A program made the position numbers and the translations under genes. Of a DNA stretch of 39,142 bases, positions 1 through 39,142 are shown piece by piece. Position 1 is the first letter of the stretch, and each line of letters starts with the position of its first letter. Source of the DNA: Crinalium epipsammum PCC 9333 (GTDB taxonomy: Bacteria; Cyanobacteriota; Cyanobacteriia; Cyanobacteriales; PCC-9333); assembly GCF_000317495.1 (NCBI RefSeq), contig NC_019736.1, forward strand, positions 1 through 39,142, written 5' to 3'. The notes under the pieces were generated by a model that worked only from the letters and a program-made list of their open reading frames with translations, did no database searches and was not told where the DNA came from.

Positions 1-46
1 ATGATGAATGAAAAAGGCTCAGAGCGATCGCACTGTGGAGGGAATC

Positions 47-271
47 ATGCAGGATTCCTCTAGCTCCAACAGCGATGGCGCTACCTCTGTACTGTTCCCT
101 CTATTCCTGTGCAGTATCGCTCTAAACGTTTTGCAACACGCCTGGAACTCTAACCAGCTTGCAGTATTGCAACAAGCTGATAACTTACAGCAGCAGAAAA
201 TCGCACAACTTCAAACAGATAAAGATGTGTGTGCTGGTAAGCTTGCAGGCTTTATCGAGGGCAGGCGCTAA
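47..271 (+). CDS. Small single-pass membrane protein, unknown function
   Basis: I do not recognise this family. The product is about 74 residues: a short polar, serine-rich N-terminus, one hydrophobic segment (core LFPLFLCSIALNVL, roughly residues 16-30), then a glutamine-rich amphipathic tail that could form a coiled coil. An in-frame ATG exists at 8, but the ATG at 47 is preferred because GGAGG lies at 37-41 with about 5 bases of spacing. The stop codon overlaps the ATG of the next gene (TAATG at 269-273), so translation is probably coupled. It is the first of a row of small + strand genes. The shape resembles small phage or plasmid membrane proteins, but that is only a resemblance. Confidence 0.6.
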   Translation: MQDSSSSNSDGATSVLFPLFLCSIALNVLQHAWNSNQLAVLQQADNLQQQKIAQLQTDKDVCAGKLAGFIEGRR

Positions 272-813
272 TGAACAACGAAGTCCTTAGCACTGCCCAA
301 GCTGCTGAATTATTAGGCGTGAGTGCCGGAACGCTACGCACTTGGAAGTCGCGCAAAGCTGATTTGCTAGTTGAGGGTACTCACTGGATTAACCAGGACG
401 GATCGACATTCTGGACACAAGCAGGTTTAGACGTTCTGCAAGGCGTTTCAAGCGTTTCAGACGGTGAAACGGTTAGCGTTGCAAGCAGTGAAACGATTAG
501 CGTTGCAAGCAGTGAAACGATTAGCGTTGCAAGCAGTGAAACGGAGAGCGCAACACCGCAGCCGTCACCCGCAGCGCATGACCCACTACAGCGTTACATT
601 CCTTTGGTGGAGAGCGTTTCAAATGCCATTACACAAGGGTTAATCGGACGCATTGACAAGGCTGTTACGCGCAATATCGGAATTGCGATCGCAAAACCTA
701 TGACTGCAACAGAGTGTGTAACCCTACTTTCTGAGTTGGGTTTAAAACCTTGTAATCCAGAACTGCTTTTAACAGGCAATCAAACAAATTTACTAACTGA
801 ATCTAAGGAGTAA
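271..813 (+). CDS. MerR-like helix-turn-helix protein with serine-rich tandem repeat linker
   Basis: This is a probable DNA-binding protein of 180 residues. Residues 5-30 (STAQAAELLGVSAGTLRTWK) match the helix-turn-helix of MerR/excisionase-type regulators. A linker then contains three near-perfect SVASSETI repeats (about residues 69-92), encoded by an almost exact 24-bp tandem repeat at 475-546. The C-terminal half is helical and ends in a region rich in Leu and Asn. The start overlaps the stop of the preceding gene by one base, and the next gene begins only 6 bases after the stop, so it sits inside a tight operon. DNA target and role are unknown; plasmid copy or maintenance control is one possibility. 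The repeat length may vary between isolates. Confidence 0.65.
   Translation: MNNEVLSTAQAAELLGVSAGTLRTWKSRKADLLVEGTHWINQDGSTFWTQAGLDVLQGVSSVSDGETVSVASSETISVASSETISVASSETESATPQPSPAAHDPLQRYIPLVESVSNAITQGLIGRIDKAVTRNIGIAIAKPMTATECVTLLSELGLKPCNPELLLTGNQTNLLTESKE
475..546 (+). repeat. 24-bp tandem repeat, three copies, inside the HTH gene
   Basis: The unit begins AGCGTTGCAAGCAGTGAAAC and is followed by GATT; copies start at 475, 499 and 523, and the third diverges after 21 bases. The unit is a multiple of three, so copy-number change keeps the frame and lengthens the SVASSETI linker. Confidence 0.9.
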
Positions 814-819
814 TAAATC

Positions 820-1332
820 ATGGGACTACTGAAATTTATCACCCGTAAGAAATTAGACGCGTCAACCGAAGCTGGTGGACAACTAGCGGCAAACGACGGT
901 ACTAACCATAACCTCGCTACTAACAAAGTTTTAGCTGCTACTGATTCGGCTGTACCTACTCCCACAAATGCTGATTTCTCAAGTGTTCGTAGCGTTCCCG
1001 TAGTACAAAAGCCTCGGTACTTTAATAAAGCTGAAGCTGACGCATTACGCATCTTAGCCAAGCAAAAGAAAGTACAAGCAGAGGCTTCAGTTAGTGCTTA
1101 TAAAGCTCTCAAAAATATTGAGGATTCTGATACCACTGTACACACTACGCACCGTCGATATCAGTCAAAAGTAGCTCGGACTGAACTTGAAAAACAACAG
1201 GCAAATGCTCAGTTAGCAAAGGATTTGCATAGTTTGCGCCCTCATTATGCAGAAATGCACAGTGAAGTTAAATCAGCAGAAACTAACGCTGCAAATGCGA
1301 TTAATGCCATCAAACAATCCTATGGCTGCTAA
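820..1332 (+). CDS. Coiled-coil protein of unknown function
   Basis: This 170-residue protein has no family I recognise. The first 60 residues are low-complexity (Ala, Thr, Asn). From about residue 68 on it is rich in Ala, Lys, Gln and Glu with a heptad-like pattern, as expected for a long helical coiled coil. A good Shine-Dalgarno (AAGGAG, 806-811) precedes the ATG. It follows the HTH gene closely and is followed by a strong terminator at 1346-1375, so it is probably the last gene of the first small operon. No signal peptide or membrane segment is visible. A scaffold or structural role is possible but not shown. Confidence 0.6.
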   Translation: MGLLKFITRKKLDASTEAGGQLAANDGTNHNLATNKVLAATDSAVPTPTNADFSSVRSVPVVQKPRYFNKAEADALRILAKQKKVQAEASVSAYKALKNIEDSDTTVHTTHRRYQSKVARTELEKQQANAQLAKDLHSLRPHYAEMHSEVKSAETNAANAINAIKQSYGC

Positions 1333-1345
1333 TAGTTAAAACCTT

Positions 1346-1375
1346 GGGTAGTGATTAATTTTACTACCCTTTTTT
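1346..1375 (+). terminator. Rho-independent terminator after the first small operon
   Basis: GGGTAGT (1346-1352) pairs with ACTACCC (1363-1369) around a 10-base AT-rich loop, followed directly by six T residues. It lies 14 bases after the stop of the coiled-coil gene. Confidence 0.85.
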
Positions 1376-1389
1376 AGGGGAGGTTCATC

Positions 1390-1659
1390 ATGGGGAAAGG
1401 TATTCAATTAGGTGGTTACTTCCTGCTAGGAGTAAGCTGTTGCGGTCTATTTTCCTATACAGCTTACGTTGTGCCACGCTTCCAAGCTTATGCTTTTTGG
1501 CTTGTAGTGGTTGTTAGTTTGCTATTTATTGTTGCAGGTTTAGTTGACGACTATTTATCAGAGGTAATGGGTGTTACATACACTCAATATATAGGCGGGT
1601 TAATTACCTGCATCGCCATTGTTTTACTGGGCAGTTTAATTCAATGGATACAACAATGA
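1390..1659 (+). CDS. Small three-helix membrane protein
   Basis: This 89-residue protein is mostly hydrophobic, with three predicted membrane segments (about residues 7-27, 34-52 and 68-86) separated by short loops; an acidic DDY lies after the second. The start is supported by GGGGAGG at 1377-1383. The gene overlaps the next one by 16 bases, which suggests coupled translation and perhaps a membrane complex of the two products. I do not recognise the family. Small membrane proteins next to an HTH gene can be holin-like, entry-exclusion-like or toxin-like, but the sequence does not decide between these. Confidence 0.6.
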   Translation: MGKGIQLGGYFLLGVSCCGLFSYTAYVVPRFQAYAFWLVVVVSLLFIVAGLVDDYLSEVMGVTYTQYIGGLITCIAIVLLGSLIQWIQQ

Positions 1660-2324
1660 TTAAAATATCGTCGCCACAAGATCAACTGCGTAGTAACAGA
1701 AACCTACTCGCTTTAGTTGGTGGTAGTTCAACTGTAATAGGACTGTTGCTTTGGAGCGCATCACCGTTTCTATTTCCCAACCCCAAAGATAAGTTTAGCG
1801 TTTCACTGCGTTATCTTTCCTTGTTTATTACTAGCTGTTGCGGAATTACAGCAGTTGTTACAGGTAGCTCGTTACAGCGCATCACACCACTAATTAAAGC
1901 AATAGAACAGGCAGAAAAAGCAGACTTCATCAGTCAGTTAGCCACCTCTCAGTGGGTACAGGAACAACGTTATCAATCAGAAGCCGTTACAGCGTTACAA
2001 CCCTCGTTACAGCAACCCGTTACACTGCAACAGCCAAATAGTTATAACGACCGTAACGACAGTACAGCAGGGGATAACGAAGTTAGTAACGAACCTGTAA
2101 CGGACTCCCTAACGACTGCAACAGCCAATGCTGTAACACCTGCAACAGATGAGGAAATGGAAGGTTACAGACCTACTTATCTAGCTGTAACGGCACTGCA
2201 ACAGCAAGGAATTAGCGACAGCGAAATTATCAAAGATGTGTTGAAACAGGGCGGAACAAACTATCAGAAAGGTAAACAGATGTTAGACGCACTTTTGCAG
2301 TTAGGACAGTCTAAAGGTTGGTAG
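1644..2324 (+). CDS. Two-helix membrane protein with long cytoplasmic tail
   Basis: This 226-residue protein has two hydrophobic segments (about residues 22-45 and 57-75), a Gln/Asn/Thr-rich low-complexity middle (about 105-165) and a C-terminal helical block (from YRPTYLAVTALQQQG to the end) that looks folded and resembles a short tail domain seen on other cyanobacterial plasmid proteins. A second in-frame ATG lies at 1656. It overlaps the preceding membrane gene by 16 bases. Unusual base use: between about 1850 and 2210 the words GTTAC or GTAAC occur about eleven times. Function unknown. Confidence 0.6.
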   Translation: MDTTMIKISSPQDQLRSNRNLLALVGGSSTVIGLLLWSASPFLFPNPKDKFSVSLRYLSLFITSCCGITAVVTGSSLQRITPLIKAIEQAEKADFISQLATSQWVQEQRYQSEAVTALQPSLQQPVTLQQPNSYNDRNDSTAGDNEVSNEPVTDSLTTATANAVTPATDEEMEGYRPTYLAVTALQQQGISDSEIIKDVLKQGGTNYQKGKQMLDALLQLGQSKGW

Positions 2325-2375
2325 TTGCACTTTTGATTATTGACCAGAAAGCCACACATACAGTTGAGGAAATAT

Positions 2376-2678
2376 ATGCACAGACCATCATCTATGACGG
2401 AACAACAAAGGCAACAAATTTACAGTTTTATCTACTCAAAAATCAGAATTAAATTTCAAGAATTTCTATCTAGATGGGATGTCACTCACGACTTTATTGC
2501 CGATTTATACCACTGCGACGTGACAACAGTGCGTAGTTGGATTAACAAAAACTTTGGCGACTCTGCCTCGCAACGTTCTCATCAATTTAAGCTATTTATA
2601 GCCGACTTAATCCTGTCAGACTTTGAGGGATTGCCTGATAATTTAAAAATTTTATTTTGCCCTGATTGGAATCGTTAG
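2376..2678 (+). CDS. Small helix-turn-helix protein
   Basis: This is a probable DNA-binding protein of 100 residues. An upstream TTG at 2340 is in frame, but ATG 2376 is preceded by TGAGGA (2365-2370) at good spacing, so I choose it. The central part (THDFIADLYHCDVTTVRSWI) has helix-turn-helix spacing: first helix, a turn near HCD, and a recognition helix VTTVRSWI. The flanking residues are basic and aromatic. It is the last gene of the second small operon and is followed by a terminator at 2688-2715. Its target could include the repeat module that begins just downstream, which is inference from position only. Confidence 0.65.
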   Translation: MHRPSSMTEQQRQQIYSFIYSKIRIKFQEFLSRWDVTHDFIADLYHCDVTTVRSWINKNFGDSASQRSHQFKLFIADLILSDFEGLPDNLKILFCPDWNR

Positions 2679-2687
2679 CTAGTTATT

Positions 2688-2715
2688 AACCCCTTGCTTA
2701 GTAGCAGGGGTTTAA
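2688..2715 (+). terminator. Rho-independent terminator after the HTH gene
   Basis: AACCCCT (2688-2694) and GCT (2696-2698) pair with AGC (2703-2705) and AGGGGTT (2706-2712) around loop TAGT, with one bulged T; an AT-rich tail follows. Confidence 0.75.
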
Positions 2716-2730
2716 TTGTTTTAACTTTTT

Positions 2731-2990
2731 AAACGCTATCGCGTTTCCTACTGAAAGTTGTAATAGTAAAAACTGTTTGTAATACTAAAAATTGATTAAT
2801 AGTGCAAGTTATTTTTAGAAATAAAAACTGTATAAATATTGGAAACTGTTTGTAGTAGTGGAAGCTAATTAATATTGCAAGCTGTTTTTCTACTGATTTC
2901 ACGAATAAAATAGATCCCCTATCAGCCATCGTTTCTAATACCTAAAGGGCGGTAGCCCTGTTAGTCTCTGCCACTGTGGATGTTAATTAG
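2731..2990. repeat. Repeat module A: degenerate 18-20-bp repeats plus hairpin
   Basis: This fills most of the 470-base gap before the NACHT locus. It starts with AAACGC-TATC-GCGTTT, then carries degenerate copies of a unit like AGTAGTGAAAGCTGTTTGTA (about 2751-2900), and ends with the hairpin AGGGC-GGTA-GCCCT (2946-2959) and the words TGCCACTGTGG. Modules B (6485-6745) and C (11952-12136) share the same order of parts. A and C are nearly identical over the last 100 bases. The role is unknown; protein-binding iterons, a recombination site or a regulatory leader are all possible. Confidence 0.75.
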
Positions 2991-3118
2991 CTTTATCCCA
3001 ATCAAGGACTTGTGCAGAGTTCATAAGTTATCAGAAATAATCAGAGATAATAATAATTCTGTTACTACTTTTATGGCAGCAAGCTGCGGACATTACTAAG
3101 TAGATAGAGCAAAGCCGA

Positions 3119-3124
3119 TATAAT
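3119..3124 (+). promoter_or_regulatory. Candidate -10 box upstream of the NACHT locus
   Basis: A perfect TATAAT lies 28 bases before the ATG at 3152. No good -35 box is visible at standard spacing, so this is only a candidate. AGGG directly upstream of the ATG could serve as a weak ribosome binding site. Confidence 0.35.
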
Positions 3125-3151
3125 ACTTTTCAAGTTCTGGAGTATATAGGG

Positions 3152-3643
3152 ATGTCGAGCGAGCGTCTGCGCCAAGTTGAACGAAATTTGACTCGTTTGC
3201 GCCAGCAATTGGCAGGAAAAGAAGATACATTGACGACCATCGCTCCAGAAGAACGGGTTCGCATTAAGCAGCAGATTGCCGATTTGAAGGCAGAGATGCA
3301 GCCGTTTGAGGAAGAGTACTGGAAGATTTTGGGGGATGAGTCAGCGACAATTACTATCTCAGAGCCAGCGCCAGAAATAGTTGTTGCTGAAATTGTCGAA
3401 CAGGCGGGACAACTGCAAACCAGCCAGCAATATTCTGATGAGGTGCTGGAATGGTCACAGAAAATTTATGCTGAAGTGAGTAAACCGGGAACACCTGCGG
3501 CGGCTAAGTTAAAGGCAGCGCTGTCACTGATGCCGCCATTTGTAAATCTGTCCTATGAGGCAGAGTTGGATACGGAGAACTTTTTACGGACGCATTTCCC
3601 GACATTTACCAAGTGGTCTAAGGTGCTGGCAAAAAAGTTGTAG
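3152..3643 (+). CDS. N-terminal part of a NACHT NTPase (0-frame of a slippery junction)
   Basis: Read alone this gives 163 residues: a coiled coil (about 1-55), an acidic linker, and a helical block (about 85-163) ending SKVLAKKL. The stop codon follows directly after A_AAA_AAG (3631-3637). A -1 shift on that heptamer joins it without a stop to the NACHT frame, which is open from 3622. The combined protein would be about 800 residues, with a coiled-coil N-terminus, a NACHT domain and a membrane repeat region. I infer that the two frames are one gene, either through programmed frameshifting or a simple frame-disrupting mutation in the A6 run. The short product alone would lack the ATPase. Confidence 0.65.
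   Translation: MSSERLRQVERNLTRLRQQLAGKEDTLTTIAPEERVRIKQQIADLKAEMQPFEEEYWKILGDESATITISEPAPEIVVAEIVEQAGQLQTSQQYSDEVLEWSQKIYAEVSKPGTPAAAKLKAALSLMPPFVNLSYEAELDTENFLRTHFPTFTKWSKVLAKKL
3631..3637 (+). promoter_or_regulatory. Candidate programmed -1 ribosomal frameshift heptamer A_AAA_AAG
   Basis: The codons are GCA AAA AAG TTG TAG in the upstream frame; slipping back one base gives AAA AAA GTT GTA GCC and enters the NACHT frame. This heptamer is the one used in E. coli dnaX. A purine-rich AAGGTG (3620-3625) lies upstream as a possible Shine-Dalgarno-like stimulator, closer than in dnaX. Downstream pairing (GTTGT 3637-3641 with ACAAC 3670-3674, CCC 3644-3646 with GGG 3667-3669) is weak and overlaps the site, so a convincing stimulatory structure is lacking. 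Confidence 0.5.
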
Positions 3644-3780
3644 CCCGCGATCGCCAACCAGGTCAAGGGACAACGCCAAAATCAAGCACCCCACCACCAC
3701 TAAGACCTAAGCGGGAAGCATCTCAGGAGAAACTGCTGAAAGCCGTCACAACAGAAGTACGGGAACGGCTGGCACAGTCG

Positions 3781-5565
3781 TTGCACAATGCGGTGTGGCT
3801 AACTCTGGGAATGGAACGGCAGGACTATCGCGTGCAGCGTCCTTGGTCGGCAACGCTGGCGCAACCATCCCACTCACCGCTCCCCTTGGCTGCCGGAACT
3901 CGAATTGTAGAGGTATTTGATCGCCAAGAACTTGCCCGTCAATTGCTGATTCTGGGTGAACCCGGTGCGGGGAAGACAACAATGATGTTGGAGTTGGCAG
4001 AGGATTTGCTGCAACGAGCGATCGCGGACAAAGCTGAGCCAATCCCCGTGCTAGTTAGTTTGTCATCCTGGAAGAATCCGGGACAGCCAATTTTTGAGTG
4101 GCTAGTAGGCGAGTTGAAGGGGAAGTACGGAATTCGTCAAGATTTGGCGCAGCGATGGCTAAAGAATAATCAATTGCTGCCGCTACTAGATGGGTTGGAT
4201 GAGGTAACACCTCAACATCAACAAGCTTGTGCTGTGGCACTTAATACTTGGTTGACGGGGGAAATTGGTCAGCGCCCAAGTGGTCTACTAATTTGCTGTC
4301 GGCGGGAAGAGTTTGAGCAAGTAGTGCGTCGGCCGTTGAACCTGTATGGGGCGATTTATTTACAGGCATTAACCGTCGAGCAAATTGAGGACTATTTTGC
4401 TCAGTTTGAGTTGCAGGATGTGTGGCAGACGGTGCAGCAGGATGAAGCGTTGCAGGAGTTGCTGACAAGGCCACTATTTTTATCGATGTTTGGCTTGGTA
4501 CAAACACAGGGTAAGTTTTCGCTCTCTGTTTGGAGAGAAAGTACCACCTCTGAGCGCAAAATTGAGTATTTGCTCGATACCTACTGGGATGCCACAATCA
4601 CCCGTGAATTGATTATCGACCCTAACGAAAAACAACAGGATATTCTCAGTAAAACCTACGGTACAAAGCCACTGCCAACGCGCAAAGCTGTCCAGAGAGC
4701 GCTCGTCTTTGCCGCCAAGATGCTTGAGTGCCAATCTAGCACGGAGCTGTTGATCGAAAAGATGCAGCCAACTGCACTCATCGCTCAACGGCAAAAATGG
4801 GCATATCTGCTGATTAAAGGGCTGATTATCGGGCTGATTATCGGGCTAATTTTCGGGCTGATTGGGCTTATGTTCGGGCTGATTGGGCTGATTTTTGGGT
4901 TGATGTTCGGGCTGATGGGAGGGCTGGACACAATCGAACCCGTAGACGAAATTTCAATTTCGATATCGCACGAAGGACGGCGGGAAATTGTGCGATCGCT
5001 TCGCATATGGCTGATTTTCGGGCTGATTTTCGGGCTGAGTCTCGAGCTGAGTTTCGGGCTGATGGGAGGGTCGAGTTTCGGGCTGATTGGGCTGATTGTG
5101 CTGATTGAAGGGCTGATTATCGGGCTGATTATCGGGCTGATTAAAGGGCTGATTAAAGGGCTAAAAGCAGATATCCAAACTCGCATTGACCCCAATCAGG
5201 GCATGAAAAACTCCGTAAAAAACATGGTCGTCGTCAGTGCGATTGCCCTAATGATGGCGTTGTCCTTTAAGTTCCTCCTCGAATATCTCCTCGCCAGTGT
5301 CGTTGGTTCCAATGAACTTTTTTTTATGGTCGAAATTGCTCTAGTTATGTTAATTTGGTCAAGTTTCTACCAAGCTGGTGGAAATGCCTTAAGCAAACAC
5401 CTTGCCTTGCGCCTCGTCCTTGCCTGGAATGGCTACGCCCCGTTGCGCTATGATCTCCTGCTCAACTACTGCACCGAGCGCCTCCTGTTGCAGCGAATTG
5501 GCGGTCGCTATCGCTTCCTGCACAAGCTGCTGCAAGACCACTTCGCCAAGATGGATTTGGGGTGA
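3781..5565 (+). CDS. NACHT-domain NTPase with Gly-Leu-Ile membrane repeats
   Basis: This is a STAND-type P-loop NTPase of the NACHT group. From the TTG at 3781, Walker A is GEPGAGKTT (59-67) and Walker B is LLPLLDGLDEV (132-142), followed by the usual helical region. After about residue 340 come two blocks of short repeats such as GLIIGLIIGLIFGL (about 4803-4925 and 5011-5165), and then one or two more membrane segments (about 487-530). The frame is open back to 3622 with plausible coding (KLLKAVTTEVRERLAQ just upstream), so 3781 is not the true N-terminus; it most likely continues from the gene at 3152. Bacterial NACHT proteins include antiviral sensors; the glycine-rich membrane part could be an effector, which is inference. 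A ParA gene follows in the same direction. Confidence 0.8.
   Translation: MHNAVWLTLGMERQDYRVQRPWSATLAQPSHSPLPLAAGTRIVEVFDRQELARQLLILGEPGAGKTTMMLELAEDLLQRAIADKAEPIPVLVSLSSWKNPGQPIFEWLVGELKGKYGIRQDLAQRWLKNNQLLPLLDGLDEVTPQHQQACAVALNTWLTGEIGQRPSGLLICCRREEFEQVVRRPLNLYGAIYLQALTVEQIEDYFAQFELQDVWQTVQQDEALQELLTRPLFLSMFGLVQTQGKFSLSVWRESTTSERKIEYLLDTYWDATITRELIIDPNEKQQDILSKTYGTKPLPTRKAVQRALVFAAKMLECQSSTELLIEKMQPTALIAQRQKWAYLLIKGLIIGLIIGLIFGLIGLMFGLIGLIFGLMFGLMGGLDTIEPVDEISISISHEGRREIVRSLRIWLIFGLIFGLSLELSFGLMGGSSFGLIGLIVLIEGLIIGLIIGLIKGLIKGLKADIQTRIDPNQGMKNSVKNMVVVSAIALMMALSFKFLLEYLLASVVGSNELFFMVEIALVMLIWSSFYQAGGNALSKHLALRLVLAWNGYAPLRYDLLLNYCTERLLLQRIGGRYRFLHKLLQDHFAKMDLG
4803..5165 (+). repeat. GGGCTGATT-type short repeats encoding Gly-Leu-Ile membrane stretches
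   Basis: Two clusters (about 4803-4925 and 5011-5165) repeat GGGCTGATT with 9- and 12-base units such as GGGCTGATTATC. They encode GLI and GLIIGLIF patterns with glycine every three or four residues. All units are multiples of three, so expansion or contraction keeps the frame. Confidence 0.85.
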
Positions 5566-5593
5566 AAGGAGACGACGGAGAACCTGAAAGTTG

Positions 5594-5627
5594 CGATCGC
5601 ATTTGAGAAAAGGAAGGAATGCGATCG
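5594..5627. repeat. HIP1-containing inverted repeat between NACHT gene and parA
   Basis: CGATCGCATT (5594-5603) pairs exactly with AATGCGATCG (5618-5627) across a 14-base purine-rich loop. No T run follows, so a terminator role is uncertain. The rest of the 170-base gap is AT-rich and may hold the parA promoter. Confidence 0.5.
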
Positions 5628-5735
5628 TTCATCGCATGACAGTTGGTAATCTTTCAAACCTTTGCAGCTTGCCAACTTCAGGTAACTAAGCAACATTATA
5701 CTGTATATCTTTAAATACTGATTTCTGTAAATACG

Positions 5736-6347
5736 ATGATTATCTCAGTCCAAAATCAGAAGGGTGGGGTAGGCAAGACAACTCTAGCTATCCACATTAG
5801 TCATGCTTTAGCAGCCCAAGACTCACGAGTATTGTTAGTCGATGCCGACCCTCAAGGCTCTGCTCGTGACTGGGCAGCAGCTAGAGATAGCCAACCACCA
5901 TTTGCTGTAGTAGGGTTAGACCGACCGACTATCCACAGAGATTTATCTGCTATAGCTAAAAACTATGACCACGTAGTTATTGATGGGCCACCACGAGTAA
6001 GCGACATAGCTAGGTCTGCCATCATTGCTGCTGACCTAGTGCTGATACCTGTACAGCCTTCTCCTTTTGACGTTTGGGCAGCACAAGAAGTAATTAACTT
6101 GATTACTGAGGCTTCTGTATTTAAAGAAAAACTGAAATCTGTATTTGTAATTAATCGTAAAATAGTAAACACAGCAATAGGACGTGACGTGGCTGAAGCT
6201 TTGTCTGGCTATAACATTCCAGTACTGGCAAGTACCATCTGCCAACGGGTAGCTTTTGCTGAATCAGCAGCAACAGGTCAGACAGTCATGGAAATTGATC
6301 TTAACCTTGAAAGACCAAGTTATATTTTTAGGGTCGTGCAATCTTGA
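5736..6347 (+). CDS. parA: ParA-family partition ATPase
   Basis: ParA ATPases move plasmid copies apart by binding DNA in the ATP form and being released by a partner bound at a centromere. The deviant Walker A is QKGGVGKTT (residues 8-16), followed by LLVDADPQGSARDWAAAR (Walker A' region) and VVIDGPPRVSDIAR (Walker B region). At 203 residues with no N-terminal HTH it fits the short type Ib group. No ParB or ParG-type gene follows directly; the next element is repeat module B, which may contain the centromere, and small HTH or RHH proteins elsewhere could be the partner. A second, actin-type segregation system is present at 31432-33051, which is redundant and notable. Confidence 0.9.
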   Translation: MIISVQNQKGGVGKTTLAIHISHALAAQDSRVLLVDADPQGSARDWAAARDSQPPFAVVGLDRPTIHRDLSAIAKNYDHVVIDGPPRVSDIARSAIIAADLVLIPVQPSPFDVWAAQEVINLITEASVFKEKLKSVFVINRKIVNTAIGRDVAEALSGYNIPVLASTICQRVAFAESAATGQTVMEIDLNLERPSYIFRVVQS

Positions 6348-6484
6348 TTAATAAATCCTACTAACCATAAGTAGCTGCAATGTTACAACCAGCAATAAAT
6401 CTCAAAACTCCATTATTGACCATAACGTATAACATTCTTAACTACCTGCTATAAAATGCAAGGATTTAATTGTTTTAATTGAAA

Positions 6485-6745
6485 AGTATCGTTATCGCGT
6501 TTCGTATTAAAAGCTGTTGTAATAGTAAAAACTGTTTGTAGTAGTGAAAGCTGTATAAATATTAAAAATTGTATAAATATTGAAAGTTGTATAAATACTA
6601 AAAGTTCATCAATAGTGAAAGCTGTATAAATAGTGAAAGTTTTTTGTAAAACTGAAAACTGTTGTACCACTGTTCCATCAGGTAAAATTAACCACTCTCC
6701 TCCCTACAATACTAGGGCGATAGCCCGTCATAAGAGTTGTTGCCA
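6485..6745. repeat. Repeat module B: 18-bp repeats plus hairpin, downstream of parA
   Basis: This occupies most of the 500-base gap between parA and the DUF433 gene. Units with consensus ATAnTGAAAGyTGTATAA start at 6541, 6559, 6577, 6595, 6612 and 6630 with 17-18-bp spacing, preceded by looser copies from 6503. A hairpin GGGC-GATA-GCCC lies at 6715-6726. Position next to parA makes a parS-like centromere possible, but related modules A and C lie next to other genes. Remaining DNA up to 6850 is AT-rich with AAAGGAAC as ribosome binding site for the next gene. Confidence 0.8.
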
Positions 6746-6850
6746 ATATCTTTGACTCATTATTTCTACTTTTTGATAAGTTGGTTCATAGTAAGATCTA
6801 GTAACAAGCGCCCTGGAATTAAACTTAATAATTAAAGGAACATAAAAAAT

Positions 6851-7177
6851 ATGCAACTTGAAGATTATTTTGACTTTCTCTCACCCGATGATATCCGCAT
6901 CAAAGGACATCGCATCGGTATTGACAATGTGCTTGATTATTACAAAGACGGATATACACCAGAAGAAATTGCCGTTAATCTATCTACTTTGAGCTTGGAG
7001 CAGATTTACGCAACTATTACCTACTACCTACATAATCGTGCTAGTGTCGATGCCTACCTGAAACGTATAGCCGATTGGAAAAATCAGCGTTACGTTGAAT
7101 GGGCTGCCAATCCCTCCGCCTTAGTGCAACGTATTAGAGCCGTCAAAGCGGGACAAACTGCTGAAAAGGTCAGTTAA
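6851..7177 (+). CDS. DUF433 antitoxin
   Basis: The 108-residue product shows the DUF433 pattern: a short N-terminal strand region, RIKGHRIGIDNVLDYYKDGYTPEEIAVNL, then SLEQIYATITYYLHNRASVDAYL. DUF433 proteins have a helix-turn-helix-like core and serve as antitoxins for the PIN-like DUF5615 toxins in cyanobacteria and other bacteria. AAAGGAAC precedes the ATG. Two bases after the stop a GTG starts the expected toxin frame, but the toxin is broken (see 7180-7299), so this is probably an orphan antitoxin. Repeat module B lies directly upstream. Confidence 0.8.
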   Translation: MQLEDYFDFLSPDDIRIKGHRIGIDNVLDYYKDGYTPEEIAVNLSTLSLEQIYATITYYLHNRASVDAYLKRIADWKNQRYVEWAANPSALVQRIRAVKAGQTAEKVS

Positions 7178-7179
7178 CC

Positions 7180-7299
7180 GTGAAATTGCGTTTCTTACTT
7201 GATGAAAACTTGTCGTATCGGTTGAAGATAGCTAGTTACAATATCAGCACCAGCATCAAGCAAATCAGATATAAAAGTGCGTCTAAAATCGTGAGGTGA
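7180..7299 (+). pseudogene. Truncated DUF5615 PIN-like toxin
   Basis: From GTG 7180 the frame reads [16 protein letters not shown], the typical start of DUF5615 toxins including the first catalytic acid (the D of LLDEN). After about 16 codons the similarity stops at about 7228, and the following bases belong to a recombinase remnant on the opposite strand. The frame ends at TGA 7297-7299 after 39 codons. More than half of the expected fold, of about 110-120 residues, is missing, so it is inactive. Confidence 0.75.
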
Positions 7300-7409
7300 G
7301 AACTTTTCAATTCCTACTTGGTCAGCACGTTTTTTGAGAATATCCAGCACAGTCTGATCAACAATATGTTTTAAAGCGTCCGACTTGGAATAGCCATTTG
7401 TCGATTTTT
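7229..7409 (-). pseudogene. Tyrosine recombinase remnant
   Basis: Read on the minus strand this gives about 60 codons including [20 protein letters not shown], then [20 protein letters not shown]. This aligns with the intact recombinase at 13062-14048 ([32 protein letters not shown]) and keeps the HxxR catalytic motif, but the N-terminal part and the C-terminal tyrosine region are missing. It sits where the DUF5615 toxin is cut, so it marks an old insertion or recombination junction. It differs enough from the intact copy that it comes from a related rather than identical gene. Confidence 0.8.
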
Positions 7410-7415
7410 TGAATT

Positions 7416-9884
7416 ATGTTAAACAACTTTGAAATGATTGTAACGGGCGAATTACATGAAGATAAATTAATTGTTCAAGGAGAGAAATACAAAATTAAAG
7501 GTTCATGTAATTATACAGGCACTCAGCAATGGCGGGTAGTACCTGCAACAGATTCCAACGGAATAATCTCTAGTCTTCAAATTGTTGGTATTAATGAATC
7601 AGGTGACGCTGATTCCTGTAAATTTCTGGGTCGAGTAGTCGAGTATAGTAAAGCCGGAAGAATTTTATTTAAAATAACTCGCCCTGGAGAAAAGACTCTG
7701 AGAATAACACTCATTGGTGGTAGCCCATCAATAAAACCAGGGCAATTATTAGAAGTTTCAGCAGTACTCAACTGTCAACAGTTGCAAATAATTCAAGTAG
7801 AGAATACAGAAATTGAACTTGATGATGTAGAAAACGCTCTCAAGCCAATTGATATAGAAGTGAATGCAGCGACTCCATTACCAGAATTGGTTAATGCAGT
7901 TAATCAGTTGAAGAATAAAAAACTGGAATTTGTTGCTCAAGCTAAAGCTGCCCTTGAAAATCATACTGGGATAGCACAATGGAATTTAGCTACACCTGTT
8001 AAGCGCGGAAAGTTTTTCGAGTGGGAAGTTGACCAACATGGGTTAAATGCCAGAGTCAGAGTAAATGAACATACTGGTATAGCCCAAGTGTGGGAATTTA
8101 GCACAAATAATCAAATACCATTAGAGCTAGAGCCAGACTTAGAGCAAGATAAATTAAGTGTCACGCCATTAGGCGCTGCTAGAGGCATCGGAGCTTCCTG
8201 TTTCCGAGTATTAATTGGCCCCTATGAAATAGTCCTTGATGCTGGTACACGACCAAAAGGAGATAAACCTTTACCAGCCTTTGAATATTTAAGAAACCCC
8301 AACTTAATATTAATTAGCCACGCTCATCAAGACCATATCGGGGCATTACCAACATTCCACAAAATGTTTCCAGCTTGCCCGATGATTTGTACTGTAGGAA
8401 CCAGACAAATAGCCGATGTAATGTTAACAGACTGCCTGAAGATTCAACAGCATAACGAAGATTTTCAGGAGTTATTTGATGAAAATGACTTAAATCAAAC
8501 AATATTTCAATTACAAACCAAACCTGTTGGGGTAGATTTTGAACCGTTACCTGGATTAAAAGTGCGGTTTATTCATGCAGGGCATATCTTAGGGGCAGCT
8601 TGTATTTATATCAGGTACGGTGAGCGAAGTCTGTTATATACAGGTGATTACAACACTTCTAACAGTAGAACAACAGATGGACTAAGACTAGCTGATTTGC
8701 CAGAAGCCGATATGTTGATTACTGAATCAACTTATGGCGCTGATAATCACCCCAACCGTAAAACCCAAGAACAGGAATTACTTAAAGCAGTTGCAGAAGT
8801 AGTGTCTAAGGGCGGTAATGTACTAATTCCAGCATTTGCATTAGGACGCGCCCAAGAGATTATCTTAGCAATTCGTACCAGTGCCTTATTTCATAAGCTT
8901 AATATCCCTGTATATGTAGATGGCTTAGTGCGGGCGGTTACGGATGTATTCATTGAAAATATCAACTTATTACCTGCCAGCATACAAAATTTTGCACTTC
9001 AATCAGAACCCTTCTTTAACCCTGATAGTCATCCTCCCATCATTCCCATTGCTCATCCGAAAGAACGACCACTGGCAATAGCCAAACCTTCTGTAATCAT
9101 TGCTAGTTCTGGAATGCTATCTGGTGGAGCTAGTGTTTATTATGCCACCACGTTATTAGAAAGAGATAACGCGGCTGTTTTTATTTCTGGTTATACCGAT
9201 GAGGAGAGTCCAGGTCGTTTTCTGCAAGGGTTGCAGCAGGGTGATGAAATTGAATTTAATAATAAAAAGTTAGTAGTTAAAGCAGATATTCGACGTTTTA
9301 ACTTATCAGGACACGCTGATAAAGTCGGGTTGACGCAAGTGATTAATCGAGTTAATCCTAAGCATCTAATTCTCATTCATGGTTCCATGAATGCTTTACA
9401 TGAATTATCCAGAGCCAGCGACCTGAAAGCCAAACATTTAATCCATATTCCTAATGTTGGTGAAGTGATTGAATATGGGACTGTACCTGAACAGGTTTCA
9501 CCACTCCAGTTAGCTAAGTTGCACCATAAAACTGAGTTTGAAGTTAAGATTGCTGCGGAATATGATGGAGCTTGGATCAAGATTCCTGCTGATATTATTG
9601 ATACTGACCCACGTTGGCATCACTTTTCCGAGACAGGAATGCTCAAAGCTAAATGGGATGGGATTGCTTTGAAACTTATTCCAATTATGCAGCATCATCT
9701 TAATGTTGAAGCAGCAGCTTTATCTGGTGTTGACTGTTGTGCTACTTGTAAATTCTTTCAGAAAAAGTGCTGTACTTCTCCTGATAGCCCTTTGTATGAA
9801 TTGCAGGTAGATCCTCATGGTAAATGCCTAGAGTTTGTGAGTGAGAATAAAGAAGTCGAAATACCAGATACAGAAGTCATCTAG
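7416..9884 (+). CDS. Metallo-beta-lactamase/beta-CASP nuclease-like protein
   Basis: This 822-residue protein has an N-terminal region of unknown fold (about 1-250), then a metallo-beta-lactamase domain with HAHQDH (302-307), later metal-binding histidines near FIHAGHILGAACIY and LLYTGDYN, and a beta-CASP region (NVLIPAFALGRAQEII, then VIIASSGMLSGG and LSGHADK). This architecture belongs to the RNase J / CPSF73-like group, which cuts RNA or DNA. A cysteine cluster near the C-terminus (CCATC, KKCC, GKC) may bind zinc or an iron-sulfur cluster. The start is uncertain: no Shine-Dalgarno precedes 7416 and the recombinase remnant ends just upstream. An SF2 helicase follows 150 bases downstream on the same strand, which suggests a joint role in nucleic acid processing, possibly defence. 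Confidence 0.8.
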   Translation: MLNNFEMIVTGELHEDKLIVQGEKYKIKGSCNYTGTQQWRVVPATDSNGIISSLQIVGINESGDADSCKFLGRVVEYSKAGRILFKITRPGEKTLRITLIGGSPSIKPGQLLEVSAVLNCQQLQIIQVENTEIELDDVENALKPIDIEVNAATPLPELVNAVNQLKNKKLEFVAQAKAALENHTGIAQWNLATPVKRGKFFEWEVDQHGLNARVRVNEHTGIAQVWEFSTNNQIPLELEPDLEQDKLSVTPLGAARGIGASCFRVLIGPYEIVLDAGTRPKGDKPLPAFEYLRNPNLILISHAHQDHIGALPTFHKMFPACPMICTVGTRQIADVMLTDCLKIQQHNEDFQELFDENDLNQTIFQLQTKPVGVDFEPLPGLKVRFIHAGHILGAACIYIRYGERSLLYTGDYNTSNSRTTDGLRLADLPEADMLITESTYGADNHPNRKTQEQELLKAVAEVVSKGGNVLIPAFALGRAQEIILAIRTSALFHKLNIPVYVDGLVRAVTDVFIENINLLPASIQNFALQSEPFFNPDSHPPIIPIAHPKERPLAIAKPSVIIASSGMLSGGASVYYATTLLERDNAAVFISGYTDEESPGRFLQGLQQGDEIEFNNKKLVVKADIRRFNLSGHADKVGLTQVINRVNPKHLILIHGSMNALHELSRASDLKAKHLIHIPNVGEVIEYGTVPEQVSPLQLAKLHHKTEFEVKIAAEYDGAWIKIPADIIDTDPRWHHFSETGMLKAKWDGIALKLIPIMQHHLNVEAAALSGVDCCATCKFFQKKCCTSPDSPLYELQVDPHGKCLEFVSENKEVEIPDTEVI

Positions 9885-9948
9885 GAGATTCTCTCTCATT
9901 AGTTTAATATGAACGATTAAAGCGATCGCACTCTCCTCATTTCTTCTT

Positions 9949-9972
9949 GTCCCCTCGTCCCCTCGTCCCCCT
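9949..9972. repeat. GTCCCCTC short tandem repeat
   Basis: Two exact GTCCCCTC units and a third near copy (GTCCCCCT) lie between the MBL and helicase genes, with a HIP1 site (9922-9929) just before. Short tandem repeats of this C-rich type are common in filamentous cyanobacteria. Confidence 0.6.
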
Positions 9973-10034
9973 GCTCCATATTCCCTGCGGAATAAATAAA
10001 TCTTTAACGTCAATTAATACTAAAGGTAGATTAA

Positions 10035-11954
10035 ATGCAACTGAGAGAGTATCAAGTTGAATGGATTAACCAAATTTGGGCAGCTTGGAATCAAGGAAAT
10101 AGAAGTGTTTTAGCACAATTAGCTACAGGTGCTGGTAAGACTGTTTGTTTTGCTGTAATTAGTAGATATTTTTTAGAACAGGGCAAACAAATTTTAATTA
10201 TTGCTCATCGGGTCGAGTTAATCTACCAAGCCGCAGAAAAACTGGCGCAAGTAACTCAAGTCCCAATTGGAATTATTAAGCACGGAATTGAGCCTAATAA
10301 TTATGCCATGATTCAAGTGGCATCTATTCAAACTCTCGCTACTAGAAAAATCCTGCCCAAAAACATTGGTTTATTGGTAATTGATGAAGCTCATCATGCT
10401 AGTGCAGCAACATATCGTAAACTAATTAACCATTACCAAGATGCCCAAGTCCTGGGTGTAACAGCTACTCCACAAAGAATTGACGGGCAGGGTTTTGAAG
10501 ATTTATTCAATGTGTTAGTGGTGGGTGAATCAACACTGGATTTAATTCGCGATCGCTATTTATGTCAATATCGCTTGTTTGCCACACAAAATAATATTGA
10601 TACTTATGCTGTACATAGATATGGTCAAAAATATGGTGGTGATTTTAGCTCTAGGGATTTAGCCTTAGCTGTCAATAGCCAAGTTAGTGTGGGAGATATT
10701 TATGACAATTATATTAAGTTTGCTATCAAGAAACAAACGATTATTTATGCTGCTAGTGTTGAGCATAGTCGGGCTATCGCCCAATATTTTAGTAGCAAAG
10801 GAATCGTTGCAGAACATTTGGATGGACGGACACCAGCACCTACCCGTGCAGCTATTTTAAAGCGATTTCAATCAAAATTAACTCAAGTTATTACCAATTA
10901 TGAAATTCTGACTGAAGGTTATGACTGTGGGGAGATTGAGTGTATTTATTGTGTACGTCCAACGCTATCTTTGACTTTATGGCTGCAAATGATTGGGCGG
11001 GGGCTAAGAATTAGCGATAATAACAAAGTTTTGACAATTATTGATTTAACTGATAATTGGAAGCGACATGGCTTACCTGATGATTTCCATCATTGGAGTT
11101 TAAAACCAACAAGTGCTTCCCAAAATCGTGGAGCAGTTTGTTGTGAACACTGCACTCATGTATTCTACAAGCCAGATTCGCTTCAGCCATATATGGCTGA
11201 GGTTGATCAAGATGGATGGTTGATTAAACATTATCAAATACCTTGTCCAGCTTGTGGAGTAATTTGTTACTTGACAAGGCGTGAAGATGATGCTTCTTCT
11301 GAACGAATTTATGTGCGTCTTAAACCAGGAATTATTCCAGAAATATCTGAGATTGATTTAAGAACTAACCAGTCAATTGTTATGGCTGTGCGGGCGTGGT
11401 TAAGACAAGAAAAACCCGATGCTAATAATGTTTACAAGGCTTTGTTTAAACACTTTATTACTACACTAGACAAGTTTACTTTAGGAGATTGGAGGGAAAT
11501 TGTAAAACTTATTAATAAAAGTGAGGAAAATACGACTAAGTTAGCATGGGAACTTTACCAAGAAGGGAGGCTCAAATATCACGCTAGAGTAGCAGCACTT
11601 ATTGCTATAGAGAAAAGGAATGCCCAAGTTAAGAATCAAGTCAGCAGTGACACAATTGGCACTTCAGTAACAGGAAAAGTCCAAGTAGGTAATCAGATAC
11701 TTCAAAAACAGTACGAACAACAATGGCGTAATGCCATTAATAGTTGTCAGGAGACAACGCAGGAATTTCTGATGGAATATACTGGTTTATTCAATGTGCA
11801 GTTTATTGGGTCATATAATGTGAATATTTCGTTGGAAGTTGAGAATATTCCTGAGTTGAAAACTGTGATGCGTTCGATTAACGAGTCGGAACTTACTTCG
11901 GCTTTTGGCAAGGCTTTTGCTAAAAAGGCTGCTGTGATGTTTCGCCTTAAATGA
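10035..11954 (+). CDS. SF2 DEAH-box helicase with zinc-finger cysteines
   Basis: This 639-residue protein is a superfamily 2 helicase close to the SSL2/type III restriction-like group. Visible motifs are a Q-like LREYQ, Walker A ATGAGKT (30-36), DEAH (116-119), motif III GVTATPQR, and motif VI QMIGRGLR near residue 325. After the helicase core a CxxC pair (CEHC) and a second (CPAC) probably bind zinc; the C-terminal 200 residues are unassigned and helical. Such enzymes unwind or translocate on DNA or RNA with ATP. AAAGG before the ATG supports the start. The upstream MBL/beta-CASP gene is a likely partner. Repeat module C begins at the stop codon. Confidence 0.85.
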   Translation: MQLREYQVEWINQIWAAWNQGNRSVLAQLATGAGKTVCFAVISRYFLEQGKQILIIAHRVELIYQAAEKLAQVTQVPIGIIKHGIEPNNYAMIQVASIQTLATRKILPKNIGLLVIDEAHHASAATYRKLINHYQDAQVLGVTATPQRIDGQGFEDLFNVLVVGESTLDLIRDRYLCQYRLFATQNNIDTYAVHRYGQKYGGDFSSRDLALAVNSQVSVGDIYDNYIKFAIKKQTIIYAASVEHSRAIAQYFSSKGIVAEHLDGRTPAPTRAAILKRFQSKLTQVITNYEILTEGYDCGEIECIYCVRPTLSLTLWLQMIGRGLRISDNNKVLTIIDLTDNWKRHGLPDDFHHWSLKPTSASQNRGAVCCEHCTHVFYKPDSLQPYMAEVDQDGWLIKHYQIPCPACGVICYLTRREDDASSERIYVRLKPGIIPEISEIDLRTNQSIVMAVRAWLRQEKPDANNVYKALFKHFITTLDKFTLGDWREIVKLINKSEENTTKLAWELYQEGRLKYHARVAALIAIEKRNAQVKNQVSSDTIGTSVTGKVQVGNQILQKQYEQQWRNAINSCQETTQEFLMEYTGLFNVQFIGSYNVNISLEVENIPELKTVMRSINESELTSAFGKAFAKKAAVMFRLK

Positions 11955-12136
11955 TTCTTAGAAATAAAAATCTGTTGTAGTAGTGAAAGCTGTTTGTAGT
12001 AGTGAAGGCTAATTAATATTCAAAGCTGTTTTAACTACTGATTCCAAGTGATAAAATAGACCCCTTTTCCCCATCGTCTCTAATTATTAAAGGGCGATAG
12101 CCCTATTGTTAGCCGTTGCCACTGTGGGTATTAGCT
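11952..12136. repeat. Repeat module C: degenerate repeats plus hairpin
   Basis: Units such as GTAGTAGTGAAAGCTGTTT occur from about 11975 to 12035, then ATAAAATAGACCCC, CATCGT, the hairpin AGGGC-GATA-GCCCT (12091-12104) and TTGCCACTGTGG. It shares nearly all of these words in order with module A (2731-2990). The remaining gap to the HigB-type gene at 12265 contains TTGAC (12211) and CATAAT (12238), but their spacing is too long for a clear promoter. Confidence 0.75.
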
Positions 12137-12264
12137 AGAGAGAGCCAATCTAGAATTGATCAATAAATCAAGAAAATGACCACAGCCTCCTCACTACCCC
12201 TAATGGACAGTTGACGACAACGTTCTCAATATGCGAACATAATAGAGTCATAAACTTCTCTTCT

Positions 12265-12582
12265 ATGCATCTGATAACAAGACCTAGACTTCTAGAGGAT
12301 GCTGAAGGATTTCCCAAGGATATCCAAAAGGAAGTAAGAGCATGGTGTAGCGTTGTTAAGAAAGCTGAATGGCAGTGTCTAGATGATATACGCTCAACTT
12401 ATTCTCGCTCTGTAGACAAAGTGGGAAATTTTTTAGTTTTTAACATTAAAACTTGCCGCTTAATCGTCGGATTTAATTACGAATCTCAAACTCTTTACTA
12501 CAAATATTTTCTCACTCACGATGAATATGATCAAGAGGAGTGGAAGAACGATCCCTACTTCAAGAAAGTCGAGAAAGAATAA
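12265..12582 (+). CDS. higB: HigB-type mRNA interferase toxin
   Basis: This is the toxin of a type II toxin-antitoxin pair; HigB-family proteins cut mRNA in the ribosome. I chose ATG 12265 (MHLITRPRLLEDAEGFP) over the earlier TTG at 12211 because the family starts with this short strand and the extra 18 residues look unlike protein. About 105 residues. Recognisable parts are AWCSVVKKAEWQCLDDIR, then VGNFLVFNIKTCRLIVGFNY and YYKYFLTHDEYD, which match the HigB toxin family (RelE-like fold). The antitoxin gene follows 70 bases later. Repeat module C lies directly upstream. Confidence 0.8.
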   Translation: MHLITRPRLLEDAEGFPKDIQKEVRAWCSVVKKAEWQCLDDIRSTYSRSVDKVGNFLVFNIKTCRLIVGFNYESQTLYYKYFLTHDEYDQEEWKNDPYFKKVEKE

Positions 12583-12652
12583 ATAGAAAACCTGGCTGGG
12601 ACTCCTGCCCCACCCTACCCACAAACGAAGATAAGTAGATTGATTTAGTATT

Positions 12653-13048
12653 ATGAATATCACTTTAGATAGAGCCACCTACGGATCGCTTCTCGCGGAA
12701 TATCAGCCTCAAATAATTACTAATGATGACGAGTACAATCGTGCCATTGAATCCATAGAGCGTCTGATGCAGCGTGATGAACTGACAAGAGAGGAAGTCT
12801 CTCTATTGAAACTGTTGTCTACGCTGGTTGAGACTTATGAAGATCATCAATTTCCTTTAGAATCATCTCCACAGGAAATCTTGTTACACCTTATGGAGGT
12901 AGGCTCCCTCAAACAGGTAGATTTGGTTGGGATTATTGGCTCCAAGGGTGTTGTATCAGATTTAGTCAACGGTAAAAGATCGATTAGCAAAACACAAGCC
13001 AAAGCTCTGGGAGAATTTTTCAATGTTTCTCCTGCCCTTTTCATCTAA
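12653..13048 (+). CDS. higA: HigA-type HTH antitoxin
   Basis: The 131-residue product has a helical N-terminus followed by a C-terminal Xre-type helix-turn-helix (MEVGSLKQVDLVGIIGSKGV, VSDLVNGKRSISKTQAKALGEFF). It matches the longer HigA antitoxins found next to HigB toxins in cyanobacteria. It neutralises HigB and usually represses its own operon. The toxin-first gene order agrees with the higBA type. It ends 13 bases before the recombinase gene on the other strand, so the two genes are convergent; no clear terminator separates them. Confidence 0.8.
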   Translation: MNITLDRATYGSLLAEYQPQIITNDDEYNRAIESIERLMQRDELTREEVSLLKLLSTLVETYEDHQFPLESSPQEILLHLMEVGSLKQVDLVGIIGSKGVVSDLVNGKRSISKTQAKALGEFFNVSPALFI

Positions 13049-13061
13049 TCCTCTGATCATA

Positions 13062-14048
13062 CTAACTATCCGTTTTAGGTCTAGTACGATAAGGAACCTT
13101 GAGTTTCCCTACCGCTTTCATCTTGACTTCTTCTCCTCGCCTGTCATAAAGGGCAGTTGTAGCAGGATTAGCATGACCTGCGAGTTTTTGTACAGTTAAT
13201 AAATCAGCACCAGAATCCAACAAATCTGAGATAAAAGTTCTGCGTAAATCATGGGGGGCTGCACGCTCAATACCAGCTTCAGACGCGCGTTTAATTAACA
13301 TATTCATCACCACTTGGTCACTCATCTGCCTAATAGTAATTCTGCCCGCCGAATTAACTGGACATAATAACGCCCCAGGCTCACTTCCTCTAATTACTAA
13401 CCAATCTTCTACAGACTCTTTAGCACCAGGAGGTAAATAAGTAATTCGGTCTTGATTACCCTTTCCCCGACGTACAATTAAAGCCCCAGTTATGGGGTTA
13501 AAGTCAGATAGGCTCATTCCTACCACTTCCGCACGTCGTAACCCCGCCATCAAAATAGCAATCATAGCTGCATCCCTTAACCCTGCTGGTGTTGGGTCAA
13601 GAATGCACACTTCAATCAACTTAGAAATTTCCTCGTTTGTCAGAGCGCGACCGCGTGGCAACCTACTTCCTCGAATCGTTGAAATATCGGAAGAATCGGC
13701 ATAATCTTCGGAATCTATCAACTTCAAACGTCGTGCTTCCTTCAACACCCTCCGCAATGCACACAACATTCGATTAGCCGTAGCTGGGGCATATTTCTCC
13801 ATAAACACAGACCGTAGTGCGGCCGTGTGTTGATAACGCAACTTCGACCAATCCAAAGTCATCACATCACATTGTCCAGCCGTCAACAATTGAGCGATCG
13901 CATTAAGAGCCTGCCGCATTGTACGCCGTGAAGATGGAGCCAATTGTGATAAATAAACTGCTGCTGGATGACTCGTTAATGGTGAGGGAATAGATACTGC
14001 TAATTCGTGTGGAATTACCGAAATATTGTTAACATTAATCTCATTCAT
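13062..14048 (-). CDS. Tyrosine recombinase (XerC/D-like integrase)
   Basis: This site-specific recombinase has about 328 residues from ATG 14048 (an upstream TTG at 14063 is less likely). The N-terminal SAM-like core-binding domain spans about residues 25-110. The catalytic domain shows the first arginine in AGLRRAEVVGM, the HxxR box in [13 protein letters not shown], and AGHANPATTALYDRR with the nucleophilic tyrosine. It is complete. Such enzymes resolve plasmid multimers or integrate elements. Its site is unknown; the 12-bp tandem repeats at 14261-14296 lie upstream of it. A remnant of a related recombinase is at 7229-7409, and repeat modules A-C lie in the same 12-kb half. Confidence 0.9.
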   Translation of the reverse strand: MNEINVNNISVIPHELAVSIPSPLTSHPAAVYLSQLAPSSRRTMRQALNAIAQLLTAGQCDVMTLDWSKLRYQHTAALRSVFMEKYAPATANRMLCALRRVLKEARRLKLIDSEDYADSSDISTIRGSRLPRGRALTNEEISKLIEVCILDPTPAGLRDAAMIAILMAGLRRAEVVGMSLSDFNPITGALIVRRGKGNQDRITYLPPGAKESVEDWLVIRGSEPGALLCPVNSAGRITIRQMSDQVVMNMLIKRASEAGIERAAPHDLRRTFISDLLDSGADLLTVQKLAGHANPATTALYDRRGEEVKMKAVGKLKVPYRTRPKTDS

Positions 14049-14260
14049 GTATTTCTTTGACAAATGTCTGTTTTCGTAAGAAGTGGAGAAATATAAACTA
14101 TACTGCCGCTGGTTATATCCCTGAAGTAAGTGAAAAATTGAAATGATTTTAAGCGATCGGTTGCGACAATTATTAATTAATTAATAAATCAATCCGATTT
14201 GCATACGGGCTTTTGAGCGTATGAGCGAACTAGCAGCATAGTGCCGTCCCTATTTGGTTG

Positions 14261-14296
14261 TACCTATATATTTACCTATATATGTACCTATATATA
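14261..14296. repeat. Three tandem TACCTATATATN repeats
   Basis: Exact 12-bp units start at 14261, 14273 and 14285. They lie in the 750-base gap between the recombinase and the PIN toxin operon. The rest of the gap is AT-rich, with a GGGAGTTTTTTTTT stretch (14480-14494) and the motif-rich segment at 14495-14662. Iteron, recombinase-binding or promoter function is possible. Confidence 0.8.
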
Positions 14297-14494
14297 ACCC
14301 TCGAACTGCGCTCTGAGATCGCACAGTTGCGGCTCATAGCGTAAAGCCTAGTTGACTGCACTCGTTTTTAAGCTGTTAATGGGAATATTCCGAGTAATTG
14401 GGCTTAAACTGCTGTTTGGTTGCCTCAAGGTATGATTGGTCATTAATTTTATTTTACAGCAGTTATAGGTCAATCTCACGGGAGTTTTTTTTTG

Positions 14495-14662
14495 AGGGTA
14501 AGCAAAAAAGCGCGTGGTGTTAGTGTAAGGCATTAACTTACACCTAGTTACAACCTGGAAAAATGTTAGACAAAATTAGTCAGTGTCATACACTTGACGA
14601 CATTTGACGGTCTGACTTTACCTAGTAACTCTTTGTCATACACTGTTATTTAATGTTAGACA
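14495..14662. repeat. Motif-rich leader 1: GTGTAAG palindrome and TGTYAKACA sites
   Basis: It contains the palindrome GTGTAAG-GCATTAA-CTTACAC (14524-14544) and TGTTAGACA or TGTCATACA at 14564, 14584, 14634 and 14654. The first 115 bases are repeated in diverged form at 15840-15954, on the other side of the antitoxin/PIN operon. The 9-mer is a quasi-palindrome (TGT-NNN-ACA), so a dimeric regulator is the likely reader. Confidence 0.7.
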
Positions 14663-14797
14663 AAATGAGTTGCAATCATGAACCGCACTGACATCAAAGT
14701 TTGGTTTCGTTCGTTTCTTTGATTTCGTTGGTTTTGAAAAAGGTTACAATAACAGATACCTTGCCGTGTTCCAAGAAAGAACGAGTGGTAGTAACCT

Positions 14798-15265
14798 ATG
14801 ACAGTTTCAACAGACCGTTCTGTTTCTGCGATCGCACCCACCGAAAAAGATGCGACGGAAGCGGGTGCTGCTAGGAGAGTATTGGCATCATATTCGCTTC
14901 CTCAACCATTGCACGCGCTCAAGCTGATACTAGATGATGCGACTGGTTCAACGGTGACTATACCAGCCGCCGCTTACAAGTTGCTGGTAGAAATTCTGGC
15001 ACAGATGGCTGAAGGTAATGCCGTTAGCATTGTCCCAATTAAGAAGGAAATCACTACCCAAGAAGCGGCTGATATCCTGAATGTCTCTCGTCCTTATTTT
15101 GTTAAATTACTTGAGTCAGGGAAAATTCCTTACCGGAAAGTGGGAACACGTCGTCGGGTGCTAACTACTGATGTACTTGATTACAAAAACCAGATTGATA
15201 CGCAAAGGATGCAGACTCTTATGGAACTAGCTGCCCAAGCCCAAGAATTGAATATGGGATACTAA
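14798..15265 (+). CDS. Excisionase-type HTH antitoxin
   Basis: This 155-residue protein has an N-terminal half without a recognised fold and a C-terminal excisionase/MerR-like DNA-binding domain (EITTQEAADILNVSRPYFVK, LLESGKIPYRKVGTRRRV) near residues 85-130. Proteins of this shape placed directly before a PIN-domain gene are antitoxins. The PIN gene starts 6 bases after the stop. Regulation probably uses the TGTYAKACA or GTGTAAG palindromes upstream, which is inference from position. A HIP1 site lies inside the early coding region. Confidence 0.8.
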   Translation: MTVSTDRSVSAIAPTEKDATEAGAARRVLASYSLPQPLHALKLILDDATGSTVTIPAAAYKLLVEILAQMAEGNAVSIVPIKKEITTQEAADILNVSRPYFVKLLESGKIPYRKVGTRRRVLTTDVLDYKNQIDTQRMQTLMELAAQAQELNMGY

Positions 15266-15271
15266 GTTGCG

Positions 15272-15841
15272 GTGGCTACTTTTACGGCGGTCTACGATGC
15301 TTGTGTTTTATATCCAGCACCACTGAGAGATTTTTTGATGTGGTTGGCGCTGACAGATTTATTTAAGGCTCGTTGGACAGAAGAAATTCATGCTGAGTGG
15401 ATCAGAAATGTTCTCTTAAACCGTCCAGATCTAACAATAGAGCAGCTAACCAGAACTAAAAACTTGATGAATGCTAATGTCCGAGATTGTTTGGTGACAG
15501 GTTATTCAGAGCTAATCCCAAGTCTTGAACTCAAAGATCCAGGCGATCGCCATGTTTTGGCAGCAGCAATTTGTTGTCATGCTGATTTCATCGTTACTTT
15601 CAACCTGAAAGACTTTCCAGAACAGGCACTTGCACCAAAATTTATTGAAGCTATTCACCCAGACGAGTTTATTAAACAGTTGATTGACCTCAATCCAGTA
15701 GCGGTTTGTGCCGCAGCTTTAAGGCAAAGAACATCTCTTAAAAATCCACAGTTAACGCGCCAAGAGTATTTAGATACACTTGCACTACTTGGATTAACGT
15801 TGTCAGTTGCGGCACTGCGGGATTTGTGTCAGGAGATTTAG
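15272..15841 (+). CDS. PIN-domain RNase toxin
   Basis: The 189-residue product starts with a GTG codon (MATFTAVYDACVLYP). PIN-domain features are the first aspartate in YDACVLYP, acidic residues in the middle, KDPGDRHVLAAAI and the closing FIVTFNLKDFP. This matches the longer VapC-like group that is paired with HTH antitoxins. PIN toxins cut RNA with metal ions held by the acidic residues, all of which appear present. It is encoded 6 bases after its antitoxin. A diverged copy of the upstream leader begins right at the stop codon, so the whole operon is flanked by direct repeats. Confidence 0.85.
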   Translation: MATFTAVYDACVLYPAPLRDFLMWLALTDLFKARWTEEIHAEWIRNVLLNRPDLTIEQLTRTKNLMNANVRDCLVTGYSELIPSLELKDPGDRHVLAAAICCHADFIVTFNLKDFPEQALAPKFIEAIHPDEFIKQLIDLNPVAVCAAALRQRTSLKNPQLTRQEYLDTLALLGLTLSVAALRDLCQEI

Positions 15842-16393
15842 GGTAAGCAACAAAAAGCTTGAGCTTGGTGCAAGGCATTAAGTTACACATAATGACAAAC
15901 TGCTCGATTGTTATGCAAAGTTAGTCAGTGTTAGACAGGGTTCGGACATTTGACGCTAACAAAAGCCTAACGGCTTCTTGTACTACACTATCAGTCAATA
16001 TTAGACAAGATTAAAAGTCTGTAGATCTGCTATCGCAGTGTAAACAAGGTGCAGTTTTTTTCACTTGTAACAGGTAAGTGTGTGCCATTCGCATATTGCA
16101 GCAAGGAATCAAGATGCAGTAGAACTGTCAGAAAGTGCAAAACTAGAGAGCAATTGCAATACAGCAAGGCAGTAATCAGTTGCAATGCAATAGGGCAGTC
16201 CTAGATAGCCGTGCAACAGTGAAAAAAGACTTCAACAAGTCTGGTATTTTTCGGAAAGCACCGCGATAGCGGGGTGTTACTTATTGCAAGACATTAACTT
16301 ACACAAACTACTCATGTTACTTACTGCAAAACATTGTCTTACAGATTCCAACAGTGTAATCTAGTTGTTATACACTGCAATCATTTGTCAGAC
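15840..16393. repeat. Motif-rich leader 2 and gap before the RHH gene
   Basis: 15840-15954 is a diverged copy of 14495-14609 (shared GGTAAGCAA, AAGGCATTAA, TTACAC, TTAGTCAGTGT and GACATTTGACG in order). TGTTAGACA is at 15929. Nearer the RHH gene are TGTCTTACA (16335), TGTTATACA (16366) and TGTCAGACA (16386), the last overlapping the ATG at 16394. A hairpin AGACTT-CAAC-AAGTCT lies at 16227-16242. No gene is visible in this stretch. Confidence 0.65.
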
Positions 16394-16726
16394 ATGGCGA
16401 AAACTCCCAGTTCCTCTGTATCTGAATCGGTAACTTTGAGAATACCTAATGAGCTATTTGCTCAAATCAAAGCTTATGCTGGTTCCCATACCAGGGGGAA
16501 CAGATCTCAGGCGATTTTAGAGTTGTTAGAAACTGGCTTGGATGCTGTTAGTACTCAGTCAAGTGAGCCACTGCAAGACAATCAATTACAAGTGCAAGTC
16601 AGTGAGACGCAACAGACTGTAACTGCACTTTCTGAGCAGGTAAGCCAATTAAGTCAGCTAGTGCAAGATACTGTATTGCAACGTCTAACATTAATGGAGA
16701 CTGAACTGGGGGAGTTAAGCGCCTGA
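16394..16726 (+). CDS. Ribbon-helix-helix DNA-binding protein, probably frameshifted near its end
   Basis: I choose ATG 16394 (MAKTPSSSVSESVTLRIPNE) over the earlier start at 16334 because the ribbon-helix-helix pattern begins there: strand SVTLRIP, helix NELFAQIKAYAG, turn, helix NRSQAILELLETGL. A Gln-rich coiled coil follows. The frame stops at 16726, but in the -1 frame coding continues for 49 codons (LRDEADSFRQPIEELEALRD, then LKLGRQAPGYKAAQKALEQF) to TAG 16872. That tail resembles the normal C-terminus of such cyanobacterial plasmid proteins, so a frameshift near 16715-16724 is likely. No slippery heptamer is present. TGTCAGACA overlaps its start codon and suggests autoregulation. Confidence 0.65.
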   Translation: MAKTPSSSVSESVTLRIPNELFAQIKAYAGSHTRGNRSQAILELLETGLDAVSTQSSEPLQDNQLQVQVSETQQTVTALSEQVSQLSQLVQDTVLQRLTLMETELGELSA

Positions 16727-16872
16727 GAGATGAAGCGGATTCTTTCAGGCAACCGATTGAAGAGTTGGAAGCACTACGCGATAGTGTTCTATCAGGGCTG
16801 AAGTTAGGAAGACAAGCACCAGGGTATAAAGCGGCTCAAAAAGCTTTGGAGCAGTTTATAAAAGTCATTTAG
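16723..16872 (+). pseudogene. Out-of-frame C-terminal part of the RHH protein
   Basis: Forty-nine codons in the -1 frame after the RHH gene, reading LRDEADSFRQPIEELEALRD and onwards, ending QKALEQFIKVI. They have no start signal of their own and continue the coiled-coil character of the upstream protein. A single indel near 16715-16724 would restore one protein of about 158 residues. A sequencing error is the alternative. Confidence 0.6.
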
Positions 16873-17161
16873 CTGTTTAACAAGAGCCTAGCGGCTTAGT
16901 GTAATAGATTGTCATAAATCTGAATAAGCAGAATAAACAAGAGCGTGTTTTTGCACTTTAAACCTTGTGAGTGTGCAGTGATTACAGTAGCGACAATATT
17001 AATGCAGTAAAACAATTGCAGCATAACTGTTAGGAAGTGACGCGATCGCGCATACCAATCCTATTCCCTACCGCATCATACTCATACAACCTGCTGAATC
17101 CTAGCTGATTGGTATCTTTCACACTTACGGTCTAGAGAGTGTTAAATAATATTAGTCAAGG

Positions 17162-17440
17162 CTACTTTTTGGGTGCAGTTCCCAGTTCTTTCTCAATCCG
17201 TTGCAGTTTAGTATTTGTCCAATCCAACCTTTCATAAATGCTTTGCAGGTAGGTCATGGTTTGGTAATAATCATACTGCTGAACAAATTTAAAGCTGGCT
17301 ATATTCAAGACAAGCATCAGGAAGCTATAGCCAATAACTCTACGGAATTCTTCGCCCCAAGTCTTCTCAAAGTTCGAGGTCTGAGCTTTTGTTGTATCTA
17401 TTCCCGCACAATGGGGACATACACTATTAGATAAATTCCG
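17162..17440 (-). pseudogene. 5'-truncated small membrane protein gene
   Basis: The minus strand is open from 17440 to the stop at 17162-17164 and reads SVCPHCAGIDTTKAQTSNFE, then a hydrophobic segment (VIGYSFLMLVLNIASF), then a charged coiled-coil end (LDWTNTKLQRIEKELGTAPK). It looks like real protein: a CxxC half zinc ribbon, one membrane segment and a coiled coil. No ATG, GTG or TTG exists before the hydrophobic segment and an in-frame stop precedes it, so the N-terminus seems lost. The + strand frame in the same place looks less like protein. Function unknown. The 290 bases between the RHH tail and this fragment hold no gene. Confidence 0.4.
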
Positions 17441-17615
17441 CTATTTACAATCTTGTATGTGTCAGAAAATCAGTTATGTTCATTGGTTTGAGGAGATGAT
17501 GTTTTGTTGACTAATTTAGGCTTTAGAGAGTTAGTGTAACTAGCAATGTAAAGTTTTGTATCCGTGTTCAACACTTCTGCTTAATATAGGTTTACAGTTC
17601 TTTTGAAGAAAATGC

Positions 17616-17649
17616 AAAAACTCCCCGATGGTTTGAGCACATTGGGGAG
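17616..17649 (-). terminator. Rho-independent terminator after the proline-rich secreted gene
   Basis: On the minus strand CTCCCCAATG (17649-17640) pairs with CATCGGGGAG (17630-17621) with one mismatch, followed by TTTTT (17620-17616). It is 20 bases after the stop of the 17670-17993 gene. The DNA from 17441 to 17615 shows no gene. Confidence 0.85.
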
Positions 17650-17669
17650 GTGACTTGATCCATTTCTAA

Positions 17670-17993
17670 CTATTTTGCCTGAGGAAGTCCGAGGAATTTT
17701 GAAGAAGATGGAGATGGCTCTTCGCTTTCCGATGGTGTAGTGGGGGTTTCTCCGGGATTTCGAGGGACACGGGGATCAGTAATGGTTGGATCAGTTGTTG
17801 GAGATAGCACGGGTAAAACTGGTTCATCGTCGGGCGCACACTCACCAGTGTCAACTCCAAGCAATCGACAAAGCAATATTCTAATGATCGGCGTCTTTGC
17901 TTCGCTAGGTTGTGCAAATCCAAAGACCATCGCGAAAACCAATGCAAAAGCGAACATGAGAGGAGCAATAAAGGTTTGAAGTGATTTACGCAT
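17670..17993 (-). CDS. Small secreted proline-rich protein
   Basis: This 107-residue protein has a clear signal peptide: MRKSLQTFIAPLMFAFALVF, more hydrophobic residues, and a likely cleavage site after PSEA. The mature part has two cysteines (LLCRLLGVDTGEC) and a Pro/Thr/Ser/Glu-rich tail of about 55 residues. I do not recognise a family. The start is supported by GGAG 10 bases upstream on the minus strand, and a strong terminator follows. The secreted lectin-fold gene 200 bases upstream has the same direction, so both may act outside the cytoplasm, but a hairpin-rich gap separates them. Confidence 0.65.
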   Translation of the reverse strand: MRKSLQTFIAPLMFAFALVFAMVFGFAQPSEAKTPIIRILLCRLLGVDTGECAPDDEPVLPVLSPTTDPTITDPRVPRNPGETPTTPSESEEPSPSSSKFLGLPQAK

Positions 17994-18050
17994 GGGTCAG
18001 ACTCTCCAAAAACAATAGGTTTATCAATGCTTCATCCGAGATTTAGGAAA

Positions 18051-18159
18051 GGAGCAGGAATTCCTGCTCCAACATCGGCATACTTTTTAGGCATCGTCTA
18101 AGCGATGTAAATCTTTAGAAAAACGCAATCACAGTTGCAACACTTTGCCTAAGGCAAAG
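18051..18159. repeat. Two palindromes between the secreted protein genes
   Basis: GGAGCAGGAATTCCTGCTCC (18051-18070) is a perfect 20-bp palindrome. CTTTGCCT-A-AGGCAAAG (18143-18159) is a second hairpin with 8-bp arms. Neither is followed by a clear T run, so operator, RNA-stability or terminator roles remain open. Confidence 0.7.
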
Positions 18160-18192
18160 CCACTTGGCTCTGCCTCGACTAATCAGACCTAT

Positions 18193-18879
18193 TTACAGCT
18201 TTCTGAATTCAACGATGAAGCCGTTTCCGTGCTTCTTGCACTCTTTGTCTTTCCATGTGCCATCAGCTCGCATCATTCCACAATTTTCACACCCTGTTTC
18301 TAGTTGGGGATTCCGGTTCAAAGTAAATGAAGAGCTATCCCCGTTTGTTGTGAAAGTGACACCATTGAAGAAATTCACGAGTGTGCATCTTGTTGGTACC
18401 CCATTTTTTTGGTCGTCCGGTTCTCCGGCTGCCCATCCCTGCCACGTAACTGAACGCTGATTAAGTAGTTTCCAATTGTGGCCCGGGGATTTTGCGCCTG
18501 GGGCTTGGTACATTCCTATCCAGTCTTCATTAGGCCTCAAGGCATTCTTGATGAAATCATTCTCTGTTGGTGTATTCGGAGTAGCAAGGAAGCCTTTGTG
18601 GATTTTTCCGTTGCGGGTTATCTGAAGGGTTTCAGCGTACTTTCTTGCCTCATTCCACGACATGGACTTAAACGGCTCACCGGAAAACTGGGCGTAATAT
18701 CCATTGTTCTCTGGAAAGGGACCTACTACAGGTCCTTTGTACTCTTCGGCGGCTTTAGCTGCTGGAGTTTGGAAATGGATGCCAGACATATTAATGCTTG
18801 GCATCCCCAGCATGACACTGGTCAGGTAGAGCGTTGCGGTGATTACTGCTTGGGTCAATGCAGACATAGTTGTAGCCAT
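18193..18879 (-). CDS. Secreted C-type lectin-like protein
   Basis: The 228-residue product has an N-terminal hydrophobic segment (residues about 8-30) that can serve as a signal peptide, with a possible cleavage site near AKAAEE. The rest follows the C-type lectin fold: a Tyr/Trp-rich start, WNEARKYAE, DWIGMYQAP, VTWQGWAAGEPDD (the usual EPN is EPD here), RCTLVNF, and GTWKDKECKKHGNGFIVEF, the classic W-D-C-F-I-E ending. Such domains bind sugars or proteins, often with calcium. AGGAG lies 8 bases before the ATG. No reverse transcriptase or template repeat is present, so it is not a recognisable diversity-generating retroelement target. Confidence 0.7.
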   Translation of the reverse strand: MATTMSALTQAVITATLYLTSVMLGMPSINMSGIHFQTPAAKAAEEYKGPVVGPFPENNGYYAQFSGEPFKSMSWNEARKYAETLQITRNGKIHKGFLATPNTPTENDFIKNALRPNEDWIGMYQAPGAKSPGHNWKLLNQRSVTWQGWAAGEPDDQKNGVPTRCTLVNFFNGVTFTTNGDSSSFTLNRNPQLETGCENCGMMRADGTWKDKECKKHGNGFIVEFRKL

Positions 18880-18929
18880 GATTAGATCTCCTAAAAAACA
18901 AATAAGGAATAGGTAAAATTTTTTGTTCT

Positions 18930-19085
18930 CTGTCCTAGCTCTTCGTTCTGCGGTCTACGCTCGTCCTTGGACTTGAACCTCTCATCCCTCTAGGTGGCTC
19001 GCCTGTTACCTCCTGCTCTGTTGCCTTCCCTAGATCCCTGGTTTGTTCGCCTCCCGCCGCTCAGCTTTGACTTGACACGGTAGTT
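18930..19085 (-). other. GC-rich leader upstream of the lectin gene, possibly structured RNA
   Basis: In an AT-rich gap this stretch is clearly richer in G and C. Read on the minus strand it contains recurring words such as GGAGGCGAACA, AGGCAACA and AGGTAACAGG, and GGTTCAAGTCC, which resembles a tRNA T-arm, although no cloverleaf can be drawn. It is directly upstream of the lectin gene. An untranslated leader or a relic of another element is possible. Confidence 0.3.
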
Positions 19086-19287
19086 ACGGGAATCAGAGTT
19101 GTTGATATTCAGTTGTCATGGTTCAGTTTGATTGAGTGATTTTCTCTCTTGTCTCCGAGATGTGTTTCACTCGTTCTTCTATTTGTTTCTATGTTTATTG
19201 CAACATAGATTTTTTCAGGTAATTTTGTTGTGCAGTAAGATTCTCAAAGAGAGTTTTACAGACTTAATAGAGACTTTTAACTATTAG

Positions 19288-19348
19288 TTTTGTGTAGAAC
19301 TATGCACAAGAATTAGCCTGTTTATGGGTTTGTGCAAATTTAATCACA
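19288..19348. repeat. Left 61-bp imperfect inverted repeat of the AAA cassette
   Basis: It starts with TTTTGTGTA at the outer end and holds ATGGGTTTGTGCAAA (19324-19338) and TCACA. It matches the reverse complement of 25573-25633 without gaps at 42 of 61 positions, including 9/9 at the outer end and 15/15 in the core. Confidence 0.65.
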
Positions 19349-19400
19349 GCAAAACATGGATGCTTTTAATACGGCATTCCTATGAACATTAGTATGGTTT

Positions 19401-19571
19401 TATAGAACCCATTTGAGATCTAATTCTGGAAGCAGAAGCCTTGCAACTAGCTGGATTTTCCCATTTTCTGGCAGAAAACGGTTTTGCTGAACAGGCTCTA
19501 TCGTTGATCACTTAACGACGGCTTACTTCAAAGCTAAGTACCACAGGGAAAGATGTCAAATGGGTTCTATA
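19401..19571. mobile_element. MITE-like element with 16-bp perfect terminal inverted repeats
   Basis: TATAGAACCCATTTGA (19401-19416) and TCAAATGGGTTCTATA (19556-19571) are exact reverse complements bounding 171 bp without a long open frame. The TATA ends could include a TA target duplication. It looks like a non-autonomous transposable element; no partner transposase is visible in the window. The rest of the 18880-19806 gap holds no gene I can support. Confidence 0.5.
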
Positions 19572-19806
19572 TATGTAGTTGCTTTTAAAAACCCATTAGA
19601 GGAACCACCAAGCTCTATTTGTTGTAAATGCGCTTCTATTGAGCTTGGAGAGCAAATCCCAGACAAGCGACATCGCCCCTTGATTCATTAATTCTGAGGG
19701 TGCGAGTAGTAATGGGCTAGAAAACTGGGTTAAGCGTGTTTCCTACAATCGCAATAAATTGCTGATTTTATTTTAACGCGAATTTTTTAATTCTTATTCC
19801 TATCCA

Positions 19807-22800
19807 CTAGCTATTATCACAGTTATTATCAGGAATAATCAACAAATCTGAGGAAATAAATAATGAATCTATTTTTTTGGTAGTGAAAGGATTTTTACCT
19901 ACTTCAAGTTGCTTAATCCAAGGTTGTATTCTTTCTTTTTTCTTAGTCAATGAAACCCTATCGTAGAGTAAATTGCAGTACTCGCTTCTACCTTTGAGAT
20001 ATTCAGGTTGAACATTATTATATTTATTTAAATCGGTTTGAATGCTTTTTAATTTATCATCAACCAATTGTAAACTTTTCTTAAAATCTTCAAGAGCACC
20101 TTCTGTATCTCCAGTTAGTGTTTTAGCTAAAGCACGACTTTCTAGATAATTAAATAATTCTTCTGATTTAGGTTCTACAGCTTTGTCACAGGCACTAAGT
20201 ACTTCTTTAGCGTAGCCATCTAAACTTCCTAGCCAACAAAGCGTATTCCAATAATTTTGGCTAATAAACGATGGAGCGAGCTTTTCGGCTTCTTGGAAAT
20301 ATGCTATTGCTTGCTTTACATTGCCCCCATGCAACACTATCTCTCCATACTTTAATTGAGTTTGAGCCGCAATTTTTTTTGCAGCCGTTTTCGGCTCAAA
20401 GTTGAGTTGAGGGTTTTGTTTTTTTGCTATCTCAAACTTTTTGACTGCTTCATCAATATTACCAGCTTGAGCGAGTTCTTTTCCTTCTGCTAACCAATCT
20501 CGTTCAATACCTTTACAAGGGTAGCCTTCTGTTTGATTAACTTCAGTATGGGTATCTAAATAGTTTCTTAGTAAATGACATCCTTGGACTAATAAATTAT
20601 CTAAGGTCAACTCTGATAAAATTTGTTTCTGGCCGCTATCTAGATGCCATAAAATGGTTGTTCCATCTCTACTCGTAGAGGCAAGTATCTTGCCGTCGGA
20701 ACTAAAACTAAGATCGGAAGCTTCGTGACCTTCGAGAGTTTTTAATAACCGACCGTCTTCTACATTCCAAAGTTTGATAGTCTTATCTTCACTGGCAGAT
20801 GCCAGAGTTTTTCCATCTGGACTAAATTTAATATTCCAGACCCCGTCGGTATGTTCTCCCAAGACTTCTTGTGGAAGATCTAAAGTTTTAATATCTATAA
20901 TTTTAGATTTTAGATCTTTGTTCTGTATTCTCCAGAGCTTCACAAGACCACTTGTAGTTCCTACCGCAATAAATTCACCATTAGGGCTAAAATCTAGACT
21001 ACTAGCGTCTTGAGAACTCATAGATCTCCGTTGTGAACCAGATAATGACCAAGAATAAAAATGAATTAACCCGTCCAAACTAATAGAGACTAACATCTTT
21101 GCATCAGGACTAAAGCTTACATCAGAAATAGGAGCAGGAGCTTTTTTACTGTACTCTAAAGTCCGTAATTCCCGGCAGTTTTGTACATCCCACAGTTTTA
21201 TGACACCATCGGCACTTGTAGATGCTAGGACTTTTCCATTTAAACTAAAATCAAGGGACCACACCGATGCCTTATGACCTTTTAGAGTGCATATTTCTTG
21301 ACCATATAGAGACAAAAATTTTATAGTTTTGTCAGTATTAGCATAAGCTAATATCTTGCCATCTGGGCTAAATTGGATATCGTGGATTACGCCTTTTTTT
21401 TGTGAATGTGAAGTTTGGGTAACTTTAAAACTTCGTATAAGTTGACCTTCTAAATTCCATAAATTGATAGTTGTGTTTTGTCCAACAGCCACAGTTTTAT
21501 TCTTAGGATTGATATCAACCCTAATAGGATAATCTTCAAAGTTTGAACACTTTAAATTATAAAATAGGGCAAAATCTGGACAGCTTATCTCATCAAGTGA
21601 CCGCTCTTTCCGATTCTCTAATGACCAAATTTTGATGTTTCCTTCTAAACTTCCCGATACAAGAACTTTAGCATCGGGACTAAAATTAAAGCTCGTAACC
21701 GGAGACTTGTGTCCTTTAAACGTTTTTATTTCTTCTCCATCTAAAGCAAAAAGCGTGATAGTGCCATCAGCATTACCGGCAGCAAGCGTATATCCATCAT
21801 GGCTGAATCTAATGCTGGTAATATTATTCTTCTGTTTAAAGGTGCGTAGTTCCTTGCCATCTAGGCTCCAAAATTTGATCTGATTTTGACTAGCTGCGGC
21901 AATCATCCTACCGTGTGGACTCCAACTAATGCTTTCTATATCGCCAATGTGTTTTGGAAAGGTTTGCAGAAGTTGACCATTTGTTACATTAAAAAGTCGA
22001 ACGGTATTGTCCTTTCCACCTGAAGCGAGTGTTTTGCCATTAGGACTGAATCGGAGACTGGTAACAGCTTTTTCATTATTATTTATGTTCTTAAATTTAC
22101 TATGTTGGAATCTTCTTAATTTTTTATTATTCACCAAGTTGTAAAAATTAATATATCCGTTAGGACCTCCACTGGCAGTTATCTGGAGGTTAGAGTCAGT
22201 AGCTATAGGAATGCATTCATTTGACTGACATGTTAAGTTTAGTTTATAAAAATAACTTGTGTTTCCCTTTAATCTGAAAAAAGCTCTATGAATTCCATCA
22301 CGTCCTTTAATTACCTCCTTTGAAGTTTCCAGAAGCTTCCCATTCACATCCCACACTTGATACCTACCATCTAGTACTCCATAGCTGGCAGTGGCGAACA
22401 CTTTTGCATTAGGACTCCAACCAATGCTATGAACTGTCATATTTTTATAAGCCGGAAAGGAATTGATTTCGTCCAAACTGTAAATAGTTTTTCTTAATGT
22501 AGTCACAACCCTTTCTTTTGTTTCTGAGTTAGCAAAAGCCCCTGGTTGTTTTAATTGATTTGCTGCTTTCATAACTGTCAAAAGCGCAGTTAATTGTTCA
22601 CCTTTATAAAATTCTTGCTTTGAAATTTCTAATTTTTTGTTAATTTCCCTTTCTTGCTCGACCCGTCTCCATTGAGTAAAACTTATCAAAATCAAGACAC
22701 AACTTACAAACACAGTTACTAAAAAAAACAAGTTTGCTTTTTTCTGTTTTTTATCCAATTTAGCCAAAGCTTTTTTTTGGCTAGAAACTATAAACTCCGA

Positions 22801-24054
22801 CTCCGATCTGCTCAAAAGTTTACCATCTGCCCATTCCAGGACTTTCTGTAATTCTTGCTCTTGTAGTAGCTTAGATTCATCCTGTCGGTGAGAAATTTCC
22901 CAATCCTTTAGTGCTTTATTAAAGAAAGAAGGGCGTAACTTAGCTAACTGCTCTTCAACCCAATCTTTATTAAAAACCTGCTCATAGATAGGGTTATAAC
23001 CCTTTAATTTATCTACCCGCTTAACTACTAATCCAGATAGCTTTAATTCTATCTGTTCTGGACTATCATCAGCAGCGCTCGCCCCTTTCTGTAAAATTTC
23101 CTGATATAAACCCAACAATCTGCCAGCACGTTCTTTACCCACTAAAAAGCGACTTTCAATAGTCTTAAAATGGACGGGTTCATCATTTGATTGCCAATTG
23201 TCAATTAAATAAAATCTTACTAACTGCTCAATCCTAATTTTTTCCTCTCCTGCTTGTATAATCTCTCCTCGATCTTCCTGCACTAATTTACACAATTTTT
23301 GAGTTAAAAAAGGTTGTCCCCCCGTCCAGTACAGTATTTCCTTCAGTACCGCTTGAGGATTTTTAGCCTTTTCTGCTAACCCTTCCGCTAATACTTCCGA
23401 CTTCTCAAACTCTAATCCCTCCAGTTCGATTCCTTCGCCAATATTAAAAGGAGTTTTATTAGGATCTCGAATCAACCCTGAAGGTGTCGCCACTCCTAAC
23501 AAGACAAAATTCAGTCGCTCATAAGCAGGATTATCAACTCGCAGGTTGTAACACGCTCGAATTAAAGCAAAAAAGTCACTAACACCGAAATCAAGATTGA
23601 GGACGCTATCAATCTCATCAATGAAAATGACAACTTTCTCTCCTGAAACGCAAACCAAGATCACATCTTCTAGATACAGATATAACTGCTGTAGAGGGGA
23701 TAACTGCTCCTGTTCTGCTAACCAATCTTTCAAGTTTAATTGGGCAGTTAATTTAAAATTTCGGTGTAATTGGAGGATAATGGCTCGATACCACTTTTCA
23801 GGGGTGATTCCTTCACTGCCAATTGTGGTCAAGTCAAGAGAGGCACAACTAATCTTTTCCGCTTTAAGTTGCTCCACCATTCGCACTCGGAGACTCGACT
23901 TGCCCATCTGTCGGCAGTTAAACACATAGCAGAATTTTCCGGCTTTGAGAGCCGCATACAAGTTGTCATCGGCTTGTCGCCGGACATAGGGAGCATCGAC
24001 GGTTAAACTCCCGCCGACTTGATATTCATAGGTATGACTGTTAGATGAACTCAT
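19807..24054 (-). CDS. AAA-like NTPase with membrane segment, WD40 repeats and TPR-like tail
   Basis: This 1415-residue protein has, in order: an AAA-like P-loop domain (about 1-370; Walker A region [10 protein letters not shown], Walker B region [12 protein letters not shown]), a linker, one membrane segment (about 440-460, [17 protein letters not shown]), thirteen or so WD40 repeats (about 540-1150, e.g. [20 protein letters not shown]), enough for two seven-bladed propellers, and a TPR-like helical tail (about 1200-1370, including [20 protein letters not shown]). The AAA-like domain belongs to a group common in cyanobacteria (AAA_35 type). WD40 propellers usually bind protein partners, so a membrane-anchored sensor or scaffold is likely. 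It follows the 24102-25412 gene by 47 bases on the same strand. Confidence 0.85.
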
Positions 24055-24101
24055 AGGTTAAGCCACTCAGCAATATAGAAGACTGAAAACAATTAAGAGC
24101 G

Positions 24102-25412
24102 TCATCCTAGAGATTCTTGGAAGTAGTGCTGATAGAGTTTAGAACTTAGTTTAACTTGGTTGTTATTAAGCTCCACTAACCCTAATCCTTGTAGTTTGTA
24201 ACTTGCCTCTTGTAGCAATTCCACACCCTCTGGAGAGGTTATGACCTTTTTAAAAGCAGCTACGATGGAAGGCTGAGACTCCAAGTTCTCCCGGAGATGT
24301 TCTAAGTGATTGCGATAAATACCTGTAAGAGTTGAAGCTGAGGCTAACAGTTGTTCTAGAGATATCTCCCCCTTCTGGATGTGATAGAGTGCCAGTTGAA
24401 TGAGATAGGGATGTCCCCCCACTAATGCCATTAAACTGTCAACCTCTCGACCTGAAGACCATCTCAATCCATAACACTGCGCTAGCTGCGCTACCTCTTC
24501 CCTCGTCAACTTGGGTAAAATCTTACCCGGCCCTACATTAAAGGGAGATTGATTGCTATTGAGGTTGATGTAGACATCAGTAGCGTAAACTACTACTTGG
24601 CGCAGCTTACTCCAAGTCGCCGGATCGTTGTTGCGCGCCTCGTACCACCCCCGCAACATTGGAAAAAAAGATTCAGCGATCGCCGGATACTCAAATAGTC
24701 TATCTACCTCATCCATCCCTACAACCAAGGGAGTATCCATTGGCTCTAACAAATACATCTGAAAGTAATCAGTACAACAGGTGAGACTGCCAAACAGATC
24801 GCTATCCCACTCATCTAACTGAGGTTTTAGCCCTAGTTTTTTACTCACAGAGGCACAAAACCACTGTAAAAATCGGTCTAAGTCTTTCACAATAGATGTG
24901 TCTACCTGTCGCAGGTTTAAATAGACCGTTCGATAGCCTTCTTGCTCGGCCTTGGCAAGCGTTCGATTGAGCAGAGAGGTTTTTCCCATTTTCTTAGCCC
25001 CCTTAAGCCGTACTAATCCCCCCGGTTTGAGAACTTCTTTAGCGCAATCTTCTTCAATTGAAGGATGAGCAATATAAAAGTTAGAGTCTAAGGCAACAGG
25101 ACGACCGGGAAAGTCTGGCTCTGGTTTCTGAAGGATATAGCGATCGCGCAGCTGGGGAGCCACCCAGTCCGGGTGGTGTTCGATGAACAGATCGATCAAA
25201 TCAGGCCGATAGGAGAGGTGTTCCCCTTCCCCATTAGTGAGGTCAAATACCTTACAGACATTGGAAATGTGTTTTCTCGTCGTGGACTCACTGCTTAGCC
25301 CTAAGGAGTCAGTAATCTCCTTATCCGTCTTTCCAGCTAAAAACTGCTTTAGCACAGGCTTTTGAAACCGGGTAAGTTGCTCTAGGCGATCGTTGAACTC
25401 TACTTTTTTCAT
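24102..25412 (-). CDS. HTH plus AAA-like NTPase, first gene of a two-gene operon
   Basis: This 436-residue protein starts with a LuxR-like helix-turn-helix region (LTRFQKPVLKQFLAGKTDKE, then STTRKHISNVCKVF) of the kind found before AAA-like domains in cyanobacteria (vMAP-N-like). The AAA-like domain follows from about residue 105: Walker A region KGAKKMGKTSLLNR, Walker B region PLVVGMDEVDRLF, and the sensor-like VGGHPYLIQLALYHI that is typical of this group. It is not the membrane type. It and the following AAA-WD40 gene probably form one operon, and both lie inside the 61-bp inverted repeats. It may act as an ATP-dependent switch, with the HTH binding DNA or a protein partner. Confidence 0.85.
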   Translation of the reverse strand: MKKVEFNDRLEQLTRFQKPVLKQFLAGKTDKEITDSLGLSSESTTRKHISNVCKVFDLTNGEGEHLSYRPDLIDLFIEHHPDWVAPQLRDRYILQKPEPDFPGRPVALDSNFYIAHPSIEEDCAKEVLKPGGLVRLKGAKKMGKTSLLNRTLAKAEQEGYRTVYLNLRQVDTSIVKDLDRFLQWFCASVSKKLGLKPQLDEWDSDLFGSLTCCTDYFQMYLLEPMDTPLVVGMDEVDRLFEYPAIAESFFPMLRGWYEARNNDPATWSKLRQVVVYATDVYINLNSNQSPFNVGPGKILPKLTREEVAQLAQCYGLRWSSGREVDSLMALVGGHPYLIQLALYHIQKGEISLEQLLASASTLTGIYRNHLEHLRENLESQPSIVAAFKKVITSPEGVELLQEASYKLQGLGLVELNNNQVKLSSKLYQHYFQESLG

Positions 25413-25572
25413 CTTCCTTTGATCTCCAGTCTTCAGTCAATAACTAGATTCTAATCAGTTCGACTATTTATATATGGTCTAACATAACTGCGACTGGTAA
25501 AAAGGGACATTTCCTCCCTCCCAAATAATGCTATATCTCTTTTTTAACCAATAAAAAGCTCCTAATTCAGTT

Positions 25573-25633
25573 TGTGAATAATTTTGCACAAACCCATTTT
25601 ATTTGAATAACTTGCGACTATTTATACACAAAA
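25573..25633. repeat. Right 61-bp imperfect inverted repeat of the AAA cassette
   Basis: This is the partner of 19288-19348; its outer end is TACACAAAA (25625-25633) and its core is TTTGCACAAACCCAT (25583-25597). It lies in the 390-base divergent gap between the HTH-AAA gene and the NYN gene, which is AT-rich and must hold both promoters. Confidence 0.65.
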
Positions 25634-25803
25634 TACGAGCAAAAGCTGAACTCAACTAGCCAATTATATTGCTTGAGAATATTACTAAACATCTTGAATA
25701 CTTATTAGTTAACTGTAATACATTGATATGAAAGAGCTAGTGATTAAATATTAGCTAAAAACCAAATAACTGGCTTTTGTTATTATTCATGGAGTTTTTT
25801 GAC

Positions 25804-26625
25804 ATGGTTACTAACGCTAAAGTTTCCTCTTCTTCTGATTTTAGAAATGTTATCTTGGCTTTTTTATCTGTTAGTTCAACAGTAGCAGCAGCAGTTTTTC
25901 AACAAGTTTGGCTAGCTATCGTGCCTTTTGTGTGCATCCTTCAGTTGAAGCAAAACCCATCTCTACAGCTTCAGCTTCTTCAAAAACAGTATGGAGCCTT
26001 AGTGGGAGAAATGAGTTCTATGAACACTGGCATCGAAGAGCTGTCTCAAAAGCTAACTCCTACTAAAGCCCCTCTGACTGCCGGACAAAAAGGACGTATT
26101 AGCCTCATCATTGACGGCGACAATACTTTCCTGAGTGCTAAAGAACAAGGGCTGAGGATTGATTATCAGAAACTCATACCTGAGTTAAGTCAGGGAGCCT
26201 CTCAACTAATAGGAGCATTCCATTTTGCCTCTGTAGACTCTGCTAAAGAGAAGGAAGTCAACTTCTTGAAATTCCTTAATTCTATTGGCTACAAGGTTGT
26301 CTCCCAAGAAATCATTCAACACAAAGATGGCTCTAAGGAGGGCAATTTAGATCCAGAGATCATGCTTCAAATGATTCGTTGCATCGACACTAGCGATACT
26401 GTTGTGTTAGTCAGTGGCGACGGAGATTTCAAACCCTTTGTTGAATATCTCAAGGAAAAGCATTGCCGGGTTGAGGTTTATGGCTTTGAGGCTTCGACCA
26501 ACAAGACTTTAAAGAAAGTCAGCGATCGCTACGTTGATTTGAAGACTTTAGATGTGTTCAAGAACAACCCGGATAGGGACAATCCTCCTAAGCCAAAACC
26601 CGTACTTTGTAGCCCCTCTCGCTAA
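25804..26625 (+). CDS. Membrane-anchored NYN-domain nuclease
   Basis: From ATG 25804 (GGAG at 25791-25794 upstream; ATG 25789 and TTG 25777 are alternatives) this gives 273 residues. A hydrophobic region (about 15-50, VILAFLSVSSTVAAAVF and WLAIVPFVCIL) is likely to form a membrane hairpin, followed by a short coiled coil and an NYN domain: LIIDGDNTF, NLDPEIMLQMI and VVLVSGDGDFKPFVEYL. These acidic motifs are the metal-binding set of LabA/NYN RNases. It is transcribed divergently from the two AAA-like NTPase genes and ends in a strong terminator. A membrane RNase next to two STAND-like proteins suggests a sensor/effector arrangement, which is inference. Confidence 0.8.
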   Translation: MVTNAKVSSSSDFRNVILAFLSVSSTVAAAVFQQVWLAIVPFVCILQLKQNPSLQLQLLQKQYGALVGEMSSMNTGIEELSQKLTPTKAPLTAGQKGRISLIIDGDNTFLSAKEQGLRIDYQKLIPELSQGASQLIGAFHFASVDSAKEKEVNFLKFLNSIGYKVVSQEIIQHKDGSKEGNLDPEIMLQMIRCIDTSDTVVLVSGDGDFKPFVEYLKEKHCRVEVYGFEASTNKTLKKVSDRYVDLKTLDVFKNNPDRDNPPKPKPVLCSPSR

Positions 26626-26650
26626 CAATAATAGCTTGAATTGATTTCAG

Positions 26651-26676
26651 AGGGAAGGGATTAACCTTCCCTTTTT
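26651..26676 (+). terminator. Rho-independent terminator after the NYN gene
   Basis: AGGGAAGG (26651-26658) pairs with CCTTCCCT (26665-26672), loop GATTAA, followed by a T run, 26 bases after the stop. Confidence 0.9.
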
Positions 26677-26754
26677 CCGTTTTTGAGTACTGTCACCCGC
26701 TCTGATACCAAGTTGCGTTCATAATATTGTACCTTCTCTCTCCCTTTTTCCAGA

Positions 26755-27240
26755 GTTGTGTTGCAAAAAGTTATTGAGGACAGAGAATTCCTGTTCTTGC
26801 AGTTTGGTTTATGCAACTCTCCCAAAAATTTGAGCCACAAATTTGACTTGTTTTAAAATATCTCCTTTGGCTACTCCCACCTGCCCCTTTCTTATCATAT
26901 TCATTGCTTCGTAACCAATAAGTGTTTTTCTAGCTGTGTAAAATGATTGAAGCCCCAACATAAGATTGACCAACTTCTTGATAAACCTATGGTCTTGCTC
27001 CACAAGATTATTTAGTATTTGTTTTGGCGTAACTCGCCAGCTTGAGCCAATGTTTCTTCTGCTTTCCACTCTTCAACGGATGGTGGATAAGCCGCGTTTT
27101 TATCCATATTAATTACATGAGGAGGTTGACTGCTAGTTGCCTTTAACGCTTTGCACAGAAACCGTTTCGCTGCTCGTCTATCTCTTTTCGCACTCAGCAT
27201 AAAGTCAATAGACATCTCCAAAAACTCTCAAATCCTTTCT
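26755..27240 (-). mobile_element. Degraded IS6-family insertion sequence
   Basis: GTTGTGTTGCAAAAAG (about 26755-26770) resembles an IS6-type terminal repeat (GGNTCTGTTGCAAA). The transposase remnant lies within. The other end is not recognisable, so the element has lost its 5' side. The DNA up to 27381 contains a hairpin (GACTGT 27254-27259 with ACAGTC 27278-27283) and no gene. Confidence 0.6.
26809..27221 (-). pseudogene. Frameshifted, truncated IS6-family transposase
   Basis: On the minus strand the first part reads IDFMLSAKRDRRAAKRFLCK, then PHVINMDKNAAYPPSVEEWK and GELRQNKY before a stop near 27012. One base out of frame, coding resumes with ILNNLVEQDHRFIKKLVNLM and YEAMNMIRKGQ. Together this is the second half of an IS6-type DDE transposase, with the second aspartate (in NMDKNAAYP) and the last glutamate (in VEQDHRFIK). 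The N-terminal HTH and first aspartate are missing. A one-base deletion near 27015 explains the frame change. Confidence 0.85.
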
Positions 27241-27381
27241 TGTATTGATTTCCGACTGTCTGCCCTTTGAGGGGCAAACAGTCAAAAACCAACGATTCCA
27301 TAAGGCTTTGGTTGTATTGCTATCAAATTAATTTTGTCTTTATGCCATATTATTTTAATAAAGTCGGGCTGTACTTTCACG

Positions 27382-30300
27382 CTACAATTCCAACTGCTTT
27401 TGTTCATTACTGGGCGATGGAATATATCTTGGCAGACTGTTCTGTCTCTCTTGTTCCTTTTCCTTCAATTTTTCTGATATTTGCTGCCATTGTCTAACAT
27501 CTTCATCAGTTAGATTACACTTCTCTATCCATTTACCATTCAACTTAAACACTTCCCCACGCTCGTCGTGAGCAATCACAGTACAAGTATTTCCAACTCG
27601 CTTAAAAGTGTAGTTATCTTCTACTTGTGACTGACCATACTTGATAGTTTTGAACAATTCTTCAACAATTGAATCAACAATTGTTACTCGTTTGTTTTGT
27701 TTTGGGTCATCTTCTAACTGCTTTAATGTTAGAGCGATTGCCAACCTTTCTTCTCTGTAAGCATAAAACTTTTCAAAAGCTTTAGGATCATGCTGAAAAT
27801 CTTGACTTTTAGGACTTCTCAGTAAGATATGCTTCACATCCTTATTACTATAGCCTTCATTGAGTGCGAATAAAGCCACGCCAACATCTAGATCATCTCG
27901 CAACGTGAAGTTATTGTCCTGTTTTACTTCTGTTACTAATTCATGGTAAATTTTATCCAAATAGTCTATGGCGGCTAGGGTATCTTTTGGTAGTTCCAAC
28001 CGTTTAGTAGGAAGAACTGGAGTAGCTGGCTCTGGATTTAAACTGTTGGATTCTTGATTGCGTGTAGTGTCTAATTCTTTTGGTTTTTGTTCAACTAATT
28101 GTTGATTTTCTTGAATGTTATTTTCTAGCTGTTGCTCGGCTTCATGATTAATTTCTAGCTGTTGCCCTGGCAGTAAAAAGTCCTGTTGGTATTTAGGCTC
28201 TATAGTACATTCATTAGCTTGATGATCTCGGTGAGTTTTGTAGCTAATGCTTCTTGAGTATTGAGAATGTATTTCTAAAGTTTTTCCATTGGATAAGGTA
28301 GCTTCGTATGGAGGATAAGAAAAAGATGCTCTCACAAATGAAGAGTTTTTTTGTTCTGAAGAAATAAAACTTTCAAATGCTTTTGTAATCAGATTGCGTT
28401 CCCAATTTTGACGCTGCTCCCATACAGGACTAGATTCCCATTGTTTTTTTGCTTGTACAAGTTCGGATTTAGTAATTTTATATGCTTCAAGTTTCTTTTC
28501 TGGAGTGTTTTCACTCGGTGCATAACTGGAATAAAAATGGTATTGAGGCTGTCTGATACTCAGTATTGCTAAGAAAGCGTCCAAGCTGATGTTAGATGGC
28601 TTTTGTCCTTGACTTTTCGTTCCTTTTATCCCCCAAAGACTCCCCGCTTTTTCGTCACTTTTTGTTCTAGCATCTGCACCTGTTGTTGAAGTGTCGTCAT
28701 TGGTTTTAGCTGAGTTACGTGTTCCTTGATTTGTTTCTCCACTGAGTCCAGGCGTTGATGTGTTTTGTCCTTCTCCGTGTAATACACCTGAAACCCTTCC
28801 AGATTGATGATCCTCTCGTCGATCGCTAGCAAGGCTGACATCATGTTCTGCTCGTACAAAATGAATTTCTTCTCTATGCTGGGTAGTCCGTCCTTCTCCC
28901 TCTGCATTAAGCTGTTTAATTCCTTCTGCAATGTAGCCGTTGAGTTGGTTAAGTGAGTCAATTGTTGCATTAAGTGAGTTGGCTCCTTGTTCAAATTCTG
29001 TTGTTGCAACTGGTTCTTGAGCCGCTGTTCTACGTCTGCGTCTGATGCCATCATGGATTCGGTTAATTTCTTCAAACTGTTGAGAGATGTCTGCTGCACT
29101 AATTCCAGTTGTTGGGCTTGCTGTTGGCTGACTTGATCTTGCTGTGCTGCTTGCTGTTCTACTGTCGCTACCCGCACTTCGATTTCGTCCAATCTGCAAT
29201 GAAAGTTCTGCGTTAAATTCGTGAACTGCTGATCCAAGTTGGTTAAGCTCTTTTGCCAGGTCGAATTGTTTGGCAGGTTTTTCTCTAGCTGCTGTATTTT
29301 CTGCTCTAGCACCGATAGGGGCTGTTGCCAATTCTCGTTCTGATTGTTCTGTACGTTTTCTACTGTTACTGTTAGTTCGCTCAAGCCTTCTGCTAAAGTC
29401 GTCTGTGCTTCTATCGAGTTGGCTAACTGCTGTTGTAAGTTGCTCTGTGTTTCTATCGAGTTGGCTAACTGCTGTTTCAACCAGTTGTTTTCCTGGGTCA
29501 GATTGGAGATCTGCTGACTCAATTGTGCGATCGCAGATTTCAACTCCTCTATTTGATCTGGCAGTTGCACTTGTGTCACTAACTCTCGTGCTTGCTGTTT
29601 GGCTTTCTGCTGTAACTGTTCCTGCAATCCCATCTGCCACCTCTATTTGTAAGTGTTTCGCAGCTATTTTCTTATTTATACTTGCACGACTATTAGTAGC
29701 TGAATTGGCGATCGCCTCTGCATCTCTAACTGGATCAAAACTTACAGATTTATGAGTTTGCAACCCTGCCCAACTGTAATGTTTTCCTAAATCACTACCT
29801 TTAAAACCATGCTCCCAATCTGGGTGTGCGAAACTAATGCCTTGAATAATATTGTTGCGAGTCTGCTTAATCCTGACTTCTACACCTGTTGACTGCAACT
29901 TATCTATAAGATCAGTCATCGTTGTAGGTTTCTGGGTCAATTCATCAATTAATGCTTGCAGCTTCATCCTTGCAGATGGTTGAGGAGGTTCAGTGCGTTT
30001 ACCCTCTTCAAATTCCTGCTGCTGTTGATACAGTACCCGTATCTCCCCTTTAGTGGGATTGTGCTGTTCTTTCTGATTGCTGAGATGGTGCGGGGTTGGA
30101 ACTAGATCGTATTTCTGCTCCAATTCTCTCATCAAATTTAAAGAGCGTAGATAGTCCCACGAGTCAGACACGCATTCTGCTGTCAACTTGACACGACTAG
30201 CAACGATGTGAACGTGGGAGTGGTCGTGTTTACCGTTATCCTCTGGTTCGTGATGTCTGACTACTATATATTGATTGTCATCAAAGCCCATACCTTCTAG

Positions 30301-30546
30301 GTAATCACGGGCTAAATCTCTCCAAGTATCGTTACTCAGTTCTTCCCCTGGCGCTGCTGACAGTGAAGCGTGAAAAACTATATTTTTGACGTTGGAGTTA
30401 ATCACTCGTCCTATTTGAAACTCGGCAATCATCTCCAGTGCATTGCGTCCTGACATATTGGTGTCAAGCATTTCTGCACCTGACTGGTTCATCACGTACT
30501 TGACGCAACCTGAGAAACTTTTACCTTTAATAGTGTTACTAATCAA
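27382..30546 (-). CDS. Relaxase (mobilization nuclease)
   Basis: The relaxase nicks oriT and stays bound to the 5' end for plasmid transfer. I choose the TTG at 30546 (MISNTIKGKSFSGCVKYV) because GAGGAG lies 7 bases upstream; the gene overlaps the mobC stop by 8 bases. About 1054 residues. The N-terminal relaxase domain (about 1-220) contains NIVFHASLS and the metal-binding HDHSHVHI motif (about 107-114), as in MOBP/VirD2-like enzymes. The middle (about 305-640) is low-complexity and fully overlapped in another frame by a 335-codon gene. The C-terminal part (about 650-1050) is unassigned. No coupling protein or pilus genes are present, so transfer needs a helper. Confidence 0.9.
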   Translation of the reverse strand: MISNTIKGKSFSGCVKYVMNQSGAEMLDTNMSGRNALEMIAEFQIGRVINSNVKNIVFHASLSAAPGEELSNDTWRDLARDYLEGMGFDDNQYIVVRHHEPEDNGKHDHSHVHIVASRVKLTAECVSDSWDYLRSLNLMRELEQKYDLVPTPHHLSNQKEQHNPTKGEIRVLYQQQQEFEEGKRTEPPQPSARMKLQALIDELTQKPTTMTDLIDKLQSTGVEVRIKQTRNNIIQGISFAHPDWEHGFKGSDLGKHYSWAGLQTHKSVSFDPVRDAEAIANSATNSRASINKKIAAKHLQIEVADGIAGTVTAESQTASTRVSDTSATARSNRGVEICDRTIESADLQSDPGKQLVETAVSQLDRNTEQLTTAVSQLDRSTDDFSRRLERTNSNSRKRTEQSERELATAPIGARAENTAAREKPAKQFDLAKELNQLGSAVHEFNAELSLQIGRNRSAGSDSRTASSTARSSQPTASPTTGISAADISQQFEEINRIHDGIRRRRRTAAQEPVATTEFEQGANSLNATIDSLNQLNGYIAEGIKQLNAEGEGRTTQHREEIHFVRAEHDVSLASDRREDHQSGRVSGVLHGEGQNTSTPGLSGETNQGTRNSAKTNDDTSTTGADARTKSDEKAGSLWGIKGTKSQGQKPSNISLDAFLAILSIRQPQYHFYSSYAPSENTPEKKLEAYKITKSELVQAKKQWESSPVWEQRQNWERNLITKAFESFISSEQKNSSFVRASFSYPPYEATLSNGKTLEIHSQYSRSISYKTHRDHQANECTIEPKYQQDFLLPGQQLEINHEAEQQLENNIQENQQLVEQKPKELDTTRNQESNSLNPEPATPVLPTKRLELPKDTLAAIDYLDKIYHELVTEVKQDNNFTLRDDLDVGVALFALNEGYSNKDVKHILLRSPKSQDFQHDPKAFEKFYAYREERLAIALTLKQLEDDPKQNKRVTIVDSIVEELFKTIKYGQSQVEDNYTFKRVGNTCTVIAHDERGEVFKLNGKWIEKCNLTDEDVRQWQQISEKLKEKEQERQNSLPRYIPSPSNEQKQLEL
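28626..29633 (-). CDS. Coiled-coil protein nested out of frame inside the relaxase gene
   Basis: This is a 335-codon frame, same strand as the relaxase but shifted, lying wholly inside it. ATG 29633 is preceded by AGAGGTGGCAG, a strong Shine-Dalgarno at about 6 bases. The product is a long coiled coil, with IEELKSAIAQLSQQISNLTQ, a duplicated LKQQLANSIETQ / LQQQLANSIEAQ and repeated LEQKIQQLEK patterns. In this stretch the relaxase itself is only a low-complexity linker, which fits selection on the nested frame. Nested mob genes are known (mobB within mobA in RSF1010-type plasmids). A chance long frame caused by Gln-rich codon use is the main alternative. Confidence 0.6.
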   Translation of the reverse strand: MGLQEQLQQKAKQQARELVTQVQLPDQIEELKSAIAQLSQQISNLTQENNWLKQQLANSIETQSNLQQQLANSIEAQTTLAEGLSELTVTVENVQNNQNENWQQPLSVLEQKIQQLEKNLPNNSTWQKSLTNLDQQFTNLTQNFHCRLDEIEVRVATVEQQAAQQDQVSQQQAQQLELVQQTSLNSLKKLTESMMASDADVEQRLKNQLQQQNLNKEPTHLMQQLTHLTNSTATLQKELNSLMQREKDGLPSIEKKFILYEQNMMSALLAIDERIINLEGFQVYYTEKDKTHQRLDSVEKQIKEHVTQLKPMTTLQQQVQMLEQKVTKKRGVFGG

Positions 30547-30985
30547 CTTGCAACTCCTCAAAGTCTTCAGTAACACTGTTGGAGTCCATTATCTCTCTGC
30601 GTACCTGATGCAGCAGTTCTGTTGTTTGATTGAGTTGAGCAGATAGTTCATTGAGGAGTGCGATCGCGCTTGTGTCTACCTGTACTGCTTGATCTCTTTG
30701 AAGACTGGTATTAATGCCCCTAGCTATCTGGTTAATGTTGTTCCCAGTGTTGGTCAAGTTAACCGATATCTTACCCAACTCTCGATAAGTGGAGAGTGCA
30801 ACAGTAGTTACCTTGCGGGGAAACTGGCGACGAAAGAAAGCGCGACGAAATGCTTCGGCTCGACTTAACCCTACCTCGTTTGCCTTAGCGAACGATAGTT
30901 CATCTTCTTCAGGAGTAAGTAGCAGGTTGAACATTCTTGTTCGCTTCTGCTGTTGCGATTTTTCTCGTGGCGGTTTGTGCTTCAT
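30539..30985 (-). CDS. mobC: MobC-like relaxosome protein
   Basis: This 148-residue protein has a basic N-terminus (KHKPPREKSQQQKRTR), a ribbon-helix-helix-like part (FNLLLTPEEDELSFAKANEV, then RAEAFRRAFF) and the signature LGKISVNLTNTGNNINQIAR, the hallmark of MobC-family mobilization proteins. MobC helps the relaxase open oriT. The stop overlaps the relaxase start, so translation is coupled. The candidate oriT lies just upstream at 31053-31125. A HIP1 site lies inside the gene. Confidence 0.85.
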   Translation of the reverse strand: MKHKPPREKSQQQKRTRMFNLLLTPEEDELSFAKANEVGLSRAEAFRRAFFRRQFPRKVTTVALSTYRELGKISVNLTNTGNNINQIARGINTSLQRDQAVQVDTSAIALLNELSAQLNQTTELLHQVRREIMDSNSVTEDFEELQVD

Positions 30986-31052
30986 TTGTCACACAGGGTA
31001 ATTCAAACGGCTTCACTATTTTTTATTTCAGTGAGCGATCTGTTGCGGGGGC

Positions 31053-31125
31053 TTGGGGGTGTCCCCCAACGAGGATTGGGCGGCAAACAAATTAAAATCT
31101 TGCAATAAATATATATTGCCGCCCA
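31053..31125. other. Candidate origin of transfer (oriT)
   Basis: Upstream of mobC lie TTGGGGG-TGT-CCCCCAA (31053-31069, perfect) and TGGGCGGCAA (31077-31086) paired with TTGCCGCCCA (31116-31125), a perfect 10-bp inverted repeat with a 29-base AT-rich centre. Inverted repeats beside a relaxase/MobC operon are the usual layout of oriT. The exact nick site cannot be read from sequence alone. Confidence 0.55.
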
Positions 31126-31220
31126 TACCTCGCTGCTGTCAATTACGTGGTCAAAGTTATCGTTCTATTTTGGCGCACTGCTCTAGGGCGCGTTTATACC
31201 ATCAGAGAGATAGTTTTCGG

Positions 31221-31380
31221 GTGGTATATTGTGGAATATTTAGGACATATAGTGGTATTAACTGGAATAAAGGGGGATAAAAGGGGCTATTTTATTGTCA
31301 ATAATTAGTCTTAATTGCAAATAAGAATCAAACTACTAGCAACTTATTCCCTAATATTCCACAATGTTCCATAACATTCC
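31221..31380. repeat. Candidate parC centromere: two opposed 10-bp phased arrays
   Basis: From 31221 to 31290 a GG occurs once in every 10 bases (GTGGTATATT, GTGGAATATT, TAGGACATAT and so on). From 31341 to 31380 four consecutive 10-mers end in TTCC (AACTTATTCC, CTAATATTCC, ACAATGTTCC, ATAACATTCC), the same motif on the other strand. Helically phased short repeats upstream of a ParR/ParM pair are how actin-type centromeres are built. Confidence 0.6.
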
Positions 31381-31431
31381 ATTTTTAGCCACTGATAATC
31401 CACAATATTACACCGTTTTTAGTAAGTATTT

Positions 31432-31842
31432 ATGCCTAATTTTGAGTCATTTGAATTGAAGCTGAGGATTAAGAGAAGTAAGCAGCAGGCAGAGGGAAAA
31501 CTGCTCGACTATCTGCTGCACCATCCTACAATAAGTTCAACGGAAGCTGTGCTATCTGCTTGTCGTGCTTATTGGATGCCACTAGCAATGATTAAGGCTG
31601 GTGAAGAAAATCCGGCTGTGCTGCGAGAAGTGGGATGGTCGGCTATTTTGGATCTGGAAAAGCAGATTCAATTGATTAAGCGGGTGTTGCAGTTGGAGGA
31701 GACTACATCAATACCTGCATCCTCGGTTCCAGTAGTGCCTGTTGAGTCTGTAGAAGCGATAGCTTATCCAACTGTTACTACTGAACAGCTACCAACACCT
31801 GAAGATTTAGATGACGAGTTAGGTGTCAATGATTTTGATTGA
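31432..31842 (+). CDS. ParR-like centromere-binding adaptor (putative)
   Basis: This 136-residue protein has an N-terminal strand-helix-helix pattern (SFELKLRIKRSKQQAEGKLL, then SSTEAVLSACRAYWMPLAMI) that fits a ribbon-helix-helix DNA-binding fold, and an acidic, disordered C-terminus (EDLDDELGVNDFD). Position and size match ParR: directly before the ParM-like actin gene and directly after the phased repeat arrays. In type II segregation ParR binds the centromere and its acidic tail contacts the actin filament. There is no direct sequence match I can cite, so the call rests on context and fold pattern. Confidence 0.6.
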   Translation: MPNFESFELKLRIKRSKQQAEGKLLDYLLHHPTISSTEAVLSACRAYWMPLAMIKAGEENPAVLREVGWSAILDLEKQIQLIKRVLQLEETTSIPASSVPVVPVESVEAIAYPTVTTEQLPTPEDLDDELGVNDFD

Positions 31843-31914
31843 CAATATTACTTAGGCACGATGACAGTTAAACCTTTCAAGTTTTAAAAGAAGTCAACAG
31901 TATTAATAATTTAT

Positions 31915-33051
31915 ATGCAGAATTCGTTAAATCCAGCAGCAGCTTTAGTAATGGACTTTGGTGGTTCGGGAGCTAAGGGTATTGGATTGAGAATTGAGTC
32001 AGGAATTGGTAAGCCGTTTTTAATCTGCCTTAACCCTGAAGTGGAACCAGTAACCAAAGCGTCGATTGATGCTTATATGTCAGGAACGTTGGGAGCGACT
32101 GAACCGGAGAATAGTTGCTGGATTGCTATTGGTAAACAATATTATGCTATTGGTGCGTTAGCACGAGAACGTTTTCATGCAGAGGTCGATCTACATCCGT
32201 TGAAGTGGGAAGATGCGATTCGTAAAACTCTTGCTGCTGTTTGGGTATTAAGTGAACGGTTAGGACTTGGCAACGAGTTTGATATTTCGATTGCTGCCCT
32301 ACTTCCCCCTGGGGAATATAAAAATGATCGGGAGCGTTTTGAGTCGAAGTTAAAGGAAAGTCTCGCTAATTTTGTTACTCCCAGTGGAAACTTTAAGGTT
32401 AATCTAGTTTTCTTTGATTGCAAGCCGGAGAGTGGTGGTATTTACTTGTATCGCAGACGAGTTCTTAAGGATGCAATCAAGCAGTCTGTGATAGCAGTAG
32501 CAATGATTGGACATCGTAATGCTTCGATCCTATTCTCGAATAAAGGTGCTGTTGGGGAGGGTGTTACTTCAAATTTTGGCTGTAATAAACTGGTAGAAAT
32601 TTTTGTTAGGGAAACTTCAGGGACGGAGACTCATTCCACTGATAAAATTATTCGGGCAATTGTAGAAGCTGGTGCAGAAGTGAAAGGTCAACCGTTTATG
32701 GCGTTGGCTCGTAGTTGTTCGGCGGCTGGTAAGAAGGAAGATGTTAAGCAGATGGTCAAGGCGACTCGTCTGGCGAGGGAAGAATATTTTCAGATGTTGA
32801 CGAGATGGTTGGATAAGAAACTGCCCTCTGAACGCAATGAGTTAATTTTCTGTGGTGGGACGGCGCATTTGTTTAAGCAGGAGTTGAGTGAGCGGTATTC
32901 ATTAGATACAGTGCTTTGGGATGCTGATGTTGAACTTCCACCAACTTTAGATTCTGTTGGTTTGGGTAGTAGGTTGGCTGATGTTTATGCGATGTACCGC
33001 ACTTTTAGGGAACGTCTGAGTTCAAGGTTGGGCGTGACGGCGGCTGATTAA
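31915..33051 (+). CDS. parM: ParM/StbA-like plasmid segregation actin
   Basis: This 378-residue protein has the actin/Hsp70-type nucleotide-binding pattern: phosphate-1 ALVMDFGGSGAKGIGL near the start, phosphate-2 region SVIAVAMIGHRNASILFSN, and adenosine motif NELIFCGGTAHLF near the end. Length and motifs match cyanobacterial ParM/StbA-like proteins, which form ATP-driven filaments pushing plasmid copies apart. It is 72 bases after the ParR-like gene. A terminator-like hairpin follows at 33120-33145. Together with ParA at 5736 the molecule carries two segregation ATPases. Confidence 0.8.
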   Translation: MQNSLNPAAALVMDFGGSGAKGIGLRIESGIGKPFLICLNPEVEPVTKASIDAYMSGTLGATEPENSCWIAIGKQYYAIGALARERFHAEVDLHPLKWEDAIRKTLAAVWVLSERLGLGNEFDISIAALLPPGEYKNDRERFESKLKESLANFVTPSGNFKVNLVFFDCKPESGGIYLYRRRVLKDAIKQSVIAVAMIGHRNASILFSNKGAVGEGVTSNFGCNKLVEIFVRETSGTETHSTDKIIRAIVEAGAEVKGQPFMALARSCSAAGKKEDVKQMVKATRLAREEYFQMLTRWLDKKLPSERNELIFCGGTAHLFKQELSERYSLDTVLWDADVELPPTLDSVGLGSRLADVYAMYRTFRERLSSRLGVTAAD

Positions 33052-33119
33052 TTTGATTCGCTTCAAGCACTTAATGCTGCTAACTTTCTTCTTCAGGGCT
33101 TCACTTCCACATCCGACAT

Positions 33120-33145
33120 TTAGGAGCCACGTTGCTCCTAATTTT
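33120..33145 (+). terminator. Hairpin terminator after the ParM-like gene
   Basis: TTAGGAGC (33120-33127) pairs with GCTCCTAA (33134-33141), loop CACGTT, then TTTT. The core resembles the centre of the larger palindrome at 33314. Confidence 0.7.
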
Positions 33146-33250
33146 GTAGTTCTCCTTCTTGGTAAAGTTTATAGCCTGCTTCTTCTCAAATCATTTTCTT
33201 GCGAATCATAGAGCGTATACCTACTCAAATCTTCAACACCGTATTTTGAA

Positions 33251-33300
33251 TTTTTCGTTCTGACACCGCGCTCTTCTGTGTATGGGAGATGATTTGTAAC
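33251..33300. repeat. ACACCGC hairpin repeat, copy 1 (degenerate)
   Basis: TTTTTCGTTCTGACACCGCG and onward to AGATGATTTGTAAC matches 35010-35057 closely. Copy 2 is at 34105-34140, copy 3 at 35008-35057. In copy 3 the last bases are the 3' end of the primase-like gene, so copy 1 may be a relic of another such gene end. Confidence 0.6.
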
Positions 33301-33313
33301 ATCTTTAGTTTGA

Positions 33314-33355
33314 GACTAACTATTTAGGAGAAACGTTTCTCCTAAATAGTTAGTC
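33314..33355. repeat. Perfect 42-bp palindrome
   Basis: GACTAACTATTTAGGAGAAA (33314-33333) and the next base C are followed by their exact reverse complement, ending GTTAGTC at 33355, with no loop. It lies in a 400-base gap without genes between the ParM-like gene and the RelE-type toxin. It could form a cruciform in DNA or a strong RNA hairpin. Confidence 0.9.
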
Positions 33356-33447
33356 GAATTAATTTCTTAAATGGCGTGGCGATAGCTACTTTCGAGCATT
33401 GGGAATATGTGGAGCTTCTTTGCAACTGCTAGAAAATCGAGTACAGA

Positions 33448-33774
33448 CTATGCCTTGTTAATTGCATCGTCAATTTCTTCTAGGCTGACATCGGTTTGCT
33501 CTGATTTGGCATAGATTAAGAGCAAAAGAACACAGAGAGGAGAAACTAATTGATAGATTAGCCGATAGCCACCACTTTTTCCTGTGGGAATGTCGCTGTT
33601 TTTGGCTCGCACTTTGAATACGGTAAAATCTGTTCCAGAAATTTGGTCGCCGATGAATTGTCCATTTTGAAGCTCGTCAATGATAGGTTGAATATCTTGT
33701 TGAATCTGGCGATACCGTTTTGAAAGTGCTTTAAGACGACGCTTAAATGCCTGAGTAAAGCGAACTTCAACCAT
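33448..33774 (-). CDS. RelE/ParE-family toxin
   Basis: From ATG 33774 this gives about 108 residues starting MVEVRFTQAFKRRLKALSKR. The RelE/ParE fold is visible: first strand and basic helix, QPIIDELQNGQFIGDQISGT, VFKVRAKNSDIPTGKSGGYR, and LIYQLVSPLCVLLLLIYAKS. Such toxins cut mRNA or block gyrase; the SGGYRLIYQ pattern is nearer the RelE side. The antitoxin gene lies 4 bases upstream on the same strand, in the usual antitoxin-first order. Confidence 0.8.
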   Translation of the reverse strand: MVEVRFTQAFKRRLKALSKRYRQIQQDIQPIIDELQNGQFIGDQISGTDFTVFKVRAKNSDIPTGKSGGYRLIYQLVSPLCVLLLLIYAKSEQTDVSLEEIDDAINKA

Positions 33775-33778
33775 AATA

Positions 33779-34033
33779 TTAGCTGTCCATGTCATCCCAG
33801 AGTGCTGAAACTGGGTAGGTTTGCCCTGTTCTGCCTTGTCGAATGGATTCTTGCAAATCAGCTAAAATTTGGGCTTTGGGTTCATTAGAGTCTATTGGGT
33901 CTAGTCCACTTTCTATTGGTTGCAGAAGTTCTATGAGGGTTTCCCAAATTTCAACAGGGATCAGAACTTCGGTCTTTTCCCCAGCAGCATTGGTGACATA
34001 TTTAATTTGGTTTTGGATTTGGGAAAGTTTCAT
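33779..34033 (-). CDS. Antitoxin partner of the RelE-type toxin
   Basis: This 84-residue acidic protein begins MKLSQIQNQIKYVTNAAGEK, then TEVLIPVEIWETLIELLQPI, and ends with the acidic ALWDDMDS. It matches small cyanobacterial antitoxins of RelE-family toxins, with an N-terminal strand region and a C-terminal toxin-binding helix. Four bases separate it from the toxin start. No Shine-Dalgarno is seen before the ATG. Confidence 0.7.
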   Translation of the reverse strand: MKLSQIQNQIKYVTNAAGEKTEVLIPVEIWETLIELLQPIESGLDPIDSNEPKAQILADLQESIRQGRTGQTYPVSALWDDMDS

Positions 34034-34104
34034 AGAGCGAAACCTACTAATGTTCTAGATAAGTGGTCATAATTGCAGCGTAACGAAAAGAGTTCCTTTT
34101 ACGT

Positions 34105-34140
34105 CAGTTTTTCCTACACACCGCTTTTCGGTGTTTGGTA
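34105..34140. repeat. ACACCGC hairpin repeat, copy 2
   Basis: CAGTTTTTCCTACACACCGC followed by TTTTCGGTGTTTGGTA; the arms ACACCG and CGGTGT pair. It shares CAGTTTTTC-TACACACCGC with copy 3 (35008-35057). It lies in the 180-base gap between the antitoxin gene and the unknown gene at 34213, which holds nothing else clear. Confidence 0.65.
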
Positions 34141-34212
34141 AACGAATACAAACAGGATATGTGCCATAAGTTCGCTCTTACTGCCTAAACTTAATACAAA
34201 ATCCGAGCATTG

Positions 34213-34854
34213 TCAGATTTTGCCCTGAATTTTATTTGATTCAGTCCATAGTTGTTTAAATAATGATGGACTTAACTGATGAGTTTTGTTTTCATGGCAG
34301 TAATCAGCAACATATGCCGCCGTAACATAACTGCTGAATATATGAATTTCTTTGTCGCCAAAAATGCTAATAGGCTTACCTGACTCATCTATAACTGTAA
34401 AAAAGCAATAATCGTCAGGATTGCCATAAAAAGTCCGATAATCAACATCGAATTCGGGACGTTTGGCAAGTGAGACCGTGTAGAGTTTTTTCACTGGAGG
34501 TGAAATCGTTTTAATTACATCGTTATCTAACATATAAATAGCGTCGTCGCTCTCGTAATCACCATATAAATTAACCAGATTTTGCAGGAATATAGTGTTA
34601 ATTTCATTATTGGTTTGCCAGCTTGTAAATTTAATAGTCGATAAAACATCTCGACAATAACCCAACTTTTCCCAAGCGGATTTTATGCAAGCGTGAGCAG
34701 AAACCAATCGGGTTTCAATCTCCCCAAAGCGATTTATACCCAAGTAGATGGCATGGGCATCACTAAAGTCAGAAACAGATATAAAAGAACCAGTAATTAT
34801 TTTTGGCTTTCCATAATCAGGCTCAAACTGTTTTCTCCGTTTCGCTTGTCCCAT
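34213..34854 (-). CDS. Unknown 213-residue protein with MGQAKRRK start
   Basis: I do not recognise a functional domain. The N-terminus MGQAKRRKQFEPDYGKP is a short basic motif found at the start of several unrelated bacterial hypothetical proteins. The body is mixed alpha/beta (ISVSDFSDAHAIYLGINRFG, VKKLYTVSLAKRPEFDVDYR, FFTVIDESGKPISIFGDKEI), soluble, with no signal peptide. GAGGTAAAA before the ATG supports the start. It stands alone between the RelE-type pair and the primase-like gene, all on the minus strand. Confidence 0.6.
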   Translation of the reverse strand: MGQAKRRKQFEPDYGKPKIITGSFISVSDFSDAHAIYLGINRFGEIETRLVSAHACIKSAWEKLGYCRDVLSTIKFTSWQTNNEINTIFLQNLVNLYGDYESDDAIYMLDNDVIKTISPPVKKLYTVSLAKRPEFDVDYRTFYGNPDDYCFFTVIDESGKPISIFGDKEIHIFSSYVTAAYVADYCHENKTHQLSPSLFKQLWTESNKIQGKI

Positions 34855-35007
34855 TTTTACCTCAATTTACGAACATGAAAAAACTTTGTTCTTCAATAAG
34901 AACGGATGGGAATGATTAAAGATTTAATCGTTAAATTAATTCAATGTGCTACTGGTAGCAATTCTTGTGGGAATTGTTATAACATCAAATATTTAACAGG
35001 AGTCACG

Positions 35008-35057
35008 CAGTTTTTCATACACACCGCGCTAGCGGTGTCAGGTAGATGATTTGTAAC
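35008..35057. repeat. ACACCGC hairpin repeat, copy 3, overlapping the primase gene end
   Basis: CAGTTTTTCATACACACCGC, then GCTA, GCGGTGT and CAGGTAGATGATTTGTAAC. The arms ACACCGC and GCGGTGT pair exactly (35021-35038). It could end transcription of the primase-like gene, though on the minus strand the tail after the stem is not T-rich. Confidence 0.65.
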
Positions 35058-38000
35058 CTTGCTCAAAATACTCATTGTTGCGATTGCATCCAACGCGCGA
35101 ATCGCGAACGATCCGCCCAATGGTTACATCAGACTCCGCAAACCAGATAACACCTATCTTTCCGCCGAAGTCAATGCCATAGGTAAGCTTTCCGTTCAAG
35201 GTTTCAATTCCAGCTACAGTGCCTTTTCTGTCTTTGTTGTCCCGTACCTTGTCGCCTACTTCTAGAACTCTTGGATTAACTACTTCGGGTTGGGTTGCAA
35301 TCGCGATCGCCTCCAACTCCTCAGCGTAGAATCCCTCTTCTCTATCCCCGACCTTGACCTTAAAAGATTTATCCAAATCGTTGTATTTAATAGTTATCCC
35401 GATTTCATTAGTTTTGATACGGTCGCCACCTTTTTTGACCTTAACGGTATTACCGACCTCAATAGCTGGGCTTTTAGCTTCAACTGCTACCACTTCATTA
35501 CTTACCTCAGTAGTCGGTTCCTTCGTTTGTTCAGTAATCGTTCTTTCTACCTCAGTAGTTTCTTGAGTAACGGATGCAGTTTCGAGAGTAATGTGTGTAT
35601 TTTCTTGAGTAACCATATTACTCTCGCTCTTATCCTCTACAGGTAAGGCTTCCACCTGTTCGAGTGTAATAAGTGTATCGAGTGTAATATTTTCGATCTC
35701 TCCTGAATCTGGTTCAACTACTGATTGTGCTTGTATTGAAGAATTTTGCTTGTCAGTTGAAGGAGAAGCCGAAAAATTACACTTATTACACTCCAAATCT
35801 TCTAATCCTTGCCATGTATTGTTTTCAGTAGTTTCTAGCATTACACTCGAAGTTACACTTTTGTTACTCTCGGATACTCTTGAATTACACTCGAAACTAC
35901 TCCCGTTACTCTTGAACTCAATTAACCGACCAATGCCCTTAACCTCACCCAGTTTTAAATCTGCTAATTCGTTAAACCAGATTTTTACCTGTTCGGTTTT
36001 GGGTCGCTTGCCGTGAGCGTAAGTTAGATACACATCTCTAGGGGTAACTGCTCGCTGTTTGCGATCGCACAGTTGAAGGATTTTGGCTAAGTGTGGAGCG
36101 AGTGTGCCGGACGAAAACTCGCTGTACATCGCCTGTACTTGATGGCAGTAGAACTTAGCTAGTTCCACAGCTTTCTTCATAATGATTAGGGGTATAGTAG
36201 AGGATGGAATCCGCCCGTTCATTAGTTCGTGGATTACGTGCAGGTTGATTGCCAGCTTGCCGATACGTCCCTCGGTTTTACCCCAAACTGTTCTCATTCC
36301 TGGGTTGGGGTCGTCGATCCGTTTCTGCTCTAGTTTGTTGTACTGCCCTCTAAAATATTGAAAAGCTTCAGGGCTGAGTCGGTAAGTAGTAGCTGGTAGT
36401 TTGTCGATAGCTTCATAAAGATGAGCCAGCATTTCTGTCAGGTCAATATTTCCGCCATCATCTGGCATCTCTGATGCTGCTAATGGTTGATTAACAAAGA
36501 TGAACCTTGCCCATTTACCATTGCCATCTGAACAATCTTGCATCATTTTTTGGATTGTTAGTGGCTGGATTGTGCCAACGATGCCTAGTAGTAATCCCGT
36601 TAAATCTGCCCTCATGCCATCGGCACGTAAAACGCTGCTACCTGTACCGTCGTAAAAACTTAATAAATCTTCTTCATCACTACCGCGTCCGTTCCTGTAA
36701 GCATTTGCAGACTTGAGCAATCCAGCTAATTCATCAACATTGGCTAAAATACCTTGCTGTGGGTGAGCTTGGACTTGATTGATTAAACCTTCGTTAGTAC
36801 TGCTTGAGTAGGAGTAACGTTTCATTACGGGCTTTTGTGGCTTGCCTTCTGGGAAACGTTCGCGCCTTTCATCTGGTTTAATTGCGTTCCATTCCTCAAT
36901 ATCTCGCTCATATCGTTCTTTAGCTTTGTCGTGTTCCTCTCTAGCTTTTTGTTGCAGAATTTCCAGAGGTTCGGACACCATTGCCTTAAGAATCGGTGAT
37001 TTTTTCTGAGAGGATTCAGCAACAATTCCCGCGAATAAGTTGGGCGTAACCTTGAACCCCATACCATTGTGAAGTACTAATTTCGTACCTACTTTGTGCA
37101 GTGTTGAAGTAGCGGTTAGCAAGCAGGTTAGATAACCTTCAGGTCTTAGGTTTAACCAAGTGGCTAATTTTGTAATGGGTTTCGCTAAGTTAACTGGTAA
37201 GATTTTTTCAAGTTTTACAGTGGAAAAATTCGATCTCAGTAAAATACCTAATTCGTCGCTAACTTCTTCCCTACTTTCAGATAGCTCAATTTCAGCTATT
37301 CGTGCTTTGTAGATATTTTTCAGAGCATTTTCGCTGTAGAGAGAGTAGTGAGCTAAATTGGCAAGCTGGATTTCTAATTGGCTACCTGATAGACCATCAC
37401 TGATAAATTGCTCAATCTTTATTGTTACTTCTTCACTGGTGTAAATTTCCCTTGTAGCTGTGGGATGAGAAATGACATTATTGTTGCTGTTATCGCTACT
37501 TGGCTTAAACTGCTTCAACTCTCGTTTCGCCCCTACAGCGTTCATAATATCTGTAGCAGTCGCTTTATCGTTATTAATCCAATCAGCCAGATCGACTCCA
37601 GTATTTTTAGGTATATGCTGCCATAGTGGAGAGTCGGGGAAGCAGTAGCACCACTGGGCATCAGGAAAATCTTGATTAATATCTTCCATGTGTTCAAGCC
37701 CACATTCATCCCGATCTGGACTAATTACCAATAATGCCCCTGCTAAATCCTGCGAGTAGTCGCCATAAGTGCGATATTTTTTAGATCCACCTAATGTTGT
37801 TGTTGCAGCAATGCCCAATTCCCATAGAGCATCGGCTACCCCTTCGCCCTCGACCATAAAAATAAGTTGACCATTGGCGATCGCAGATCGAACTTGCTGG
37901 TATTTATAAATGGGGACTGCTTTTTTAACCTCATCAGTCAAGCCGTTGACCCACTTTTCACCGTCCCAGTGAGACTGATAAAACTGCTTGCGACCTTGCC

Positions 38001-38337
38001 CATCATCTACGCGGGTAACTTTAATTAATCGGTTGCCGTTGCGATCGTCGTAGAAGTATTCCTTCCTTGATTTGGCGCGGATTTCCTTTCTCTCTTGTCT
38101 CTCTCTCGTGTCTAGCCTATACTGTCCCCAACCACGATCCTTAGTAGCTCCGTTATATTTCCAAAGTAAAAGGTGGGTTGAATTGTTTAAACCGATAGGT
38201 TCACCGTCTATATGTGTATGGCACAGCGCCTCGGTTTCAGAAAACTTGCAGTCGCCATCTTTGGTGCGAGAGCAGATTGGGCAAGGCTGATTTTTACCTG
38301 ATTGATAAGGAAGTCTTTGTTTGAAGTTGGCTACCAT
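35038..38337 (-). CDS. Primase/TOPRIM and DUF3987 replication-type protein
   Basis: This 1099-residue protein is probably the replication protein of the plasmid. Order: zinc-finger-like cysteines (C19, C22, C30, C39), a TOPRIM-like part (LIFMVEGEGVADALWELG, then LLVISPDRDECGLEHMEDIN), and a DUF3987 helicase-like domain (about 400-760; FAGIVAESSQKKSPILKAM in place of a normal Walker A, ILANVDELAGLL as Walker B). A Thr/Glu-rich linker and two small SH3/KOW-like repeats (VGNTVKVKKGGDRIKTNEIG; VGDKVRDNKDRKGTVAGIE) close the protein. The degenerate P-loop keeps the lysine and serine. GGAGG 6 bases before the ATG supports the start, which overlaps the stop of the small gene upstream. A DNA-binding or priming role is inferred. 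Confidence 0.75.
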   Translation of the reverse strand: MVANFKQRLPYQSGKNQPCPICSRTKDGDCKFSETEALCHTHIDGEPIGLNNSTHLLLWKYNGATKDRGWGQYRLDTRERQERKEIRAKSRKEYFYDDRNGNRLIKVTRVDDGQGRKQFYQSHWDGEKWVNGLTDEVKKAVPIYKYQQVRSAIANGQLIFMVEGEGVADALWELGIAATTTLGGSKKYRTYGDYSQDLAGALLVISPDRDECGLEHMEDINQDFPDAQWCYCFPDSPLWQHIPKNTGVDLADWINNDKATATDIMNAVGAKRELKQFKPSSDNSNNNVISHPTATREIYTSEEVTIKIEQFISDGLSGSQLEIQLANLAHYSLYSENALKNIYKARIAEIELSESREEVSDELGILLRSNFSTVKLEKILPVNLAKPITKLATWLNLRPEGYLTCLLTATSTLHKVGTKLVLHNGMGFKVTPNLFAGIVAESSQKKSPILKAMVSEPLEILQQKAREEHDKAKERYERDIEEWNAIKPDERRERFPEGKPQKPVMKRYSYSSSTNEGLINQVQAHPQQGILANVDELAGLLKSANAYRNGRGSDEEDLLSFYDGTGSSVLRADGMRADLTGLLLGIVGTIQPLTIQKMMQDCSDGNGKWARFIFVNQPLAASEMPDDGGNIDLTEMLAHLYEAIDKLPATTYRLSPEAFQYFRGQYNKLEQKRIDDPNPGMRTVWGKTEGRIGKLAINLHVIHELMNGRIPSSTIPLIIMKKAVELAKFYCHQVQAMYSEFSSGTLAPHLAKILQLCDRKQRAVTPRDVYLTYAHGKRPKTEQVKIWFNELADLKLGEVKGIGRLIEFKSNGSSFECNSRVSESNKSVTSSVMLETTENNTWQGLEDLECNKCNFSASPSTDKQNSSIQAQSVVEPDSGEIENITLDTLITLEQVEALPVEDKSESNMVTQENTHITLETASVTQETTEVERTITEQTKEPTTEVSNEVVAVEAKSPAIEVGNTVKVKKGGDRIKTNEIGITIKYNDLDKSFKVKVGDREEGFYAEELEAIAIATQPEVVNPRVLEVGDKVRDNKDRKGTVAGIETLNGKLTYGIDFGGKIGVIWFAESDVTIGRIVRDSRVGCNRNNEYFEQGYKSST

Positions 38338-38522
38338 GCTGCACCTCCAATAAATGAAGTTGGTGTGCAGTTGATACGAATAAGTTGGGAAAATATTATA
38401 GATGACTCTAATCCAAGAGCATCAGTCTTTCGGATTAATTGGTCGCCAACTAATAAAGTAATACGCTCTGTAGTATGTGGTTGAATCGGTCTGACATCAG
38501 TTAACATAATTTTATATACCAT
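38331..38522 (-). CDS. Small protein coupled to the primase-like gene
   Basis: From ATG 38522 this gives about 63 residues (a second ATG lies at 38507). Its last codons (FIGGAAW) and stop overlap the start of the primase-like gene, whose ribosome binding site GGAGG lies inside it, so translation is probably coupled. The part TTERITLLVGDQLIRKTDAL followed by a second helix could be a ribbon-helix-helix fold, which would suit a replication regulator. An inverted repeat CCATCC/GGATGG (38519-38538) overlaps its start codon and could hide it. Confidence 0.5.
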   Translation of the reverse strand: MVYKIMLTDVRPIQPHTTERITLLVGDQLIRKTDALGLESSIIFSQLIRINCTPTSFIGGAAW

Positions 38523-38596
38523 CCTTATTTTTTGGATGGCGATAGGTGGATACCCGCTCTGTACTCGCAAAGTTCAAAAGACGGGAAAAAGATTTC

Positions 38597-38636
38597 AACT
38601 CCTGGCTGGTTAACTAGCTGGGAGTTCACCTTTTTT
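38597..38636. terminator. Hairpin with T-rich flanks
   Basis: AACTCCTGGCT (38597-38607) pairs with AGCTGGGAGTT (38616-38626) with two G-T pairs, loop of eight. TTTTTT follows at 38631 on the + strand; on the minus strand TCTTTTT follows after a short spacer. It probably ends the small RHH gene on the minus strand; the rest of 38571-38799 shows no gene. Confidence 0.5.
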
Positions 38637-38799
38637 AAGGGCTGAGAATTTGGGAATTTCTCACTCCAAAAAAATGCTTGTTTATTGAATTATTGTGGTC
38701 AGATGCCACGCAGTCTGCAATTATTAACAATTGTTTTACAGTTTCTCGTTCATCCTCTTTCTGGCGATCGCCACTGAATAAGGTTGGTTATGGTTTTAG

Positions 38800-38988
38800 T
38801 TAAACGCCTTCCTTTTCCAGCTTTTTTAAGGCTTGGTCGAGAATCTGCTCGGCGAGTTCACCCATCGTCAACCCCCGTTGGACGGCTTGAACTCTTAATC
38901 GAGTGCGAATACTTTCCTTCACCTCGACTTGTAGCATCACAGTTTTTTCAGGGGTAGGCATTACAGGTATTTTTAGCACTTCTATCAT
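38800..38988 (-). CDS. Small ribbon-helix-helix protein
   Basis: This 62-residue protein (an in-frame ATG also exists nine codons later) has the short strand TVMLQVEVKESIRTRLRVQA followed by QRGLTMGELAEQILDQALKK, the strand-helix-helix pattern of CopG/Arc-type DNA-binding proteins. Size and fold suit a plasmid copy-number or partition regulator, for example a partner for ParA. It stands alone on the minus strand. Target unknown. Confidence 0.6.
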   Translation of the reverse strand: MIEVLKIPVMPTPEKTVMLQVEVKESIRTRLRVQAVQRGLTMGELAEQILDQALKKLEKEGV

Positions 38989-39070
38989 TATTCTCTATTA
39001 ATGATGACTCCTATGGCTAGATGAGTTATATTACCAATATTACCAGTAATAACTGGAAATGATTAATGTT

Positions 39071-39109
39071 TTGCCAGTGGGTTACTTTCTCAGGGTCAAC
39101 CACTGGCAA
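39071..39109. repeat. Inverted repeat near the right end
   Basis: TTGCCAGTGG (39071-39080) pairs exactly with CCACTGGCAA (39100-39109). No T run follows. An AGGAG at 39129-39133 lies near the end of the window. No gene is visible from 38989 to the end. Confidence 0.55.
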
Positions 39110-39142
39110 TGACTCCCATTAGCAAATAGGAGATCAAATCTA

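Follow-up and report, generated by a model that had tools for sequence, protein, structure and literature searches.

That accessory mobilization genes can lie nested in relaxase genes is well established for ColE1 and RSF1010. In RSF1010, a MOBQ relaxase is fused to a replication protein and MobB is small. The plasmid mbeA gene is mentioned as overlapping mbeB and mbeD in some ColE1 plasmids (PMC6118388), and mobB of RSF1010 is described as lying in mobA/repB in a different reading frame, with MobA, MobB and MobC all essential for mobilization (PMC2200642). MobB of R1162 is needed for relaxase transport signals, according to the title of a reference cited in PMC3297438. In the ColE1 record, the relaxase ORF (2132–3733) encloses MbeB (2868–3386) and MbeD (3393–3626; annotated as mobilization/exclusion), both in the +1 frame. 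The MbeB start reads AAAGGAGCATTTT-ATG at codon 245 of the relaxase ORF. Judging by their sequences, MbeB seems to contain a hydrophobic helix, and MbeD seems to be a short coil.

We analysed a 39,142-nt stretch of contig NC_019736.1 of Crinalium epipsammum PCC 9333 (the window). Its minus strand carries a MOBP-type relaxase gene of 1064 aa (27382–30576) with a complete PF03432 domain (residues 27–158, E 1.1e-29); similar relaxases are typed MOBP in plasmid records. The start of this gene is overlapped by one for a MobC/NikA-like relaxosome protein (30539–30985, minus strand; PF21983 8.9e-9, PF05713 2.8e-5). The relaxase ORF encloses all of a second minus-strand ORF (28626–29633; 335 codons, ATG start), which lies in the relaxase +1 frame. 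The earlier note had read this ORF as a nested coiled-coil gene and likened it to the nested mob genes of RSF1010-type plasmids. That parallel holds and is closest to ColE1 mbeB/mbeD. As in the window, ColE1 has a MobC-family gene upstream, is a MOBP-typed plasmid and keeps its accessory genes wholly in the relaxase ORF, in +1. Unlike in ColE1, the protein of the window is a single long coil of 335 aa without a membrane helix, in a cyanobacterial host. RSF1010 and R1162, as described, share with the window a gene nested out of frame in the relaxase gene, whereas the MOBQ fusion and the small MobB set RSF1010 apart.

Its size and genes suggest that the window contig (C4) is a mobilizable cyanobacterial plasmid. 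A search of the host contigs for coupling proteins gave no match on C4 and one match each on C6 and C7, which fits a mobilizable plasmid borrowing a channel. The VirB4-like model PF03135 had no match in the host genome; as a control it was positive in just 1 of 14 genomes, so that this negative carries little weight. Elsewhere on the contig, the plus strand (3152–5565) encodes a NACHT-domain ATPase, preceded by a small ORF that weakly matches an effector-associated domain, and the minus strand (19807–25412) encodes a complete AAA_35 protein next to an ORF of 1415 aa. Both regions may hold signalling or defence genes.

In relaxase numbering, the nested frame is open from codon 315, and its first potential start codon (ATG, GTG or TTG) is an ATG at codon 318. 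A Shine–Dalgarno-like site, GAGGTG, lies 4 nt ahead of this ATG (29638–29643, minus strand); this is the putative ribosome binding site with which the earlier note had credited the gene. Over the same stretch, the third frame of the minus strand contains 41 stops. When the relaxase gene was shuffled 2000 times among synonymous codons, no +1 ORF reached 335 codons (longest 250), and the same was true of 2000 shuffles of codon order (longest 190). Coordinates, frame and both null models thus confirm the out-of-frame ORF. On the sequence evidence presented here and below, we conclude that 28626–29633 represents a genuine protein-coding gene within the MOBP relaxase gene.

Hydrophobic residues of the nested protein peak at a period of 3.5 residues, as coiled coils should show, and none of 2000 shuffles was equally strong; we therefore ascribe coiled-coil character to it. 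The relaxase frame in the overlap has a weaker 3.5-residue peak (10 of 2000 shuffles equally strong). AlphaFold modelled nearly all of the nested protein as helix at low confidence (pLDDT 52.8; alignment of 4 rows), and the model was too poor for use as a structure-search query. The protein has no membrane helix, its highest 19-residue hydropathy being 0.75. The internal repeats QQLANSIETQ / QQLANSIEAQ reported earlier are present and reflect a 30-nt block duplicated with one base difference (two-copy span 29403–29474, minus strand). Their use as support for the nested frame did not stand: the same block reads TAVSQLDRNTE / TAVSQLDRSTD in the relaxase frame, so it gives the nested frame no preference, and we dropped it as frame-specific evidence. 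Nor did the relaxase prove to be the low-complexity partner in the overlap. Letter entropy there is about equal in the nested frame (3.81) and the relaxase frame (3.85), compared with 4.14 in the remaining relaxase, and low complexity is therefore not peculiar to the relaxase frame.

Searches of Pfam and NCBIfam with the window protein gave only matches below the cut-off, mostly to coiled-coil families, and PHROGs gave one weak match to a family of unknown function. The MbeB model PF04837 was absent among the 11 families listed up to E = 10, the MbeD/MobD model PF04899 had no match up to E = 10, and no match to the DUF6753 model PF20538 was listed in the Pfam searches. Both Mbe models find the ColE1 proteins (MbeB at 3.6e-22, MbeD at 1.9e-35) and do not match the window protein, which we thus do not file as a member of either family.

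Relatives of the window protein are few. A search of 72,556 plasmid records at E 1e-5 gave none, and none was confirmed in viral contigs. The search across genome contigs returned the G003 contig only, and among 388 genomes of the order there were relatives in the host (G000) and G003 and none in the other 386. The G003 contig (G003:C3) belongs to the uncultured cyanobacterium MAG PMM_0019. Its ORF of 388 aa, +1 in a relaxase gene, is 43% identical to the window protein in a start-to-stop MAFFT alignment (34% by BLAST). The alignment begins at the start and reaches the C-terminal KKRG[VL]FG, which reads KKRGVFGG in the window (28629–28652, minus strand) and KKRGLFG in G003:C3. The relaxase of G003:C3 (L007, 653–3065) reads in two frames, with the switch where residues 222–235 of the window relaxase align; this is either an assembly error or a real break.

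In the host genome, matches to the window relaxase occur on five contigs (C1, C3, C4, C5 and C7), and a long nested ORF was seen on C4 and C5 only. On C5 (L006) the relative is again +1 in the relaxase gene and is interrupted; its two pieces are 70% and 60% identical to the window protein. Within L006 2941–8129, an inserted stretch breaks both the relaxase gene and its nested gene and carries a 524-aa ORF (5286–6860; DUF6399 match) that, by its look, would be a transposase. The relaxase domains of C5 and the window are just 35–39% identical, whereas a block of 163 nt within the overlap shows 94% DNA identity. This combination suggests that the nested module was exchanged between replicons of one host.

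To place the window among other relaxases, we sampled genes by similarity to its relaxase. The sample came from 11 of the 481 plasmid records with a match, from the loci plus 100 more places of an order search and from the loci plus 60 more places of a class search, and consists mostly of best-scoring rather than random places. It comprised 208 distinct relaxase frames, or 201 after merging those with an identical 300-nt stretch. Twelve of the 201 run off the available sequence (11 of the 184 non-nested frames and the nested L155). We screened every ORF in the +1 or +2 frame with 80 or more codons (70 or more in the overlap) and chose 16 coiled-coil-like loci by eye, by a criterion noticed after the fact (low Trp+Cys and many Gln, Glu, Lys, Leu or Asn); G003:C3, with its split relaxase, was added by hand. 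A coiled-coil-like nested ORF was thus found in 17 of 201 distinct cyanobacterial relaxase genes, always in +1, and no such ORF was found in the other 184. The 17 loci come from 11 genomes with seven family labels. Besides the window, C5 and G003:C3 (L012), they are L132, L155, L157, L171, L172, L187, L203, L212, L216, L228, L232, L235, L042 (= L048; Gloeothece verrucosa PCC 7822 Cy782204) and L050 (Leptolyngbya sp. NIES-3755 plasmid2). Some of the ORFs are short: synonymous shuffles were equally long in 403 (L132), 138 (L050) and 81 (C5) of 2000 cases, and for these three we dropped ORF length alone as evidence.

The other cyanobacterial nested ORFs resemble that of the window in their +1 frame, in their coiled-coil-like composition and in occupying the same part of the relaxase gene, after the nuclease domain. 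Ten of them (L006, L050, L132, L155, L157, L171, L172, L187, L203 and L228) start exactly 11 codons past a relaxase [WYFA]xG[LI][QD] motif (GLQ-type). The relaxase codons at these ten contain GGA, GGG or GGAG, followed by the out-of-frame ATG, and by eye a GGA- or GGAG-like site precedes the nested ATG in most loci. The same +1 ATG is found in 38 of 131 motif-bearing relaxases that are not nested, where it opens just 2–38 codons. The window differs from the ten in starting 46 codons past the motif; G003:C3 (37 codons) and L042 (79 codons) also start further downstream, and the motif had no match in L212, L216, L232 and L235. The N-terminal stretch of the window protein, MGLQEQLQQKAKQQARELVTQ (29571–29633, minus strand), follows an [LM]xxxA[KR]xQ-like pattern which, as judged by eye, is common to several nested groups.

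Unlike that of the window, the nested ORFs of nine of the 17 loci include a membrane helix (L132, L042, L171, L172, L203, L216, L228, L232 and the second ORF of L235). The helix is lacking from G003:C3, C5, L050, L155, L157, L187 and L212 as well as from the window. In L042 and L216 the relaxase stop lies just ahead of the helix, which is therefore encoded outside the overlap. L235 (G577:C2:319900–323905) has +1 ORFs of 164 aa and, by the start chosen, 186–203 aa in tandem; with the helix in the second, they recall ColE1 mbeB plus mbeD. The MbeB and MbeD models had no match up to E = 10 in the nested proteins of G003:C3, L132 and L042 and were absent among the best 25 of 67 matches for L050 and the best 25 of 47 for C5.

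All-against-all BLAST sorted the nested proteins into about six sequence groups, about five of them besides the window's and some joined weakly. Coil composition inflates these scores, and since coiled coils are low in complexity, the weak similarities among groups may be convergent. Proteins in 31 other plasmid records, in some cases labelled DUF6753, match the tail of the Gloeothece nested protein; the 19 other matches listed span 55–115 aa at 26–58%, and several of them carry only the label hypothetical protein. DUF6753 (PF20538) genes adjoin mobC-relaxase in Nostoc and Tolypothrix plasmids. They are stand-alone genes whose C-terminal part is common to the Gloeothece nested protein, whereas the window protein has no such match; a literature search on DUF6753 found no paper. 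On the window contig, the end of a 51-aa ORF (17162–17317, minus strand) matches a DUF6753 protein tail (55% over 33 aa). This ORF is perhaps a remnant of a membrane-anchored coil gene.

We then asked which frame shapes substitution in the overlap. A gene under constraint as a relaxase alone should change fastest at its codon position 3. With a +1 offset, the third position of a relaxase codon coincides with the second of a nested codon, and the first relaxase position with the third nested one. Inside the overlap, window and C5 differ at 30/164, 23/164 and 18/163 of relaxase positions 1, 2 and 3 (position 3/position 1 ratio 0.60), compared with 3/37, 4/38 and 9/36 outside it (position 1 versus 3, P 0.064). 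For window and G003, the counts are 77/194, 65/195 and 55/198 inside (ratio 0.70; P 0.014) and 7/22, 6/22 and 16/23 upstream. With the two pairs pooled, position 1 versus 3 inside the overlap gave P = 0.003. The order of positions is reversed inside the overlap relative to outside, and the nested frame therefore sets the substitution pattern. Within the window's own group, support comes from these two pairs and is modest (P 0.014 for window/G003; 18 versus 30 substitutions for window/C5).

Six pairs from other groups gave ratios of 0.13–0.65 inside the overlap, and closer pairs reversed more strongly. The reversal was best in L171/L172 (P 1.8e-10), with position 3 versus 1 counts of 84/249 versus 13/249 upstream, 17/259 versus 71/259 inside and 40/98 versus 8/97 downstream. 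In L050/L155 the ratio was below 1 and not significant (P 0.075). All eight nested pairs, which share sequences and hence are not independent, thus had ratios below 0.75. Forty control relaxase pairs without a nested ORF gave 0.93–4.13 in the same part of the gene, with two below 1 and none below 0.75; these were picked by similarity from 353 candidates, each relaxase at most twice, and are generally less diverged than the window/G003 pair. Downstream of the overlap, the usual order of positions was absent in L171/L187 (1.07) and L172/L187 (0.85) and weak in L155/L157 (1.24). The nested frame of L187 closes early, so that some of what counts as 'downstream' for it still lies in the nested frame of its partners. 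The test covered three groups (window, L171 and L050), while the assignment of L132, L203/L212, L216, L228/L232, L235 and L042 rests on composition and position, joined in some cases by similarity.

Site-class dN/dS for the nested frame was 0.63 and 0.50. Eight control pairs spanned the same range (0.32–1.28), and we dropped this measure as evidence for the nested frame. For the relaxase frame, the values were 1.06 and 0.84 in the overlap versus 0.19–0.60 in eight controls. Among the dN/dS controls, L017/L043 is inflated by repeated alignments.

Taken together, relatives, shuffles, 3.5-residue periodicity and a phase reversal (0.70 and 0.60 versus 0.93–4.13 in controls) support the earlier proposal of a coiled-coil gene under selection inside the relaxase gene. 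Read literally, its expectation that homologous relaxases keep the nested frame free of stops fails in most of them (184 of 201). Because the substitution phase follows the nested frame where that frame is present, we read the gene as a patchy trait. What these comparisons point to is a patchy class of putative nested coiled-coil genes in cyanobacterial MOBP relaxases, wider in scope than first noted.

How the class arose was approached with a FastTree phylogeny of 201 relaxase domains. The nested trait needs 10 changes on it, of which well-supported branches impose four; shuffled labels need 16.5 on average, so that the trait shows more clustering than they do. This tree, from FastTree only and with many long branches, does not separate one origin from several. 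It is compatible with repeated births, with a single birth followed by many losses and with exchange of the module. One scenario, which we put forward tentatively and would not ourselves bet on, sees a cradle for such genes in the place where the nuclease domain of cyanobacterial MOBP relaxases ends. There, the codons of a G-[VI]-x-Y-[ED]-like stretch can spell a Shine–Dalgarno-like GGA or GGAG and a +1 ATG; accessory coil genes may have been overprinted more than once, come to dominate selection on the shared DNA and moved as a module from relaxase to relaxase.

As to function, we consider it probable that the window holds a real nested gene of this patchy cyanobacterial set whose product acts as a relaxosome accessory, like ColE1 MbeB/MbeD or RSF1010 MobB. 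An accessory role seems the most likely one, and the protein may, as suggested earlier, stabilise the relaxosome. The nested protein would be translated from its own start together with the relaxase and would form a rod-like oligomer. Its N-terminal helix may contact the relaxase–DNA complex or the coupling protein, and the rod would hold this complex and present it to the transfer channel. Versions with a membrane helix (nine of 17 loci) could tether the complex to the membrane. Without one, the window protein would need a membrane partner or would work in the cytoplasm.

A real gene with another plasmid role, such as entry exclusion, copy control or partition, nested just for co-expression, is possible but rather unlikely. 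No functional domain was recognised in the window protein, and the exclusion label of ColE1 MbeD would suit such a role. Against it, similar ORFs under seven family labels always lie in a relaxase gene (a position that follows from how they were sought), ten of the 17 start at one codon, and the contig already has a ParA-like gene elsewhere (5736–6347).

Programmed frameshifting into +1 would yield a relaxase with a coiled-coil tail and no separate protein, and in its favour the G003:C3 relaxase is divided over two frames. That split separates two relaxase parts, however, neither of which is the nested frame. The window's nested frame is closed immediately ahead of codon 315, three codons before the ATG, and GGA- or GGAG-like sites precede the ATG in most loci (by eye). 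We regard frameshifting as very improbable. Still less credit goes to a chance frame, kept open by composition or repeats and untranslated: the shuffle counts for L132, L050 and C5 and the 30-nt repeat in both frames would fit it, whereas the window ORF length (0/2000) and ratios below 0.75 in 8/8 nested pairs and 0/40 controls would not. Least plausible of all is a constraint from a non-coding element (oriT, RNA or DNA signal), for which only the general knowledge speaks that such genes can hold regulatory signals, since the constraint tracks nested codon phase over up to 259 codons, unlike a non-coding element.

The relaxosome-accessory reading concerns genes that apparently have gone unannotated in cyanobacteria. 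Full-text literature listings contained no report of nested mob genes in cyanobacterial relaxases, and the terms 'overlap', 'nested' and MobB do not occur in the main text of a paper on cyanobacterial plasmids (PMC8600333). The two named plasmid records with a nested ORF list the relaxase alone there, in a gene table that describes itself as incomplete. The window offers a clean case of two proteins on shared DNA, of which the nested one looks the more constrained. Hidden accessory genes of this kind would alter both the annotation and the testing of mobilizable plasmids in cyanobacteria.
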